From an uncultured Lachnospiraceae bacterium (lineage in GTDB: Bacteria; Bacillota; Clostridia; Eubacteriales; Anaerofustaceae): a stretch of DNA of 64,000 bases. The position numbers and the translations under genes were made by a program. Shown piece after piece: positions 1-64,000 of this stretch. Under the pieces are notes generated by a model. That model was given only the letters and a program-made list of their open reading frames with translations. It ran no database searches and was not told where the DNA came from. Position 1 is the stretch's first letter. Each line of letters opens with the position of its first letter. The DNA lies in the NCBI GenBank assembly GCA_944381375.1, contig CALWKX010000022.1, forward strand, positions 1 to 64,000, written 5' to 3'.

Positions 1-108
1 TCCCCCGATAAAATATTGTTCGCTCCCTGATACGCGGCTTATAAATGGTCAGGATCACAAATATTGTTCGCTCCCCGATATGCGGCTTACAAATGTTCGG
101 GATTCAAA
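1..108 (+). ncRNA. Type III antitoxin RNA repeats (ToxI/CptI/TenpI-like), cut by window edge
   Basis: Two tandem 48-nt repeats (13-60 and 61-108) agree at 40 of 48 positions, and a degenerate partial copy precedes them at 1-12. Each repeat holds a short complementary pair: CCTGA with TCAGG in copy 1 and CCCGA with TCGGG in copy 2. The central T-A pair has changed to C-G on both sides, which supports a folded RNA. A strong terminator and then a ToxN-like gene follow directly. Repeats, terminator and toxin in this order is the known layout of type III toxin-antitoxin loci, in which the repeats are cut into inhibitory RNA pseudoknots. More repeats may lie upstream of the window. Confidence 0.72.
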
Positions 109-113
109 TGTTT

Positions 114-147
114 GTGACGCCCTGTCGAAAGGCAGGGCGTCACTTTT
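114..147 (+). terminator. Intrinsic terminator between antitoxin repeats and toxin gene
   Basis: A perfect 11-bp stem (GTGACGCCCTG with CAGGGCGTCAC) has an 8-nt loop and is followed by TTTT. In type III systems such a leaky terminator keeps antitoxin RNA in excess over toxin mRNA. Confidence 0.85.
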
Positions 148-165
148 GTATAGGAGGACACCTTG

Positions 166-786
166 ATGCCACGGGCGCAGCTCTATTTTCTATCTAACGA
201 GTATTATCAGGACTTCCCGGATGACAAATTGATGCAGAACAAAGATACCATTGACGGCGTTCCACACAGCCGTCCGTGCTTCTTTGCGTTTTCGGATGCA
301 CGGATACCCGAAATTTACTGGATCGTTCCCATTTCATCCAAATACGAGAAATATAAGCGCATCGAACAGGATAAAATCAAGAAGTATGGTCGATGCAATA
401 CCATACGCTTCGGCACGGTTCTTGGCAGAAACACGGCATTCCTGATTCAGAATATGTGTCCGGCAACCGAAAAATATCTCACTCCATACATAGACAAGAA
501 CAAGCAGCCCATTCAGATTGATGGCCGTGTGGCAGCTGATGTAGAGAAAAACGCCCGCAGTGTACTGGCTTTGGCTAAACGTGGGGCAAAAGTGATTTTC
601 CCGGACGTATTCACGATTTTCAAAGGTTTGGAACAGCAGCTCCAACAGGCAGAGGCAGAACACTCATCCTTGTCGGCAGGGCTGGACAAGCCGAGTGTTC
701 CGGCTCAGCTACACCGCCCGACAGAGCGGACAGAATATCCGGCCAAGCATCGCACCAGCCCCGACAAGGATATGAATGGGCGTTAA
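166..786 (+). CDS. Type III toxin-antitoxin system endoribonuclease toxin (ToxN/CptN/TenpN-like)
   Basis: A 206-residue protein. ATG at 166 is preferred over TTG at 163 because AGGAGG lies at 151-156. The segment PISSKYEKYKRI (about residues 55-66) resembles the active-site stretch of ToxN, in which Thr, Ser and Lys cleave RNA. It is followed by a FGTVLGRNTAFLIQNM core and a basic ALAKRGAKVIFPDV stretch. The last 45 residues are a polar, probably disordered tail beyond the usual ToxN length of about 170. The family call rests on these motifs together with the upstream repeats and terminator. ToxN-type proteins cut mRNA when the antitoxin is lost and often act in phage abortive infection. The exact subfamily is uncertain. 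Confidence 0.72.
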   Translation: MPRAQLYFLSNEYYQDFPDDKLMQNKDTIDGVPHSRPCFFAFSDARIPEIYWIVPISSKYEKYKRIEQDKIKKYGRCNTIRFGTVLGRNTAFLIQNMCPATEKYLTPYIDKNKQPIQIDGRVAADVEKNARSVLALAKRGAKVIFPDVFTIFKGLEQQLQQAEAEHSSLSAGLDKPSVPAQLHRPTERTEYPAKHRTSPDKDMNGR

Positions 787-832
787 AAAGGCGCACCTTT
801 GGGAAAGGTAGTTCCGATAATCATATACACAG

Positions 833-877
833 AAAGCCTACGCCTCCGGTTCTCTTTCCGGCTGCGTGGGCTTTTTT
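833..877 (+). terminator. Intrinsic terminator after the toxin gene
   Basis: An imperfect stem (AAGCC, ACGC, CCGG paired with CCGG, GCGT, GGCTT) ends in a six-T run. It closes the toxin-antitoxin transcript. Confidence 0.75.
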
Positions 878-886
878 AATCATCGC

Positions 887-1040
887 TTATTTCTTGTTCA
901 GCTGTTCTTGGGCTTCCTGCTGGACGATCAGCCCCGCAGAAAAGCCATACTTGAAGTGGCTTTCGCTTTCCTCGCACTGGGCGATAGCATTCTGCGCCCG
1001 GAGTTCCTCCACCAGAGCATAGTCCTCTTCTTTCGACAGG
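887..1040 (-). pseudogene. 5'-truncated copy of the DUF6809-like mobile-element gene
   Basis: The minus strand reads LSKEEDYALVEELRAQN and continues to a stop at 887-889. It matches the C-terminal half of the intact gene at 1968-2249 almost residue for residue. Homology stops abruptly near 1040, and no start codon or ribosome binding site remains. The start of the nitrilase gene at 1845 carries a leader like that of the intact copy. The nitrilase therefore appears to have replaced the first half of a duplicated gene. Confidence 0.7.
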
Positions 1041-1077
1041 AGAGTATAAAAGCACACCCATTAGAACTCTATGCACA

Positions 1078-1845
1078 TTAATAGTGAAGAGCGATTTCAC
1101 GATCAAAATTGTTGCAAATTATATTTGACCTAATTTTAGAAATGGCAACTTCACAACAGCCAAAGTTGTTCTGCCCTTCCGGGGCAATATAAAGTCTTTG
1201 TCCAGAAGCATCAAGAATTGTACTTTTTCCTAAAAAATCTGCATCTATATCGGGGATAGATTCTTCTCCAATTCGATTGCACAGTATTAGAGGAGTCAAA
1301 TTCTCAATGGCTCGTATTTTTGAAATATGGTACGTTGTTTCTCCACCAAAATTTGCCAATACACATAAAATATCCGCTCCCATGCGAAGCTGCTCTCTGG
1401 AAACCTCCGGGAACCACAAGTCAAAGCATATCTGAACACCTATTTTTATTCCAGCCACTTCGAAAACCAAATTTTCAGTTCCCCTGTCAAATAGCTTTTT
1501 TTCGAAATCTGTTAGGTGTATTTTCCTGTATTTACCAATAAATTTACCTTTGCTGACAATCACAGCGGTATTATAGATCTTACCGTTTTCTTTTTCAGCA
1601 AGTCCAAAAACAATAGTACAAGAATATTCTTTTGACAAGATAATCATACGCTGTGTAGATGCTCCTGCTGGAACTGTCTCTGCACACTCAAGAAGTGCAT
1701 TTCGATTGTTAAACAAATACCCACACAGGGATAGCTCGGGAAGAATCAGTAATTCACAATTCTGTTTTTGCAAAGTTGATATTATGTAGTCAAAATTTTT
1801 CTCTGTATTATGTACAACATCATATTGTAAAAACCCCACTTTCAT
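1078..1845 (-). CDS. Carbon-nitrogen hydrolase (nitrilase superfamily)
   Basis: A 255-residue protein of full nitrilase-superfamily length. The Glu-Lys-Cys catalytic set is visible: E37 in LPELSLCGY, K108 in GKYRKIHL and C140 in GVQICFDLWFPE. These enzymes hydrolyse C-N bonds of amides, carbamoyl compounds or nitriles in the cytosol. The substrate cannot be read from sequence. The start has a clear GGAGG 7 nt upstream. The gene is more AT-rich than the mobile-element genes on either side and lies between a broken and an intact copy of the DUF6809-like gene, which suggests insertion as cargo. Confidence 0.85.
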   Translation of the reverse strand: MKVGFLQYDVVHNTEKNFDYIISTLQKQNCELLILPELSLCGYLFNNRNALLECAETVPAGASTQRMIILSKEYSCTIVFGLAEKENGKIYNTAVIVSKGKFIGKYRKIHLTDFEKKLFDRGTENLVFEVAGIKIGVQICFDLWFPEVSREQLRMGADILCVLANFGGETTYHISKIRAIENLTPLILCNRIGEESIPDIDADFLGKSTILDASGQRLYIAPEGQNNFGCCEVAISKIRSNIICNNFDREIALHY

Positions 1846-1921
1846 GGCGTTACCTCCGCTAATTACACTATATTTAATACTACTTTATCATAAGAGTGTG
1901 AATAAATCCACCACCAAACAA

Positions 1922-1962
1922 CGAACCCGCCTGAACAGTTTCTCTCTGATCAGGCGGGTTCG
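1922..1962. terminator. Strong hairpin between nitrilase and DUF6809-like gene
   Basis: A perfect 13-bp inverted repeat (CGAACCCGCCTGA with its complement) has a 15-nt loop and lies 5 nt beyond the minus-strand stop at 1968. It probably terminates the tnpV transcript before the nitrilase gene, although the T-tract is poor. Confidence 0.6.
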
Positions 1963-1967
1963 CTTAG

Positions 1968-2249
1968 CTATTTTTCTTTCTTGTGGTGCATCTGCTCATA
2001 GGCCTCCTGCTGGACGATCAGCCCAGCCGAAAAGCCATACTTGAAATGGCTCTCACTTTCCTCGCACTGGGCGATAGCGTTCTGCGCCCGGAGTTCCTCC
2101 ACCAGAGCATAGTCCTCTTTGCTGAGCCGCTGGGATAGTTGCTCCATCAACTCTGCACAGGTTTGGACTGCCTTGCGGTATTCCGGGGATGTGGGAACGA
2201 CTGTTTCACAGGGATAAAACTCCCCGTTATACATGGCTTCTAAAATCAT
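1968..2249 (-). CDS. Small mobile-element-associated protein, DUF6809-like
   Basis: A 93-residue protein beginning MILEAMYNGEFYPCE. The start at 2249 is chosen because GGGAGGG sits just upstream; a longer frame from 2291 would run into tnpV. It is acidic with a helical middle (KEDYALVEELRAQNA) and a conserved HFKYGFSAGL segment. I recall this family from Clostridia mobile elements next to tnpV; its function is unknown. It starts 14 nt after the tnpV stop, so the two are probably cotranscribed. A truncated second copy lies at 887-1040. Confidence 0.7.
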   Translation of the reverse strand: MILEAMYNGEFYPCETVVPTSPEYRKAVQTCAELMEQLSQRLSKEDYALVEELRAQNAIAQCEESESHFKYGFSAGLIVQQEAYEQMHHKKEK

Positions 2250-2262
2250 GGCGTTCCCTCCC

Positions 2263-2613
2263 TCAGCAGTAGACCAGCTCAGCCAGGACAATTTCCTCGG
2301 CTCTGTTGTGGATAGAGTTCATGGAGCGCACCCATGCCATCTGGTCGGCATCTTTCAGGGCTTCTGTGACGCCCTCTTGCTGCATCATGGCTTTTTCGAT
2401 AATTTCCAGCCGCTTCCGACAGGCGGTGTCGATTTCCTCCAAATGGGGAAACAGTTTTTCAGTGACAATGAGATCGGTATACAGAATGGGCCGGTGTTCT
2501 TTTAAGTAGGCACGGCGCAACCGGCCATATTTCCCGATATGGTACTCTTTGGTGTCCGATAACACAAGGTCGGGAATGAGATAATTGCCGCATTTGGTGT
2601 AAGTCAGTTCCAT
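2263..2613 (-). CDS. tnpV: Transposon-encoded protein TnpV
   Basis: A 116-residue protein with the recognisable TnpV pattern: IGKYGRLRRAYLKEHRP, then HLEEIDTACRKRLEII, then GVTEALKDADQMAWVRSMN and a C-terminal AEEIVLAELVY. An AAGGAG site precedes the ATG. TnpV is a small protein of unknown biochemical role carried by many conjugative and mobilizable elements of Clostridia. No integrase, relaxase or transposase is in view, so this is either the end of an element that continues left of the window or a remnant. Confidence 0.85.
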   Translation of the reverse strand: MELTYTKCGNYLIPDLVLSDTKEYHIGKYGRLRRAYLKEHRPILYTDLIVTEKLFPHLEEIDTACRKRLEIIEKAMMQQEGVTEALKDADQMAWVRSMNSIHNRAEEIVLAELVYC

Positions 2614-2716
2614 ACAAGGCTCCTTTCGTGGGAATGTGGTTGACAGTTACGGTAGGTTCGAGGGCATCCCTCCTTTATCATAACTGTCTTTTCATTCGCC
2701 ACAAATGAGCCGCCAG

Positions 2717-2768
2717 TCATGATGTAATGTTTTTTGGTGTAATCCACCCTCTATACATTACATCATGA
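2717..2768. repeat. 13-bp inverted repeat upstream of tnpV
   Basis: TCATGATGTAATG at 2717-2729 is repeated inverted at 2756-2768, 26 nt apart. It lies at the change from GC-rich accessory DNA to AT-rich chromosome. It may be a regulator site, an element end or an attachment-region dyad; nothing here decides between them. Otherwise 2614-2811 shows only a weak minus-strand promoter-like TTGTGG/TATGAT pair for tnpV. Confidence 0.5.
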
Positions 2769-2811
2769 TGTAAAATGCGGTTATTTTGAGCAGTTTAAAG
2801 TATAAAAAGCG

Positions 2812-2916
2812 AAGCGGGGCGCCTGCGCATTTCCCGCTTGCGAGAAATTGCAAAGGCGGAGCCTTTGCTTCAAATAAAGCCGAAAATCGGCTTTATTTGG
2901 CGCAGGCGCCCCGCTT
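2812..2916. repeat. Cloverleaf intergenic element A
   Basis: A perfect 16-bp outer stem (2812-2827 with 2901-2916) encloses three hairpins: an imperfect stem at 2829-2848, GCAAAGGC-gga-GCCTTTGC at 2850-2868, and a 13-bp stem at 2871-2899. On the minus strand the outer stem is followed by a T-run, so here the element could also terminate transcription. It starts 7 nt past the nifS-like stop codon. It belongs to a six-member family with the same layout and different sequence. Confidence 0.8.
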
Positions 2917-2922
2917 TGTTTT

Positions 2923-4059
2923 TTATTTACTCCTCAGCTTGTTAACTGCGGCTATTATTGTCTCCGCAGCAAATTCAATTTCTTCCGCTGTAGTATATTT
3001 GCTCAAAGTAATGCGTGCGCTCGCGCCTCCCTTATTTCTGCCTATTGCCTTAATAACATGCGAATCCTGGATCGTTCCAGCCGCACAAGCCGATCCCGCG
3101 GATATGCACAGTCCGTTTAAATCGCATGCATAAAGCAATTCATCCGTTTTGATCCCGCTTATATATAAATTCAGGTTATCCGCAATTCTGCTTTCAATAC
3201 TGCCGTTTATTTTTATGCCATCCAATGAATCAAAGAGTCTTTGCATAAGAATTTCACGTAATTTTATTATCTTTTGCTCGGTTTCTTTTCTTGAAGACAA
3301 CTCGATTTTTACCGCCTGAGCCATGCCTGCAATTAAAGGAGCGTTAATCGTACCCGAACGCATTCCCCTCTCCTGACCGCCTCCCACTATAAGCGGCTCT
3401 AATTGAATACCTTTGCGCAAATACATAAATCCAATGCCTTTAGGTCCGTGAAATTTATGAGCTGATACACTCATCATATCTATATTCATTTCTTTTACAT
3501 TTATCGGAATCTTTGTAAAAGACTGTACCGCGTCCGTATGAAATGCGATACCACATTCTTTGGCAATAGTTCCTATTGCAGCAATATCCTGAATACTGCC
3601 GATTTCATTGTTTACATGCATCGCCGAAATAAGAATTGTATCATCACGAATGGCTGCCTTTATATTTTCCAGCTCAATAATACCCTCTGAGTTTGGCTCT
3701 ATATAACTTACTTCGAATCCTGTCCTTTCAAGCCTCCAGCAAGCTTCAAGCACAGCATGATGCTCTATGCTGCTGGCAATTATATGCTTACCCTTGTCAG
3801 AATTTTTCCATGCGTAACCAACTATAGCCATGTTGTCTGATTCCGTGCCGCCAGAGGTGAATATAATTTCGTCCGGCAAGCAGTTTATGGCTTTAGCACA
3901 GATTTCTCTTGCCTCCTCGACATACGACAAAGCCGTCTGTCCCATCAAATGTACGGAAGATGGATTTGCATAAGCTTCAAGCATCACACGGTTTATCAAC
4001 TGCGTTACATACTCATCCTGCCTTGTAGTCGCTGCGTTATCAAGATATACATTCATCAA
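2923..4059 (-). CDS. Cysteine desulfurase (NifS/IscS family)
   Basis: A 378-residue PLP enzyme that takes sulfur from cysteine as a persulfide for iron-sulfur cluster and tRNA thiolation pathways. Signatures are YLDNAATT at the start, FTSGGTESDN, the PLP histidine-lysine pair SAHK (K202) and the mobile-loop cysteine in SAGSACAAG (C325). The short loop around the cysteine fits NifS/IscS rather than SufS. It stands alone with no iscU or nifU neighbour. It may serve MnmA (28609) and the many iron-sulfur proteins of this window. Confidence 0.93.
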   Translation of the reverse strand: MMNVYLDNAATTRQDEYVTQLINRVMLEAYANPSSVHLMGQTALSYVEEAREICAKAINCLPDEIIFTSGGTESDNMAIVGYAWKNSDKGKHIIASSIEHHAVLEACWRLERTGFEVSYIEPNSEGIIELENIKAAIRDDTILISAMHVNNEIGSIQDIAAIGTIAKECGIAFHTDAVQSFTKIPINVKEMNIDMMSVSAHKFHGPKGIGFMYLRKGIQLEPLIVGGGQERGMRSGTINAPLIAGMAQAVKIELSSRKETEQKIIKLREILMQRLFDSLDGIKINGSIESRIADNLNLYISGIKTDELLYACDLNGLCISAGSACAAGTIQDSHVIKAIGRNKGGASARITLSKYTTAEEIEFAAETIIAAVNKLRSK

Positions 4060-4148
4060 TCGCTCACCTTTTTTTATTTGCGTTTAAACATTGTAGCATA
4101 AAGCGCCATTCATGTTAAGCGCCTAAAATTAATTTATGCAGCCTTGTG

Positions 4149-4177
4149 TTGACTAATGCGTCTTGGTTAAATATAAT
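4149..4177 (+). promoter_or_regulatory. Sigma-A-type promoter of the yhfC-like gene
   Basis: TTGACT at 4149-4154 and TATAAT at 4172-4177 are separated by 17 nt. They lie 24 nt upstream of the start at 4201, which has an AGAGG site. Confidence 0.7.
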
Positions 4178-4200
4178 TTTATCAAAGAAGAGGTTGATAA

Positions 4201-4890
4201 ATGGCAGCTTATATTTTCAGCGCAGTTATTTGTTTCGTGATGCCTGTAGCGTTTTTGATATATTTTGCAGCCTCAAAAAAAAATTTGCTGAAACCATATC
4301 TTTTGGGCGCGCTCACGTTCACAGTATTTCAGCTTATACTGAGAATACCTCTTTTGCAATACGTACTGCCAAATATGAATTGGTATTGGACAATGAGCAA
4401 TGTAAATCCCGTTTTGTATATTTTGTTTCTCGGGATAACAGCTGCGCTTTTCGAAAATATCGGCAGATATATTATAATGAAGCTTTTCATGAAAAAACAG
4501 CTTTCATATGAAAATGCTGTCGCATTCGGATTGGGGCACGGAGGTATTGAGGCATTAATATTAGTAGGAATCAATGTAATGGCTTCATTAATTGTATTCC
4601 AAAGCGCTGCAAACGCTTTCTCTGTGTTTCTCGGCGCATTAGAAAGAATATTTGCAGTCATATTTCATGTTACAGCATCTTTGCTTGTTATGAAAAGCAT
4701 TAAAACCGCAAATATTTTTTATCTGATTATCGCTGTGTTTCTTCACGCATTAATGGACAGCGGAATTTTACTGCTTGCCAATATGGGCATTAATTTTGTT
4801 TTGCTTGAAATCATTTTGGCATTGTTTTCCGTTGTCATGTTAATAACAGCCTTATATTTGAAAAAAAATTTCAATGGAGGAAATGCATGA
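4201..4890 (+). CDS. YhfC family predicted intramembrane metalloprotease
   Basis: A 229-residue integral membrane protein with about seven hydrophobic segments. It carries the family hallmarks ENIGRY in one helix, AFGLGHGGIEALILVG in the next (His and Glu as possible metal ligands) and a later HALMDSG. These fit the YhfC/CAAX-like intramembrane protease group. The substrate is unknown. Its stop overlaps the start of a lipoprotein gene by 4 nt, so the two are translationally coupled and probably work together at the membrane. Confidence 0.8.
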   Translation: MAAYIFSAVICFVMPVAFLIYFAASKKNLLKPYLLGALTFTVFQLILRIPLLQYVLPNMNWYWTMSNVNPVLYILFLGITAALFENIGRYIIMKLFMKKQLSYENAVAFGLGHGGIEALILVGINVMASLIVFQSAANAFSVFLGALERIFAVIFHVTASLLVMKSIKTANIFYLIIAVFLHALMDSGILLLANMGINFVLLEIILALFSVVMLITALYLKKNFNGGNA

Positions 4891-5291
4891 AAAAAAAGAT
4901 TTTGACATTAACAATATTTATATGTGTAGTTATGGCTCTGCAAGGATGTTCGGGAGGACTCCCCGAAGGTTTTGATCAAGAAAAAATAACCCAAGAAGCA
5001 AAAACAGTAGTAGAGACAATAAATTCTTTGTCATATGAAGACGTCGTTAAACTTATAAGAGAAGACTTGCGCGAACAAGTAAAAGCGCAGGATCTGCAAT
5101 CAGCTTGGGGCGATAAGTTATCGGCCGCAGGAGAATTTATTGAATACAAAAATATTGCCTACGCTTCCTCTCAGGGAGGAACAGAAAATTACGGCGTAGT
5201 GGTTATAAATTGCGTATATGAAAATGACTCAGCAACTTTTACGCTTATGTTTGATAAAAACTACGAACTGGTCGGGTTATATATGAAATAA
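4887..5291 (+). CDS. Lipoprotein with DUF3887-like domain
   Basis: A 134-residue protein with a lipoprotein signal peptide: KKK, a hydrophobic stretch, then the lipobox LQGC with Cys21 as the lipidated residue. The mature part resembles DUF3887, a small fold of unknown function with the pattern SYEDVVKLIREDLREQV and a C-terminal LMFDKNYELVGLYM strand. It overlaps the yhfC-like gene by ATGA. The pairing suggests a membrane-anchored partner or substrate-binding protein for YhfC; this is inference. Confidence 0.75.
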   Translation: MKKKILTLTIFICVVMALQGCSGGLPEGFDQEKITQEAKTVVETINSLSYEDVVKLIREDLREQVKAQDLQSAWGDKLSAAGEFIEYKNIAYASSQGGTENYGVVVINCVYENDSATFTLMFDKNYELVGLYMK

Positions 5292-5544
5292 AATAAACTG
5301 AACGATAATAGATAATTTCACAAAAAGTTTATATCTATAACATATAAATTACCTAAAAGAAAGACACCATAAAAAGGAAAACAAACCTTTTTTTCGGTGT
5401 CTTTTTCTACGATTGCAGCTAAAAACAACGATACATACCATCCATAAATCTGCCAGAGGAAAAATACTTTAGCACAAGCAAAATCAATTATCATATAACG
5501 CGCGACAAAAACCATATAATTATGCAAATCATTTTAAAGACAAT
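5292..5544. other. Intergenic stretch, mostly empty apart from one terminator
   Basis: Apart from the terminator at 5360-5406 I see only AT-rich sequence without a convincing reading frame or structured RNA. Confidence 0.6.
5360..5406 (+). terminator. Intrinsic terminator of the yhfC-lipoprotein operon
   Basis: An AAAGACACC/GGTGTCTTT stem carries an inner AAAGG/CCTTT stem and is followed by a T-run. A matching A-run on the other side could make it bidirectional. Confidence 0.75.
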
Positions 5545-5599
5545 ATTGACCTGTCAGTCTATTTATGTTAAAATTCCAAAAATAGACCAATAAGTCAAT
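5545..5599 (+). promoter_or_regulatory. Promoter and palindromic operator of the TetR-MATE operon
   Basis: TTGACC (5546-5551) and TAAAAT (5569-5574) are 17 nt apart. The same stretch is an interrupted palindrome: ATTGAC (5545-5550) pairs with GTCAAT (5594-5599), and GTCTATTT (5557-5564) pairs with AAATAGAC (5580-5587). The dyad covers both promoter boxes, which fits autorepression by the TetR protein encoded just downstream. Confidence 0.65.
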
Positions 5600-5615
5600 A
5601 TTTCAGAGAACAATT

Positions 5616-6230
5616 ATGAAACGAGAAGAAAAAAACTTTCAAACAAAGCGGCGGATTATGGACAGCGCATTAAATGAATTTTCCAAACAAGGTTATGGTG
5701 CAAGTTCTATCAACGCTGTCTGCTCTGCACAAGGGATATCCAAAGGTATAATTTATCATTACTTCAGCACAAAAGATGATTTGTATTTGGCTTGCGTAGA
5801 AGAGTGTTTTTTATTACTCACAGAACACCTTGCAAAAAAAGTTCAGGCGGCTGAGGGCGACGCTAAAGCTCAAATGGAGGAATATTTTACAGCCAGACTT
5901 TCTTTTTTTGCACAACATTCTGTTTATCAGCGTATTTTCTGTGAATCAATTACCGCGCCACCGGCCCATCTCAAATCAGAAGTACAGAAACGAAAAAAAC
6001 CTTTTGATACTCTGAATATCAGTATTTTAGAAAAACTATTATCTTCTATTGCTTTAAGACCTCAAATCACTATAACTGAAGTTATTGATACTTTCAGACA
6101 ATTCCAAGACTTTATTAATGCGAAGCAACAGATTTCAGAATTATCCGCATCAGAGTTTGAAGAACAGGAAAAAAATTGCCGAAAAGCATTGGATATTTTG
6201 TTATACGGCGTTGCTGAACGAAAGGAATGA
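5616..6230 (+). CDS. TetR family transcriptional regulator
   Basis: A 204-residue regulator. The N-terminal helix-turn-helix is typical: KRRIMDSALNEFSKQGYGASS, then ISKGIIYHYFSTKDDLY (about residues 12-60). The C-terminal ligand-binding domain is not assignable to a compound. The gene overlaps the MATE pump gene by ATGA, and a palindromic operator overlaps its promoter. It most likely represses the pump and itself until a drug or other ligand binds. Confidence 0.88.
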   Translation: MKREEKNFQTKRRIMDSALNEFSKQGYGASSINAVCSAQGISKGIIYHYFSTKDDLYLACVEECFLLLTEHLAKKVQAAEGDAKAQMEEYFTARLSFFAQHSVYQRIFCESITAPPAHLKSEVQKRKKPFDTLNISILEKLLSSIALRPQITITEVIDTFRQFQDFINAKQQISELSASEFEEQEKNCRKALDILLYGVAERKE

Positions 6231-7606
6231 GTCTCATGCCTGATACAAAAAAAGCTAATATGATTTTAGCGGATATGCCTCCTCAAAAAGCAATTATAAA
6301 ATTAGCGATTCCGGCTACTCTCGCATTGCTGGCAAAGGCTATATATAACTTAGTTGATACTGCTTACATCGGAATGTTGGATTCAGATATTGCATTAACA
6401 GCTGTTGGCATTACCGTGCCGTTATTGCTTATTATGGTCTCAATTGAAAATATTTTTGCCACTGGCGCGGCTGTTTTGGCCGGACGCCAGTTAGGGGCTA
6501 AAAACAGTGAAGAAGCAAGCCATACAGTCACAACAATCATTGGTATATCTATAGCAATTGGCATGATTTTATGTATATGCGGCATTGTTTTTATAGAACC
6601 GTTGATGAGCGCGTTCGGAGCTTCAGATGAATCTTTGCCTTTAGCGAAAGATTACGCCTTTTGGATGTTTATAGCCGCATTGGCAAATTTGCCGGCACAA
6701 AGTATGAACTGCGCCGCAAGAGCAGAATCGTCTGCAAAGATCAGTTCTATCGCTGTTATTACCGGAGCACTGCTTAATGTCATATTAGACCCTGTCTTTA
6801 TGTTCAGTTGGGGATTGAATATGGGTGTAGAAGGGGCTTCTTTGGCTACGACGATTTCACAGTTTGTCACTTTTTTCATTTTATTATGGTTTTATTTCAG
6901 CGGCCGTTCTATTATAAAAATTCAGAAAAAGTCGTTTCGTATCAGTTGGAAACTTATTAAAACTGTTGTCATAATCGGCGTACCGACTGCAATAATCCAG
7001 ATTTGCCTGTCTGTAGCTGCTTGTTTAACCAACATTTCGGCTGCTGGTTTGCCGGACTCGGATGAAATTATTGCCGCTTACGGCGTGGTTCAAAGACTTA
7101 TTCTTATTGGATGCTATATAGTTATGGGACTTATGCAGGGATACCAGCCTGTAGCTTCTTATGCTTTTGGCGCAAAAGAAAAAGAACGATTTCATCAGTC
7201 TGTGCGCTTTGCTTTAAAAAATTCTCTGTTGCTGACGGCGCTTGTTGCAGTTTTATATATTCTGCTGGCAAAACCGCTGATTTCTTTATTTAACAACAAT
7301 CCAGTCATCATCAATTACGGCAAACATCTTCTCATTTCTCAAATGGTTCTGTACCCGGCTTTCGGATTGTGCTGCATGATGACCATTACCTACCAAACTA
7401 TCGGAGCGTCAAAATACGGGCTTTTTCTTTCCGTAATCAGGCAGGGGCTTTTTTATGTCCCGTTTATTCTAACATTACCTGAATTCTGGGGCGTAAACGG
7501 CATATATTTTTCTCAGCCTGCCGCGGATATTCTGACAATTTTGGTATGCGTACTGTCGATCAAAAATATGAAAACGACGGCAAGCGCAAATATGGATAAG
7601 ACTTAA
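6227..7606 (+). CDS. MATE family multidrug/cation efflux pump
   Basis: A 459-residue membrane protein with about twelve hydrophobic segments in two similar halves. The first half begins IIKLAIPATLALLAKAIYNLVDTAYIG, and GAAVLAGRQLGAKN follows TM2, the usual MATE pattern of the MepA/DinF type. It uses a Na+ or H+ gradient to export cationic compounds. ATG at 6227 overlaps the tetR stop. ATG at 6236 is an alternative. The 7607-7769 stretch to the convergent antiporter gene shows no clear terminator. Confidence 0.9.
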   Translation: MSLMPDTKKANMILADMPPQKAIIKLAIPATLALLAKAIYNLVDTAYIGMLDSDIALTAVGITVPLLLIMVSIENIFATGAAVLAGRQLGAKNSEEASHTVTTIIGISIAIGMILCICGIVFIEPLMSAFGASDESLPLAKDYAFWMFIAALANLPAQSMNCAARAESSAKISSIAVITGALLNVILDPVFMFSWGLNMGVEGASLATTISQFVTFFILLWFYFSGRSIIKIQKKSFRISWKLIKTVVIIGVPTAIIQICLSVAACLTNISAAGLPDSDEIIAAYGVVQRLILIGCYIVMGLMQGYQPVASYAFGAKEKERFHQSVRFALKNSLLLTALVAVLYILLAKPLISLFNNNPVIINYGKHLLISQMVLYPAFGLCCMMTITYQTIGASKYGLFLSVIRQGLFYVPFILTLPEFWGVNGIYFSQPAADILTILVCVLSIKNMKTTASANMDKT

Positions 7607-7769
7607 ATATGCAAGCTGCAAAACCAGCATATAACAACGAAATACTCTGTTTAAGCCAGTTTAAATTATACTGTTTAAAAAAGATCAAGAATTTAAGCAT
7701 TAAAAAGTATCACACATTAACGGCAAACTCTTTCGACTGCTCATGTTTTAAAATTTCTCTTTTTTAATA

Positions 7770-9098
7770 TCAAGTATGATAAGGGCGACTTTTCCCGTGA
7801 GATTTATCCAGCTTTTCTTTCAGTTTTTTGGTATGAGCGTCGTTCAAAACAAGATCTTTATCATCTGTTTTGTTGTATGGATATTCTTTTTCCGTTGTTT
7901 CCAAAGCAATTAACTCTTCTTTATTCTTAAACGCTACTTTCAAGAACAAAGGAGCCAAAATAGTTGTAGCTACAACCACTATAACAACAGGGCCGAAAAA
8001 AGCTGAACCCATCAGACCAAGAGCCGCGCCTTTGTCGGCGATAATGAGAGCAACTTCGCCTCTCGAAATCATTCCTGCGCCGATCTGAAAACACTCATCA
8101 TTTTTGAAGCCGCATATTTTGGCGCCTAATCCGCAGCCTACAATTTTGGTTATTATTGCAACCACAACCAAAATCAATGAAAACCATACTACGGGAGCGG
8201 ACATAGTCGGAAGAGAAACTTTAAGACCTATGCTCACGAAAAATATGGGACTTAACAGTATGAATGAAAGCGTATTGAAGCGAGAAGCTATAAATTTAGT
8301 ACGTTCCGTACCGCTTATTATCAATCCTGCAATATATGCCCCCGTGATATCGGCCACACCAAAATAATACTCGGCGGAAAATGCCATAAACAAACAAAAT
8401 ACAAATGCGGCAATCACGAATCTACGCTTATCTCTGTTATACATGCTGATCCATTTTTCAAACAGCTTGTAAAATATTACCCCTACTATTAAAGCAAAAA
8501 CAAAATATAATAGTATCTTAATCAACACAAGCCATACGCTCACACTGCTGTCTGCCATGCTCGTTATAACTGTGAGCCCTATAACACCTAGAACATCGTC
8601 TATTATTGCCGCACCCAATATTGCATTACCTGCTCTTGTATGCAGTTTGCCAAGCTCTCTTAAAGTCTCAACAGTTATACTTACTGAAGTAGCCGTTAAT
8701 ATAATGCCGATAAACACATTCTGAAGCATCATCGGCGCAGTGGCGTCGGAAGCAATAAGATGCTCCTGATTAAATATATACGCCACTATAAAACCGCCCA
8801 GCAACGGCACTACAACGCCTACTAATGCTATAATGAAGGATGCCTTTCCTGCTTTCTTCAATTCGACAATATCCGTCTCCAGTCCTGCGCAAAACATAAG
8901 CACTATAACTCCGAGCTTAGAAAGCTTATCTATAAACTCTGTTTCTCCAATCCAGCCAAGCACAGCGGGACCAAGAATAAGCCCTGCAAGCAAAGCTCCG
9001 ACTACCTGCGGCAAATGAAAACGCTTAGTAATAATGCTAAGCAATTTTGTACACAACAGTATCAACATCAAATCTACTAAAAAACGATACGACTCCAT
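7770..9098 (-). CDS. Cation:proton antiporter, CPA2 family (Kef/NapA-like)
   Basis: A 442-residue protein with about twelve membrane segments. Features include LPQVVGALLAGLILGPAVLG at the start, AAIIDDVLGVIGL with the paired acidic residues typical of electrogenic CPA2 antiporters, and SRGEVALIIADKGA near the end. The C-terminal tail of about 50 residues is charged and too short for a TrkA-N domain, unlike KefB/C. It probably exchanges Na+ or K+ for H+. It is a single gene with its own promoter. Confidence 0.88.
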   Translation of the reverse strand: MESYRFLVDLMLILLCTKLLSIITKRFHLPQVVGALLAGLILGPAVLGWIGETEFIDKLSKLGVIVLMFCAGLETDIVELKKAGKASFIIALVGVVVPLLGGFIVAYIFNQEHLIASDATAPMMLQNVFIGIILTATSVSITVETLRELGKLHTRAGNAILGAAIIDDVLGVIGLTVITSMADSSVSVWLVLIKILLYFVFALIVGVIFYKLFEKWISMYNRDKRRFVIAAFVFCLFMAFSAEYYFGVADITGAYIAGLIISGTERTKFIASRFNTLSFILLSPIFFVSIGLKVSLPTMSAPVVWFSLILVVVAIITKIVGCGLGAKICGFKNDECFQIGAGMISRGEVALIIADKGAALGLMGSAFFGPVVIVVVATTILAPLFLKVAFKNKEELIALETTEKEYPYNKTDDKDLVLNDAHTKKLKEKLDKSHGKSRPYHT

Positions 9099-9214
9099 TA
9101 AACCAAACCTCCAAAATTATAAATGAAAGGGCGTAAATTCTGTCTTTGAGATATTTTTAAATGCAGTTTATCGTAACAAAAAACATTCTGAAACGCAGAC
9201 ACGTCCCTGTTTTT

Positions 9215-9270
9215 AATGACTGCAGTCATTGAAAACGCCTATATAATATCACTCAGGAAAATTATTTCAA
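9215..9270 (-). promoter_or_regulatory. Promoter and 16-bp palindrome upstream of the antiporter gene
   Basis: On the minus strand TTGAAA (9265-9270) and TATTAT (9243-9248) are 16 nt apart. Downstream is the perfect palindrome AATGACTGCAGTCATT (9215-9230), placed where a repressor could block elongation or initiation. The binding protein is unknown. Confidence 0.5.
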
Positions 9271-9603
9271 GCATATTTTTTATTGATTTATTTTTTAATT
9301 TTTTATCTTATTTTTATTTAAATAACAAATAAAATAATATTAAAATCTTTATATTTATTAAAAAATAGGCTTAATCGCCTGCACCGTTTCGTAAGTGCTG
9401 AAATACAGAAAAGTATAATTAAATATTACATAATTATAAATTTTTATTTGGATGTTATAAAAATACTTGCGCAAAAGTTAAGGGGAAAGATTGAGGTTTA
9501 GCAAATCTGCTGACAATCAAACAATGGTAGTTATAATAAAAAAATACAGCGAATCTGCATGCAGATCCAGACTGCAAAGATGTAAATTTTGAACATAAAA
9601 AAA
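9271..9603. other. AT-rich intergenic stretch with no visible gene
   Basis: Very AT-rich DNA between the antiporter promoter and tRNA-Lys. I find no reading frame with a ribosome binding site and no convincing hairpin. Confidence 0.6.
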
Positions 9604-9679
9604 TGGTGATCCTTCAGGGGCTCGAACCCTGGACACCCTGATTAAGAGTCAGGTGCTCTACCAACTGAGCTAAAGGACC
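9604..9679 (-). tRNA. tRNA-Lys (anticodon CTT)
   Basis: The minus strand folds as a full tRNA: acceptor GGTCCTT with AAGGATC (one G-U pair), D-arm AGCTCAGTTGGTAGAGC, anticodon loop with CTT, T-arm with GGTTCGAGCCC, and an encoded CCA end at 9604-9606. Confidence 0.96.
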
Positions 9680-9697
9680 AACCTAATATGCTTAGAT

Positions 9698-9726
9698 ATA
9701 ATACTATAAAACAGCCCCAAAAGCAA
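9698..9726 (-). promoter_or_regulatory. Promoter of tRNA-Lys
   Basis: On the minus strand TTGCTT (9721-9726) and TATTAT (9698-9703) are 17 nt apart, ending 18 nt before the mature tRNA 5' end. Confidence 0.6.
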
Positions 9727-9884
9727 GTATTTTTTACTCTGCAGATTTATTTTTTCAAATGACTAATGCTTAATATTACACTTGTAATAAATTAATTATA
9801 AATTAGATGTGAAAAAAAAGGTTGACTAAACAAAGCTTTTCTTTATTATTATATATACCATGAATATAAGGAGATAAGCGGATT

Positions 9885-10811
9885 ATGACGCCTGTACTCG
9901 AACTTAAGAACGTATCCAAAACTTTCGGAAAGAAAACGGTCGTTGATAACGTTTCCTTTTCTGTAAATTCCGGAGAAATTTTTGGATTTTTAGGACCAAA
10001 CGGCGCCGGCAAGACAACTACTATCAAAATGATAGTCGGCCTTTTGTCCATTGATAAAGGTGAAATAATAATAGACGGAACGAGTCTAAAAAAAGATTTT
10101 GAAAAGGCCCTTCGCAATGTGGGAGGAATAATAGAAAATCCGGAATTATATTCGTATATGACAGGCAGACAAAATCTTAAAATATTCGGAAGAATGCATG
10201 GGTCAATTCCCAAAGAACGCTATGATGAAATAATACAAAAAGTCAAACTATCAAACAGAATAGACGAAAAAGTAAAAAAATATTCATTAGGTATGAGGCA
10301 ACGTCTCGGAGTCGCGCAAGCTCTGCTTCACAATCCTAAGCTGCTGGTTTTGGACGAACCGACCAATGGTTTGGATCCTGCGGGAATAAGAGACCTTAGA
10401 AATACATTGAAAGAATACGCTGAAAAAGATGGGCTGGCGGTATTGGTTTCGAGTCATCTGCTTTCTGAAATGGAGCTGATGTGCGATAGATTCGGCATAA
10501 TCGACAAAGGAGCTCTCACAGATGTTAAGACCCTTAAGGACATAAGACTAGGCAAAGAAAATGAAATCAGAAACTATGAATTTGACGTGGATCAGCTCGA
10601 GAAAGCTTTTGGTGTATTTGAAAAATATTTAACTCCCGGAAATCCTAAAATAGTTGACGGGAGGCTAAGCGCACGTCTTTCAAAAGAAGCCGCTGCCAAA
10701 CTAAATGCAAAACTTGTTAAAACTGATATAAAAGTTTATTCCATAAATCAGGCCTCTCATACGCTTGAAGACGAATATATAGCCGCTACTAAATCAGAGC
10801 AGATACATTAA
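9885..10811 (+). CDS. ABC transporter ATP-binding protein (BcrA/DrrA-type)
   Basis: A 308-residue ATPase. It has a Walker A motif GPNGAGKTTT (about 41-50), an ABC signature YSLGMRQR (about 134-141) and Walker B LLVLDEPTNGLDPAG (about 154-168). The 80-residue C-terminal extension is like that of export ATPases for peptides such as bacitracin. A TTGACT box lies at 9822-9827, and AAGGAG precedes the start. The permease begins 18 nt after the stop, so the two form one exporter of unknown cargo. Confidence 0.9.
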   Translation: MTPVLELKNVSKTFGKKTVVDNVSFSVNSGEIFGFLGPNGAGKTTTIKMIVGLLSIDKGEIIIDGTSLKKDFEKALRNVGGIIENPELYSYMTGRQNLKIFGRMHGSIPKERYDEIIQKVKLSNRIDEKVKKYSLGMRQRLGVAQALLHNPKLLVLDEPTNGLDPAGIRDLRNTLKEYAEKDGLAVLVSSHLLSEMELMCDRFGIIDKGALTDVKTLKDIRLGKENEIRNYEFDVDQLEKAFGVFEKYLTPGNPKIVDGRLSARLSKEAAAKLNAKLVKTDIKVYSINQASHTLEDEYIAATKSEQIH

Positions 10812-10829
10812 AAGGAGAATTTCCATAAA

Positions 10830-12536
10830 ATGAAGATATTTGCTTTAACAGGAAATGAATTCACGAAAATTTTCAGTAAAAAATCAACTTACGTGATAAT
10901 AATTATAGCCTTAGCTTCATGTTTTTTACTTCCGTTCATGAATTACAAGTCCGCGAACATAAGCCATGACTCGTATTATACACAAAATCTGAATTCAGAG
11001 ATTGAGTGGACACAAAATACGCTGAACGTCTACAGCGATATAAACACAAGGCTTGATAACATAATGGATTACTGTTATCAAACAGCTTCTTTACAAATAT
11101 TGAATTTAAAACTTAATGCAGGAATTACCAGTTATGACGACTGGAGAGAAACAGAATCTTATAATCTCATCAATAAATATATAGAATCCTACTATATAAG
11201 TTATATCATCAACGACAACAAAGAATATATAGAAGCTTTGGAAAAAAGCGGTTCGTTGTCTGAATATGTAAATCAGGAAGCGCTCAGCGAATATTTGAGC
11301 GACGGATCTTTGACAAAACTCAGGCAACGTTACGATGCACTGCAAAGTGAAATTACGGCCATATCTAATGCCATATTGAACAACGATCCCGCTTATTTCA
11401 ACCAATACTATTTGACACAGATGAATAATGATATAGCACAGATCAACAACAGCATAGCGGAAACCAACAAGCTTATGGCTCAGACATCGAATGAAGAAGA
11501 AAAACAAATTTACAGCGAAAATATAACTGAATTAAATTCTCAGCTACAGCTTCTGAATGAGCTTTTGGTATGGAAACAATACAGAGCGGATAACAATATA
11601 TCCAGAGACGCCTATGACTGGCGAAATATTTGCGTAAACAGCATTGAATCGGCTATAAATTTCCAATACCAATTGCCTTATACTAAAGAACAATTTGACG
11701 AGTACAGCCAGTATGATTACGCGCTCAAAGATATGACATATGAAGATTATTTAATATATTTTGATAATCAAAAAGCGGAGCAACGCGATATAATTACGCT
11801 TTATACCTATCATCTGGATAACAATATACCTCCTGCACAATATGCTTCGAGCACCAGAATGCAGCTTCAAAGCATTTACTATGTCATAACGCTTACGGCT
11901 TTGGTAGGCATAATAATTGCAGCGCCTATAGTATCTTCTGAATATAACAAAGGCACAATAAGACTTTTGCTGATAAGACCTGTAAAGCGTTATAAGATAT
12001 TATTATCAAAAATTTTAGCTGTGCTAATATTATTGATAATACTTTTTGCATTATTTACTGTGATATATATATTATCAAACATTGCGCTTTTCGGATATGA
12101 AGATTACAGCTATCCGATGCTAAGCATTTCAGAAGGCAATATTGTTTCCAAATCTATTTTAGAGACAATTCTGCCCGTACTTTTAAAAAGTGCTATCTCT
12201 GTTTTCTTTATTGCAAGTATGGTGATAATGTTCTCCACAGTTACGAAAAGTACAGTATTAGCTGTTGCTATGCCATTTATGTTTCTTGCTTTTTCAGGAC
12301 TGATGGGATCTATATTGATATATTTGCAGTATTATACCATAGCTGAATACACGATCTTTGCATATATGAATTTGTATGACATCATAAATCAGACAGGTAC
12401 TATTGGCAATATGATATTAAACAATCCAAGCTTGAATTTGAATGTCAACATAGGGTTCGCACTGCATCTGGGATATGGACTGCTTATGCTTATATTAAGT
12501 TTTATAGTCTTTTCTAAAAGAGATATAAAAAATTAA
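10830..12536 (+). CDS. ABC-2 type transporter permease with large extracytoplasmic domain
   Basis: A 568-residue protein with a good AAAGGAG site. One membrane segment at about residues 19-37 is followed by about 310 polar residues rich in Asn, Gln, Tyr and Glu, with coiled-coil-like stretches (around 170-250). A block of five further membrane segments (about 350-560) follows. The motif SSEYNKGTIRLLLIRPVKRYKILLSK is typical of ABC-2 permeases. The topology places the long domain outside the cell, as in some bacteriocin-immunity or lipid exporters. The substrate is unknown. Confidence 0.82.
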   Translation: MKIFALTGNEFTKIFSKKSTYVIIIIALASCFLLPFMNYKSANISHDSYYTQNLNSEIEWTQNTLNVYSDINTRLDNIMDYCYQTASLQILNLKLNAGITSYDDWRETESYNLINKYIESYYISYIINDNKEYIEALEKSGSLSEYVNQEALSEYLSDGSLTKLRQRYDALQSEITAISNAILNNDPAYFNQYYLTQMNNDIAQINNSIAETNKLMAQTSNEEEKQIYSENITELNSQLQLLNELLVWKQYRADNNISRDAYDWRNICVNSIESAINFQYQLPYTKEQFDEYSQYDYALKDMTYEDYLIYFDNQKAEQRDIITLYTYHLDNNIPPAQYASSTRMQLQSIYYVITLTALVGIIIAAPIVSSEYNKGTIRLLLIRPVKRYKILLSKILAVLILLIILFALFTVIYILSNIALFGYEDYSYPMLSISEGNIVSKSILETILPVLLKSAISVFFIASMVIMFSTVTKSTVLAVAMPFMFLAFSGLMGSILIYLQYYTIAEYTIFAYMNLYDIINQTGTIGNMILNNPSLNLNVNIGFALHLGYGLLMLILSFIVFSKRDIKN

Positions 12537-12548
12537 GAATCAAAAAAC

Positions 12549-12578
12549 AAAAGCGAAGGAAGAAAATCCTTCGCTTTT
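12549..12578 (+). terminator. Intrinsic terminator of the ABC transporter operon
   Basis: A perfect 12-bp stem AAAAGCGAAGGA/TCCTTCGCTTTT has a 6-nt loop, 12 nt after the permease stop. Confidence 0.85.
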
Positions 12579-12626
12579 ATGATGTAAAGGCTTTTGAATT
12601 TTTTCTTAATTTCGTATTATACGAAC

Positions 12627-12655
12627 AAAAGACATATCGTTTTGATATGTCTTTT
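12627..12655 (-). terminator. Bidirectional terminator below the small membrane protein gene
   Basis: A 12-bp stem AAAAGACATATC/GATATGTCTTTT has a 5-nt loop and T-runs in both directions. It serves the minus-strand gene ending at 12682. Confidence 0.8.
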
Positions 12656-12681
12656 GTCTTTCAACCGGATGAAGCGCTGAT

Positions 12682-12870
12682 TTAACCCTTCATTTCAGCC
12701 GCTTTATCAGTTATTTTATTTTTAATCTCATTAACTTTTTTGCCTGCGTTTTTAGCGGCTTTTTTTACTTCATTGGCCATTTTGGGATTTTGCTTCATTG
12801 CGATATATCCCGCAGCGCCAACCAGCGCGCAGCTTGCGAGCGTTGCAACCCATTTTACATTATTATCCAT
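12682..12870 (-). CDS. Small membrane-anchored protein (YtxH-like), function unknown
   Basis: A 62-residue protein with one hydrophobic N-terminal segment (WVATLASCALVGAAGYIA) and an Ala/Lys-rich amphipathic C-terminal helix (VKKAAKNAGKKVNEIKNKI). This layout resembles YtxH-type general-stress proteins, but the match is compositional only. A good AAAGGAG site precedes the ATG, and a terminator follows, so it is probably a real single-gene unit. Confidence 0.7.
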   Translation of the reverse strand: MDNNVKWVATLASCALVGAAGYIAMKQNPKMANEVKKAAKNAGKKVNEIKNKITDKAAEMKG

Positions 12871-12960
12871 TTTATTTCTCCTTTAATATTAAAGTCGAAA
12901 CTATCTTGCCCTGAAATGTTTCCAATAATTCATAAAACATAGAAAAATCATAAGACTAAG

Positions 12961-12969
12961 TGCTACAAT
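12961..12969 (+). promoter_or_regulatory. Extended -10 element directly before nth (probable leaderless start)
   Basis: TGCTACAAT is an extended -10 box whose expected start point, about 7 nt downstream, falls on the A of the nth ATG at 12976. No ribosome binding site is present. Confidence 0.5.
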
Positions 12970-12975
12970 ATCACT

Positions 12976-13614
12976 ATGGACAAAATAAAAGCTGAAAAAA
13001 TTGTAGAAAAACTTAAAGAAAGTTATGGCGAATATCGCTGCGGATTGAATTATACAACTGCATTTGAACTTTTGATTGCGACTATATTATCCGCGCAATG
13101 TACTGATAAAAGGGTAAATATCGTCACAAAAGAATTATTCGCAAAAGCAAACACACCTGAAGCTATAATAAATATGGGATATGACGCACTGCTTGAAATC
13201 ATAAAGCCGTGTGGGCTTGCTACTTCAAAAGCTTCCAACATTATAAAAACAAGCAGGATACTCAAAGAAGAATTTAATTCTCAAGTACCCTGTGAGATGG
13301 ACGCTCTGATTTCTCTTCCTGGGGTCGGAAGAAAAACAGCTAATGTTGTACTTTCCAACGCATTCGGAGTCGCCGCCATTGCTGTTGACACACACGTTTT
13401 CAGAGTTTCAAACAGAATAGGCCTTGCTTCAAGCGATAACGTTTTGAAAACAGAACGCATGCTTATGGATATTATTCAAAAGGATAAATGGTCTGACGCA
13501 CATCACTGGCTTATATGGCACGGAAGGAATGTATGTTCGGCGCGGAAACCGAAATGCGGAATGTGCATATTAAATGAATTATGCGAATGGCCTGAAAAAA
13601 TTAATTTTAATTAA
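12976..13614 (+). CDS. nth: Endonuclease III (DNA glycosylase/AP lyase)
   Basis: A 212-residue base-excision repair enzyme that removes oxidised pyrimidines. The helix-hairpin-helix LPGVGRKTA carries the catalytic lysine K120, and D138 lies in VDTHVFR; both match the E. coli numbering. The C-terminal 4Fe-4S cluster cysteines are C187, C194, C197 and C203 (spacing 6-2-5). The start lacks a Shine-Dalgarno sequence, and an extended -10 box ends 6 nt before it. Cloverleaf element B begins 11 nt after the stop. Confidence 0.96.
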   Translation: MDKIKAEKIVEKLKESYGEYRCGLNYTTAFELLIATILSAQCTDKRVNIVTKELFAKANTPEAIINMGYDALLEIIKPCGLATSKASNIIKTSRILKEEFNSQVPCEMDALISLPGVGRKTANVVLSNAFGVAAIAVDTHVFRVSNRIGLASSDNVLKTERMLMDIIQKDKWSDAHHWLIWHGRNVCSARKPKCGMCILNELCEWPEKINFN

Positions 13615-13624
13615 TGACGGACAT

Positions 13625-13739
13625 TTTCAAACGAGCGCAGGGCGGCGGGCGCTGCGCTGAAAGACTTTATTTCAGCGCAGCGGCTAAGCCGCAGGGCGCT
13701 AACGCGCCCCAGCGCCCGCCGCCCTGCGCTCGTTTGAAA
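13625..13739. repeat. Cloverleaf intergenic element B
   Basis: A perfect 30-bp outer stem (13625-13654 with 13710-13739) is the longest of the family. It encloses three hairpins: 11 bp at 13652-13680, which shares 3 nt with the outer arm; GCGGC-taa-GCCGC at 13680-13692; and GGGCGC-taac-GCGCCC at 13694-13709. It lies between the convergent nth and frdA genes. No T-tract follows the outer stem on either strand. Confidence 0.85.
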
Positions 13740-13773
13740 CTCGGGTAACAAATCGTCTGTTGTTTTTAAAAAT

Positions 13774-13802
13774 AAAAAGCGCGCTTTTAAGCGCGCTTTT
13801 TT
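13774..13802. terminator. Bidirectional terminator after frdA
   Basis: An 11-bp stem AAAAAGCGCGC/GCGCGCTTTTT has a 6-nt loop and lies 6 nt beyond the frdA stop. It ends the hdr-flx-frd operon. Confidence 0.85.
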
Positions 13803-13807
13803 AATAC

Positions 13808-15436
13808 TTACTGATCAATAGGAAGCTTTTGAATCTTATCATTGCCATGAGTGTATGTCGGGAAAATCATCGGAGATGCAACTCCAGTACCAACTCCGGC
13901 TTTTTCTACTTCTTGCTGATACTTATCAACAAAATCAAGTGTGAATTTCTTTATCTTAACGCTCTTGGCCTTCTCACCAGCAATACGTCCAGCTATACGT
14001 CCGAATACAATTATGTCAAGCATTGAATTGCCCATGAGCCTGTTGCTTCCGTGAATACCGCCGGCAGCTTCGCCCGCAACATACAGATTTTCAATCGTAG
14101 ACATGCAGTCCTTATCAATTTCAATACCGCCGTTTTGATAATGAAGCGTCGGATAAATAAGAATAGGAACTTTTCTCATGTCTATGCCGAATTTGTCATA
14201 CATTCTGAACATTGCAGGTATTTTCTGAAGTATAGCGCCTTCGCCATGAATTTCTTCGATAAGAGGAGTATCAAGCCATACGCCGTATCCGTTCGGTGTC
14301 GGAATACCTTTGTTTCTGGCTGTACATTCTCTTATAATCGAGCTGGAAGCTATATCTCTTGTCTCCAAAGGATTCATGAATGCTTCGCCGTCAATATTAA
14401 GTATTTGAGCTCCTACTGAACGAACTTTCTCCGTAACAAGCGCTCCTACTATCTGAGGCGGGAAAGCAACTCCTGTCGGATGGTACTGAAGCGTATCCGG
14501 ATACATAAGTTTGGCTCCTGCACGATACGCCATAACTACGCCGTCTGCTGTAGCTCCGTAGTGGTTGGACGTCGGGAATCCTTGATAATGAAGTCTTCCA
14601 GCGCCTCCGGTCGTGATTATAACGGTCTTAGCTTTAGCTATAAGTATTTCGCCTGTTTCGTTGTTCTGAAGAACAGCTCCTACAGCTTTTCCGTCCGTAT
14701 CAAGTATAAGCTCAATAGCGGATACAAAATCGACTATTTCTATACCGCGGTTGATAACTTCATCCCTTAAGACTCTCATTATCTCAGCGCCTGTATAGTC
14801 TCTGCAAGCATGCATTCTCTTTCTTGTCGTACCGCCGCCATGCGTTGTAATCATGGTTCCGTCAGGCTGTTTGTCAAACATGACTCCAAGATCGTTAAGC
14901 CATTTAATTGCCTCAGGCGCCTGAAGCACCATCTGTGAAAGCAACTCGGGCTTATTGGAAAAATGTCCGCCGCCAAAAGCGTCCACATAGTGTCTGGCAG
15001 GAGAGTCATTAGCCTTATCAGCCGCCTGAATTCCTCCCTGCGCCATCATCGTATTAGCGTCGCCCATACGAAGTTTAGTAATGATTATTGGCTTTGCTCC
15101 AACATTCAAGGCTTCTATAGCTGCGGAAGCTCCAGCTCCGCCTCCGCCGATTATCAAAACATCACATTCATAATCTATTTTATCAAGATTAATATTCTTT
15201 TTGTAAACGCGGCTTGTTCCGTTGAGAAGTCTTGCGAGCTCAACAGGAGCTTTCCCTCCCGCGTTTGCGCCTACCTTTAATTCCACAAAACCGCTTTTTC
15301 GGTAATCGGGATGGAATTCGGCAAGCAGCTGCTCCTTTTCCTCAGGCGAGAAGAGAGGAATATCCATTCCTTTTCTCTTAGGACGGGTAGCTTCTACTTT
15401 TTTAATGGAATCTAACATTACCTGTGTCAGCTGCAT
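13808..15436 (-). CDS. Soluble fumarate reductase-like flavoprotein subunit (TfrA/FrdA type)
   Basis: A 542-residue flavoprotein. The Rossmann motif GGGGAG (97-102) is preceded by a 90-residue extension not usual in SdhA/FrdA. Fumarate-site residues are kept: H319 (QYHPTG), R339 (TEKVRS), H432 (TLHYQNGG) and R466 (SNRLMGN). The histidine that binds FAD covalently in SdhA is N128 (ANTMMAQGG), so FAD should be noncovalent, and the usual RGEG after the catalytic Arg reads RSVG. The C-terminal region is short, as in thiol:fumarate reductase TfrA. No membrane anchor gene is present. As the last gene of the hdr-flx operon it probably reduces fumarate or a similar unsaturated acid. Confidence 0.85.
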   Translation of the reverse strand: MQLTQVMLDSIKKVEATRPKRKGMDIPLFSPEEKEQLLAEFHPDYRKSGFVELKVGANAGGKAPVELARLLNGTSRVYKKNINLDKIDYECDVLIIGGGGAGASAAIEALNVGAKPIIITKLRMGDANTMMAQGGIQAADKANDSPARHYVDAFGGGHFSNKPELLSQMVLQAPEAIKWLNDLGVMFDKQPDGTMITTHGGGTTRKRMHACRDYTGAEIMRVLRDEVINRGIEIVDFVSAIELILDTDGKAVGAVLQNNETGEILIAKAKTVIITTGGAGRLHYQGFPTSNHYGATADGVVMAYRAGAKLMYPDTLQYHPTGVAFPPQIVGALVTEKVRSVGAQILNIDGEAFMNPLETRDIASSSIIRECTARNKGIPTPNGYGVWLDTPLIEEIHGEGAILQKIPAMFRMYDKFGIDMRKVPILIYPTLHYQNGGIEIDKDCMSTIENLYVAGEAAGGIHGSNRLMGNSMLDIIVFGRIAGRIAGEKAKSVKIKKFTLDFVDKYQQEVEKAGVGTGVASPMIFPTYTHGNDKIQKLPIDQ

Positions 15437-15447
15437 ATTAATTCTCC

Positions 15448-16128
15448 TTACTTCTCTTTATCTTTATTGTTCGTGTTGTAAATCGACTTGATTTCATCAA
15501 GAGGCTTAGCCATTATCTCCTTTACGTCCGCCTCGCATTTACCGCTTTTGATTTCCGCAAGACGATCATCAAGATGCTGAGTATTCGGAGCAAGATATTT
15601 TCCGTAAAGTCTGCGAGCCAAAAGTGAAACCATAGGATGAGTAATCTGCGCCGGGCAGCGGGCCGAACAAAGTCCGCAAGCCACACAGTCAAACGATTCC
15701 TGAGCGCATTTTGCATATTCGCCGCGCTGCGCATATGCTATATACTGCATTACATTCAGACTTTGAGGACAAGCTTTGGTGCAGGCATTGCATCCAACGC
15801 AGTTATAAATCTCAGGATAAAGCTGCATCATTATTTCTTCAGTAGGCTTGATCTGATTGATGTCGTATATTTTTTTCTGCGTCGGGAAAAACGGCAGTTT
15901 AGCAACATACATATTTTCCACAACCTGTGTTTGGCAGGCAAGGCAGAACTTAATTTCCGTATCTCCCTTTATCCTGTATATCGTTGCGCAAGCGCCGCAG
16001 AAACCAGCTCTACAGCCGCAACCGCGCACATGCTTGTATCCGGCATATTCCATAGCGTCCATCAGAGTCAGGTTAGACGGTACGGAATACGGTTTGCCCA
16101 TTAAATAAACGGTGATCATTTCTTCCAT
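15448..16128 (-). CDS. Fumarate reductase-like iron-sulfur subunit
   Basis: A 226-residue soluble electron-transfer protein. The N-terminal plant-type 2Fe-2S domain has C37, C39, C44, C47, C62 and C65. The C-terminal domain has two CxxCxxCxxxCP sets (C110-C120 and C148-C158), each enough for a 4Fe-4S cluster, where SdhB and FrdB carry one 3Fe-4S and a quinone site. It resembles the first part of TfrB but lacks that protein's C-terminal HdrB-like CCG domain; a separate hdrB heads this operon. It probably relays electrons from the Hdr-Flx complex to the flavoprotein encoded next. Confidence 0.87.
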   Translation of the reverse strand: MEEMITVYLMGKPYSVPSNLTLMDAMEYAGYKHVRGCGCRAGFCGACATIYRIKGDTEIKFCLACQTQVVENMYVAKLPFFPTQKKIYDINQIKPTEEIMMQLYPEIYNCVGCNACTKACPQSLNVMQYIAYAQRGEYAKCAQESFDCVACGLCSARCPAQITHPMVSLLARRLYGKYLAPNTQHLDDRLAEIKSGKCEADVKEIMAKPLDEIKSIYNTNNKDKEK

Positions 16129-16152
16129 ATCTTTTTATATTCCTCCAGCTCC

Positions 16153-16998
16153 TTAATATTCGTTTGGTATTTCGTCCAGCTCGTCGCAACGGAAAACCGG
16201 ACCGTCCTTACACACGTATTTTGAGCCGATATTGCAGCGGCCGCACTTGCCTATACCACATTTCATCTTCAGCTCAAGAGTTGTGTAAACCTGAGTTTTA
16301 TCGAAGCCCATTTCAATAAGCGCCGCCAAGCAAAACTTTATCATTATAGGAGGGCCGCAAATTATCGCTATTCTGTTTGTATCAAACTTCAGCTCTTTCA
16401 AATAATTCGGAACAAATCCCACATGGCCGTCCCAGCCTTCCTGTTCTCTGTCGATTGTAAGGTGCAAATCAAAATCTCTGCTTTTGACCCATTCGTTTGT
16501 CATTTCCTCATAATCGACAAGATCTTCTTTGCTTCTCGAACCGTAAAGCACGTCTATTTTCCCGTAATCATCGCGGTTGTCTCTCGCGTAGTTTATAACC
16601 GAACGAAGAGGCGCTATACCGATACCGCCGCCTATAAACAATAGGTTTTTACCTTTGAATTCCGTATCTACGGGGAAAGGTTTCCCGTATGGTCCGCGAA
16701 TACCTATTTGTTGTCCGACTTCTACAGAATGGAGCGCGTCAGTAAGAGTGCCGCAGCGTTTTATGCTGAATTCTTTATACTCCGTATTTGTCGGCGATGA
16801 TGTAATAGAAAACATGGCTTCGCCGATACCGGGCAGTGTCAGCATCGCGCATTGACCGGGCTTATGATCAAAATTGATTTTACCGTCTACACCGACTACT
16901 CTGAAAGTTTTCACATCGGGAGTATCCGTGCGTATATCGGTTATGACCGCAAGCTGAGGAATGAGTTTGTCTATATTACCGTTTGCACAGTTGCACAT
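16153..16998 (-). CDS. flxA: FlxA-like FAD/NAD(P)-binding oxidoreductase
   Basis: A protein of about 281 residues of the ferredoxin-NADP reductase fold, related to AsrB and dihydroorotate dehydrogenase electron-transfer subunits. Visible parts are an N-terminal FAD barrel with GQCAML and GPYGKPF, a pyridine-nucleotide site LLFIGGGIGIAPLRS, and a C-terminal 2Fe-2S set CGIGKCGRC. ATG at 16998 is chosen because GGAGGT lies just upstream; a TTG further upstream would overlap flxB. In FlxABCD-HdrABC complexes this subunit oxidises NADH. Confidence 0.86.
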   Translation of the reverse strand: MCNCANGNIDKLIPQLAVITDIRTDTPDVKTFRVVGVDGKINFDHKPGQCAMLTLPGIGEAMFSITSSPTNTEYKEFSIKRCGTLTDALHSVEVGQQIGIRGPYGKPFPVDTEFKGKNLLFIGGGIGIAPLRSVINYARDNRDDYGKIDVLYGSRSKEDLVDYEEMTNEWVKSRDFDLHLTIDREQEGWDGHVGFVPNYLKELKFDTNRIAIICGPPIMIKFCLAALIEMGFDKTQVYTTLELKMKCGIGKCGRCNIGSKYVCKDGPVFRCDELDEIPNEY

Positions 16999-16999
16999 A

Positions 17000-18019
17000 T
17001 TATTTACCTCCAAGCGCTTTCATAACTTTTACGATATTCATGGATATCGGGCATTTAGCAACGCATCTTCCGCAGCCTACGCAGGAGAATTCTCCATTGT
17101 TGTTATCCGGGAAATATACGAGCTTATGCATAAATCTTTGTCTGAAACGTTCAGTTTGGGTTTTGCGCGGATTTCCGTGAGCCATCATGGTAAAATCAGA
17201 ATACATGCAGGAATCCCAGCAGCGGAAACGTTCTATTGATTTACCCGTGTCATAATCGCGTATATCATAGCATTGACATGTCGGGCATACGTAAGTACAC
17301 GTTCCGCACCCTATGCACGCCTCGCTTAATTCTTTCCATTCAGGTCTGTCAAAATATTCCATGGTTTTGCCTGCCCCAAAAGCTTGCGTTGTAACGTCTT
17401 TCAAAGGCAGCTTATCCATTATAGCCTTGATTGTCTCTTTTTGCTTATTTACCTGACTTTCATCAGCTTCCTCAAGAATATTCCCCAATTTTGCGCTGTA
17501 TTCCTTGCCTTTATCGGTCACAGGAAGCCAGTAGAGAGTATCGCCTACAGTATAGGTTTCTATGTCTCCCTTCGGCGCAGAGGCGTCTATACCGAAAGTT
17601 GTGCAAAAACACGTTTCTTCCGGCTCATTACATGCATGAGATATAACAACGCCGTGCTCGCGTCTCGCTTTATAGAATTCGTCCGTATTTTCTTCGATAA
17701 ATACTTTATCCAATATGTCGAAGCTTTTTACATCGCATGCGCGCACGCCGAATACCGCAAAATCTTCATCGAGCGGTTTTTCAGCTTGTATTGATATCTC
17801 TTTGCCTTCAGTTTTAAAGGATGCCAAATCTTCAGTCTGCGGGAAAAACACATCCTTCGCGCTTTTCACTGTATTGAGTACATCAAGACGAAGCTTTGCG
17901 TCTTTATTCCACTCATAATAGTTTACCTGACCGGCTTTTTCTATCGGAGCGTAGACCTTACCGATTTGAGCCATGCTCTGAAGAAGTTCGTTTATATTTT
18001 CAAGCTTGATCTTTTGCAT
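17000..18019 (-). CDS. flxB: FlxB-like 4Fe-4S electron-transfer protein (AsrA-related)
   Basis: A 339-residue protein. The C-terminal half holds two ferredoxin-type sets, CIGCGTCTYVCPTCQC (about 226-241) and CVGCGRCVAKCP (about 314-325). The N-terminal half carries further cysteines in GVRACDVKSFD and CNEPEETCFCTTFG, as in anaerobic sulfite reductase A and formate dehydrogenase beta-like proteins. It is packed between flxC and flxA with 1-2 nt gaps and should carry electrons from FlxA toward FlxC/D. No asrC sulfite reductase gene is present, which argues against an Asr system. Confidence 0.84.
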   Translation of the reverse strand: MQKIKLENINELLQSMAQIGKVYAPIEKAGQVNYYEWNKDAKLRLDVLNTVKSAKDVFFPQTEDLASFKTEGKEISIQAEKPLDEDFAVFGVRACDVKSFDILDKVFIEENTDEFYKARREHGVVISHACNEPEETCFCTTFGIDASAPKGDIETYTVGDTLYWLPVTDKGKEYSAKLGNILEEADESQVNKQKETIKAIMDKLPLKDVTTQAFGAGKTMEYFDRPEWKELSEACIGCGTCTYVCPTCQCYDIRDYDTGKSIERFRCWDSCMYSDFTMMAHGNPRKTQTERFRQRFMHKLVYFPDNNNGEFSCVGCGRCVAKCPISMNIVKVMKALGGK

Positions 18020-18021
18020 AG

Positions 18022-18999
18022 CTATTTAACCTCCTTATCGCTTATAAAGGTAGGCTCAACATCCTGCTGCGTATAATCCGTAAGAGGCCCGCGCTGATCA
18101 GCGGTTTCGCCTGCCTGATACTCGCCGTAAAGGGTGTTTATATCTTTTATAAACTTACGGTTGAGAAGATGAAGAGGTATTCCCTGCGGACATACTCTTG
18201 TACATTCTCCGCAGTCCGTACAGCGTCCAGCCACATGGAAAGCTCTTATTATATGGAACATCTTTTCTTCAAAGCTATCAGCATTTGCCTTGGAAGCTAC
18301 TCCCGAAGCGCTGTTGTCAAATACGCATTTGCGGCAAGAGCACGCCGGGCATATGTTTCTGCAGGCATTGCAGCGAATACATTTAGAAAGCTCATTTTGC
18401 CAAAATGCGAAGCGTTCTTCACTTGTCATATTTTCCAGCTCGTTAACAAGATCGAAACGTTTGGAAGCATCCTGAGGCATTTCATCTTCATTTTCAGAAA
18501 TAAGCTCGTCATAAATCATATGTTTTTTGCCCTTGCAGGAAAGGCATTTTTCCAAAAGAACATCGGCTTTTTTGCATTTTTTCTCGCCGTACATTGTATC
18601 AATGACAAGCTCATCGCCGTTTTGCGTAATCTTCGTAATACCCTTTATTCCGAGAGCCCTGATTTTGTCTATATCGACCATGCCGTCACAGCCGATTCCT
18701 ATAATGTAAATATTATCCTTATTAATTCTGTGCTCGGTAAGAAGCTGGTTGAAGCTGTAAGTATCGCATGGTTTTAACAGCACAAGGGTTTTGCCTTCAG
18801 GCGCACAGTGATTTATAAGGTATTTGCTCAAATTGCTTGCGCAGAAATTATCATAAACGAAAACATCCATATCCGCAGCGCTATCGAATACTGCGGGGGT
18901 GTGGTCATAGAAGAATTCGCCGTTTTCCCAGCCTATTGCGCGAACAATCGTATTGTTGTCAAACAGCTCCTTAACTCTTTTTTTAATTACTTCCTGCAT
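18022..18999 (-). CDS. flxC: FlxC-like 4Fe-4S protein
   Basis: A 325-residue protein. The N-terminal domain, with LLKPCDTYSFNQLL and IIGIGCDGMVD, is of the FrhB/FdhB type. Next come a CLSC pair and two ferredoxin sets, KCIRCNACRNICPACSCRKC and RCTDCGECTRVCP. Its start overlaps the flxD end by 13 nt, so expression is coupled. It is expected to bridge FlxB and the MvhD-like FlxD. Confidence 0.82.
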   Translation of the reverse strand: MQEVIKKRVKELFDNNTIVRAIGWENGEFFYDHTPAVFDSAADMDVFVYDNFCASNLSKYLINHCAPEGKTLVLLKPCDTYSFNQLLTEHRINKDNIYIIGIGCDGMVDIDKIRALGIKGITKITQNGDELVIDTMYGEKKCKKADVLLEKCLSCKGKKHMIYDELISENEDEMPQDASKRFDLVNELENMTSEERFAFWQNELSKCIRCNACRNICPACSCRKCVFDNSASGVASKANADSFEEKMFHIIRAFHVAGRCTDCGECTRVCPQGIPLHLLNRKFIKDINTLYGEYQAGETADQRGPLTDYTQQDVEPTFISDKEVK

Positions 19000-19424
19000 C
19001 TCAAATCCCCCAATTTAACATTTTCGCCGAGCTGATAAATTTTTGAGACGAAATTATTCATTACTGTGGAGAATTTTACGCCTTCAGCAGCCGATACCCA
19101 TTCTACTCTCGTGCGTCCTTTTTCAATTCCCAAGTAATCTAACATGGAGAATAAAAGCGTCATTCTTCGCCTTGCGTAATAGTTGCCCGTGCTGTAGTGG
19201 CAGTCTCCCGGATGGCAGCCGCAGATTATAACGCCGTCTGCCCCTTTTTCAAAAGCGCGAAGAACAAACAGCGGATTTACTCTGCATGAGCAGGGAACTT
19301 TTATTATTTTCACATCGGCAGGATAAGATAGACGGCTGGAACCCGCAAGGTCGGCTCCGGCATAGCTGCACCAGTTGCAGCAGAAGGCGACTATCTTGGG
19401 TTTGAACTCACTATTTACTTGCAT
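18987..19424 (-). CDS. flxD: FlxD/MvhD-like hydrogenase iron-sulfur subunit
   Basis: A 145-residue protein of the MvhD family. It carries the conserved cysteines of the 2Fe-2S site in FCCNWCSYAGADLAG, VPCSCRVN and ICGCHPGDCHY. In methanogens MvhD passes electrons from hydrogenase to HdrA; in Flx complexes the same subunit links the NADH module to HdrA. It overlaps hdrA by 10 nt with GGAGGT before its ATG. No hydrogenase large-subunit gene is nearby, so NADH rather than H2 is the likely donor. Confidence 0.9.
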   Translation of the reverse strand: MQVNSEFKPKIVAFCCNWCSYAGADLAGSSRLSYPADVKIIKVPCSCRVNPLFVLRAFEKGADGVIICGCHPGDCHYSTGNYYARRRMTLLFSMLDYLGIEKGRTRVEWVSAAEGVKFSTVMNNFVSKIYQLGENVKLGDLRCRK

Positions 19425-21409
19425 ATTGCGTCAACCTCCGCCATTATTTGTCTATTTGTGAAGCCTTTAAGATCCATGGCTCCGGACGGGCAGGTAACTG
19501 TACATGCTCCGCAGCCTTGGCAGAGAGCTTCGTTCACTTGCGCAACTCTGCGCGTCTCGCGCACTCCATGATCGTTGACTTCTTTATCAATATAGCTGAT
19601 GGCTCCGTACGGGCATACTTTTTCACATTGCGAACAGCCGTTGCAAAGCAATTCATCGGAATGCGCAACGCACGGATTTGTCAGCAGCTTATCCTTAGCA
19701 AGCAGTCCTATAACTTTGGCCGCAGCAGCGCCAGCCTGAGAGACAGTTTCGGGAATGTCTTTCGGACCTTGACATACGCCTGAGAGGAATATGCCCGCCG
19801 TCGGGCTTTCTACAGGACGAAGCTTCGGGTGAGCTTCTGTTATAAAATCATTGGTATCAATGCTTGCAGTAAGCATCGAAGCCAAATCTCTGGCTGTTTT
19901 GCTGGGTTCAATGGCAGTAGCCAAAACTACCATATCAGTATCAAGCACAAGCTGCTTGTTCGCGATCAAGTCGACCGCCTGAACCACCAGGTGACCATCT
20001 TTTTCGTAAACTTTTCCGACCTGACCCTTGATATAATTCACGCCGTATTCTTCAACTGCCCGGCGATAAAACTCATCAAAATTCTTACCCGGTGTTCTGA
20101 CGTCGATGTAAAATACATTGACTTCAACATCAGGATACTTATCGCGTATAAGCATCGCATGCTTAGCAGTATACATACAGCATATTTTTGAGCAATAAGG
20201 CTTCCCTCTTCCGGAAATATCACGCGAACCGACGCATTGAATGAATGTTACTGAATGAGGATGTTCTTTATCGCTCATCTTAAGCAGCGTTCCGCCGGTA
20301 GGACCCGCAGCGTTCATGATTCTTTCGAGTTCCAATGAGGTAATTACATCCGGATGCTTTGAATATTGATATTCATCGAATTTATCAAGCTTAATCGGTT
20401 CATAGCCCGTCGCCATTACTATGGCTCCGTATTCGCGCTCAATAATTTCGTCTTTCTGGTTGTAATCAATGGCATTTGCCGAACATGTCTTTTCGCAAAG
20501 ACCGCATTTGCCCGTTTTGAACTTAATGCACTGTTCAGCATCAATATAAGCTACGTTAGGTATTGCCTGAGCGAACGGTATGTTAATAGCGGTACGGTTG
20601 TTGAGTCCGCAATTGAATTCATCCTTTCCTTTTTTGGATGGACATTTCGACATACATTCTCCGCAACCCGTACAAAGATCTTCTTTTACGTAACGGGCTT
20701 TCTTTTTGATAGTAACGCTAAAGTTACCTACGAAACCTTTGACCTGTTCAACTTCGCTGTAAGTATAAAGCGTGATATTCTCATTAGCCGCCACATCAAC
20801 CATTTTTGGCGTGAGAATACAAGCTGAGCAGTCAAGAGTTGGAAACGTCTTATCAAGCTGAGCCATTTTACCGCCTATTGTCGGCTCTTTTTCAACGATA
20901 TCCACTTCGTAACCGGCTTCGGCAATATCAAGCGCGGTTTGTATACCCGCTATACCGCCTCCGATAACCAGCGCTCTTTTGGTAACAGAGCTTTCGCCCT
21001 GAACTAACGGCGCGTTGAGGTTGACTTTAGCTACAGCAGCATTGGCAAGGATAATGGCTTTTTGAGTAGCTTCATTCTTATCCTTATGTATCCAAGAGCA
21101 GTGCTCACGTATATTGGCGATTTCTACCATATACGGATTGAGCCCGGCAGCCTGAGCTGTTTTTCTGAAGGTAGCTTCATGCATTCTTGGTGAACATGAG
21201 CATACCACTATACCTGTTAGATCGTGTTCTTTGATGGCGTTTTTTATTATGGATTGGCCCGCCTCGGAACACATATACTGATAATCAGTCGCAAATGCGA
21301 CGCCTGGCTGGGTCTTTACGGCTTGGACAACTTCAGCCACGTCAACCGTCGCAGCTATGTTGCTTCCGCACCAGCAAACAAATACTCCTATCTTTTGCAA
21401 TCTATACAC
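19415..21409 (-). CDS. hdrA: Heterodisulfide reductase subunit A (electron-bifurcating flavoprotein)
   Basis: A 664-residue protein with the full HdrA layout. An N-terminal domain with CWCG and CSCSPRMHEATF comes first. A Rossmann GGGIAG (150-155) for the bifurcating FAD follows, then TLDCSACILTPKM and an inserted ferredoxin domain (C246-C256 and C294-C309). The C-terminal ferredoxin has two 4Fe-4S sets (C589-C599 and C630-C640). HdrA splits electron pairs between ferredoxin and HdrBC in characterised complexes. All cluster cysteines appear intact. Confidence 0.93.
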   Translation of the reverse strand: MYRLQKIGVFVCWCGSNIAATVDVAEVVQAVKTQPGVAFATDYQYMCSEAGQSIIKNAIKEHDLTGIVVCSCSPRMHEATFRKTAQAAGLNPYMVEIANIREHCSWIHKDKNEATQKAIILANAAVAKVNLNAPLVQGESSVTKRALVIGGGIAGIQTALDIAEAGYEVDIVEKEPTIGGKMAQLDKTFPTLDCSACILTPKMVDVAANENITLYTYSEVEQVKGFVGNFSVTIKKKARYVKEDLCTGCGECMSKCPSKKGKDEFNCGLNNRTAINIPFAQAIPNVAYIDAEQCIKFKTGKCGLCEKTCSANAIDYNQKDEIIEREYGAIVMATGYEPIKLDKFDEYQYSKHPDVITSLELERIMNAAGPTGGTLLKMSDKEHPHSVTFIQCVGSRDISGRGKPYCSKICCMYTAKHAMLIRDKYPDVEVNVFYIDVRTPGKNFDEFYRRAVEEYGVNYIKGQVGKVYEKDGHLVVQAVDLIANKQLVLDTDMVVLATAIEPSKTARDLASMLTASIDTNDFITEAHPKLRPVESPTAGIFLSGVCQGPKDIPETVSQAGAAAAKVIGLLAKDKLLTNPCVAHSDELLCNGCSQCEKVCPYGAISYIDKEVNDHGVRETRRVAQVNEALCQGCGACTVTCPSGAMDLKGFTNRQIMAEVDAICK

Positions 21410-21433
21410 TTCCCAACTTTAGAATTTTTTGTC

Positions 21434-21826
21434 TTACTTTTTGTACTTTCTGAATGCGCTGACGATCGCCTGCTGCGGCAGTTTATCGTCCAAAAGCCCG
21501 GGAATATCGTCGGCCGTAATATAGTTTTCTCCTTGACGGCGAAGAAGCGTAACCCTCAAAGCTTCCACAACATTCGCCGGTTCAACTCCTCGCGGACATC
21601 TTTCTACGCACGCAAAACAGGAAAGACATTTCCAAAGGGATTTTGAGCTAAGCAGACTTTCTATGTCGCCTTCAGTCACCATTTTAACAAACTGATGCGG
21701 ATGATAATCCATTTCATCGAAGGCGGGACATGTAGCCGAGCATTTACCGCACATCATGCATTTTCTCGTGTCCACACCGCTCCTATCCATGATAAGACAC
21801 GCCTGTTCTAATGATTTATGCACCAT
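21434..21826 (-). CDS. hdrC: Heterodisulfide reductase subunit C
   Basis: A 130-residue ferredoxin-like protein with two 4Fe-4S sets, CMMCGKCSATCP (about 23-34) and CLSCFACVERCP (about 67-78). It carries electrons from HdrA to HdrB. It sits 8 nt after hdrB and 24 nt before hdrA, with a GGAGG site. The hdrB-hdrC-hdrA order is that seen in Flx-Hdr operons of anaerobic bacteria. Confidence 0.93.
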   Translation of the reverse strand: MVHKSLEQACLIMDRSGVDTRKCMMCGKCSATCPAFDEMDYHPHQFVKMVTEGDIESLLSSKSLWKCLSCFACVERCPRGVEPANVVEALRVTLLRRQGENYITADDIPGLLDDKLPQQAIVSAFRKYKK

Positions 21827-21834
21827 TTGCCTCC

Positions 21835-22629
21835 TTATTTAACGTCTAGAGCTTCGGCCAAAAGCTCCGTAAAATAGCGCACGGGCAGCTTATCGGCGCC
21901 GCCGTTAGCGTCTAAATTGTACATGCAAAGCGGACATGCCGTTATAATTAGTTCGGCTCCGTTATCCTTTGCCGAGGCCATTACTTTTCCCGCCGCTTTT
22001 TTAGCAAGGGACTTATCGCTCATGGTAACATATCCGCCGCAACATTCGTTTCTGAACGGATAAATTACAGGTTCAGCCCCTAACGCTTTGATGAAATCCT
22101 CAATGATAGTCGGATTTTCAGCGTCGTCAAACGCCATTATCTTGCTCGGACGAAGGAGCATGCAGCCGTAATAAGCGGCTATTTTTTTGCCTTCAAGCGG
22201 TTTTACTACCTTCTTTTTAATTTCATCGAATCCGATTTTGTCACGCAGCATTGTAAGGTAGTGAATAACCTCCGTCTCGCCGCCGTACTCGTTTTCAAGC
22301 TCAAGATAACGGTTTACCTTGCCGCGCATGTCAGCATCGTTTTTCATGTCATCATTGACTCTTACAAGCACATGATGACATGCTGAACATACCGTGACAA
22401 CAGCTCTTTTGTTATCTCTTGCGCTGACGAGAGTACGTACTGCGCTCAGCCTTGTTGCAATTTCGTCTCTTGCCAGAGGATAAACGGCTCCGCAGCACTG
22501 CCAATCCTCAGGCTCTTCAAGCGTTACGCCGAGAGCTGTGGCTGATTTTCTCGCATAAAGATCAAGATCTTTAGCTTTGGTCTTGAGTGTACATCCGGGA
22601 TAATAAGTGTAAATCATAACCACACCCAA
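21835..22629 (-). CDS. hdrB: Heterodisulfide reductase subunit B
   Basis: A protein of about 264 residues with two complete CCG domains: YYPGC, then CCGA, then CSAC; and YYGC, then CCGG, then CPLC. These bind the two noncubane 4Fe-4S clusters that reduce disulfides in methanogen HdrB. TTG at 22629 is the first possible start and ATG at 22617 the next. GGAGGT lies 19 nt before the TTG, and a 7-bp hairpin occupies the gap. It heads the operon. Its oxidant here is unknown; a protein disulfide or FrdB are candidates. Confidence 0.92.
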   Translation of the reverse strand: MGVVMIYTYYPGCTLKTKAKDLDLYARKSATALGVTLEEPEDWQCCGAVYPLARDEIATRLSAVRTLVSARDNKRAVVTVCSACHHVLVRVNDDMKNDADMRGKVNRYLELENEYGGETEVIHYLTMLRDKIGFDEIKKKVVKPLEGKKIAAYYGCMLLRPSKIMAFDDAENPTIIEDFIKALGAEPVIYPFRNECCGGYVTMSDKSLAKKAAGKVMASAKDNGAELIITACPLCMYNLDANGGADKLPVRYFTELLAEALDVK

Positions 22630-22701
22630 CCGGACAGGTTGGGCTTATACCTCCTTCTTGTCACTTTTTTTGTGCAAAAAATTTTTTCGAATTTTGTATT
22701 T

Positions 22702-22759
22702 ATTATAACATAGCAAGCTAATAGTTTCAATACAGATATTCAAGAAAATCTATCTTGAA
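22702..22759 (-). promoter_or_regulatory. Promoter and upstream dyad of the hdr-flx-frd operon
   Basis: On the minus strand TTGAAA (22725-22730) and TATAAT (22702-22707) are 17 nt apart. Just upstream lies the inverted repeat TTCAAGA-N7-TCTTGAA (22739-22759), which could bind an activator. It does not match the Rex or FNR consensus. Confidence 0.7.
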
Positions 22760-22928
22760 AACTGATTAAAATTATATTTACTATGTCAATAAGCTTATTT
22801 TTTAAGTATGAAAAAGCATAAGCTGAAAAACAGCTTTGAAAATGACATATGTTATTTATACAAAATCTTGTATTCGGCGATTATTTTTAAAAAATTAAGC
22901 TTCATACAAAATCCGATACTTAGAATGG
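22760..22928. other. AT-rich stretch between the hdr promoter and element C
   Basis: It holds only a small AAGCTG/CAGCTT hairpin (22820-22836) and a repeated ATACAAAATC. I see no gene. Confidence 0.5.
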
Positions 22929-23042
22929 GCGGCGCAGCGCGCATGCGTTTTTCGCATGCAAGCGGCCTGCGGCCGCTTTATAAAATCCAATAAAAAAAAG
23001 CGCAAAATGCGCTTTTTTTTATTGGATTTTGCGCTGCGCCGC
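22929..23042. repeat. Cloverleaf intergenic element C
   Basis: A 12-bp outer stem (22929-22940 with 23031-23042) encloses three hairpins: GCATGCG-ttttt-CGCATGC (22941-22959), AAGCGGCC-tgc-GGCCGCTT (22960-22978) and a perfect 22-bp stem (22982-23003 with 23009-23030). The core of the third, an A-run then GCGC, loop, GCGC then a T-run, is by itself a bidirectional terminator. The element ends 6 nt from the pdxA-like stop. Confidence 0.85.
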
Positions 23043-23047
23043 TTGTG

Positions 23048-24070
23048 CTATCTGTCATTCAGCGCCATGCTGCAGCACACTTTGAAAGCATCTTCAAAAG
23101 TTGAAGTAATCGCTTTATTTTTACCGACTATTTCATATCCTGTTCCATGCGAAGGCGTTGTGATAGCATGAGGCAGCCCTGCGGATACCGTAACAGTATG
23201 AGCGAAACCGAAAAGCTTGATTGCAATTTGTCCCTGATCATGATACATAGTAATCACACCGTTGTATTCCTTATTATGCAACGCCTTTATAAAAAGCGTA
23301 TCCGAAGCGAATGGTCCGCTGATATGTATGCCTTCCGACGCTGCTTTTTTTATTGCAGGAGCCAAAATATCTATTTCTTCTCTGCCGCAAGTACCGCTGT
23401 CTCCCGCATGAGGATTTAACGCCGCCATTGCAAGCCTGATATCATTAACGCCTGCACGCTTCATCGTTTTATATCCTAAATGAACAGCTTCCATTATGGC
23501 ATCAACAGTAATAGCGTCAGCAACGTCTTTTAAAGGAATATGACTTGTTACTCTTATATTCCATACTCCGTCAGTAACATTTAACTCGCCGAAGCACTTA
23601 TCAATATCGTAATAATGCGCAAACATTTCATGCTCGCTGTCAAATTTGTATCCACCTGCTTTCAGCGCAGCCTTATTGAGAGGCGCAAAACAAAAGCCTT
23701 CCAAAAAACCCTCATTGCAATATTTTATACATTCTACAAGCCTGTCTCCTTCATCCTTGCCGTTTGCTGCAGATACCTCACCCAGAGCTACGTCCTGAGC
23801 TTTAAGAGTATTCGTATCAAGCAGCGTAAGCTTTGCGCTGCACATGTTTACGGCATCATTAATATTATCCACTTTCTGATACTCGACGCTGACGCCTCCC
23901 AATTTCATTCCTCTTTGCCATATTGTTTCATCAGCTATAATCACGGGATTCGAATATTGGGTCAGCAATCCTTTAGCTGCTACTCTTGCAACGATTTCAG
24001 GGCCTATTCCGGCAGCGTCACCCAAAGTTATGCCTATAACAGGCTTATCAGAATTTTTTATATGCATCAT
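23048..24070 (-). CDS. PdxA family NAD-dependent 4-phosphate dehydrogenase (PdxA or PdxA2)
   Basis: A 340-residue enzyme with family motifs GITLGDAAGIGPEI (12-25), LNPHAGDSG and MYHDQGQIAIKLFGF, including the His and Asp metal ligands. PdxA makes the pyridoxal phosphate precursor from 4-phosphohydroxythreonine; PdxA2 acts on four-carbon acid sugar phosphates such as D-threonate 4-phosphate. No other vitamin B6 or sugar-acid kinase gene is near, so the substrate stays open. The proC stop is 10 nt upstream, which suggests a two-gene operon. Confidence 0.85.
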   Translation of the reverse strand: MMHIKNSDKPVIGITLGDAAGIGPEIVARVAAKGLLTQYSNPVIIADETIWQRGMKLGGVSVEYQKVDNINDAVNMCSAKLTLLDTNTLKAQDVALGEVSAANGKDEGDRLVECIKYCNEGFLEGFCFAPLNKAALKAGGYKFDSEHEMFAHYYDIDKCFGELNVTDGVWNIRVTSHIPLKDVADAITVDAIMEAVHLGYKTMKRAGVNDIRLAMAALNPHAGDSGTCGREEIDILAPAIKKAASEGIHISGPFASDTLFIKALHNKEYNGVITMYHDQGQIAIKLFGFAHTVTVSAGLPHAITTPSHGTGYEIVGKNKAITSTFEDAFKVCCSMALNDR

Positions 24071-24079
24071 TTCCTTCCT

Positions 24080-24895
24080 TTACCCCAATTTTTTGCATTT
24101 ATCGGCGCATGCAATAATCGCTTTCATAACAGCGGAACGAAACGATTCGTTCTCCAATACTGCACACATTTCTATAGTTGTTCCTGACGGAGAGCACACG
24201 CCGTCTTTCAATACCGCAGGATGCGATTGGCTCTCGATCAACATTCCGGCGCTGCCTTCCACAGCCTTCGCGGCGATATTGTAAGCATCGCTTCTCTTGA
24301 TACCTAAATATACTGCAGCGTCAGCCATAGCTTCTATAAGCATAAAAATCATCGCCGGCGACGAACCTGCCAAAGCAGTGAAAGCGTCAACATGCTTTTC
24401 GTTTCCTACCCAGATATCACCAAACGAACTGATTACTTTCTTCAGTGAATCCATCTTCTCAACATCTATGCTTTCATTCTCACAAATCATTGTTATGCCC
24501 CGCATTACTGATATAGCAATGTTCGGCATAATCCTTACTGTATTTGAAGATTCAAAATACTCATTAAGCTTTTCTACGCTAACGCCGGCAGCAGGGCTTA
24601 CAATAACGGCGCCTTCTTTTATACTGTCTTTTATCTGATCCGCAGCTTTTTTCAGCGCGTCCGGCTTAACGCATACAAACACAAAATCCGCCTTTTTTAA
24701 CGCATGCAAAACTTCCCCGAGTTCTTTTGCGGCGCTCACATTCATCTCGGCGCTTAAATCAGCTGTTTTCTCGTAATGACGGTCATATATGCAGATATTT
24801 TTACAAGGCATTATTTTGCTTTTGACAATGCCTTTAACCATCGCCTTTGCAATATTTCCGCAGCCTATAAAAACAATATTTAATTCACTGTTCAA
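24080..24895 (-). CDS. proC: Pyrroline-5-carboxylate reductase
   Basis: A 271-residue enzyme for the last step of proline synthesis. It has an N-terminal Rossmann motif FIGCGNIAKAMVKG, the conserved VKPDAL and PAAGVS, and the C-terminal signature KDGVCSPSGTT. The TTG at 24895 is preferred over one at 24901, because GGAG then lies 7 nt upstream rather than about 1 nt. It appears to be cotranscribed with the pdxA-like gene. Confidence 0.92.
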   Translation of the reverse strand: MNSELNIVFIGCGNIAKAMVKGIVKSKIMPCKNICIYDRHYEKTADLSAEMNVSAAKELGEVLHALKKADFVFVCVKPDALKKAADQIKDSIKEGAVIVSPAAGVSVEKLNEYFESSNTVRIMPNIAISVMRGITMICENESIDVEKMDSLKKVISSFGDIWVGNEKHVDAFTALAGSSPAMIFMLIEAMADAAVYLGIKRSDAYNIAAKAVEGSAGMLIESQSHPAVLKDGVCSPSGTTIEMCAVLENESFRSAVMKAIIACADKCKKLG

Positions 24896-25091
24896 CGCCA
24901 AACTCCTTTGTTTTTGAATTGTTCACGAATATTTATCATAAAAAATACAGCGTAGTTATTATAAGTATTTTCATATGCAAAGTCAACATCTGCAAATACC
25001 GACCTGACGCTTAATTATTTATTTTAATAAAAAAATGTGTTATTATAAAAAGGTTGATAACTTCTCGTAATATAAAAAAAGAGGTATTAAA

Positions 25092-26180
25092 GTGAAATTT
25101 ATACATACGGCTGATCTTCATTTATGTTCGAGCTTCGCCGCAAGCGCCCTTGCAACCGATACGGCGCTCGAACACAGAAAACAGCTATGGGCTACATTCA
25201 ACAATATAATCGACGCATGCATAAACGATGACATTGATCTGCTTTTGATAAGCGGCGATTTATTTGAAACGGATTACGCATCAATCACTGATATTAAACG
25301 GGCTTTTGACGCTTTTAAAAGAATACCCAATACGAAAATATTCATATCATGCGGAAACCATGATCCTCTAAGCGCAAATTCATATTACAAGCTGGTTGAA
25401 TATCCGAAAAACGTATATATATTCCCCAACAGACTTACTTTTGTAGAGCTTGATGAATTCAATCTCGCCGTATATGGCTTCAGTTGGGACAAAAACAGAT
25501 ATGAAACTCCTCCGTTTTCCATCCCTTCGGCAGATCCTTCAAAAACGAATATACTTTGCCTGCATGCTGACGTTATTACGGCAAGTCATTATTTCCCGCT
25601 CAAGCCTAAAGATTTTGCGGGGAAAAATTTCGATTATATCGCGCTTGGCCACATACACAAACCTATGCAAGTAGACAACAAACTATTTTACTGCGGCTCT
25701 CCCGAACCTTTGAATTTTTCGGAAGAAGGACGTCATGGCTATTTTAAAGGCGAAATACTTGACGGCAAACTGAAAGTGGATTTTGTAAACTGCGCGCGAA
25801 GAAGGTTTTGCTGTATAGAAGTAAAAGTGACAGGAGAAATGGACAGCAATGACATCAAAGCGGCTATTGCGTCAAAATGCAAAATAAATCCGTCCGATAA
25901 TATATTTGACATAAAATTTACGGGCAACATTAATCCACAGATCAATCTGGCAGATATAATATCTGATATAAACGATAAATTCTATTGCCTTAAGTATACC
26001 GACGAAACAAGTCTTGACTATGATATAAAAAAACTCTACAACGAAAATAAAAACAACATAATAGGGAAATACATATCTTCGCTCATGGAGAAAGCCACCA
26101 GCGACAAAACCGCTTACAAGGCTTTGTTTTTGGGTATTGACGCGCTCATAAAAAACAATGAGGGAGGCTTAAGCAAATGA
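25092..26180 (+). CDS. yhaO: Metallophosphoesterase, YhaO/SbcD-like DNA repair exonuclease subunit
   Basis: A 362-residue protein with a GTG start behind GAGGT. The metallophosphatase motifs appear in order: HTADLHL (5-11), SGDLFE, SCGNHDP, HADV and ALGHIHKP. The C-terminal part is the small capping domain. It overlaps the next gene by ATGA. YhaO pairs with the coiled-coil ATPase YhaN in a Rad50-Mre11-like complex of Bacillota, so a role at DNA ends is likely; the nuclease specificity is unproven. Confidence 0.88.
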   Translation: MKFIHTADLHLCSSFAASALATDTALEHRKQLWATFNNIIDACINDDIDLLLISGDLFETDYASITDIKRAFDAFKRIPNTKIFISCGNHDPLSANSYYKLVEYPKNVYIFPNRLTFVELDEFNLAVYGFSWDKNRYETPPFSIPSADPSKTNILCLHADVITASHYFPLKPKDFAGKNFDYIALGHIHKPMQVDNKLFYCGSPEPLNFSEEGRHGYFKGEILDGKLKVDFVNCARRRFCCIEVKVTGEMDSNDIKAAIASKCKINPSDNIFDIKFTGNINPQINLADIISDINDKFYCLKYTDETSLDYDIKKLYNENKNNIIGKYISSLMEKATSDKTAYKALFLGIDALIKNNEGGLSK

Positions 26181-28612
26181 TTATAAAAAAGCTTGATCTT
26201 ACCGCATTCGGCAAATTCAAAAACAAAACGCTTGAGCTGAAAGAAGGTCTCAATCTCATATGCGGGAGAAATGAGGCAGGGAAAACAACCATACATAAAT
26301 TCATAGAAGGAATGTTTTTCGGCTTCTTCAAACCCTACAGCAAAAACAAGATATATACCACAAACCTCGACAAGTACCGTCCGTGGGACGGCAAGGGCTA
26401 TTGCGGCGCTATAATATACGAATCGGAAGGCCGCGAATACCGTTTGGAGCGCGGATTTGAAAAAGGAAATGAATACGTTCGCCTGTATGACAACAAAACA
26501 GGAGATGATATAACTTCCACGCTTGACTTCGACCCTGCCTTTAAGCTTCCGAAAGCAAACAAGCACCTGGGCATAAACAGCGTGCTTTTCAGAAATACAG
26601 TAAGCATAGGCCAGCTTTCAAACGTTACTGACGATGATTTGTATAAAGAGATCGGGGACTTGATGCTTAATACACAGGGCACAATGAGCGGCGATATATC
26701 ATACAAGGCAGTAATCAGCGAACTTGAAAAAAAGAAAAGCGAAATAGGAACCCATAAACAGACTAAATCTCCTTTGGGGAAAAGCACTGTACGAATAGAA
26801 GAACTGAAGAGAGAACGCGAACACTGTATTTTGACAAACGAAGAAAACAAAGAAAAATACAATGATATAAAAAAATTAAACGTTCTGCTCGTCAAGCTGA
26901 ACGAAAAGAAAAAACAGCTAAATGCCGCCGGCCAGCGCCGCGCATTGGCAAAGAGTCTTCGCAAATACAATGAGTATATGCATATTCAAAATGAAATTGC
27001 GCAGCTTGAAGAAAAACTGAAAGAAAAAACTACTATAACTGACGAAGATTATGATTTATACACGCAGAAAAACGCTCAATATCAGATGCTGGCAAAAAGC
27101 ATAAAGGAGCTTGATGAAAAAAAACAGGCAAGCGAGCAAAAGCATATTGAAGCAAAAGTCGAACTCGAACAATACCTGATAAGCACGCCGAAAGAGAAAA
27201 TGGAACAGATGAAAAGCGACTCTATCGTGCTCAATCAGTCTTTGGAGAAAATCGCAAAGAGAAAAAAGGACGTCAAAGAAGAGCCGCAAAGCGATATCAA
27301 TATAAGATACAAATCGCTCGGGAAAAAAGAAAAAATATTTTCCGTAGCAGGAACGATACTTATAATTCTTGCAATAGTAAGCGGCATAGTAGGTTATCTT
27401 AACGGCCCGGTTTATTACTATGCAGCAGCGGTACTCGCGGCGCTGGGTCTTGCCGGACTTATACTTTGGAGAATAACCGGCGGCAAAAGGGCAAAAATAG
27501 AACCTGAATACGAAAAATACGAATCCACCTTAAGCAGAACCTACAACACCATCATCATGTATGAGATAGACATAGAACAGCTTAAGAAAAAATACAAATG
27601 CCAAAACACGGACGAGCTCAAAGCGACGCTTGCCGAGGCTGAAAATTATTACGACAATATAAAAGGATACGAAAAGCGCATAAACGATATAGAAGCAGTG
27701 CTTCGAGACATCGAAAACGAACGGATGCTTATGAACGCTAAGGAACACGCTTTGAAAGACGATCTTGCCAACATACTGATTTCCGCCGGCGTGACGAATA
27801 CAGAGCAGATGAAAGAAGCGATGAACGCAGCGCGCAAGAAAGAGGTTGTTAAAGCACAGCTTGAGGCAAAGATAAAAGCCGCCGAAGAACTGCTGGAAGA
27901 TAAAAGCATCGAGGAATTGCAAAGCGAGGCGAACAAAGCAAAAATGATGAATATAAGTCAGGAAGAGGCTGCTTCGCAAGCAATATCCATTGATACGGAA
28001 ACTATCAATAACGAAATTATGCGCGTTACTTCATCAATAGCGTCAATTAAAGGAAGCGTCAGCGAAAGTGAAGCGCTTATACGCTCTTTGAGCGAAATAG
28101 ACGAAGAGCTCGCAAAAGAAAAAAACAAAATAAGAGAATACGAGGAAGATTTAGCCGCGCTTGAATTAGCTTTGTCTACGATAAAAAATATATCAAACGA
28201 CATCCACTCGGATCTTTCGAACGATTTTAATGGACGCATTTCGCAAATTATAAGCGGGATTACTCAGGGACGCTACGACGAAGTCAAGGTTAACAGCAAA
28301 ATGGAAATCACCGTAGTGGATTCCTCTTCGGGACGGCTCGCTCCTATATCAAGTCTGAGCGGAGGCACAATAGACCAGCTTTATTTCGCAATGCGTTTTG
28401 CAATAATAGATCTTATGCTGACAAACAAAAACATCCCCGTGTTTTTGGACGATTGCTTTTTGCAATATGATGAACAAAGACTCGAAAACATTCTCGATTT
28501 TATTGCTGAAACGTCAAAACATCGCCAAATTGTGATGTTTTCATGCAGAAGCGCTGAAAAAAACGCTCTTGCCATTAAAAATTATTCATACAATTATCTG
28601 GAGCTTTCATGA
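26177..28612 (+). CDS. yhaN: YhaN-like AAA ATPase (SbcC/Rad50-related), membrane-spanning
   Basis: An 811-residue protein. It has Walker A GRNEAGKTT (30-38), a long coiled coil (about 215-385), and two hydrophobic segments (about 392-440, with GTILIILAIVSGIVGYL and AAAVLAALGLAGLILW). A second coiled coil (about 450-670) is followed by the ABC signature SLSGGTIDQ and Walker B IPVFLDDCF. Membrane segments inside the coiled coil separate YhaN from SbcC. It works with the YhaO-like protein encoded just upstream. Its end overlaps mnmA by ATGA. Confidence 0.88.
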   Translation: MIIKKLDLTAFGKFKNKTLELKEGLNLICGRNEAGKTTIHKFIEGMFFGFFKPYSKNKIYTTNLDKYRPWDGKGYCGAIIYESEGREYRLERGFEKGNEYVRLYDNKTGDDITSTLDFDPAFKLPKANKHLGINSVLFRNTVSIGQLSNVTDDDLYKEIGDLMLNTQGTMSGDISYKAVISELEKKKSEIGTHKQTKSPLGKSTVRIEELKREREHCILTNEENKEKYNDIKKLNVLLVKLNEKKKQLNAAGQRRALAKSLRKYNEYMHIQNEIAQLEEKLKEKTTITDEDYDLYTQKNAQYQMLAKSIKELDEKKQASEQKHIEAKVELEQYLISTPKEKMEQMKSDSIVLNQSLEKIAKRKKDVKEEPQSDINIRYKSLGKKEKIFSVAGTILIILAIVSGIVGYLNGPVYYYAAAVLAALGLAGLILWRITGGKRAKIEPEYEKYESTLSRTYNTIIMYEIDIEQLKKKYKCQNTDELKATLAEAENYYDNIKGYEKRINDIEAVLRDIENERMLMNAKEHALKDDLANILISAGVTNTEQMKEAMNAARKKEVVKAQLEAKIKAAEELLEDKSIEELQSEANKAKMMNISQEEAASQAISIDTETINNEIMRVTSSIASIKGSVSESEALIRSLSEIDEELAKEKNKIREYEEDLAALELALSTIKNISNDIHSDLSNDFNGRISQIISGITQGRYDEVKVNSKMEITVVDSSSGRLAPISSLSGGTIDQLYFAMRFAIIDLMLTNKNIPVFLDDCFLQYDEQRLENILDFIAETSKHRQIVMFSCRSAEKNALAIKNYSYNYLELS

Positions 28613-29682
28613 AAAGAGTAGTCCTTGGAGTATCCGGAGGCGTCGACTCTTCGGTTGCCGCTTATATATTAAAGCAGCAGGGTTATGACGTAATAGGGCT
28701 TTTCATGAAAAACTGGCAGGATGATGACGACGGCTACTGCACTGCGCGCGATGATTATCTTGACGCAAAAAGCGTATGCTTAAAGCTTGGCATACCCTGC
28801 TATTCAGTAAATTTCACACAAGAATATTGGGACAACGTATTCAGCGTGTTTTTGGAAGAATATAAAAAAGGACGCACTCCTAACCCCGACATATTATGCA
28901 ACAGCGAAATCAAATTCAAATGCTTTTTGAATTACGCCCGCGAAAATTTCGACGCTGAATATATAGCCACAGGACATTACGCAAGGAACGATTATTTGGA
29001 TGGCCGACCGCGTCTTTTGAAAGGAGCGGATCCTAATAAAGATCAAAGCTATTTTCTCAGCTTTCTTCGTCCGGAACAAATCAAAGGAGCGCTTTTCCCA
29101 ATAGGAGGAATGTTGAAAAGCCAAGTACGGCAAATCGCCGCAGATCTTAATCTGCGAACAGCTTCCAAAAAAGATTCCACAGGTATCTGTTTCATCGGGG
29201 AAAGGAATTTCAGAAACTTCCTGTCAAACTATTTGCCCGCGCAAAAGGGCGATATCGTAGACGCGGATACGCATAATAAAATTGGAACGCACAACGGGCT
29301 TATGTACTACACCATCGGTCAAAGACGGGGATTAGGCATAGGCAATATAAAAGAGGGTCAGCGATGGTTCGTATGCGGCAAAGACATTAAAAACAATATA
29401 CTGTACGCAGCGGAAGGCGCCGACAATCCTCTGCTTTATAAAAAAGGTTTTATCTGTACTCAAACAAACTTTATCAAACCGTTAAAAGACAGAAAATATA
29501 CTTTAAATGTCAAATACCGTTACCGCCAGGATGAAAAGCCCTGTGTTGTAAAAATAAACGGTTCAAAAATAGAATGTATATTCGATACACCGCAAAGCGG
29601 CGTTGCTCCCGGGCAGACAGGAGCGTTTTATGACGGCGAAGAACTCGTTTGCGCAGGAATAATTGATAATCCATTAGATTAA
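28609..29682 (+). CDS. mnmA: tRNA-specific 2-thiouridylase MnmA
   Basis: A 357-residue enzyme that makes 2-thiouridine at the wobble position of tRNA-Lys, -Glu and -Gln. The PP-loop SGGVDSSVAA (9-18), the nucleophile C97 in PDILCNSEIKF and the persulfide C194 in STGICFIGERNF are all present. GHYAR and KDQSYFL are also conserved. It takes sulfur from a cysteine desulfurase such as that at 2923-4059. Coupling to yhaN by a 4-nt overlap is unusual in content and probably reflects operon packing. Confidence 0.96.
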   Translation: MKRVVLGVSGGVDSSVAAYILKQQGYDVIGLFMKNWQDDDDGYCTARDDYLDAKSVCLKLGIPCYSVNFTQEYWDNVFSVFLEEYKKGRTPNPDILCNSEIKFKCFLNYARENFDAEYIATGHYARNDYLDGRPRLLKGADPNKDQSYFLSFLRPEQIKGALFPIGGMLKSQVRQIAADLNLRTASKKDSTGICFIGERNFRNFLSNYLPAQKGDIVDADTHNKIGTHNGLMYYTIGQRRGLGIGNIKEGQRWFVCGKDIKNNILYAAEGADNPLLYKKGFICTQTNFIKPLKDRKYTLNVKYRYRQDEKPCVVKINGSKIECIFDTPQSGVAPGQTGAFYDGEELVCAGIIDNPLD

Positions 29683-29758
29683 AATAATTTAATTTTCATA
29701 CAAAGCTTCAGGTTTTTTGCTATACTTAAAATCAAACTTCATATTTCGGAGGTAAGAA

Positions 29759-30217
29759 ATGAAGAAAAAAGCGACAGTTGCGGCAATTTTGGTAATAACA
29801 GTCTTAAGTCTTTGCGGATGCAGAGCCTTTGTGGAACACAAGAGAACATATAAACACGCAGTAGGCACATGGGATTTGAACAGTATATATGTAAACACTG
29901 TATCTGTCGCCGCCCCCACTCTCAAGCTTGAACTGCGGGATGACAATACGGCAAGCATAACAACATACACGCAGCAACCCCTTACGCAGGAACAGCAGCA
30001 GGCAGTGGACAATGGCCAAGAAGTAACTCCGGATACGAATTCTACCACAGTTAATTACACTGTCACATCAGAAAACGACACAATAACACTCACATCGGAA
30101 GACGGACAGTCCACCACATATACTTTTTCGGTAGATACACAAGCTAAGGATCTCCATATGTACACCAACATTGGAGAAGACCATTACCATTACGTATATT
30201 ATCTGGTTGAGGAATAA
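29759..30217 (+). CDS. Putative lipoprotein, function unknown
   Basis: A 152-residue protein behind a strong GGAGG. The signal peptide ends in a lipobox LCGC, with lipidation at Cys21. The mature part starts with VGTWDLNSIYVN, a pattern seen in lipocalin-like lipoproteins, followed by beta-strand-rich Thr/Ser/Gln-rich sequence. No closer family is recognised. It lies 6 nt ahead of the aminopeptidase gene and may be cotranscribed. Confidence 0.75.
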   Translation: MKKKATVAAILVITVLSLCGCRAFVEHKRTYKHAVGTWDLNSIYVNTVSVAAPTLKLELRDDNTASITTYTQQPLTQEQQQAVDNGQEVTPDTNSTTVNYTVTSENDTITLTSEDGQSTTYTFSVDTQAKDLHMYTNIGEDHYHYVYYLVEE

Positions 30218-30223
30218 AACCAA

Positions 30224-31330
30224 ATGGATGAAAGAATAAAAAAACTGGCCTATAACCTCGTCAACGTATCCTGCCGCGTAAAAGAAGGCGAGCATGTACT
30301 CATTGACGCAGGAACGGAAGCCAAAGACTTGACGCTGGCTTTAATCAAAGAAATATATGCTCTTAAAGCCTATCCGCATATATCGCTCAAAGATTCCAGC
30401 ATATCGCGCGCGCTTTATATGGACTGCGCGCAAAATCAGCTCCGGGCTATGAGCGAAATCGAGCTTGAGCGCATAAAACGCATGGATGCTTATATCGGAA
30501 TAAGCGTCACGGACAACACATACGAAATGAGCGATGTGCCGGCGCAAAACATGGAGATGGCGAACAAAATGATGAAAGAAGCTCTTTCATACAGAGTAGA
30601 TCACACGAAATGGGTGATTCTTCGCTTCCCGAACGGATCCATGGCGCAGGCTGCCAAAATGAGCAAAGAAGCTTTTGAGAATTATTATTATGATGTATGT
30701 ACGCTGGACTATGCAAAAATGGCGAATGCCATGAAGGCTCTTGTTGCGCTGATGGAAAAATGCGACAAAGTTCGCATTAAAGGCAAAGGCACTGACCTTG
30801 CTTTTTCAATAAAAGGAATACCGGCAATTCCATGCGCAGGAGAAATGAATATTCCTGACGGAGAAATATTCACGGCTCCCGTAAAAGATTCGATAAATGG
30901 GGTGTTGTCGTACAACACTCCCAACCAATACCAGGGCGTGGTCTTTGACGATATAGTATTTGAATTCAAAGACGGCAAAATCATAAATGCAAAATGCAAC
31001 TTAAGTGAAAAAATAAACGATATACTCAACACGGACGAAGGCGCCAGATATATAGGAGAATTCGCTATTGGAGTAAATCCTTATATAACAAAGCCGATGC
31101 TGGATACCCTGTTTGACGAAAAAATAACAGGAAGCTTCCACTTCACTCCAGGAGCTGCTTACGAAGAAGCTCCCAACGGCAACACATCGGCTATTCATTG
31201 GGATCTCGTCTGCATGCAAACTCCTGAATACGGCGGCGGCGAAATTTATTTTGACGATGTATTAATAAGAAAAGACGGCGTATTTGTACTTGACGAGCTA
31301 AAAGCGCTCAACCCCGAGAATCTGAAATAG
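30224..31330 (+). CDS. Aminopeptidase, M29 family (AmpS/PepS-like)
   Basis: A 368-residue metallopeptidase. Metal-site elements of M29 are recognisable: the acidic CAGEMNIPDGEIFTAPVKDS segment (about 206-225), GEFAIGVNP, and the C-terminal NGNTSAIHWDLV containing a conserved His and Asp. It releases N-terminal amino acids from peptides in the cytosol. A strong terminator follows the stop. Confidence 0.88.
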   Translation: MDERIKKLAYNLVNVSCRVKEGEHVLIDAGTEAKDLTLALIKEIYALKAYPHISLKDSSISRALYMDCAQNQLRAMSEIELERIKRMDAYIGISVTDNTYEMSDVPAQNMEMANKMMKEALSYRVDHTKWVILRFPNGSMAQAAKMSKEAFENYYYDVCTLDYAKMANAMKALVALMEKCDKVRIKGKGTDLAFSIKGIPAIPCAGEMNIPDGEIFTAPVKDSINGVLSYNTPNQYQGVVFDDIVFEFKDGKIINAKCNLSEKINDILNTDEGARYIGEFAIGVNPYITKPMLDTLFDEKITGSFHFTPGAAYEEAPNGNTSAIHWDLVCMQTPEYGGGEIYFDDVLIRKDGVFVLDELKALNPENLK

Positions 31331-31331
31331 T

Positions 31332-31370
31332 ACACAAAAAAACGGATAATTTTTATCCGTTTTTTTGTGT
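31332..31370 (+). terminator. Intrinsic terminator of the aminopeptidase gene
   Basis: A long stem of A-run plus CGGATAA paired with TATCCG plus a T-run. It is symmetric enough to act in both directions. Confidence 0.85.
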
Positions 31371-31399
31371 GAAGATAAATTCCACGGCTTATATGGACC

Positions 31400-31425
31400 G
31401 CAGGTGCTTTAAGTAAAGCGCCTGC
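31400..31425 (-). terminator. Hairpin below the patB-like gene
   Basis: GCAGGTGCTTT pairs with AAAGCGCCTGC with one mismatch, 14 nt past the minus-strand stop. The T-tract is poor. Confidence 0.45.
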
Positions 31426-31438
31426 TTCATCACGCAAA

Positions 31439-32615
31439 TTATAAGAGAGCGTCTACAGCCTTTTTGAGCCGATCCAATGCTTCCATGACTGTTCGGCGAG
31501 GCATTGCGATATTAAGCCTCATAAACATAAAACCTTCCGTTCCAAAGATTGTGCCGTCATTAAGATACATCTTTCCTTCATTATAGACAAAATCTTTAAG
31601 CTTTTGCTGAGTAGCAAAGCCTAATTCCTTGCAGTCCAGCCAAAAAAGATATGTTGCTTCGGGTTTGATCAGTTTTATTTTCGGTATATATTCCTTAAAA
31701 TATCTTATTACCTCGTCTCTTGTGTCATTGAGGTATTCCATCAATTCTTCCATATAATCATCAGATGCGGTATATGCGGCTATCAGTGCGGCGTCGCCAA
31801 ATATATTACGACCGTAAGCTTTATTGTTTACAACTTGCTCATATACAGCTTTTTTCACCTCAGGATTCGGAGCGATCCAAGCAGCCGTGCGCAGGCCTGC
31901 CGTATTGAAAGTTTTGGAAGGACTGATAGCAGTAATGCTGTTCATGGCAAAACTTTCTTTAATGGAAGCAAAAGGTATATGCTTATGCCCTCTAAACACC
32001 AGATCTTGATGAATCTCGTCCGATATGACGAACACGTTGTATTTTTCACACAGTTCGCCTATTCTTAAAAGCTCCTCATAAGTAAAACATCTTCCGGTAG
32101 GATTCTGCGGATTACACAGCATCATAATCTTCAGACGCGTATCGTCAAGTTTTTTTATCAAGATCATCAAAATCAATCTCATAGCGCCCATTAACGAGTT
32201 TCAACGAATTTTTTACAATGCGCCTGCCATTGTTTTCGACTACTGCGTAAAACGGCGGATATACAGGCGTTTGCAATAATACTTTATCGCCCGGATTAGA
32301 AAACGCACGTATGGCATAAATCGCCGCAGGCATTACGCCGGGAGAATATTCAACCCATTCTTCGTCAACTTCCCAGCCGAAACGCTCTTTTTCCCATCTT
32401 GCGCAAGCTCTTTCAAAAGCTTTGTTTATATAAGGATATCCATAATGCCCTAAATCAGCCCTTTTGCACACAGCATCGACAACTGCCTCCGGGCACGGAA
32501 AATCCGTATCGGCAATCCACATCGGCGTAACATCGCATCCCACAAGTTTTGGATCGAATTTCTTCGCGTCAGTGCCTCTGCGCTCAACGCCTTTATCAAA
32601 ATCGTACTTTTTCAT
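31439..32615 (-). pseudogene. PLP-dependent C-S lyase/aminotransferase, MalY/PatB family, frameshifted
   Basis: Two overlapping frames together make one protein of about 391 residues. The N-terminal part (156 codons from 32615) ends YEIDFDDLDKKT and stop. The C-terminal part resumes in the +1 frame with LDDTRLKIMMLCNPQNPTGR and contains the PLP lysine in SPSKTFNTAGLR. The shift falls on a run of seven A (minus strand, 32150-32156); six A would restore the frame. Family members cleave cystathionine or cysteine, or transaminate. It follows the dcuC pseudogene by 21 nt. A sequencing error or transcript slippage on the A-run are alternatives to a dead gene. Confidence 0.82.
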
Positions 32616-32636
32616 ATCGCATGCTCCTTTTTTATT

Positions 32637-33706
32637 TTAACCTAAAATTATAGTAAACACATATGAAGAAATAACGCACACTACGAACGAGAATATAACG
32701 GGAACAATAATGCGCTTGAAGATCACGCTGATATCTACTCCCGAAGCTCCGGCTACTGCCAGAACAGCTCCCGCCACAGGCGAAGCGCAACGGCCTATGG
32801 AGGTCGCAAGCTGCATTGGCACTGCTACTGCAGGCGTTATAATCCCCACATTAGCGCAGATTCCAGGCACTAAAGGACCAAACGCATACCAGGAGGCGTT
32901 TCCGCTGCCGAGCAAAATCCCCGCAAGCAACAACAAGCAACAGCGGAATTACGGGCAAAATTGCGTAAATGCCCGGGCAATCCGCATTAGGCGCTTCCGT
33001 AGCTTCTGTTTGAGATTCTTGCGCATTATTACGCCTGTCTTTTTTGTCTTTTCCCGCAAGATAGATAGGAAGAAATACTGCAAGCGCCGCTATGCACACC
33101 AAACCGACTTTAGCCTGATATTTCAAAAAATAATCAATCATTTCCATTTCTGATCACAGATGCAAAAACCGCGCTTGAATCGTTCGGGCCCCAATCCAGG
33201 AACGCCACCAATATCATGGTCACGGCAGCGCTTGCCTTGCTGACTCCTAATGAAACCAAGATTGGAAAAGCCATAACCATAAACAGTATGCTTATTCCTG
33301 TGGCCGACGTGATAACAAGTTTTATAAAGCAGCCTACAACTAGCATAAAGCTCAATATCACATATGGATTTTTCAGCTTTGAAAGGGGTTTAACCAAAGT
33401 CTGAGCTAACTTGACAGACGCTTGAGTATAATTCATAAACGCAGCGTAGCCCATTACTGTCATGATGATGAGTCCCATTCCTGAAATAATATTTATCGCT
33501 TTGGTTTCAACGAAAAGAAATACGTCCAATATAATATTTCCGCACGTTGAATCACCCATAACGGAAGTTTTGGTGACTAAGCTGTACCCAAGCAAAACTA
33601 CCATTCCAATAACCAAAAACGTCAAAACTGAATTATATTTTTTAACGATTAAATAAGCTGTGATGATAATAACTAAAACTGTCAACAAAACTTGTAAAAT
33701 ACTCAT
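32637..33706 (-). pseudogene. DcuC/YfcC-type C4-dicarboxylate transporter, degraded
   Basis: The piece from 33706 (190 codons) matches the DcuC N-terminus, with SATGISILFMVMAFPILV. It breaks near 33143, where the frame shifts by one to MEMIDYFLKYQAKVG. A second break near 32930 joins AILPVIPLLL directly to LLAGILLGSGNASWYAF. Compared with DcuC from memory, about 100 residues between these blocks are missing. The junction carries a repeated CAAGCAA (32924-32930 and 32934-32940), as expected for a slippage or recombination deletion. The start has GGGAGGG. With three breaks in frame or length, no working transporter can be made. Confidence 0.8.
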
Positions 33707-33738
33707 ACTACCCTCCCGGTTATATATTCTTCGTATAT

Positions 33739-33771
33739 ATCGTAATAATAAATTATTATCATGTCAATAAT
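33739..33771 (-). promoter_or_regulatory. Promoter and operator-like dyad of the dcuC-patB unit
   Basis: On the minus strand TTGACA (33762-33767) and TACGAT (33739-33744) are 17 nt apart. A dyad ATTAT-N7-ATAAT (33755-33771) covers the -35 box. It has the length and outer arms of the perfect palindrome at 35237-35253 before the regulator gene. Confidence 0.5.
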
Positions 33772-33880
33772 ATTTTATTATATTAATAATTAATTATCGC
33801 GATGTGATATTTTTATAAATGATATATTGACTGTCGATATAATCTTGATAACAAAACAAACGAATAAGGAGGAAAATGCA

Positions 33881-34065
33881 GTGTATTATAAGAACGATGA
33901 AATATACAAAGCCTGCCGCAACAAATATCCGACGGATGGTTTTATTTTTATCCTGATAATAAAGCTGCATGTTTATGTATCTCAGAAAGAAGAACTGGCC
34001 GCCTGTACTGGCTTTTTCATGAATCGCTTTGCAAAAAAATAAGCTGGCATACGCCAGCCATCTAA
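33881..34065 (+). pseudogene. Small protein gene with a probable one-base frameshift
   Basis: AAGGAGG lies 8 nt before a GTG at 33881. The frame begins VYYKNDEIYKACRNKYPTDG, then FIF. After a five-T run near 33945-33950 the neighbouring frame reads YPDNKAACLCISERRTG and then RLYWLFHESLCKKIS, which looks more protein-like than the original frame. One extra T would join them into about 60 residues. The family is not recognised. It lies alone between divergent dcuC and the convergent ridA. Confidence 0.35.
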
Positions 34066-34070
34066 CAAAA

Positions 34071-34101
34071 CTCAAAAAGCGGATATTCTCCGCTTTTTGA
34101 G
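34071..34101. terminator. Bidirectional terminator between the small gene and ridA
   Basis: A perfect 13-bp stem CTCAAAAAGCGGA/TCCGCTTTTTGAG has a 5-nt loop and lies 30 nt beyond the ridA stop. A small GCTGGC/GCCAGC hairpin precedes it at 34043-34058. Confidence 0.8.
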
Positions 34102-34131
34102 CGTGTAAGTTTCGGATACTTCAAACATTTT

Positions 34132-34509
34132 TTACTTAGCAGCTATGACATCCGCCTCTATCAAAGCCCCTTTCAAAATGGCGGACACTTCAACTACTGC
34201 TCTTGCCGGATAAGGCGGAGTAAAAAATTCCGAATAAACCTTATTGAATTCGTCAAAATCATCAATGTTTTTCATATACACGTTAACTTTCGCAATATCA
34301 TTCATCGAATATTGCGCATTTTCAACAATATTTTTAATATTGATCAGAACTTGTCTTGTTTGACTCTTTATATCGCTGCCTGCGATTCCGGAAGTTTCAG
34401 GATCAATCGGTAATTGACCTGAGACATAAAGCGTACCCGAGACGATTACAGCCTGTGAATAAGGGCCTAAAGCCTTTGGGGCTTTTTCAGTTGTCAGTGA
34501 TTGTTTCAA
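34132..34509 (-). CDS. ridA: RidA family enamine/imine deaminase
   Basis: A 125-residue protein with the RidA core: APKALGPYSQAVIVSGTLYVSGQLPID at the start, the RQVLINIKNIVENA helix and the C-terminal PPYPARAVVEV with the catalytic-site arginine. It hydrolyses reactive enamines and imines released by PLP enzymes, which fits the PatB-like gene nearby. The start is a TTG with GGAGG 6 nt upstream, and the gene overlaps the regulator gene by 23 nt. Confidence 0.93.
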   Translation of the reverse strand: MKQSLTTEKAPKALGPYSQAVIVSGTLYVSGQLPIDPETSGIAGSDIKSQTRQVLINIKNIVENAQYSMNDIAKVNVYMKNIDDFDEFNKVYSEFFTPPYPARAVVEVSAILKGALIEADVIAAK

Positions 34510-35209
34510 AATTTTCCTCCCTGCCTTCTTTTATTTTATTAAGATAACGATAAACACTTGCTATCGAAGTATGCAATTGCGCGGCCGTTTCCGCAACGGC
34601 GCCTTTTAGAATGAAGATATTATGTTCTTCAAGCTCCTGGATGATTAAAAGCTTTTCTTCAAACGTAAGCCTGTCTATGGTACTTGAGAAGCGTTTCAAA
34701 GCGCTATCGATAGTTATTTTTATAACATCGGATACGGAATGACTCAAATTTTCTATTGCTTCAGGCTGCGCGGCGGTATTAGCAGACTGCCACATTGAAG
34801 TCGGCACCCTCAATATATGAGAAAGGCGAATCGAATAATCCTTAATAAACTCGCACGCCTTTGTAGGATCATAATTGATGCACAGCATGCCTATTAGTTC
34901 ATCACGGCTGTTTTTAATAAAAAACGTAGACGATATAAGTTTTTTGCCGTTGCTTACGCCTGTATAATTAATTCTGTAATCGTTTTTTTCATACTCTCTG
35001 TTTTTGATTACTTTGAGAGCTAAATCTGTCAACGGAGAATCTTTCGTCCTTCCGGAAATATGAGAATTTAATATCTCAACAATCCTGCTTTCATCCCCTT
35101 TTATTTCATGGAGAACTATTTCGTAATCTTCCCCCAAAGCTCCAGCCAAAAAACATGACATGCGGCGGTATTGTTCAAGAATTTGTTCATCTGCAATTAT
35201 TTTACTCAT
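34487..35209 (-). CDS. YheO/DauR-type transcriptional regulator (PAS-like plus HTH)
   Basis: A 240-residue regulator when started at ATG 35209; a longer frame to 35392 has no ribosome binding site. The N-terminal YheO domain shows LGEDYEIVLHEI, GRTKDSPLTDLAL and NYTGVSNGKKLISSTFFIK. The C-terminal helix-turn-helix (about 195-230) has GAVAETAAQLHTSIASVYRYLNKI. Relatives such as DauR repress amino-acid catabolism genes in response to substrate. Coupling to ridA and the nearby dcuC-patB unit suggests it controls that pathway. Confidence 0.85.
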   Translation of the reverse strand: MSKIIADEQILEQYRRMSCFLAGALGEDYEIVLHEIKGDESRIVEILNSHISGRTKDSPLTDLALKVIKNREYEKNDYRINYTGVSNGKKLISSTFFIKNSRDELIGMLCINYDPTKACEFIKDYSIRLSHILRVPTSMWQSANTAAQPEAIENLSHSVSDVIKITIDSALKRFSSTIDRLTFEEKLLIIQELEEHNIFILKGAVAETAAQLHTSIASVYRYLNKIKEGREENFETITDN

Positions 35210-35236
35210 AATAATATTTTCACACCTCAAGCATAT

Positions 35237-35253
35237 ATTATCACAGTGATAAT
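35237..35253. promoter_or_regulatory. Perfect 17-bp palindrome upstream of the YheO-type regulator gene
   Basis: ATTATCAC-A-GTGATAAT is symmetric about one base and lies 28 nt upstream of the regulator start. It is likely an autoregulatory site. A weaker relative lies over the dcuC promoter. Confidence 0.6.
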
Positions 35254-35392
35254 TTTTTTGCAACAATAATGTCTGTTTAAATATAAACGCTATTTTACAT
35301 ATTTTGCGCATATCAGAAATTAGAATTATCAATATAAAAATACAACCTGAATATATATGTTGTATTAAAAAAACTGAAACGGGCAAAGACAA

Positions 35393-36475
35393 ATGGAACT
35401 AATATCGGTTTTGCTGGCATGCATAGGTTTTTTGGCATGCCCATGGCTTATAGGAAGGACAAGATTTATTTCAAGCTTGAATCCGAGCGTTTCTCCCAAA
35501 AAGATAAGCGTTATTATAACATCGCACAACGACGCTGCTAATTTGAGACGGCTGATACCAGATCTATATGCTCGAAGCAAGGTAGCTACTCAAATAATCG
35601 TTGCCGATATGGGCTCTGCGGATGACAGCGCTTCCATCGCAAAAGGACTTGGCTGTGAAACTGTAACAATAAATCCCGCCTCAAGCTCGTATTCATCGTT
35701 AAAAGCCAAAATTCTTGCTGCGAAAAAAGCTGACAGCGACATATTGGTATTTATGAATGCTAATATATGTATAGCTAAAAATGCGTTGAACAGGATATTG
35801 ACGGCAATAAAAAGCTGTGATGCAGTGAGTATATATCCGAAATTCACCGCTAAAAAAGCCGCTTTAAGCTTTACGTACATAAGAAATATCGCGTTATACG
35901 CAGCCAGCGGAGTTTTTTCCTTTACACCCAAAAAACGCCCTGCTCTGTGTTCGGCGCTTTTCGCTGTAAAAAAAGATATATTTGAAAAACTGATTTCAAG
36001 AAATCAACATGATTTATGTTTTTTTGAAGGTCTTTATATCGCGGCCTGCTTTAAGCGCTCCAAAGTCAGAATAAAAAATTATATGGGCGGCGACGAATTT
36101 TATTTTTCGGATGATAAATTTACAGACGAATTATCTTTAAGCTGTTCTCATAAAATCATAAGTGAACCCGCCAGGCTGAACGGATATTCTCTCATTGCGC
36201 TATGCTTGCTCGCGGCCGGGGGAATATGTATATTTATCAATATGATTTTAGCTATCATATCATCAGAAGCGGCAGCCCTATGGATATGCCTTTATGTAAT
36301 GTTCGCTGCAATTAATTTTAAATTCGTAAAAGCAATAGCGTCATACCCTGTTTATACTTATATTTTTTACCCGATATGCATACTGCATTTTTTCACCGAG
36401 GCGTCGCTGTTGATAAGAAAACGCAGGTCACGCGCTAAAGCGAAAGTCAAAATCAAAGCAAAAGCAAATATTTAA
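35393..36475 (+). CDS. Family 2-like glycosyltransferase, membrane-bound
   Basis: A 360-residue protein. An N-terminal membrane segment is followed by a GT-A domain: KISVIITSHNDAANLRRLI (about 37-55), VADMGSADDS (about 71-80) and a position near 118-122 (MNANI) where a DXD motif would sit but is not intact. Three C-terminal membrane segments (about 270-345) follow. The last 20 residues are an unusual alternating basic tail (RAKAKVKIKAKANI). Neither donor nor acceptor can be told. Loss of the DXD acidic pair makes catalytic activity uncertain. Confidence 0.65.
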   Translation: MELISVLLACIGFLACPWLIGRTRFISSLNPSVSPKKISVIITSHNDAANLRRLIPDLYARSKVATQIIVADMGSADDSASIAKGLGCETVTINPASSSYSSLKAKILAAKKADSDILVFMNANICIAKNALNRILTAIKSCDAVSIYPKFTAKKAALSFTYIRNIALYAASGVFSFTPKKRPALCSALFAVKKDIFEKLISRNQHDLCFFEGLYIAACFKRSKVRIKNYMGGDEFYFSDDKFTDELSLSCSHKIISEPARLNGYSLIALCLLAAGGICIFINMILAIISSEAAALWICLYVMFAAINFKFVKAIASYPVYTYIFYPICILHFFTEASLLIRKRRSRAKAKVKIKAKANI

Positions 36476-36841
36476 TATTAACCGATATATTTAAAACAGC
36501 TTTCCTGATTATGCCTTACTATTTAATAGGCCGATTCATTCACTGTCTTTACAGAAAAATGCGTAACAATCCGGACAGCAAATTGCAGAAATACAGCAGC
36601 CTATGAACGATTCTAAGCCGAGAGCGTAATTATTTGTCCTTTTCCATGAAGAATCACGAAAGAAACATTATGATGATTACCGTAAGCTCGTATTTGTATA
36701 AACTAGTGTAGTTTTTCTTCTAATAAAATATCAAATCCAAGAATAGACAAAAATTAATCGCATAATGTTCATCTCGGCGAATGTCTTTAACTGCTGCATT
36801 AATATGGCCGATTACAAGATTATCACTTGTCTTTATAAAGA
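36476..36841. other. Intergenic stretch with no visible gene
   Basis: AT-rich sequence between the glycosyltransferase and the DtxR gene. Short frames lack ribosome binding sites, and I see no strong hairpin. It could be a decayed gene, but nothing recognisable remains. Confidence 0.55.
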
Positions 36842-37213
36842 CTATAAATTCTTCTGTGCAAGTTTTTTTATCGCCTCAAACGTCTCTTCGCTTATATAAT
36901 GTTCCATCTTGCATGCGTCGGCAGTGGCCGTTTCTTCGCTCACTCCGAGACGAATCAGAAAATCCGCCAAAAAAGTATGCCGCTCATACATTTTTACGGC
37001 CACATCATATCCTTTTTGCGTCAAACAGAGTCCTCCGTCTCCACCGACGTCAATATAACCGTTTTCCCTTAAAATGCTTACTGCCCTGCTGACGCTCGGC
37101 TTGGAATAACCCATATATTCCACCACATCTATGGATCTGACGCATTTTGACTTTTTGCTCAGTATATATATTGTTTCAAGATACATTTCTCCTGATTCTT
37201 GTAATTGCATCAT
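36842..37213 (-). CDS. DtxR/MntR family metal-dependent repressor
   Basis: A protein of about 123 residues. The winged helix is clear: MYLETIYILSKK, then VRSIDVVEYMGYSKPSVSRAVSIL and NGYIDVGGDGGLCLTQKG. The dimerisation and metal domain has ERHTFLADFLIRLGV and CKMEHYISEE, with Cys, Glu and His ligands in the primary site. There is no SH3 domain, which resembles MntR in length. It starts at 37213 or 37210 behind AAAGGAG and is divergent from feoA, so it is probably the Fe(II) sensor of the feo operon. Confidence 0.88.
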   Translation of the reverse strand: MMQLQESGEMYLETIYILSKKSKCVRSIDVVEYMGYSKPSVSRAVSILRENGYIDVGGDGGLCLTQKGYDVAVKMYERHTFLADFLIRLGVSEETATADACKMEHYISEETFEAIKKLAQKNL

Positions 37214-37314
37214 ATTCTCCTTTAAAGAAATTATATTTATCATAACATGAAAAATATTTTTTTTCAACGCTACTTGCGTTACGCCTTTGAACATTAGCAT
37301 ATTCAAAAAAACTA

Positions 37315-37368
37315 TTGACAAAATATAATATTAGAGTTATCATAATTCAAGGTTAGTTATCTCTAACC
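37315..37368 (+). promoter_or_regulatory. feo promoter with DtxR-type operator
   Basis: TTGACA (37315-37320) and TATCAT (37338-37343) are 17 nt apart. At the start point lies GGTTAG-N6-CTAACC (37351-37368). The same GTTAG-N6-CTAAC pattern recurs before feoB, so both are likely sites of the divergent DtxR-like repressor. Confidence 0.7.
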
Positions 37369-37414
37369 GTTTGTGCTAATTCGCTGCTTTCATGAGCTTC
37401 GGAAGGGATATAAA

Positions 37415-37624
37415 ATGCCGTTATCATTAGCCTCGATCGGAGAGGAGAATATCATAAAGAAAATAGGTGGCAAACCGGAAATAAGAGCCCATCTGGAAAA
37501 TTTAGGGTTTGTAGTCGGAAGCCGCGTGACCGTTTTATCATCAACCGCCGGAAATATAATAGTAAAAGTCAAAGACTCGCGAATTGCAATAAGCAAGGAA
37601 ATGGCTTGCAAGATATTTATATGA
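37415..37624 (+). CDS. feoA: Ferrous iron transport protein FeoA (first copy)
   Basis: A 69-residue SH3-like protein starting at ATG 37415 behind GGAAGGG. It has the pattern RAHLENLGFVVGSRVTVLSSTAGNIIVKVKDSRIAISKEMA, with the usual LG and final ISKE-MA core. FeoA is a cytosolic partner that supports FeoB. Two FeoA genes followed by FeoB is common in Clostridia. Confidence 0.9.
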   Translation: MPLSLASIGEENIIKKIGGKPEIRAHLENLGFVVGSRVTVLSSTAGNIIVKVKDSRIAISKEMACKIFI

Positions 37625-37651
37625 AGATAACGGAAGGGAGGACTTATATTA

Positions 37652-37873
37652 ATGAAAACGCTCAAAGACGCAAAAGTCGGGCAAACCTTGACAATAAAAA
37701 AGCTTCACGGCAGCGGCGCAGTAAAAAAACGTATCATGGACATGGGCCTTACAAAAGGCACTGAAGTTTATGTGCGCAAGGTGGCTCCTTTGGGAGATCC
37801 TGTTGAACTAAATGTACGAAGCTATGAATTGACAGTCAGAAAAGCGGACGCCGAAATGGTTGAAGTTGAATAG
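37652..37873 (+). CDS. feoA: Ferrous iron transport protein FeoA (second copy)
   Basis: A 73-residue SH3-like protein. The order VGQTLTIKKLHGSGAVKKRIMDMGLTKGTEVYV, then APLGDPVELNVRSYELTVRK is the classic FeoA signature. GGGAGG precedes the start. It differs from the first copy in sequence, so the two may contact different parts of FeoB. Confidence 0.93.
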   Translation: MKTLKDAKVGQTLTIKKLHGSGAVKKRIMDMGLTKGTEVYVRKVAPLGDPVELNVRSYELTVRKADAEMVEVE

Positions 37874-37924
37874 GCGGCGTTACCGCCGTTTTTTGAAACT
37901 TTGAGTTAGAATAAGCTAACTCAA
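37873..37924 (+). promoter_or_regulatory. Weak attenuator hairpin and second DtxR-type dyad before feoB
   Basis: GGCGG/CCGCC with a T6 run lies just after the feoA stop. Then comes TTGAGTTAG-N6-CTAACTCAA (37901-37924), which shares GTTAG-N6-CTAAC with the feo promoter site. It could bind the repressor or fold in mRNA. Confidence 0.55.
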
Positions 37925-37945
37925 GAATATGAAAGGATGCTGTAA

Positions 37946-40372
37946 ATGAAAATCAGAATTGCTCTAGCCGGCAACCCGAACAGCGGTAAAACTACATTGT
38001 TTAACGCGCTTACGGGCGCAAACCAATTTGTCGGGAATTGGCCCGGAGTTACGGTCGAGAAAAAGGAAGGCAAACTTAAAAAACACAGCGATGTGGTAAT
38101 TACCGACCTTCCCGGAATTTATTCGCTTTCTCCTTATACGCTGGAGGAAGTAATAGCGAGGAATTATCTTATTAACGAACGTCCCGATGCAATACTCAAT
38201 ATTGTAGACGGAACAAATTTGGAAAGAAATTTATACTTAACCACACAACTGACAGAATTAGGTATACCTGTAGTTATAGCTATAAATATGTCTGATATAG
38301 TAAAGAAAAACGGAGATAAAATCAACGTTGATGAGCTTGAGCGCAAATTAGGCTGCAAAGTAGTGGAAATTTCAGCGCTTAAGGGAACGAATGTTATGCA
38401 GGCAGCTGAAGAAGCAATCGTAGCTGCAAAAGGAGCAAAAACAATACCGACGCACACTTTCAGCGGAGCTGTTGAACACGCATTGGCTCATATTGAAGAA
38501 GCTGTGCTTCATGATATGCCGAGCGAAAGACAGCGCTGGTATGCAATAAAGATTTTTGAAAGAGACGAAAAAGTACTTTCACAGCTTAAAATTGATCCGC
38601 AAGCGCTTGAACATATTGAGCAAGATATAAAAGCTGCTGAAAAAGAGCTTGACGATGACGCGGAAAGTATTATAACGAATGAGCGCTATATTTATATAGC
38701 TTCAATTATAAAAGGATGCTATCACAAAAAGAGCGATAAGAAACTCACAACATCCGACAAAATTGACAAAATAGTTACTAACCGTTGGCTCGCTCTCCCC
38801 ATATTTGCGATAGTAATGATCATAGTATACTACATATCCGTAACAACTGTAGGAACATGGGCCACAGACTGGGCGAATGACGGAGTCTTCGGAGCTGGCT
38901 GGCATTTATTCGGGATAGGTTCGGCTGAATATAATGAAGCGGCGGAAGAATATGTGATCCACGGAGCTTCAATAGAAGCCTTTGAATCTGCGGCGCAGGA
39001 AGAAGGAATTGATCCTGCGCAGGCATACAATCTCACAACTACGGCATATCTTTACGATGATAATGGAAACATTGAACAAGAGATTCCCGTAACTTACGAA
39101 AGCTATATGCAGGCGACCGAAATCGAAGAACCTGATCCTGCTGCCTACGGAGTGTGGGTTCCGGGTATACCCGTTTTAGTAGAAAACCTTCTGGTTTCCA
39201 TAAACTGCGCCGATTGGCTTCAAGGACTTATACTTGACGGTATTGTCGGCGGCGTCGGAGCCGTGCTTGGCTTCGTACCTCAGCTTTTGGTGCTGTTTAT
39301 ATTTCTTGCGTTCCTTGAGTCCTGTGGATATATGGCACGTATAGCGTTTATAATGGATAGGCTTTTTAGAAAGTTCGGACTTTCGGGCAAATCTTTCATA
39401 CCGATGCTTGTTGCCACAGGCTGCGGAATTCCAGGAGTTATGGCTTCGCGCACAATTGAAAATGAACGCGACCGCAGAATGACGATTATAACAACTACGT
39501 TCATGCCATGCGGAGCGAAACTTCCAATAATAGCCCTTATTGCGGGAGCGCTTTTCGCAAATGCATGGTGGGTTGCGCCAAGTGCGTATTTTGTAGGAAT
39601 AGCGGCAATAATTATTTCCGGCATAATACTGAAGAAAACCAAGCTATTTGCGTCCGATCCTGCTCCGTTCGTTATGGAACTTCCGGCATACCACTGGCCG
39701 ACAGTAGGAAACGTACTTCGTTCCATGTGGGAACGCGGCTGGTCTTTCATAAAGAAAGCAGGCACAATAATTTTGCTTTCCTCCATCGTTCTTTGGTTCT
39801 TGCAGGGCTTTGGTTTTGAGGACGGATCCTTCAAAATGGTCGAAGACCTCAACAACTCGATTCTGGCTGTTATCGGCAATGCCATAGCTTGGCTGTTCGC
39901 TCCTCTCGGATGGGGCAATTGGCAGAGCGCTGTTGCTACCATAACAGGACTTATTGCTAAAGAAAACGTTGTAACGACATTCGGAATTCTCTTCGGAGGA
40001 CTTGACGAAGTTGCTGAGAACGGCTGGCAGATTTGGGCGAATATGCGTGATGTTTACACACCGCTTGCTGCTTACTCTTTCCTTATCTTTAACCTTCTCT
40101 GCGCGCCGTGCTTTGCCGCGATGGGCGCCATAAAAAGAGAAATGAACAATGGAAAATGGACGTTATTCGCTATAGCGTACCAATGCGTATTTGCATACGC
40201 CATATCTTTTGTAGTATATCAGATCGGGACGCTGTTTACAGGCGGAGCGAATATAGTAAGCGTTGTCATAGCGTTTGTAGTATTGGCCTTTATATGCTAC
40301 ATGCTCTTCAGACCGCAGAAAGAATATAATGTTAAAAATATAAAAGAAGTAGAAAACAAGCAAGCTGCATAA
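37946..40372 (+). CDS. feoB: Ferrous iron transporter FeoB
   Basis: An 808-residue Fe(II) permease. The N-terminal G domain has GNPNSGKTTLFNALTG (G1), the GNWPGVTVEKKEG switch, DLPGIYSL (G3) and NMSD (G4). About ten membrane segments follow from residue 275, with the Gate motifs around GCGIPGVMASR and APCFAAMGAIKRE. An insertion of about 100 residues with acidic, Tyr-rich sequence sits after the first membrane helix (about 298-400), as in other Clostridia FeoB proteins. Confidence 0.96.
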   Translation: MKIRIALAGNPNSGKTTLFNALTGANQFVGNWPGVTVEKKEGKLKKHSDVVITDLPGIYSLSPYTLEEVIARNYLINERPDAILNIVDGTNLERNLYLTTQLTELGIPVVIAINMSDIVKKNGDKINVDELERKLGCKVVEISALKGTNVMQAAEEAIVAAKGAKTIPTHTFSGAVEHALAHIEEAVLHDMPSERQRWYAIKIFERDEKVLSQLKIDPQALEHIEQDIKAAEKELDDDAESIITNERYIYIASIIKGCYHKKSDKKLTTSDKIDKIVTNRWLALPIFAIVMIIVYYISVTTVGTWATDWANDGVFGAGWHLFGIGSAEYNEAAEEYVIHGASIEAFESAAQEEGIDPAQAYNLTTTAYLYDDNGNIEQEIPVTYESYMQATEIEEPDPAAYGVWVPGIPVLVENLLVSINCADWLQGLILDGIVGGVGAVLGFVPQLLVLFIFLAFLESCGYMARIAFIMDRLFRKFGLSGKSFIPMLVATGCGIPGVMASRTIENERDRRMTIITTTFMPCGAKLPIIALIAGALFANAWWVAPSAYFVGIAAIIISGIILKKTKLFASDPAPFVMELPAYHWPTVGNVLRSMWERGWSFIKKAGTIILLSSIVLWFLQGFGFEDGSFKMVEDLNNSILAVIGNAIAWLFAPLGWGNWQSAVATITGLIAKENVVTTFGILFGGLDEVAENGWQIWANMRDVYTPLAAYSFLIFNLLCAPCFAAMGAIKREMNNGKWTLFAIAYQCVFAYAISFVVYQIGTLFTGGANIVSVVIAFVVLAFICYMLFRPQKEYNVKNIKEVENKQAA

Positions 40373-40399
40373 ATAAAAAAAATGAAAGGAGGCGTCATA

Positions 40400-40591
40400 A
40401 TGCTTACTTGGTTAGCAGTAAATTTAGGCAATATTGCAGTTACCGTCATATTAGTAGCTGTAGTTACGGCGATAATAATAAAGCTGATAAAAGACAAAAA
40501 AGCAGGTAAAGCCTCCTGCGGATGCAACTGCTCTCATTGCTCGGCGAACTGTGGATGCCATAATAAAAATAATAACGTTAAAATTATCTAA
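40400..40591 (+). CDS. FeoB-associated Cys-rich membrane protein
   Basis: A 63-residue protein starting at ATG 40400 behind AAAGGAGG. One membrane helix (LGNIAVTVILVAVVTAIIIKLI) is followed by a Cys-rich tail CGCNCSHCSANCGC. This is the small partner often found after FeoB in Bacillota, in place of FeoC. The cysteines may hold iron or a cluster on the cytosolic side. Confidence 0.88.
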   Translation: MLTWLAVNLGNIAVTVILVAVVTAIIIKLIKDKKAGKASCGCNCSHCSANCGCHNKNNNVKII

Positions 40592-40600
40592 AGCATACAC

Positions 40601-40640
40601 AAGATAAAAAACCGGCGGAATACCGCCGGTTTTTTATCTT
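40601..40640. terminator. Terminator of the feo operon
   Basis: A perfect stem of AAGATAAAAAACCGGCGG paired with its complement, 3-4 nt loop, with A and T runs at the ends. It acts in both directions. Confidence 0.88.
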
Positions 40641-40726
40641 AATATCTATATCATAATACAATATATCTACAACACAGCTTGCTGCACGATACAAATGCCT
40701 CCCAAGTTTGCCCGAGATGCATTAAT

Positions 40727-42502
40727 TTAAATATTTTCTTCCAGTTTTATGCCAAGCTCCTCCAAATCCTCATCACAAAGCTTAATCGGAGCCTTTGTCA
40801 TTAAGCAACCATGATTCTGCGTTTTCGGGAATGCTATAACGTCTCTTATGTTTTCCGTACCGCAAAGCTGCATAACCATTCTGTCAAATCCAAAAGCGAT
40901 ACCCCCGTGCGGCGGAGTGCCGTATTTCAAAGCATCAAGCAGAAAACCGAATTTTTCATATGCCTGCTCCTGAGTAAAACCAAGCATTTTGAACACTCTG
41001 TTTTGTATCTGTCTGGAGTGAATTCTTATGCTTCCCCCGCCAAGTTCTACACCGTTCACTACAAGATCGTACGCTTTGGCTCTGACTTTTTCCGGATTGC
41101 TTTCCAAAAACTCCATATCTTCGTCCATCGGAGAAGTAAACGGATGATGCATAGCCTGATACTTTTTCAGATCTTCGTTATACTCAAACATCGGAAATTC
41201 GCTTATCCACAAAAACTCAAAGCCGTCTTTCTTTTCAATTTGAAGCTTATCAGCCAAATGAAGCCTGAGCGCCCCTAAAGAATCAAATACCACCTTAGGT
41301 TTGCCCGCGCTCACGAATATTATATCGCCTACTTCGGCTTCGCATTGATTCATAATATCATTCATTTCGTCTTCCGTTAAAAATTTCGTAACGGGAGATT
41401 TTATTCCGTCTTTTCCGATTGCAAACCATGCCAAACCTTTCGAACCGTACTGTTTCACGTATTCAACCAGCGCATCCAAATCTCTGCGGCTCAATTTTTC
41501 ATTAGCGCCTTTTGCGCATATTGCTCTTACTGTTCCTGTTTCGGCTGCGGAACTAAATACCTTAAAGCCGCAGTTTTTCACGATATTCGTGATATCTTTG
41601 AGTTCCATGCCAAAACGCACATCGGGCTTATCCGAACCGAAACGATCCATAGCTTCGCGGTATGTCATCACGGGTATCGGATTTTTTATCTCGTATCCAA
41701 TTATTTCCTTAAAAATATATTTAACAAGCCTTTCATTGACTGCCATAACATCCTGCGCGTCAACAAAGCTCATTTCAATGTCTATCTGAGTAAACTCAGG
41801 TTGTCTGTCCTGCCTTAAATCTTCGTCCCTGAAGCATTTGACAATCTGAAAATACCTGTCAAAACCTGAAATCATCAATATCTGTTTGAACAACTGAGGA
41901 GATTGAGGCAAAGCAAAGAAAGCTCCTTTTTGCACTCTGCTCGGCACGAGAAAATCTCTCGCTCCTTCAGGCGTCGGCTTAGTAAGAAACGGCGTTTCAA
42001 TTTCCAAAAACCCTTCCGAAGACAAAAAGCTACGCACAGCCTGAGCCGTTTTATGACGCGTTATTATCATTTGCTGCAAGGTGGACTTTCTTAAATCCAA
42101 ATATCTGTATTCCAAACGCACGCTTTCGCCCGCATTGTCGTTTTCATCTACATATATTGCAGGGGTGTCCGCAGCATCGAGTACCTTTATATCATCGCAA
42201 ATGAGTTCTACTTCTCCTGTAGTGATATTGGGATTGAAATTTTCCTCATCCCTTAACGTCACTTTACCTGTTACTTGCAGCACATACTCATTGCGCACAC
42301 TCTCCGCCGCGTCATATATTTTTTTATCAGCAGCGCTGTTTACTGCAAGTTGAATTATACCTGTTCTGTCACGCAGATGTATAAATATCACGCCGCCCAA
42401 GTCGCGCCTGCGCTGTACCCAGCCGCACACTGTTACAACTCTGCCAACGTCTTTTCTTCCAAGCTCGCCGCACATGTCAGTTCTGTAATGAGTTTCCATC
42501 AT
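40727..42502 (-). CDS. aspS: Aspartate--tRNA ligase
   Basis: A bacterial-type class II synthetase of about 591 residues. It has the N-terminal OB-fold anticodon domain with VCGWVQRRRDLGGVIFIHLRDR, motif 2 around FRDEDLRQDRQPEFTQID, the long GAD insertion and motif 3 FGFDRMVMQL. The start at 42502 lies 2 nt past the hisS stop; a longer frame would begin inside hisS. It is cotranscribed with hisS under the T-box. Confidence 0.95.
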   Translation of the reverse strand: MMETHYRTDMCGELGRKDVGRVVTVCGWVQRRRDLGGVIFIHLRDRTGIIQLAVNSAADKKIYDAAESVRNEYVLQVTGKVTLRDEENFNPNITTGEVELICDDIKVLDAADTPAIYVDENDNAGESVRLEYRYLDLRKSTLQQMIITRHKTAQAVRSFLSSEGFLEIETPFLTKPTPEGARDFLVPSRVQKGAFFALPQSPQLFKQILMISGFDRYFQIVKCFRDEDLRQDRQPEFTQIDIEMSFVDAQDVMAVNERLVKYIFKEIIGYEIKNPIPVMTYREAMDRFGSDKPDVRFGMELKDITNIVKNCGFKVFSSAAETGTVRAICAKGANEKLSRRDLDALVEYVKQYGSKGLAWFAIGKDGIKSPVTKFLTEDEMNDIMNQCEAEVGDIIFVSAGKPKVVFDSLGALRLHLADKLQIEKKDGFEFLWISEFPMFEYNEDLKKYQAMHHPFTSPMDEDMEFLESNPEKVRAKAYDLVVNGVELGGGSIRIHSRQIQNRVFKMLGFTQEQAYEKFGFLLDALKYGTPPHGGIAFGFDRMVMQLCGTENIRDVIAFPKTQNHGCLMTKAPIKLCDEDLEELGIKLEENI

Positions 42503-42503
42503 G

Positions 42504-43778
42504 TCATTCACCATTTCCCTTAATAATATCAATTAATGCGTCTTTTACGCCGTTAATATTCAACCGTTTTTGTTCCTTCGTGATCATATTGCGCAGAATA
42601 CATTCTCCTTTTTCCATCTCATCCTGACCAATTATAATCACCCACTGCGCATCAATTTTATCCGCATATTTCATCTGCGCTTTAAGACTTCTTTGCATAG
42701 TATCGCACTGCACTGAAAATCCGCTTAATCTAAGATCATAAGCAAGCGAAAATGCGAATTTCCCGGCTTGTTCTCCCAAAGAGGCAATATACAGATCAGT
42801 GCGTTTTTTTTCTTCGGCCTCTTTATTCTCCATAAGAAGCAAAAGTCTTTCCATACCCATACCGAAACCTACGCCTGCGGTACTGTCCCCTCCCAGCATT
42901 TTGGCCAATCCGTCATACCTTCCGCCTCCGCATACAGTTGCCTGCGCACCAAGCCCGTCTTTGGCTACAAACTCAAAAGCGGTATTGGTATAATAGTCCA
43001 AGCCTCTGACTATTGCTGAATTTTCAATATACTCTATACCGGCCGCATCAAGGTATTCTTTCAAAGACTCATAGTGGGATTTGCATTTATCACACAAATT
43101 ATCCAGCATCCTGGGAGCCAGCTTTATCGCATCTGTACCGGCGTCTTTTTTGCAATCGAGGACTCTCATGGGATTTTTTTTCATTCTTTCGCGGCAATCC
43201 CCGCATAACTGATCCTCATACTTTTTCAGATGCTCTGTAAGCATTTCATAGTAACGCTTCCTACATTCAGGACACCCGACTGAATTTATTTCCAAGGAAA
43301 TATTGTCGATATTCAGCTCCTTGAAAAGACTGGCTGCTATTGATATAACCTCCGCGTCCTGAACAGCTGTTTCGGAGCCGATCGCCTCTACGCCGAACTG
43401 ATGAAATTGCCGCTGTCTCCCCTTTTGCGGATTCTCGCAGCGGTAACATCTGGTAATATAAAATAACTTTACCGGCTGAGCATTAGAAGACATACCGTTT
43501 TCTATATATGCGCGCACAACGGGAGACGTGCCCTCCGGTTTCAATGTAAAGCTTTCTTTATCTCTGTGAGTAAAAGTATACATTTCTTTCTGAACGATGT
43601 CAGTAGTATCTCCCACACCCCTTACGAAAAGTCCCGTCTGTTCAAATTCCGGAGTGCGTATCTCGCTGTATCCGAATCTTTGGCATATACCGCGTATTTT
43701 ATTTTCGAGCCGAACCCATTTTTCAGACTCCGGCGGCAGAATATCTTTTGTGCCTTTAGGCGCTTTGAATTTGTACAT
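42504..43778 (-). CDS. hisS: Histidine--tRNA ligase
   Basis: A 424-residue class II synthetase. It has the N-terminal KGTKDILP, motif 2 CYRCENPQKGRQRQFHQFGVE, the histidine-A motifs RGLDYYTNTAFEF and GGGRYDGL, and a C-terminal anticodon domain. AAAGGAG precedes the ATG. It is the first gene of a hisS-aspS operon controlled by the T-box upstream. Confidence 0.96.
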   Translation of the reverse strand: MYKFKAPKGTKDILPPESEKWVRLENKIRGICQRFGYSEIRTPEFEQTGLFVRGVGDTTDIVQKEMYTFTHRDKESFTLKPEGTSPVVRAYIENGMSSNAQPVKLFYITRCYRCENPQKGRQRQFHQFGVEAIGSETAVQDAEVISIAASLFKELNIDNISLEINSVGCPECRKRYYEMLTEHLKKYEDQLCGDCRERMKKNPMRVLDCKKDAGTDAIKLAPRMLDNLCDKCKSHYESLKEYLDAAGIEYIENSAIVRGLDYYTNTAFEFVAKDGLGAQATVCGGGRYDGLAKMLGGDSTAGVGFGMGMERLLLLMENKEAEEKKRTDLYIASLGEQAGKFAFSLAYDLRLSGFSVQCDTMQRSLKAQMKYADKIDAQWVIIIGQDEMEKGECILRNMITKEQKRLNINGVKDALIDIIKGNGE

Positions 43779-43795
43779 AATATCTCCTTTGTAAT

Positions 43796-44050
43796 AAAAA
43801 AGCCTGACATTTGATCAATGTCAGGGACGGAATTTTTCCCGCGGTGCCACCCTGCTTAGACTAAAGAAGTCCCGCTTAACGCCATAACGCTGCTTATGCG
43901 TTTCGGGGTACTTGGATTTCCCCGCAAAAAGCTCCGAGTGTCTTTCATTTACGTTTTTCGCGGCTGCGCTTTCAGTCGCGGCGAAGCCTCCCTTTTCGAC
44001 AACTTTTTAAATTACTCTTCTCTTCATCGCTTTTTAGTTATGATTTAGAT
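43796..44050 (-). promoter_or_regulatory. T-box riboswitch upstream of hisS-aspS
   Basis: The T-box motif AGGGTGGCACCGCG is present on the minus strand (43840-43853). A terminator CCTGACATT/AATGTCAGG with a T-run follows (43803-43825, T-run to 43796). Upstream sequence includes a stem I start near 44030 with GATGAAGAGAAGAGTAA. In the probable specifier region the minus strand reads GACAC (43938-43942), which contains both GAC (Asp) and CAC (His). Uncharged cognate tRNA stabilises the antiterminator and turns the operon on. Confidence 0.92.
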
Positions 44051-44118
44051 ATTATATAGCATTTATTTTATGAATGTCAAGCTATAAACAAGCTTTAGAG
44101 CATAACTTTATCGAATTA

Positions 44119-44805
44119 TCAAACATATATACGCTTAGCTTGTTCCATTATCTTTTCCGTAGAACTTGTGCCTATTCGTGAAGCGCCCGCATTATAAAAT
44201 TTTATCACATCTTCAAGCGTTTTAATCCCGCCCGCCGCTTTTATTCCTATCGTATCTTTTGTATAATCGCGCATCAAAGCCACATCTTCGGTCCTTGCGC
44301 CGCAAACGGAAAAACCCGTAGAAGTCTTTACAAAATCAACTCCGGTATGAGAAGCTATTTTGCAAAGTGAAATTATTTCATCACGTTCAAGAAGACAATT
44401 TTCGAATATAAGTTTCAGCAAAACGCCGCTGCCGCGGCACAAACAAAGCACGTCCTTTATTTCGTTAACAATATAAGAATAGTCAGCCTGTTTTACCCTC
44501 GCTATATTCAAAACCATATCAAGTTCATTGGCGCCTTGAGATAAAGCTTCCTGCGCTTCATATAATTTTACCCGGCTAGATGAAGAACCGTGAGGAAAAC
44601 CGACTACGCCGCATACTTTAACACTGCTTGCTTTTAGTATTGATGCGCACATTGATATATCGCACCCTTTTACGCAAACGCTTGCAATATTATATTTTAG
44701 AGCCATTACACAGCCTTTTTCGACTTCGTCCCTCGTTGTTTCGGGTTTAAGCATTGCATGATCAATCATCTTGGCTATTTTTTCAAAAGTAAGATTATTT
44801 TCCAT
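44119..44805 (-). CDS. deoC: Deoxyribose-phosphate aldolase
   Basis: A 228-residue TIM-barrel aldolase that splits deoxyribose 5-phosphate into acetaldehyde and glyceraldehyde 3-phosphate. It has the Schiff-base lysine K160 in DFVKTSTGF, the proton-relay lysine K189 in GIKAAGGI, and D96 in ANELDMV. It stands alone, without other deo genes nearby. Confidence 0.95.
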   Translation of the reverse strand: MENNLTFEKIAKMIDHAMLKPETTRDEVEKGCVMALKYNIASVCVKGCDISMCASILKASSVKVCGVVGFPHGSSSSRVKLYEAQEALSQGANELDMVLNIARVKQADYSYIVNEIKDVLCLCRGSGVLLKLIFENCLLERDEIISLCKIASHTGVDFVKTSTGFSVCGARTEDVALMRDYTKDTIGIKAAGGIKTLEDVIKFYNAGASRIGTSSTEKIMEQAKRIYV

Positions 44806-44864
44806 GCCTTCACTTTAAATTATCTTATCTATTAAGTCAATATAATTGGAATAAATATATACCA

Positions 44865-46286
44865 TCATTCAGGTATATACTTTTGTTCAGTCAGGCCCAC
44901 GCTTGTTTTCACGCCGAAACATTTGCACAAAACTTTCACTTTATTATTGATTTTGGAAATTTCCACCCTGTAAAAAATATTCGGCTCATCCACATTCGTC
45001 ACAACATAATAATCGTTGAACAAACTTGTTGCAATCAGTTCATAATCCGCTCCTGACCCTTTGAATAACATCGTGTTTTTACTTTTAAGCGTCTTATCTA
45101 AAACCGCAATGTTTTCCTGCGTCAGATTTTCAGTATATTCCTTAACAACATCAGCATACTCGGGACAAAACCCGCTTGATGCATAAAGCATGGCTTCAGA
45201 CACAAGATTTTCGGTTGCATATTTCGGATAATACACGCTTATTCCGCAAGCATTTTTTTGCTGCAGACCGTTGCGCTTATATATGACAGCCTCATTCACA
45301 TATTCGTATAATTGCTCATATGAATCAGGCGCAAAATTTTCTGCAAAACTTAACAAATCTACCATATTGGAATATCCCTCAGCTTCGCTTTTGCCTCCGA
45401 AGCTCATAGTGGCGCTGAGGCCTTGCGCTATCGTATAATCGTCTTTGTTCAAATAGGCTTTAATCTCCTCAGTTGAACTTCTGAAAGCTTCCATAAGATT
45501 ATCCAAAGCTTGCGTTGATATCACTGAAACCGTAAGATAATTTACGCTGGATTTTTTCATCTCTTCATTGAAATAAATTTCCGCGAGATTTTTGGCGACT
45601 CTTCCGCCCTGAGCGTCAAATCGGGCTTGCGTATTAAAAAAACTTTTATATTCAAACCCCGTTACGGGAACAAGCTCCTGGCTGGCGACTACATATTCAC
45701 AATAATCTTTTACAGCGGCAAGACATTCTATTGAAGCCATAAGACATGCATCAAAAGCTATCATATTGAAAATGATACCGCATTTTTCATTGGCAGCGCT
45801 GAGGGCGTTATTAAGCTCGCTGATTAAAAGCGTATCAGACTCGAACGTTTCATCTTTGCCAAAACCGCTTATAGCTCCTCCCCCGTGATTCCATAATATA
45901 AGATAATATTCATCAGCCCTGTAATTTTCGGCTCCCCATACGATAAAGTCGCTCAAAGTTGAAGCCTTGCCCATATTTTCGGCTTTGCCTTCCCATATTT
46001 TCTCCATGCTGTTATCTTTAAGCTCAAAACGCTGATTGAATTCGGGATTGATATTTTCATTATGCCATTTTTCAGTGCCTCCTGTCTGAACTATTATTCG
46101 CGTTTCAGCCGATATATTAGCAGACATTATTTCAGCCAAATCTTTCGAAGCGGCCGCGTAATTGGTTTCCAGGTCCGACCCGTTCATATATATCAAATAA
46201 AGCCGTGATCTGCCGTCATTTTTCACACAGCCTGCGGCGCTGAAAATCAAAATCAATATAAGTACAAAACATAAAGCCTTTTTCAT
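44865..46286 (-). CDS. Clostripain family (C11) cysteine peptidase, lipoprotein
   Basis: A 473-residue protein started at ATG 46286, where a lipoprotein signal peptide begins (MKKALCF, hydrophobic core, lipobox SAAGC). The caspase-like fold is shown by YLIYMNGSDLE, the catalytic His in LILWNHGGG (about 132-140) and the catalytic Cys in FDACLMAS (about 182-189). It is anchored outside the cell and probably cuts after Arg or Lys, as clostripain does. The processed target is unknown. Confidence 0.87.
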   Translation of the reverse strand: MKKALCFVLILILIFSAAGCVKNDGRSRLYLIYMNGSDLETNYAAASKDLAEIMSANISAETRIIVQTGGTEKWHNENINPEFNQRFELKDNSMEKIWEGKAENMGKASTLSDFIVWGAENYRADEYYLILWNHGGGAISGFGKDETFESDTLLISELNNALSAANEKCGIIFNMIAFDACLMASIECLAAVKDYCEYVVASQELVPVTGFEYKSFFNTQARFDAQGGRVAKNLAEIYFNEEMKKSSVNYLTVSVISTQALDNLMEAFRSSTEEIKAYLNKDDYTIAQGLSATMSFGGKSEAEGYSNMVDLLSFAENFAPDSYEQLYEYVNEAVIYKRNGLQQKNACGISVYYPKYATENLVSEAMLYASSGFCPEYADVVKEYTENLTQENIAVLDKTLKSKNTMLFKGSGADYELIATSLFNDYYVVTNVDEPNIFYRVEISKINNKVKVLCKCFGVKTSVGLTEQKYIPE

Positions 46287-46388
46287 AAATAAATTTTCTC
46301 CATGTTTTGCCGCCTTATGTAATAATGCCAATGCCAATTAATGTATCAAATGACATACAATTACAATCACCACAATATAAATTATATT

Positions 46389-47549
46389 ATGAAAAACAAA
46401 ATCCAAACGGTAACGATGATTTTAAGCTCGGCGCTTATAATATATCTTATTATATTTTACGACAGTTCGCTGAAAGCGGCTTTTAACGGGCTTACTCTAT
46501 GGGTGGAAAATGTTTTGTGCGTTCTCTTTCCTATGCTTGTTGTCAGCCGTTATATGATTTTAAGCAAAGCTGCATATAAAATCAGCCGTTTTTTCAGCGG
46601 CGCAGCAAAAAAAATTTTCGGTCTTGGTGAAGGCTGCGCTTTCGCTTATGTGTCAAGCATTATCAGCGGCTATCCCGCAGGCACAAAAACAGTATGCGAT
46701 ATGTATTCAAAAAAAATGATGAATAAAAGAGATGCATTCGTTTTATTGTGTTTATGTTCAAATTCCTCTGCAATATTTCTCATATCTACGGTCGGCGTAA
46801 TTTTTTTCAAAAGTATATATATCGGACTCATTATTCTAATATCGAACTATATCTCCGCTTTTATATCAGGGCTTACCGCATCGCTTCTATATCCGGCAAA
46901 TACTGACAAACGTTTGTTTAATTCTATCCAGTCTGAAGCTATGAATCCTTTCTCGGCTTTTTCGGACGCCGTAGGAAATGCCGCTGCCTCAGTAATTAAT
47001 ATCGGGGCGTATATAGTATTTTTCAGCGTCATCATAGATGCGGCGGATAAGCTTATGATTTTTATGGGAATTAATTCTGAAAGTTTCCTAAACGCGTTTA
47101 TAACAGGATTTTTCGAAGTGACGGCAGGCGCGGAAAAATTGGCAAATCATTATTCGGCCAATCCGGCATTAAGCGTAGCGGTATGTTGCGCCTTTGCTTC
47201 ATTCGGCGGTCTTTGTATTTTTTTTCAATCAGTTTCTTTTATCTCACATACGGATCTGAGCGCTGACAAATTTTTTGTGTTCAAGCTTTTTCAAGGAGTC
47301 ACGGCAGGTATAACGGCGTTTTTTCTTTACAAAATCACTTTCCGAATGTCTTTGGAAAGCTTCGCGCCGCTGCACAATCCTTACTCCTCCGGCGATAATG
47401 CGTTGCTTTTCAGCCTTATTACTGTTATTATTGTATTAATATGGATAGCAATAGAGTTGGTAAAATATGCAAGAATCGGTAAAAGAAACACTCACAATAA
47501 AGGCCGCTTTGGAAGCGGCGGCGGCGCTTTTGGAAAAGGCGAACATTGA
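46389..47549 (+). CDS. ylbJ: Sporulation integral membrane protein YlbJ-like
   Basis: A 386-residue membrane protein, started at ATG 46389 (MKNKIQTVTMIL); the ribosome binding site is weak. About eight hydrophobic segments are visible, with the nucleoside-recognition-like motifs GEGCAFAYVSSIISGYPAGTK and CSNSSAIFLI typical of YlbJ. YlbJ is a forespore-line sporulation membrane protein in Bacillus. The last 27 codons overlap prmC by 83 nt in another frame. Confidence 0.82.
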   Translation: MKNKIQTVTMILSSALIIYLIIFYDSSLKAAFNGLTLWVENVLCVLFPMLVVSRYMILSKAAYKISRFFSGAAKKIFGLGEGCAFAYVSSIISGYPAGTKTVCDMYSKKMMNKRDAFVLLCLCSNSSAIFLISTVGVIFFKSIYIGLIILISNYISAFISGLTASLLYPANTDKRLFNSIQSEAMNPFSAFSDAVGNAAASVINIGAYIVFFSVIIDAADKLMIFMGINSESFLNAFITGFFEVTAGAEKLANHYSANPALSVAVCCAFASFGGLCIFFQSVSFISHTDLSADKFFVFKLFQGVTAGITAFFLYKITFRMSLESFAPLHNPYSSGDNALLFSLITVIIVLIWIAIELVKYARIGKRNTHNKGRFGSGGGAFGKGEH

Positions 47550-48333
47550 ATTTCCGAGAAGAGAAGCGTATGTTCTCTTGTGCAGCATACTCTCAAAAGA
47601 CGTCTCTTATGTCATAGCGCACGAAAATTACATGCTTGAAGAAGACCACATCAACGAATTTTCTCAAGCCGTAAAAAAACGTATTGCTAAAATGCCCAGC
47701 GCTTATATCACGGGAGTTAAAGAATTCATGTCACTTACTTTCAAAGTTAATAAAAACGTTTTGATTCCGCGCGCTGATACGGAAATACTGGCAGAAGAAG
47801 CAATATCGCTGCTTTCGGGAAAGGACAAGCCTTGCGTACTTGACTTATGCTGCGGCAGCGGCTGTATAGGAATAGCCATAGCCGAATACGTACCGCAAAG
47901 TTCAGTTGCATTATCGGACATATCCGAAGAGGCTGTAGACACAGCAAAAGAAAACGCTGAAATATTGATCGGTGGAAAAAGGTGCGAATTTTTCGTATCG
48001 GATTTATTCAAAAATATACCTTTATTCGAGTATGACCTTATAGTGTCAAATCCTCCTTATATAAGCGAAAAGGAATACGAAAGTTTAAGCGAAGAAATAA
48101 TTATGTACGAGCCCAGAACTGCTTTATTGGCAGGAAATAACGGTTTGGAATTTTATGAAAAAATCGCGGAAAACGTCAAATCATATCTTAAGGAAGGCGG
48201 ATATCTCCTATTGGAAACCGGCGCATTTCAGGCTGAAGACGTGTGCTCTATATTAAAAAAACATAAATTTTCCAACATAGCCGTGCTTAAGGATCTGGCG
48301 GGCTTTGACAGAGTTGTGCGTGCGGAAAAATGA
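47467..48333 (+). CDS. prmC: Peptide chain release factor N5-glutamine methyltransferase
   Basis: A 288-residue protein. An N-terminal helical domain is followed by a methyltransferase fold with VLDLCCGSGCIGIAIA (about 123-138) and the NPPYI motif (about 196-200) that binds the glutamine of release-factor GGQ. Its start lies inside ylbJ. It overlaps rsmD by ATGA. Confidence 0.94.
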   Translation: MQESVKETLTIKAALEAAAALLEKANIEFPRREAYVLLCSILSKDVSYVIAHENYMLEEDHINEFSQAVKKRIAKMPSAYITGVKEFMSLTFKVNKNVLIPRADTEILAEEAISLLSGKDKPCVLDLCCGSGCIGIAIAEYVPQSSVALSDISEEAVDTAKENAEILIGGKRCEFFVSDLFKNIPLFEYDLIVSNPPYISEKEYESLSEEIIMYEPRTALLAGNNGLEFYEKIAENVKSYLKEGGYLLLETGAFQAEDVCSILKKHKFSNIAVLKDLAGFDRVVRAEK

Positions 48334-48884
48334 GAATAATTGCAGGTAAGTATAAGGGATTCAAATTATATTGTCCGAAAGGAAGAGACATAAGACCTAC
48401 TACTGACAGGATAAAAGAAGATATATTCAATATTATAAGCGCACATATTGAAGGCGCAAATTTTCTTGATTTGTTTTGCGGAAGCGGGGCAATAGGCATT
48501 GAAGCGTTAAGCAGAGGCGCCCGCAAGGTAACATTAGTTGAAAAAAGTTCAATAGCGATAAGCGCTGTCAAAAAGAATACAGAAAAAATAAAAGACAAAG
48601 ACAATATCGCAATTGTGCGATCTGAGGCTGAAAAGTTTTTGATTGAAACAGACGACAAGTATGATATAATATTTTTTGATCCACCGTACAGTTATCCTGA
48701 CGCCGGTAAAATTATCAGAACAATTTATAAAAGGAATCTTCTTTGTCCGGGTGGTATTATTATAGCTGAACAAGGTAAGAACGTACTGCCTGACATAAAT
48801 ACTGAAGGTTTCGCAATATACAAAATCAAGAAGTACTCATCCACAGCAATTTACTTTTATCAATACGACATTAAGGAACAATAA
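48330..48884 (+). CDS. rsmD: 16S rRNA (guanine966-N2)-methyltransferase RsmD
   Basis: A 184-residue methyltransferase. It has the RIIAGKYKGFKL start, the DIRPTTDRIKEDIFNII segment, the SAM site FLDLFCGSGAIGIEALSRGA and the catalytic DPPY in IIFFDPPYSYP. It precedes coaD by 2 nt, the usual order in Bacillota. Confidence 0.95.
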   Translation: MRIIAGKYKGFKLYCPKGRDIRPTTDRIKEDIFNIISAHIEGANFLDLFCGSGAIGIEALSRGARKVTLVEKSSIAISAVKKNTEKIKDKDNIAIVRSEAEKFLIETDDKYDIIFFDPPYSYPDAGKIIRTIYKRNLLCPGGIIIAEQGKNVLPDINTEGFAIYKIKKYSSTAIYFYQYDIKEQ

Positions 48885-48886
48885 AA

Positions 48887-49372
48887 ATGCAGGCAATATA
48901 TCCGGGAAGCTTCGATCCAATAACGAACGGTCATTTAGACATAATAAAAAGAAGCGTAAAGCTGTTTGACGAGTTGATAGTAGTAGTAATGGAGAATGAC
49001 AATAAAAATAGATTGTTTTCTCCTCAGGAACGCATAGACATGATAAAACAAACTACAATGTCTATTTCCGATAAAATCAACGTTGATTATTATGACGGTC
49101 TTATGGTTGACTACTGTGAAAAAAAAGGCGTCTATACTGTAGTAAGGGGCTTGAGAGCTCTTACTGATTTCGACTATGAGTTCATGTTTGCACTTACAAA
49201 CCGAAAGCTCAACCCCAAAGTAGACAGTGTTCTTTTAGTGACAAGCGGAGAAAACTCATACATAAGCAGCAGCACAGTACGTACTATAGCTTCCCATGGC
49301 GGAGACGCAAGCTTTATGGTGCCTCCGTTTGTAGTAGAAAAGCTTAAGGAAAAATTCGGAGGTAAAAAATGA
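48887..49372 (+). CDS. coaD: Phosphopantetheine adenylyltransferase
   Basis: A 161-residue nucleotidyltransferase for the fourth step of coenzyme A synthesis. It has YPGSFDPITNGHLDII (4-19, with the TxGH-type site), VRGLRALTDFDYEFM and the C-terminal ISSSTVR. It overlaps the next gene by ATGA. Confidence 0.97.
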   Translation: MQAIYPGSFDPITNGHLDIIKRSVKLFDELIVVVMENDNKNRLFSPQERIDMIKQTTMSISDKINVDYYDGLMVDYCEKKGVYTVVRGLRALTDFDYEFMFALTNRKLNPKVDSVLLVTSGENSYISSSTVRTIASHGGDASFMVPPFVVEKLKEKFGGKK

Positions 49373-49857
49373 AACTTCTCGATTTAATTGATCAATTGGA
49401 AAATGAAGTGGAAAACGCTTCCAATGTAATACTTACAAATAAAGTTATGATAGACAAAGAAGCGATTCTGGATATTATAGACGAAATAAGAAGCGCTGTT
49501 CCGCAAGAAGTAAAAGAGGCTAAAAAAATAATCGAAGAAGGTATGAAAATAAAGCAAGCGGCTCAACGCGATGCAAGCAATCTTGTAAAAGAGGCCAAAG
49601 CTCAGAAGGAATACCTCATAGATACGAGCAATATTACAAAGCACGCTTATGAAGAGGCGGAAGCCATATTAAAGGAAGCAAAGAAAGAAACAAATAAATT
49701 AAGGGTTCGCTCCATAGAATATGTAATGAATCTGCTGACAAAAACCCAGGACGATCTTCGTCAAATAATTACTACTATAGATGAAAACAAAAGCGAGCTG
49801 AAAGACAAGAAAAAAGCCGTTACGAATGTTGGAGACGCAAGCAGCAGAAAAGCTTAA
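49369..49857 (+). CDS. Coiled-coil protein downstream of coaD, function unknown
   Basis: A 162-residue, charged, almost wholly helical protein with heptad-like Ala/Lys/Glu sequence (KEAKKIIEEGMKIKQAAQRD, then ILKEAKKETNKL). Similar proteins follow coaD in many Clostridia and are often labelled ATPase, without support from any nucleotide motif here. No signal peptide. The ATGA overlap ties its expression to coaD. Confidence 0.75.
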   Translation: MKLLDLIDQLENEVENASNVILTNKVMIDKEAILDIIDEIRSAVPQEVKEAKKIIEEGMKIKQAAQRDASNLVKEAKAQKEYLIDTSNITKHAYEEAEAILKEAKKETNKLRVRSIEYVMNLLTKTQDDLRQIITTIDENKSELKDKKKAVTNVGDASSRKA

Positions 49858-49860
49858 ATA

Positions 49861-49886
49861 AAAAAAGCGCAATGCGCTTTTTTTTA
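49861..49886 (+). terminator. Terminator of the ylbJ-prmC-rsmD-coaD operon
   Basis: An A6-GCGC, aat, GCGC-T8 hairpin lies directly after the stop. It is symmetric and may be bidirectional. Confidence 0.85.
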
Positions 49887-49931
49887 TTTAAGCTTTGAAA
49901 AATCTTCATGAGCGTCAATTTTTAGATAAAA

Positions 49932-50049
49932 GGCGAAAAAATCCTGCGCTGCGGGCGCGGCTGTGCAGTCAACACATTGACTGCACAACGGGTCGCCGAC
50001 CCGACGGCGCGAAGCGCCGCCGCGGGCGCAGCGCAGGATTTTATATCGC
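49932..50049. repeat. Cloverleaf intergenic element D
   Basis: A 16-bp outer stem (49938-49953 with 50027-50042) is extended outward by GGCGA/TCGCC and inward past a 2x2 mismatch. Inside are TGTGCAGTCAA/TTGACTGCACA (49962-49987, 4-nt loop), CGGGTC-gcc-GACCCG (49989-50003) and CGGCGC-gaa-GCGCCG (50005-50019). It lies between convergent genes, 33 nt from the minus-strand stop. Confidence 0.83.
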
Positions 50050-50081
50050 CATTAACCGTATCGGTTAATCATTTAGTCCGC

Positions 50082-51173
50082 CTATTTCAGCTTCGATATA
50101 TTCCTTATCATTTTAATATAAACCGTCAGTGAATTATCCAAAGCAGGCTGTTTGCCTCCAATGACTAGCTTTTTAGCTTTTACATCAAGAAGCTTACTAT
50201 AATCACACCTGAATATATCAGTATCGGTAAGAATATAATCGCAGCTTGTGCCTTTTTTAAGTTCTCCGGCTATATCGCTTATCTGAAATTCTTTCCCGCA
50301 GTACCGTCTTATGCTGTTGTATAATTGATTGTCTTCAGATGACTTATAAAGCTGCGGAAATGGATTTAATGATTCTCTAAGCACATTCGGAAACAGATCC
50401 GCATAATCAGGGCTGACAGCCTGATTAGTTATGTAAGCTTTTATCGGGTAACTGGAATTTATATGCCAAACGCAGAACTCATTCAGCTTGCTTTTATTAT
50501 CAGTAACCAATGCTTTTATTCCGTAATTTTTCATTTCTCTCAAATATGCAAATGTTCCGGAAGTAACGATATTAGGTCTTTTTTCTATGAGAGCGCGCAA
50601 TATTATATCTTTGTTGGATAAATATTCGTCATCTTTATATATTTGTTTTACGATATTGGATTTACCTGAAACGGATTTTGCTATTTTATCTGATACTATA
50701 CAATACTCATCATTTTTATCAAACAAAGCGTATGATTTACCTTTGAATATTTCATTAAGCTCATTTACTGAAGGAATTTCACAGCTTGTGATGGCATCTC
50801 TATTAAAATTATAGACCACAAAAGGTTCTTTCGCTTTGTTTGCAACAAGCGTTTGTTTAATATTTTTGAAAAAATCTTCTTTGGATATATGCTTTTGTCC
50901 GTTTTTCAGGTAATTATCACAATTGAAAGGCGACGAAAGCATTACTGTATCGTAGCCGATATCAGGCGTATAATGAACAAATGCAGGAAGCATTATCATA
51001 TTGCGCGCATCAATAACTTCCACAATCTTTTTTATATCTATATCTTCATTGGGAGTTGCCTCTTCAAACAAAGCTGTGATAAAACCTATTTTTGTGAACA
51101 TTGTACCGAATATGCTTTTCTTTGCATAAAGAGGATAAATTTTTACATTATATATTATAGTATCGTAGTCCAT
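50082..51173 (-). CDS. Degenerate amidohydrolase-like protein, function unknown
   Basis: A 363-residue protein. The N-terminus (DYDTIIYNVKIYP, then VEVIDARNMIMLPAFV) looks like the beta-sandwich and first strand of amidohydrolases. The GxxDxHxH metal motif expected next reads AFVHYTPDIGYD, with a single His. No later His/Asp ligands are obvious. The C-terminus returns to a family-like pattern (GTSCDYILTDTDIFRCD, then LVIGGKQ). It probably kept the fold but lost the metal site. The role is unknown; the gene stands alone. Confidence 0.55.
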   Translation of the reverse strand: MDYDTIIYNVKIYPLYAKKSIFGTMFTKIGFITALFEEATPNEDIDIKKIVEVIDARNMIMLPAFVHYTPDIGYDTVMLSSPFNCDNYLKNGQKHISKEDFFKNIKQTLVANKAKEPFVVYNFNRDAITSCEIPSVNELNEIFKGKSYALFDKNDEYCIVSDKIAKSVSGKSNIVKQIYKDDEYLSNKDIILRALIEKRPNIVTSGTFAYLREMKNYGIKALVTDNKSKLNEFCVWHINSSYPIKAYITNQAVSPDYADLFPNVLRESLNPFPQLYKSSEDNQLYNSIRRYCGKEFQISDIAGELKKGTSCDYILTDTDIFRCDYSKLLDVKAKKLVIGGKQPALDNSLTVYIKMIRNISKLK

Positions 51174-51279
51174 TTTGATAGCTCCGCGATTATTTTAGCA
51201 TATTAACAAGAAAACCGCACGTATTTTAAGTAAAAAAACGCATGCGGTATTTATACCACATGCGTTTAGAAAAGCAACG

Positions 51280-51918
51280 TTATATGCCGTATTTTTTAGC
51301 AAGATTTTCCAATGTTATTCTGACAGGCTTAATCAAAAGCACAATAACAGTTGCCGCAGCTTCTATACCCATGTAGCTTATATTATACAGAAGAGAATAT
51401 ACTAAAGGCGAGAGACCCTCCGGCGCATATTCTGCAAAGAATATTACTCCCGACATGACAGAGGCTATATATCTGCCTAATACGCCTAAAAGATATCCTG
51501 TAATAATTCCGTATTTTTGCTTTCTCAAAATACTTCCGGCGCCAATCAAACCGAATGCAAGTATGTAATCAAGTACAATCTGCATTGGATAATAAGCACT
51601 GGGACTTATTAAAAAATCCAATAATCCGTATGCCATACCAGCCAAGATACCATTTCTTGTACCAAAACAATATCCGACATAAAAAAGCACGAACATTGAA
51701 AAAAGCGTGATGCTTCCGCCGTTTGCAAGCCTGATGCGCGGCACAAAATTGTTGAGAACAAAGGCCATAGCGATGAGCGCTGCTGAAATTGCTATGGTAC
51801 GCGCATGCGTTTTTTTATCTTTTCCAGACAAAAAGAAAATGACAGCAAGTATTGCGGCAATTATAATAACCACGATAAGCTGTCCTGTGAAACTTTCGAA
51901 AAACGTCTGTAAGTCCAT
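51280..51918 (-). CDS. thiT: Thiamine transporter ThiT (ECF S component)
   Basis: A 212-residue membrane protein with about six helices. It matches the ThiT/YuaJ pattern, including ISAALIAMAFVLNNFVP, GYCFGTRNGILAGMAYGLLDFLI and a Tyr/Trp-poor but Gly-rich end. It captures thiamine and docks to a shared ECF energising module encoded elsewhere. A TPP riboswitch directly upstream supports the substrate. Confidence 0.93.
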   Translation of the reverse strand: MDLQTFFESFTGQLIVVIIIAAILAVIFFLSGKDKKTHARTIAISAALIAMAFVLNNFVPRIRLANGGSITLFSMFVLFYVGYCFGTRNGILAGMAYGLLDFLISPSAYYPMQIVLDYILAFGLIGAGSILRKQKYGIITGYLLGVLGRYIASVMSGVIFFAEYAPEGLSPLVYSLLYNISYMGIEAAATVIVLLIKPVRITLENLAKKYGI

Positions 51919-51928
51919 AATAAAAATA

Positions 51929-52040
51929 CCTCCTAAAATTACGGAGGGTACGAATTAATCTAAAATCCGCTTCCCTACGCCGGTGTTATCCGTGTCAGGT
52001 TGTAAGGGTATAATCTCAGCTTTTCAAAGCACCCCCAGCA
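51929..52040 (-). promoter_or_regulatory. TPP riboswitch controlling thiT
   Basis: The minus strand carries the thi-box elements GGGGGTGC, GCTGAGAT, ACCC, ACCTGA and GATAACACCGGCGTAGGGAA (51969-52040). Between it and thiT, CCTCC (complement of 51943-51947) can pair with the GGAGG ribosome binding site (51929-51933). Regulation is therefore probably at translation initiation. Confidence 0.94.
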
Positions 52041-52138
52041 ACATTCTGATTGTAGAAATTATATTATCGGAAAACTTTTTTGTCAAGATAATTCATATTT
52101 TTGTACGATGACATTTCGATCAAACTGCGAAAACAATG

Positions 52139-52254
52139 AGGGGCGCGCGCAGCATAAAAGACAGCGGACGGGTGTCCTGTCCGCTGTCTTTTATGCTGCG
52201 CAAAGCGCTGCTTTGCGCAGGTAAAATAAGTTTATTTTACCTGCGCGCGCCCCT
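52139..52254. repeat. Cloverleaf intergenic element E
   Basis: A perfect 14-bp outer stem (52139-52152 with 52241-52254) encloses three hairpins: 21 bp with a 9-nt loop (52149-52199), GCGCAAAGC-gct-GCTTTGCGC (52198-52218) and a 13-bp AT-rich stem (52217-52244). The hairpins share 2-4 nt with each other and the outer stem, so the junction can slide. It starts 29 nt past the PBP stop. Confidence 0.85.
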
Positions 52255-52282
52255 TGTCCCAGTGCTTTAACCGAAACGTTTT

Positions 52283-54433
52283 TTATTGAAACAAATTTTC
52301 AAACCAATCAAGTATTTCTTCCGCTGCATGCTTCTTGTTGCAGTACGCTGTAGGAACCGTATCAAGCGTAAAAATACAAGTTTGCCTGTTTTCTTCCGGA
52401 CACCTGTATTCGGAAAATAAAAGATTTGTTTCTTTGTCAATGTCGGCATAAACGACTTCAACGGAAGCAAAATTTTCCCTTTCAAAATCAGGAATTACTA
52501 TCTGAGCTATATCGTCTTCCGTTATGGTTTCATAGCTTTTATCTTCATCTTTGAGCACATATATCTGGGTAAGCTCTTCCTGCCGCTTACTCTCCAAATA
52601 TGTTGTATCAATAAGCCCTTCATTTATGCATTCAGTCATATACTCTCCATATGCAGAACTGCATTGATAGCTTGACAAACCATCAACGGATTCATAATCA
52701 AGATTACCCATCCATATAGCGCAGGCGATATTGCCCGTAGCCCCAACAAACCATACATCCTTTTCCTTATCAGTGGTACCGGTCTTTCCGTATGTAGCAT
52801 ATCCACAGTCTGCAGCTGTGGCAGTACCTCTTAAAACTGTACTCTCCATACAGTTTTTCAACTGATTTGCAGTATCCGAAGAAATCGCCTTATATGCCGT
52901 ATTGTCTTCTGCAAAAATAATCTTGCCCTCAGAATCGGAAATACTCACTATATAACGCGCCTCATAAAGCTGACCTTCATTTCCTATGCATGCATAAGCC
53001 ATAACAAGCTCAATCGGTTTAATTCCCTGATACAATCCTCCCAAAGCAAAGGCCGCATTATAATCTTCCTGAGTAAATGTAGTAAAATGAAAGCTGTCAC
53101 GAACAAAATTTACTATTTCATCTGTTCCCGCCTGCATAAAAAAACGAAGCGAAGCGCTGTTTAAAGAATGTACTATGGTTTCACGCATGGTCACATAGCC
53201 CATATATTCATTGCCGAAATTATTAGGCGAATATCCGTTTATATCAACTTTTTCATCATTAACAATACTGTTTGTATTGCAAATACCGTTTTCTATTAGA
53301 TATGCAAAATATAAAGGTTTAATCGTACTACCCGGCTGGCGCGGATTTTGCACAGTATCAACAAAAGAAGTAGACCCGTAATATGTCACAATATTGCCGG
53401 TTAGCATATCCACAGCAACGAAAGCAGCGTCTTTACCGCTGTCTCCCAATGCGTCTTTAGCTTCAAGCGCAGCAAGAGCATTTTGCTGCATTGCATGATT
53501 AACGGTCACTCTTACAGTAAGCTGCTGTGAAAGCAATGCGCTCTCCGCCATCTCATACGCCTTATCTTCACTGTAATTAAGCTTTTTGTGGTAATACGAA
53601 GCTATTGTCTCAACTGTCTGTTCAAAAACCCTGTTCATATATCCTTCATATCCTTCAAGACATACGCCATAGCTGAAATAATTGCTTTCAGAAGGATTAA
53701 TCACAATAGTTTCATTTATTGCTTCTGTATATTCTTCCTGAGTTATATAACCCTGCTCAAGCATTGCATCTAATACCTTGTCTCTTCGCTGCATAGCATA
53801 AGCATAGCCTTCCTCGGTCAACGGACAATATGCGCTTGGAGCCTGAATTATACCTGCGAGCATTGCACATTCGGAAAGCGTTAGCTGATCAAGCGTTTTG
53901 GAAAAATACGTATCGGCTGCTTGTCCCACTCCAAAGGCTCCGCCGCCGAGATAAATTTCATTCAGGTACATTGTAATTATTTCATCTTTTGTATACTTGT
54001 TTGTAAGCTTTATTGCAGTGATAGCTTCTTTAGCTTTTCTTATATAGCTTTGTTCATCCGTAAAAAAAAGGATTTTTGCCAACTGCTGCGTTATAGTGCT
54101 TCCACCTTCAACTATCTCCCCTGAAGTTAAGTTGCGCCAAAAAGCCCTTGCAATACTTCGGATATCTATGCCGCTGTTCGTGTAAAAACGTTTATCCTCA
54201 ATAGAAATCACTGCTTTTATGAGCATCTCGGGAATTTCCTCACGTGTTACATAATCCGAATTTTTGCTCGATATTTCACCAATAACAACGCCGTCAGAAG
54301 ATATTACCTGAGTAGAAGAAGGCTGAGTGTAAGTATAATTATCTATATTGGGTACAGACAGCAAAAGGTATATGAAAAACAGCCCCGCAGCAGCTATCAT
54401 AAAAATGAAAATCTTTTTTATTATTTTCTTCAT
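52283..54433 (-). CDS. Class A penicillin-binding protein (PBP1a family)
   Basis: A 716-residue bifunctional cell-wall synthase. It has a short cytosolic tail and membrane anchor (about 5-27). The GT51 glycosyltransferase motifs are IEDKRFYTNSGID, GGSTITQQLAK and KEAITAIKLTNKYTKDEI. The transpeptidase motifs are SxxK in PGSTIKPLYF, SxN in HSLNSAS and KTG in YGKTGTT. It polymerises and cross-links peptidoglycan outside the membrane. It is divergent from a glucosaminidase gene 60 bp away. Confidence 0.95.
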   Translation of the reverse strand: MKKIIKKIFIFMIAAAGLFFIYLLLSVPNIDNYTYTQPSSTQVISSDGVVIGEISSKNSDYVTREEIPEMLIKAVISIEDKRFYTNSGIDIRSIARAFWRNLTSGEIVEGGSTITQQLAKILFFTDEQSYIRKAKEAITAIKLTNKYTKDEIITMYLNEIYLGGGAFGVGQAADTYFSKTLDQLTLSECAMLAGIIQAPSAYCPLTEEGYAYAMQRRDKVLDAMLEQGYITQEEYTEAINETIVINPSESNYFSYGVCLEGYEGYMNRVFEQTVETIASYYHKKLNYSEDKAYEMAESALLSQQLTVRVTVNHAMQQNALAALEAKDALGDSGKDAAFVAVDMLTGNIVTYYGSTSFVDTVQNPRQPGSTIKPLYFAYLIENGICNTNSIVNDEKVDINGYSPNNFGNEYMGYVTMRETIVHSLNSASLRFFMQAGTDEIVNFVRDSFHFTTFTQEDYNAAFALGGLYQGIKPIELVMAYACIGNEGQLYEARYIVSISDSEGKIIFAEDNTAYKAISSDTANQLKNCMESTVLRGTATAADCGYATYGKTGTTDKEKDVWFVGATGNIACAIWMGNLDYESVDGLSSYQCSSAYGEYMTECINEGLIDTTYLESKRQEELTQIYVLKDEDKSYETITEDDIAQIVIPDFERENFASVEVVYADIDKETNLLFSEYRCPEENRQTCIFTLDTVPTAYCNKKHAAEEILDWFENLFQ

Positions 54434-54493
54434 AGCCGATCCTTCGTCAATTTCCTTGAAATGTCAACGCTAAAATAATTATGAGGTGCAGCG

Positions 54494-55225
54494 TTGAAAA
54501 AACTTGTCATATTTTTCGCGGCGTTTTTTCTAATATATTCGCCTTGTACTTATGCATGTGCAGAAACGCAGACTCCAATAATGGGAGAAGGTATTCTCAG
54601 CGCTAAGCAAATGTACATATATTTAATATCCAACAACAATCCGAATGGTATTAATCCGATTGATGAAAAGTACGCAGCGGAATTCGTAAATGCGGTAATT
54701 AAATATTCAGAAGCCGAAGGCGTAAGAAGCGATGTCGCCTTTGCCTTGATAATGAAAGAGACGGGATTTTTAAACTACGGAGGAGACGTAATGCCCGTAC
54801 AAAATAACTTCGGGGGGCTTGGAGCAACAGGCGGCGGTGTAAGCGGCGCGTCATTTGACGATATGGATACCGGAATACTTGCCGTTGTGCAGCATTTGAA
54901 ATGTTATGCCACTGACGAAGCTCTTAACGAAGAATGTGTGGATCCGCGCTTCAGCGATTCCTTAAGAGGAAAGGCTCCTTACGTGGAATGGCTGGGATAT
55001 GCCGATAATCCTAACGGCACAGGCTGGGCAGTGCCGGGAGACGGATACGGGCAATCTATCCTGACCATGATTGAAACAATTTCGCTTATAGACGACTCGA
55101 ATATAAAAATGCCCAGAACATCAAATATAAACGAAGGAGAAATAATTAATTTCATACTGCTTGCCGCTGCTATAGTTTTGTTGGCAAGAGTAATAAAACC
55201 GCTTTTATTTCAAAAAAAATATTAA
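54494..55225 (+). CDS. Membrane-anchored endo-beta-N-acetylglucosaminidase-like protein
   Basis: A 243-residue exported protein with a TTG start behind GAGGTG. It has a signal peptide (about 1-23), then a glucosaminidase/lysozyme-like domain with the probable catalytic Glu in ALIMKETGFLNYGG (about 86-99) and QNNFGGLGATGGG. A C-terminal membrane helix (INFILLAAAIVLLARVI) then a KKY end follows. It probably trims or cuts glycan strands while tethered. Its divergence from the PBP gene suggests a joint role in wall growth. Confidence 0.82.
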   Translation: MKKLVIFFAAFFLIYSPCTYACAETQTPIMGEGILSAKQMYIYLISNNNPNGINPIDEKYAAEFVNAVIKYSEAEGVRSDVAFALIMKETGFLNYGGDVMPVQNNFGGLGATGGGVSGASFDDMDTGILAVVQHLKCYATDEALNEECVDPRFSDSLRGKAPYVEWLGYADNPNGTGWAVPGDGYGQSILTMIETISLIDDSNIKMPRTSNINEGEIINFILLAAAIVLLARVIKPLLFQKKY

Positions 55226-55233
55226 AAAATATC

Positions 55234-55255
55234 AAAGCGTTTGTTGAAACGCTTT
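55234..55255 (+). terminator. Terminator of the glucosaminidase gene
   Basis: AAAGCGTTT-gttg-AAACGCTTT with a T-run, 8 nt after the stop. Confidence 0.8.
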
Positions 55256-55256
55256 T

Positions 55257-55514
55257 TTATATATCCTGTTTTATTGTGCTCTCTTCGATTATCTTTTTTG
55301 CCTCTTCATAATCTTCGTTTCTAACATATATATTTACTCCCAGCATTGTAGCGCCTATAACCACCTTGGATGAAGGAACCTCCGCGTCATATTCAATTAT
55401 GCAATAAATTCCGCAGCTTTCCAAAAGCCCTTGAAGTACGCAAGCTTCAACATCGGTTTGCACATATTTCAAAAGCTTCATATTTTCACGTTCGTTTGTA
55501 TTTTTTCTGAACAT
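55257..55514 (-). CDS. DUF2007-like small protein
   Basis: An 85-residue cytosolic protein, started at ATG 55514 because GGAG lies 7 nt upstream; ATG 55481 and 55544 are alternatives. The pattern LLKYVQTDVEACVLQGLLESCGIYCIIE, then GVNIYVRNEDYEEAKKIIEE is that of DUF2007, a ferredoxin-like fold described as a putative signal-transducing protein. The function is unknown. Confidence 0.75.
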   Translation of the reverse strand: MFRKNTNERENMKLLKYVQTDVEACVLQGLLESCGIYCIIEYDAEVPSSKVVIGATMLGVNIYVRNEDYEEAKKIIEESTIKQDI

Positions 55515-55687
55515 ATTGAACTCCACAGCGCTTAAAAAACGCATTTTTCATTTATAGTATTACCGTTTAATTATACACTATGAAACCGGTTATAGAAATT
55601 AAATTTCATTTACTTGAAAAAAATATGTATTAATAATGAGATTTAAGCTAAAAACTAAAGCAAAAAGATATGAATGGGAATAATGTA

Positions 55688-56380
55688 ATGAAAAACAAAA
55701 GCATTGTATTTATTGCGGCGTTGGTTGTGCTTATCACACTTATCAGCGCGGCAAACGTATTTTCCGCAAGCTACATCTATTACGGAAGCACTGATACTCA
55801 AGCGATTAAAACAATACAGACCAAACTTAAAAATTGGGGCTACTATACAGGCAGCGTTGACGGGATATTCGGCTATCAGACTGAACAAGCAGTAAGATAT
55901 TTTCAATCAAAAAACGGCCTGACGGTAGACGGCAAGGTTGGGAATGAAACGTTCAAAGCTCTTGGAATGATGTCTTATGTATCTTCATCATCCTCAAGCT
56001 CTTCATCAGGCTCCGGTTCATACACATCGGAGTCCGATGTAATGCTTCTTGCAAGAGTTGTTAACGGAGAAGCAAGAGGAGAACCCTATGAAGGGCAAGT
56101 TGCGGTTGCAGCGGTAATATTAAACAGAGTTGAAGACGATGCATTTCCCGATACGATCAGCGGAGTAGTTTACCAAAACGGCGCGTTTGACGCGGTAGCG
56201 GACGGGCAGGTAAATCTGACGCCAAACGATTCCTGTATAAGAGCAGCAAGAGATGCGCTGAACGGCTGGGACCCCACAGGCGGGGCAATATATTACTATA
56301 ACCCCGAAACAGCTACGAACCAATGGATAAGAACACGTCCGATAATCTGTACTATAGGAAATCACGTATTCTGCAAATAG
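55688..56380 (+). CDS. sleB: Spore cortex-lytic enzyme SleB
   Basis: A 230-residue exported protein. The signal peptide (about 1-27) is followed by a peptidoglycan-binding repeat (VDGIFGYQTEQAVRYFQSKNGLTVDGKVG). A Ser/Gly linker comes next, then the SleB/CwlJ hydrolase domain with ARVVNGEARGEPYEGQVAVAAVILNRV, which includes the catalytic Glu. It degrades cortex peptidoglycan during spore germination. The ypeB gene follows by 9 nt, the usual pair. Confidence 0.95.
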   Translation: MKNKSIVFIAALVVLITLISAANVFSASYIYYGSTDTQAIKTIQTKLKNWGYYTGSVDGIFGYQTEQAVRYFQSKNGLTVDGKVGNETFKALGMMSYVSSSSSSSSSGSGSYTSESDVMLLARVVNGEARGEPYEGQVAVAAVILNRVEDDAFPDTISGVVYQNGAFDAVADGQVNLTPNDSCIRAARDALNGWDPTGGAIYYYNPETATNQWIRTRPIICTIGNHVFCK

Positions 56381-56389
56381 GAGCGAAAC

Positions 56390-57727
56390 ATGAAAAAAAA
56401 TATTTTAATCGGTATTTTATGCGCAGCCTTGATCATAGTTGGCATTTGGGCTGTAATAAACAGCAGTAACGTAAATTCTTACAAAACGGCAATGGAAATA
56501 AGCGCAGATAAAGAATATTCTGCTTTGACAGCATGCGCGCTTGAGCTTTCCAATACGCTTGAAAAATGCTCCGTGAGCGCCGATTCGGCATATACGGCTG
56601 AATCTCTTGCCGAAATATCTTCACTGGCTGCAAGAGCGCAAGGATTGATTACAGGACTTCCTCTGAGTCATATAATGTCGTCCTCTACCGTCGAATATCT
56701 ATCCCAAACACAAGAATACGCCAAATATCTTTCATACAGACTGTTTGAACAGGGCGGAGATTTAAGCGAGGAAGAAAAAAAGGCGCTCGAATCCATGAGC
56801 GCCTCCGCGCTCGTGCTTTACAATGAGCTGGCAAGCTTTGCTGAAGACGTCGCCGCGGATGATTTCAAATGGTATTCGAAAAATAAAGCATTTTTCTTTG
56901 ACGATGTAAACGGTCATTTTGTTGACGGCTTCAGCGCTATGGAGGAAAGCTTCGCTGAATATCCTCAGATTAATTACGATGGAAAATACTCGGATCATCT
57001 CAATGAATTCACTGCGAAAGGTTTAGGCGAAGGCGAATATAATTCGGACATGCTGCTTGAGCAGATAAAAGCGTCTTTGGGAGACAAGGCTGCTGATTAC
57101 GAAATAAAACACATATCGGACAATGCCTCTGATATCGCTTCAAGCGCATATTCCGTATCTGACGGAACTGATATTTTTACTCTTAACTATTCCTCGACGG
57201 GCGGCAATCTATTAAGCGCAATTTCAAATATTACTGTAGATGAAAGTGTTCTTACCACTGATGAAGCGATCAAAGCGGCATCTGAATTTATAAACAAATT
57301 GGGACTTAAAGACATGGTGTTTTCCTCGGCGTCAAACGCAGACAATATTACGACGGTGAAGTTCGTATATATGAAAGAGGGAGTGAAATGTCTTATGGAC
57401 AACGTAAGCGTACAGGTTTCAATGGCTGACGGAAGAATACTTGGCTACGAAGCAAGCGATTATTATAATTACCATGATGAAGCGCGAACGATTGAACAGC
57501 CCCAAATTACGGCAGAACAAGCCGCAGAGAAAGTGAGCAAAGATTTAACCGTCAGCGATACAGCATTGACGCTGTTACAGACTGACGGTAAAAATGAGCT
57601 TTTGTGCTATGAAATAACTGCAAGCAAAGAAGATATGCTCTTTAAGATATATATTGATGCAGAGACAGGAGCAGAACGCCGTATAGTAAGGGTAATAAAC
57701 AATGAAAATGGTACAAGCGTGTTTTAG
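56390..57727 (+). CDS. ypeB: Germination protein YpeB
   Basis: A 445-residue protein. One N-terminal membrane anchor (ILIGILCAALIIVGIWAVI) is followed by a long helical domain and C-terminal PepSY-like repeats (TTDEAIKAASEFINKLG; ITAEQAAEKVSKDLTVSD). YpeB is needed to place and hold SleB in the spore. Its last 4 nt overlap the end of the convergent DUF362 gene. Confidence 0.94.
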   Translation: MKKNILIGILCAALIIVGIWAVINSSNVNSYKTAMEISADKEYSALTACALELSNTLEKCSVSADSAYTAESLAEISSLAARAQGLITGLPLSHIMSSSTVEYLSQTQEYAKYLSYRLFEQGGDLSEEEKKALESMSASALVLYNELASFAEDVAADDFKWYSKNKAFFFDDVNGHFVDGFSAMEESFAEYPQINYDGKYSDHLNEFTAKGLGEGEYNSDMLLEQIKASLGDKAADYEIKHISDNASDIASSAYSVSDGTDIFTLNYSSTGGNLLSAISNITVDESVLTTDEAIKAASEFINKLGLKDMVFSSASNADNITTVKFVYMKEGVKCLMDNVSVQVSMADGRILGYEASDYYNYHDEARTIEQPQITAEQAAEKVSKDLTVSDTALTLLQTDGKNELLCYEITASKEDMLFKIYIDAETGAERRIVRVINNENGTSVF

Positions 57728-58860
57728 CTGTTTAATATACGCGCTGTAATGGGGCGGTGAACTTCCACTGCCCCTTTCGGGCAAAATTCCTGACAGCAAT
57801 AACAGCTTATACATTTTTTTCTGTCGATACGAAGTTTGTTGTTTACTATCGAAATCGCCATAGCGGGACAAAAACGCATACATCTTTCACAGCGTATGCA
57901 TTTGCGATGATTTATTTTAGGATAACTTGCAAAAATTCTTTCCAGCATATAAGACAGGAATTTGTTTGTAGTTCCCCATTTTTTTACTTCTCTTGTTTTT
58001 ATTAAGCGGAAATCGTCAACTTTAAATGAATCAATATCGCCGCTTATATCAAGCTTATCTATACTTTCGGGTATAAGGGAACGTTTTATTGCAGCGGCAA
58101 CTGTTGGCGCCTTTTCGAAATCAAGCCCGATAATATGACAGGCGGCCATGTCTAGAGCATGAGGATTTTCACTTGCTATCAAAGCGCCTAACTTTCGTGG
58201 CGTACCATTGGAAGGTCCGTTGCCTTCCATGGCGACAACAGCATCGGCAATGGATATTTGGGGCCGAACATATTCACATAAATCAATGAGCATATCAGCA
58301 AAGCTTTGATGCGTACTATATCTGTAATGATATTCAGATTTGAGCATACCGGGTATAGCTCCATACATATTCTTGCAGGCGCCAGTATAAGCCATGAGAC
58401 CATGCGTTTTGATCTTGCACAAATTAATTACCGCGTCAGCATCCGTCAGATATTTTGTTATACGGAAATTTTTGAGCTGAAGCGCATTGGGGTTGGTTAC
58501 ATCTATTACACTGAAATCATCATTCAGCGAGGCTCCGCATAAAACAGCGTCTGTCATTTTTGTAGCCTTATATATATTCGATAGATACGCCTTGCTGAAC
58601 AGCCCGCCCGGGCTGTCTCCCAAAACTACTTCAGCGCCTCTTTCTACAAGCATTTCAGTAAGGGCGCATACTACTGCCGGGTGTGGCGTTGCTGCGTCTT
58701 CAGGCTTGTGAGCGCCTACAAGATTGACTTTAACGGCGATTTTCATCCCCGCATTAATCCAGCTCAAACCTTGAAAAGGCTCCAAAAGCTTCTCCAAAGC
58801 CTCTTTTATATTTTCCCGGTCATAATCGTTGCAGCTTATAACCGATACTTTATTGTTCAT
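57724..58860 (-). CDS. DUF362 domain protein with two C-terminal 4Fe-4S clusters
   Basis: A 378-residue protein. The DUF362 domain (about 1-270) has KVNLVGAHKPEDAATPHPAVV, VVLGDSPGG and INLCKIKTHGLMAYTGACKNMYGA. The C-terminus is a ferredoxin module with CIRCERCMRFCP and CISCYCCQEFCP. Such proteins are widespread in anaerobes and presumed to be redox enzymes or electron carriers; no reaction is established. The gene converges on ypeB. Confidence 0.88.
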   Translation of the reverse strand: MNNKVSVISCNDYDRENIKEALEKLLEPFQGLSWINAGMKIAVKVNLVGAHKPEDAATPHPAVVCALTEMLVERGAEVVLGDSPGGLFSKAYLSNIYKATKMTDAVLCGASLNDDFSVIDVTNPNALQLKNFRITKYLTDADAVINLCKIKTHGLMAYTGACKNMYGAIPGMLKSEYHYRYSTHQSFADMLIDLCEYVRPQISIADAVVAMEGNGPSNGTPRKLGALIASENPHALDMAACHIIGLDFEKAPTVAAAIKRSLIPESIDKLDISGDIDSFKVDDFRLIKTREVKKWGTTNKFLSYMLERIFASYPKINHRKCIRCERCMRFCPAMAISIVNNKLRIDRKKCISCYCCQEFCPKGAVEVHRPITARILNS

Positions 58861-58984
58861 ATAAATTCCCTCTGAGGTTTATGCATATTTTAGTTAATTT
58901 TAACATAATTAATCAAAAAATGGAATCTGATGATGTTTTTTTTGTGCAAAGTATATTTTTATAAAACATTAAATAATTTTAGGC

Positions 58985-59013
58985 TTACATAATTAATTTT
59001 TTTGTGTTATAAT
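58985..59013 (+). promoter_or_regulatory. Promoter of the CarD-like gene
   Basis: TTACAT (58985-58990) and TATAAT (59008-59013) are 17 nt apart, about 70 nt before the start at 59085. Confidence 0.65.
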
Positions 59014-59084
59014 GTATTTATTCACAAATATATAAACTTTTCAATGCATAATTTTACACAAAATATCAAAAGAAGGCTATCAAT

Positions 59085-59582
59085 ATGTTCAGTATTGGAG
59101 ATTACATTGTATACGGTTCTTCAGGAGTATGCCGTATAACGCAAATATCGGAATTCAGTTTTATTGACAACCAAAAAAGCACATATTATGTACTATCTAA
59201 TGTATTTTCGCCGAACGCTTCTACAATATATGCGCCGGTAAATGACGGAAAGATAAAAATGAGAAAGATTCTTTCAAAAAATGAGGTAATAGATATAATC
59301 AAATCAATACCAGAAATGAAAGAACACTATATAGATGATGACAAGTTGCGCAAAGAAGATCACCGTTCGATTATCAGAGACGGACGTCCCGAGCTTTTAG
59401 CGGCTTTATTGAAATCCCTGCATCATAAGAAAGATGAAAGAATTAAAGAAGGCAAAAAGCTTCCAATGTCGGATGAAGCTGATATGATGACTGCTCAAAA
59501 AGTTTTATATGAGGAATTTGCGCTTGCTCTTGAAATGAGACCTGAAGAAGTAGAAGGTTTTATTGTTGCAAACATTAACTGA
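59085..59582 (+). CDS. CarD/CdnL-TRCF family transcriptional regulator
   Basis: A 165-residue protein. The N-terminal RNA-polymerase interaction domain starts MFSIGDYIVYGSSGVCRITQI (1-21) and continues with YYVLSNVFSPNASTIYAPVND. The C-terminal part is helical (LLAALLKSLHHKKDERIKEGKK). CarD proteins bind the RNA polymerase beta subunit and change promoter open-complex stability, mainly at rRNA promoters. The gene stands alone. Confidence 0.9.
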   Translation: MFSIGDYIVYGSSGVCRITQISEFSFIDNQKSTYYVLSNVFSPNASTIYAPVNDGKIKMRKILSKNEVIDIIKSIPEMKEHYIDDDKLRKEDHRSIIRDGRPELLAALLKSLHHKKDERIKEGKKLPMSDEADMMTAQKVLYEEFALALEMRPEEVEGFIVANIN

Positions 59583-59610
59583 CGGATATCCAGCAGGAAT
59601 ATCCGCCAAA

Positions 59611-59718
59611 GGGGCCGCGCGCCCGCTCAAATAAGCCGCCGGATATCCGGCGGCTTATTTGAGCGCTGCGCTTTCAGCGCACAGCAAGGCGAGAATTCGC
59701 CTTGCCGCGCGCGGCCCC
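59611..59718. repeat. Cloverleaf intergenic element F
   Basis: A 12-bp outer stem GGGGCCGCGCGC (59611-59622 with 59707-59718) encloses a perfect 42-nt palindrome without spacer (59624-59665), TGCGCT-ttc-AGCGCA (59667-59681) and CAAGGCGA-gaat-TCGCCTTG (59685-59704). It lies between convergent genes, 29 nt past the carD-like stop. Confidence 0.85.
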
Positions 59719-59768
59719 GCTTAGGGAATGTTCCGTTTTTACAGCATGCTGCATAACAAAAAAATAAA

Positions 59769-59800
59769 AAGCGCTGACAATTTAAATATTGACAGCGCTT
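59769..59800 (-). terminator. Terminator of the transketolase-prs-glmU gene group
   Basis: AAGCGCTG pairs with CAGCGCTT around a partly paired interior. On the minus strand it is followed by a T-rich run, 12 nt past the transketolase stop. Confidence 0.65.
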
Positions 59801-59811
59801 AATCACATAAC

Positions 59812-60747
59812 TTATTTTTTCATATTCACAGCTTCCAAAGCCTTCGATACAATGTCATTTATTCCCAGCCCATACTTTTCCAAAAGTTCTTCCGGCTTGC
59901 CCGATTCTCCGAAAGTATCCGAAGCTCCCACCATCTTTACTGCGCACGGATAATTTTCAGCCGTAACAGAAGCTATAATACTTCCCAAACCGCCTTTTAA
60001 TGAATGTTCTTCTATAGTCACAAACGCCTGGGTCTTTTTTGCAAAATCAAGAACTGCCTTTTTATCTATAGGTTTGATCGTTGAAAAATTCAACACAGCA
60101 GCATTTATGCCTTTTTCTTTTAAAACTTCACGCGCCTGAAGCGCTTTTGCCACCATGATGCCGCATGCAGCCAAAGTAACGTCCTCGCCGTCAACCAATA
60201 CATCAGCCTTGCCGAACTTAAATTCATAAGAATCATTATAAATAACAGGCGTCTTGGCTCGTCCCAACCTGATATATACCGGCGAATTGATTTCAGCGGC
60301 GGCATATATAGCCTGCTTTGCTTCCACTGCGTCAGCAGGAGCGATTATTTTCATATTCGGCAAAGCGTTCATTAATGCAATATCTTCAAGCATTTGATGA
60401 GTAGCTCCATCCTCACCCACTGTAAGTCCTGCGTGAGTGAGCGCGAATTTGACGTTGAGGTTTGGATAACATACAGCGTTTCGTATCATGTCGTAATTTC
60501 TCCCTGTGCCAAACGCCGCGAATGTTGAAACAAAAGGAATATACCCGCAAGCAGCCATCCCTGCAGCCATCCCCGTCATATTCATCTCAGCAATCCCTAC
60601 ATTAAAATGTCTATCAGGAAAATTCTTCTGAAACTCATACGTTTTAGTCGCATGCGCCAAATCAGCGTTGAACACAACGATCTTTTCATTTTTGCGGCCA
60701 AGCTCTACTATCGCCTGAGAAAATGCCTCTCTTGTAGCTATCATCAT
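59812..60747 (-). CDS. Transketolase, C-terminal subunit
   Basis: A 311-residue protein. It holds the pyrimidine-binding half of transketolase (FNADLAHATKT, NVGIAEMNMTGMAAGMAACGYIPFVSTFAAFG, with the catalytic Glu in GIAEMN) and the C-terminal domain (VTIEEHSLKGGLGSIIA). It pairs with the N-terminal subunit encoded just upstream with an ATGA overlap, a split form common in Clostridia. Confidence 0.93.
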   Translation of the reverse strand: MMIATREAFSQAIVELGRKNEKIVVFNADLAHATKTYEFQKNFPDRHFNVGIAEMNMTGMAAGMAACGYIPFVSTFAAFGTGRNYDMIRNAVCYPNLNVKFALTHAGLTVGEDGATHQMLEDIALMNALPNMKIIAPADAVEAKQAIYAAAEINSPVYIRLGRAKTPVIYNDSYEFKFGKADVLVDGEDVTLAACGIMVAKALQAREVLKEKGINAAVLNFSTIKPIDKKAVLDFAKKTQAFVTIEEHSLKGGLGSIIASVTAENYPCAVKMVGASDTFGESGKPEELLEKYGLGINDIVSKALEAVNMKK

Positions 60748-61547
60748 AATTCTCCTCCCAGCTCTTTTACTGCCAAAGCCGCTTGTTCCTTATCCGGAGC
60801 CTTTCCATGCCAATCGGCGTTGTTTTCCATAAATGAAACGCCTTTGCCTTTTATCGTTTTTGCTATTATTGCGCATGGCTTACCGTTTAGATTTGAAGCA
60901 ACGGCGAACGCCTTCCTCAAAGAGGAAAAATCATGCCCGTCAGCCTCCACAGCATCAAATCCGAAAGCCACAAGTTTTTCGCGCAGCGGATAAACAGACA
61001 TGACTTTATCTACCTCGCCGTCTATTTGCAAATTATTGTTGTCTATTATTACAGTAAAATTATCAAGTTTGTAATGCGAAGCCGCCATAAATGTTTCCCA
61101 TACGCTGCCTTCCTGAAGTTCGCCGTCGCCCAAAAGTGTATAAACACGGTAATTATGAGAACCAAGCTTCGCAGCAAGAGCCATGCCGGCAGCGGCGCTT
61201 ACGCCTAAGCCAAGCGAGCCGGCCGTCATATCGACGCCTGTCACTTTATTCATATCAGGATGCCCCTGCAAGGGAGAGCCAAGCTTTCTGAATGTTGGCA
61301 ATAGTGATAAATCTATTGCGCCTCTCTGGGCAAGCGTTGCATACAAAAGCGCAGAAGCATGCCCTTTGCTCATAACAAACCTGTCTCTGTTTTCATCTGT
61401 AAAAGAAGGTATGTTCATTACCTCAAAATAAAGCAGCGTTAAGATATCAGCTGCGGATAGCGCGCCGCCCGGATGTCCGCTGCCGGCGGCGTAAATTTGT
61501 TTTATGATATTTATGCGTATGTTTCGCGCTGTTTTTTCTAAATCCAT
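60744..61547 (-). CDS. Transketolase, N-terminal subunit
   Basis: A protein of about 267 residues with the thiamine-diphosphate-binding half. It has GSGHPGGALSAADILTLLYF (about 22-41), SKGHASALLYA, and the ThDP motif GDGELQEGSVWETFMAASHYKLDNFTVIIDNNNLQ. ATG at 61547 is preferred to the TTG before it. Together with the C-terminal subunit it transfers two-carbon units in the pentose phosphate pathway, which supplies ribose 5-phosphate for prs next door. Confidence 0.93.
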   Translation of the reverse strand: MDLEKTARNIRINIIKQIYAAGSGHPGGALSAADILTLLYFEVMNIPSFTDENRDRFVMSKGHASALLYATLAQRGAIDLSLLPTFRKLGSPLQGHPDMNKVTGVDMTAGSLGLGVSAAAGMALAAKLGSHNYRVYTLLGDGELQEGSVWETFMAASHYKLDNFTVIIDNNNLQIDGEVDKVMSVYPLREKLVAFGFDAVEADGHDFSSLRKAFAVASNLNGKPCAIIAKTIKGKGVSFMENNADWHGKAPDKEQAALAVKELGGEL

Positions 61548-61562
61548 CAATATAAAGCCCTT

Positions 61563-62531
61563 TTATTTATTTCCCTGCGGTTCAAACAATATGCTTACAG
61601 ACTTGCCAGTATGAATTCTGTAAATCGACTGAGCCAAAAGCTGAGCGATGCTTACCACTTCTACTTTCCCTCCGAGTTTATCTTCGGATATAGGAATCGT
61701 ATTCGTTGCTATAAGCTTTTCGATCGCTGATGAGTTTATTCTGTCCATAGCAGGTCCGGAAAGCAAAGCATGAGTGCACGCCGCAAATATTCTTGCAGCG
61801 CCTAACGCCTTCAGTGCATTTGCCGCTCCTACAAGAGTCCCTGCGGTATCAACAATGTCGTCTATCAGAATAACGTCTTTATTTTCCACATTCCCTATAA
61901 CATGCATAACTTCAGCAACGTTTTCTTTGGGACGTCTTTTATCTATTATAGCCATGGGGACGCCAAGCTGCTCAGCAAATGAACGAGAACGTTTAGCGCT
62001 TCCGACGTCAGGAGCTACTATTACTAAATTCTTCATATCAAAATCATGCGTGCTGATATAATCCGCAATCAACGGAAGAGCCATAAGCCTGTCCACCGGT
62101 ATATTGAAAAAGCCCTGAATCTGATCAGCATGAAGATCAACCGTTATAACTCTGTCCGCGCCGGATACTCCGATAAGATCAGCCACAAGCTTAGCCGTTA
62201 TGGGAACTCTAGCCTTATCTTTGCGGTCCTGGCGAGCATAACCGTAATAAGGTATTACCAAATTAATCCTGCCTGCCGAAGCCCTTTTAAGAGCGTCCGT
62301 TATTATGAGTATCTCCATTAGATTGTCATTGACGGGCGGACATGACGATTGTATTACAAATACGTCGTTGCCTCTTATGGAGTCATTGATTTTGACCGAA
62401 ATTTCACCGTCAGCAAATCTTTTGACCTCTGTCGGACAAAGCGGTATGTCAAGGTATTCGCTGATTTCATTTGACAGCGGAAGGCTTGCATTGCCGGATA
62501 TCAGGCTGATATCAGAATAGTTTCCGTTCAT
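61563..62531 (-). CDS. prs: Ribose-phosphate pyrophosphokinase
   Basis: A 322-residue PRPP synthetase. Key parts are FADGEISVKINDSIRGNDVFVIQS, the flexible loop YYGYARQDRKDKARVPITAK, TVDLHADQIQGFF and the PRPP-binding loop VILIDDIVDTAGTL. It lies between glmU and the transketolase genes. Confidence 0.96.
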   Translation of the reverse strand: MNGNYSDISLISGNASLPLSNEISEYLDIPLCPTEVKRFADGEISVKINDSIRGNDVFVIQSSCPPVNDNLMEILIITDALKRASAGRINLVIPYYGYARQDRKDKARVPITAKLVADLIGVSGADRVITVDLHADQIQGFFNIPVDRLMALPLIADYISTHDFDMKNLVIVAPDVGSAKRSRSFAEQLGVPMAIIDKRRPKENVAEVMHVIGNVENKDVILIDDIVDTAGTLVGAANALKALGAARIFAACTHALLSGPAMDRINSSAIEKLIATNTIPISEDKLGGKVEVVSIAQLLAQSIYRIHTGKSVSILFEPQGNK

Positions 62532-62557
62532 AATTGAATTCTCCCTGCTATGATTGA

Positions 62558-63913
62558 TTATTCTTCGTTATTTTTATTTCTTTTCTTCAAAGTTTCCTTG
62601 CACCTGGCAATTGCAAACGTATCATCTTCCAAGTCCTTTGTAATTGTAGAACCTGCGGCGATAAGCACGCGGCTGCCTATTTTTACAGGAGCTATAAGGT
62701 TAGTATTGCATCCAATAAACGATTCATCGCCTATTACCGTTTTGTGTTTATTCACGCCGTCATAATTTGCAAATACAACTCCGCAGCCTAAATTTACATT
62801 TTTGCCTATTTCGCCGTCTCCCACATAAGTAAGATGCGCTGCGGAACTTTTTTCGTCAATTATGGAATTTTTGACTTCAACAAAATTCCCAAGCTTTACA
62901 TTATTTTTGATCAAAGTTTTAGGCCTGAGATGGGCATAAGGGCCTATCCGGCAAAAATCCCTCACTTCACATTCCTCCAAAGTAGAGGTATCTATAAAAT
63001 TGCCGCTGCCTATTTTGCTCAATGAGATTCTTGAGCTGATTATAGTATTATTGCACCCTATCTCACTGCCGGAATTTATGATAGTGTTCGGATAAAGCGT
63101 TGTGCCCGCACCTATTACTACGCCAGCGTCTATATAAGTTGTATTAGGATCGATCATTTTTACGCCGTTTAACATATGGCGTTCATTGATTTTTTTACGC
63201 ATCAGCCTTTCACATTCGCTTAAATCAGCCAGCGTATTAGCGCCCAAAACCACATTAGGATCATCACACATGTAGGCATCAGCTCTCAAGCCGTTTTTTA
63301 TAAACAGCTCTACTGCGTCAGTAAGATAATATTCATTCTGATTATTATCACAGCCTATTTCGCCGAGAACATCCAAAAGGCAATGAGCATCAAATATATA
63401 TGCTCCGGAATTAACCTCATTGATATACAATTGCTCTTTTGTGCAGTCTTTTTTTTCAGTAATGCGCTTAAGCGATCCGTTCTCGCGTATGATGCGCCCA
63501 TATGAAAGCGGATTCTCAAGATTAGCGGTAAGCACTGCCAGCTTTAGGTCATTATCACAATAAAAATCCATAAATGCCCGGAGCGTGTTTTCGTCAATCA
63601 AAGGTGCGTCTCCGCACAAAATTATTACCGGTCCGTCTGTCAGAAAATCCTTTGCGCACATCACGGCGTGAGCCGTTCCGAGCTGCTTTTCCTGATTATA
63701 ATATGAATATCCGCTTCCAATATGATTTCTTACAGTATCGCCTTTATATCCCGTAACTATACCTATGTTTTTAACGCCTGCATCGTTAAGGCCAGAAATC
63801 ACATGTTCCAAAAGAGATTTGCCGCAAATTTCGCTTAAAACTTTAGGCATTTCGCTTTTCATTCGCTTGCCCAAACCTGCCGCTAAAATTAAAGCGGAAA
63901 AATTCTCGTACAT
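62558..63913 (-). CDS. glmU: Bifunctional UDP-GlcNAc pyrophosphorylase / GlcN-1-P acetyltransferase
   Basis: A 451-residue enzyme. The uridyltransferase half has LILAAGLGKRMKSEMPKVL (8-26), LGTAHAVMCA and LCGDAPLI. The left-handed beta-helix acetyltransferase half shows hexapeptide repeats, with the catalytic His in KSSAAHLTYVGDGEIG. It makes UDP-GlcNAc for peptidoglycan. The glmU-prs pair is the usual Bacillota order. GGAG precedes the ATG. Confidence 0.96.
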   Translation of the reverse strand: MYENFSALILAAGLGKRMKSEMPKVLSEICGKSLLEHVISGLNDAGVKNIGIVTGYKGDTVRNHIGSGYSYYNQEKQLGTAHAVMCAKDFLTDGPVIILCGDAPLIDENTLRAFMDFYCDNDLKLAVLTANLENPLSYGRIIRENGSLKRITEKKDCTKEQLYINEVNSGAYIFDAHCLLDVLGEIGCDNNQNEYYLTDAVELFIKNGLRADAYMCDDPNVVLGANTLADLSECERLMRKKINERHMLNGVKMIDPNTTYIDAGVVIGAGTTLYPNTIINSGSEIGCNNTIISSRISLSKIGSGNFIDTSTLEECEVRDFCRIGPYAHLRPKTLIKNNVKLGNFVEVKNSIIDEKSSAAHLTYVGDGEIGKNVNLGCGVVFANYDGVNKHKTVIGDESFIGCNTNLIAPVKIGSRVLIAAGSTITKDLEDDTFAIARCKETLKKRNKNNEE

Positions 63914-64000
63914 AATAATAACTCCATAAATTGATATAACTTATTACTACGCTTAACGAATTTTATTATACACTTCAACGGTTAAAAATGATAGCCGTTA
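63914..64000 (-). promoter_or_regulatory. Upstream region of glmU with a TATAAT box
   Basis: On the minus strand TATAAT lies at 63965-63970, about 50 nt before the start, without a good -35 box at the right distance. No gene is visible to the window edge. Confidence 0.45.

Follow-up and report, generated by a model that had tools for sequence, protein, structure and literature searches.

A CptIN locus at the contig start

The first 786 bases of the window (the whole stretch of 64,000 nucleotides analyzed here) contain a type III toxin-antitoxin locus, which we assign to the CptIN family with a probability of about 0.96. On the basis of comparison with relatives we regard its family, repeat number and active site as settled, and the locus is probably an ordinary, functional CptIN member. 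Two RNA repeats are followed by an intrinsic terminator and a toxin gene (Table 1), and this order, together with the family match of the toxin, supports the type III assignment made in an earlier sequence-only reading. The family and fold of the toxin, the gene order, the repeat number in relatives and the covariation of the antitoxin pseudoknot are direct observations on this locus. It is a new example of an already described system, clear and nearly complete.

Table 1. Features of the CptIN locus in window coordinates
Feature	Position	Strand	Basis
Leader 3' end (3' part of the leader hairpin in relatives)	1-10	+	TCCCCCGATAAAATATTG, identical in L012
CptI-like antitoxin repeat 1, H-type pseudoknot	11-58	+	Repeat search, alignment with relatives and CptI_Er, pair counts
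Repeat 1, stem S1 (UCGC/GCGG)	20-23/34-37		
Repeat 1, stem S2 (CCUGA/UCAGG)	26-30/49-53		
CptI-like antitoxin repeat 2	59-106	+	Repeat search, alignment, pair counts
Repeat 2, stem S1 (UCGC/GCGG)	68-71/82-85		
Repeat 2, stem S2 (CCCGA/UCGGG)	74-78/97-101		
AAATGTTT, partial third repeat start	106-113	+	AAAT element recurrence
Intrinsic terminator, antitoxin/toxin boundary	114-143	+	Terminator scan, RNA folding
cptN toxin gene, 206 aa	166-786	+	NF047359, 4RMO, Foldseek, alignment

The first base of the window is also the first base of its contig (C22), so the promoter lies off the contig. The locus is present as a single copy in the assembly (38 contigs, 1.54 Mb), a search of which found no second one. 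In the related locus L012, TCCCCCGATAAAATATTG is preceded by TTGACA-17-TATAAT, a 12/12 match to the promoter consensus, and by GGGGAATG, and window bases 1-18 agree exactly with the last leader bases and the beginning of the first repeat in L012. This identity, together with the two-repeat arrays of relatives, shows that the array is complete at two repeats and not truncated. Judged from this alignment, base 1 falls within the leader, and only the promoter and the initial part of the leader are missing. The two 48-nt repeats were described as identical at 40 of 48 positions, and we find the same (spacing 48, 8/48 positions differing). An AAAT element precedes each of the two repeats and also follows the second, in relatives as well as here, and the last copy, within AAATGTTT, is probably a downstream processing site, where cleavage would be expected. 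The terminator has a 13-pair stem with a GAAA loop, in which 11 Watson-Crick pairs are uninterrupted, as the sequence-only reading had stated, and its predicted fold is stable (-27.4 kcal/mol, z -7.0). The toxin gene starts with ATG and has its own ribosome-binding site, AGGAGG, upstream of its 206 codons.

Assignment of the toxin to the CptN family

The toxin was matched by the NCBIfam model NF047359, 'CptIN family toxin', with 189 bits against a cut-off of 90 (E 3.6e-56) over 148 of the 150 model positions, and its sequence also matched the CptN structure 4RMO (phmmer, E=4.6e-18). This was further supported by structure prediction: for a model based on an alignment of 24 sequences (mean pLDDT 81, >90 in most of the core), Foldseek returned 4RMO as the best match (E=8.8e-12), followed by MazF and CcdB. 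The toxin had been called ToxN-like, with a match to an unrelated protein family named as one outcome that would overturn the assignment; instead it belongs to the CptN family and reaches twice the cut-off of a curated CptIN equivalog. Within NCBIfam only the CptIN model was matched at E<=10, in a library that may lack a TenpN model. Scans of the protein with Pfam and PADLOC gave nothing useful and miss this CptIN locus.

A ToxIN-family (ToxN/AbiQ-like) locus would share the type III layout and the broad toxin fold, since ToxIN of Pectobacterium and B. thuringiensis and AbiQ have the same layout and a distant MazF-like fold. However, Pfam gave no ToxN family for the toxin even at E<=10, as against 3.6e-56 for the CptIN model, and the toxin sequence matched no ToxN structure. 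The ToxIN systems also differ in having a Thr-Ser-Lys site and a heterohexamer, and their ToxI repeat unit is 34-36 nt (PMC5086642) and that of the window locus 48 nt. A ToxIN identity, which we give next to no probability, is refuted by the negative Pfam result and the matches to 4RMO and NF047359.

The conserved core of the toxin comprises residues 1-157, and in the alignment the reading frame is intact and keeps all invariant core residues. The putative active site is S57-S58-K59, as PISSK aligns with P-L-S51-S52-R53 of CptN, whose active site is given as [Ser]-[Ser/Thr]-[Arg] (PMC4627078), and among 24 relatives S57 is invariant and S58 nearly so. PISSK, which the sequence-only reading had set against the Thr-Ser-Lys of ToxN, is the ordinary CptN site. 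In one relative (L036, 5001-5480) PFSHD replaces the conserved P-S-S-K/R site while two covarying repeats are retained, and its toxin is perhaps inactive or altered.

The window locus agrees with CptIN of Eubacterium rectale (4RMO, PMC4627078) in gene order, in having two repeats and a terminator, and in the fold and Ser-Ser-basic site of the toxin; its H-type pseudoknot is built from the corresponding two stems, and L2 likewise ends in AUAAAUGG. The toxins are about 27-30% identical, with Lys in the triad here and Arg in E. rectale, and the repeats differ in length (48 vs. 45 nt) and in S1 (UCGC/GCGG vs. CCAC/GUGG). The window toxin also has a 50-residue C-terminal tail, unlike E. rectale CptN. 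This variable tail (residues 158-206), already pointed out from the sequence, extends about 50 residues beyond the NF047359 model; it is predicted to start as the end of a helix (148-171) and then to be poorly ordered, with residues 176-191 at pLDDT <50. Most relatives have no tail, and what the window tail has in common with L014, L017, L038 and L051 is limited to a basic end and a short motif of the KPS[VI] type. A link of the motif KPS[VI]xAxL to other mobile-element proteins was not supported, as the corresponding DNA pattern gave 22 scattered matches in 101 genomes vs. 20 for the reversed pattern; the motif was seen in some CptN tails only.

Covariation supports the CptI pseudoknot

Against the 45-nt CptI RNA of the crystal structure, whose sequence we took from the published primers (PMC4627078), both repeats align in register. 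The H-type pseudoknot stems of this RNA map to UCGC/GCGG and CC[UC]GA/UC[AG]GG, and all 9 stem pairs are kept in both repeats. The sequence-only reading had noted a covarying change from CCTGA/TCAGG to CCCGA/TCGGG; in repeat numbering this is T18-A41 to C18-G41, within the S2 stem. Taken from the two window repeats alone the covariation is weak evidence, since random placements gave at least one compensatory change in 9% of cases, and in 2.5% if all pairs also had to be kept. Across 36 distinct related repeats, CptI_Er included, the evidence is very strong: 96.5% of cells are standard pairs, compared to 24-42% in controls where the partners were slid by 1-3 columns, and 8 of the 9 stem pairs have changes on both sides, compared to a mean of 2.6 in shuffles. 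The change in the window is therefore truly compensatory. It is not a local event, as it recurs in most close relatives, which have U-A in the first repeat and C-G in the second; L024 has the reverse order, and in L012, L013, L022, L026, L029 and L031 both repeats are of the same stem type. Beyond the single crystal structure, the CptI pseudoknot is strongly supported by comparison across the homologue set.

All 36 repeats have A29, which CptI_Er needs for its activity (PMC4627078). Position 30, at the kink, is U in 28/36 repeats and C in repeat 2 of the window; deletion of U30 abolishes CptI_Er activity. The folding energy of a single repeat was no better than that of shuffled sequences, in a program that cannot model pseudoknots. 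This would fit repeats and gene being unrelated neighbors, with the repeats arising by chance or representing another non-coding RNA, but repeats and toxin occur together in about 40 loci and the covariation fits the pseudoknot of the CptI crystal structure. These two findings refute such a chance association, which is hardly credible. A scan with Rfam found no antitoxin family; the best match, a Brucella sRNA far below the cut-off, corresponds to the terminator on the opposite strand.

Repeat number and toxin integrity in relatives

We obtained 44 relatives by scanning species genomes and eight more from 149 whole genomes, with some loci overlapping; about 40 homologous loci share the layout. 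Where upstream sequence is available it reads TTGACA-TATAAT, short leader hairpin, two repeats, terminator and toxin. The clostridial CptIN-like loci (L012-L037, L038-L050), most of them from gut MAGs, have a promoter ahead of the leader and toxins up to 90% identical. They resemble the window locus in leader, two repeats and terminator, and most of the close ones also in the difference between first and second repeat. They differ from it in that the tail is mostly absent and some are one-repeat pseudogenes.

Only one repeat is present in L030, L032, L035, L037 and L053, and each of these five loci has a toxin disrupted by deletion, frameshift or truncation. In contrast, among comparable two-repeat loci the toxin is intact in 19/20 and broken in 1/20 (Fisher p = 1.1e-4 with near-duplicates removed, for relatives that are not phylogenetically independent). 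Repeats may collapse in MAG assemblies, but collapse would not break the toxin. In L030, L032 and L037 the lone repeat combines the first and second types into a hybrid of the sort expected from inter-repeat recombination. One over-expressed repeat has been reported to be sufficient (PMC4627078), and repeat number thereby becomes a question of dose. Tentatively, and with the odds clearly against it, one may propose that CptIN in nature needs two repeats per transcript although one suffices when over-expressed, that the repeats are kept distinct in one stem pair against mispairing or recombination, and that recombination produces single-repeat arrays only once the toxin is dead. That repeat number goes with toxin integrity is a minor but testable observation on antitoxin dose; we consider the broken toxins of all five single-repeat relatives mildly new, as is TnpV near this locus and five relatives.

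The closest relative, L011 (90% identical toxin, Gemmiger MAG), has an in-frame stop at codon 7 and a frameshift in the tail, which indicates partial decay of the local family. The 3' part of a group II intron in L011 (L011:1-89, RF00029, E=6.8e-6, just below the gathering score) stops at base 74, immediately upstream of the toxin ribosome-binding site and at the position of the terminator end in relatives. Class C introns insert downstream of terminators.

The window locus could itself be a decayed CptIN remnant, an open but inactive toxin left as a relic in an old mobile-element scar. The pseudogene and adjoining intron of this nearest relative point that way, as do six other broken relatives and a truncated DUF6809 copy just downstream of the window locus. 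Yet its reading frame and invariant core residues are intact, all 9 pairs are kept in both repeats, and terminator and ribosome-binding site are undamaged, which makes decay improbable. Counting against a functional CptIN locus are the absence of the promoter from the window, C30 in repeat 2, the L011 pseudogene and the unremarkable folding energy of single repeats.

Proposed mechanism and genomic setting

Processing, toxicity, neutralization and quaternary structure are inferred from E. rectale CptIN. By this analogy, a strong promoter off the contig would drive transcription of the leader and the pair of CptI repeats, with only a minority of transcripts passing the terminator into cptN. CptN would act as an endoribonuclease of MazF/CcdB-like fold that cuts the precursor near the AAAT elements, and the released pseudoknots would keep it inactive as in the CptIN heterotetramer. 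Element loss or host shut-off would end transcription of the short-lived RNA, whereupon free CptN would cut cellular RNA and growth would stop.

Two genes on the opposite strand, one for DUF6809 and one for TnpV (PF14198, 150 bits), are located 1.2-1.8 kb downstream, and TnpV is found near cptN also in L011, L024, L027, L038 and L051. Distant relatives (24-46% identity) are carried on five plasmids; no relative was found in phage records. CptIN_Er stabilizes plasmids and gave no phage resistance among >200 coliphages (PMC4627078). Because of the TnpV neighbor, the plasmid relatives and the plasmid stabilization without phage resistance, maintenance of the host mobile element is better supported than defense; it is the likely benefit, and phage defense is possible.

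The truncated DUF6809 copy and the full copy, which adjoins TnpV, are 89% identical over 146 bp (887-1035 and 1973-2119), and between them is a carbon-nitrogen hydrolase gene (1078-1845, - strand) that may have arrived by insertion or duplication. In L029 (from 5001) the CptN frame continues without a stop into a 675-aa frame, the later part of which we take to resemble uroporphyrinogen-III methyltransferase/synthase; this is either a true fusion or an artefact that arose through insertion into the start of that gene.
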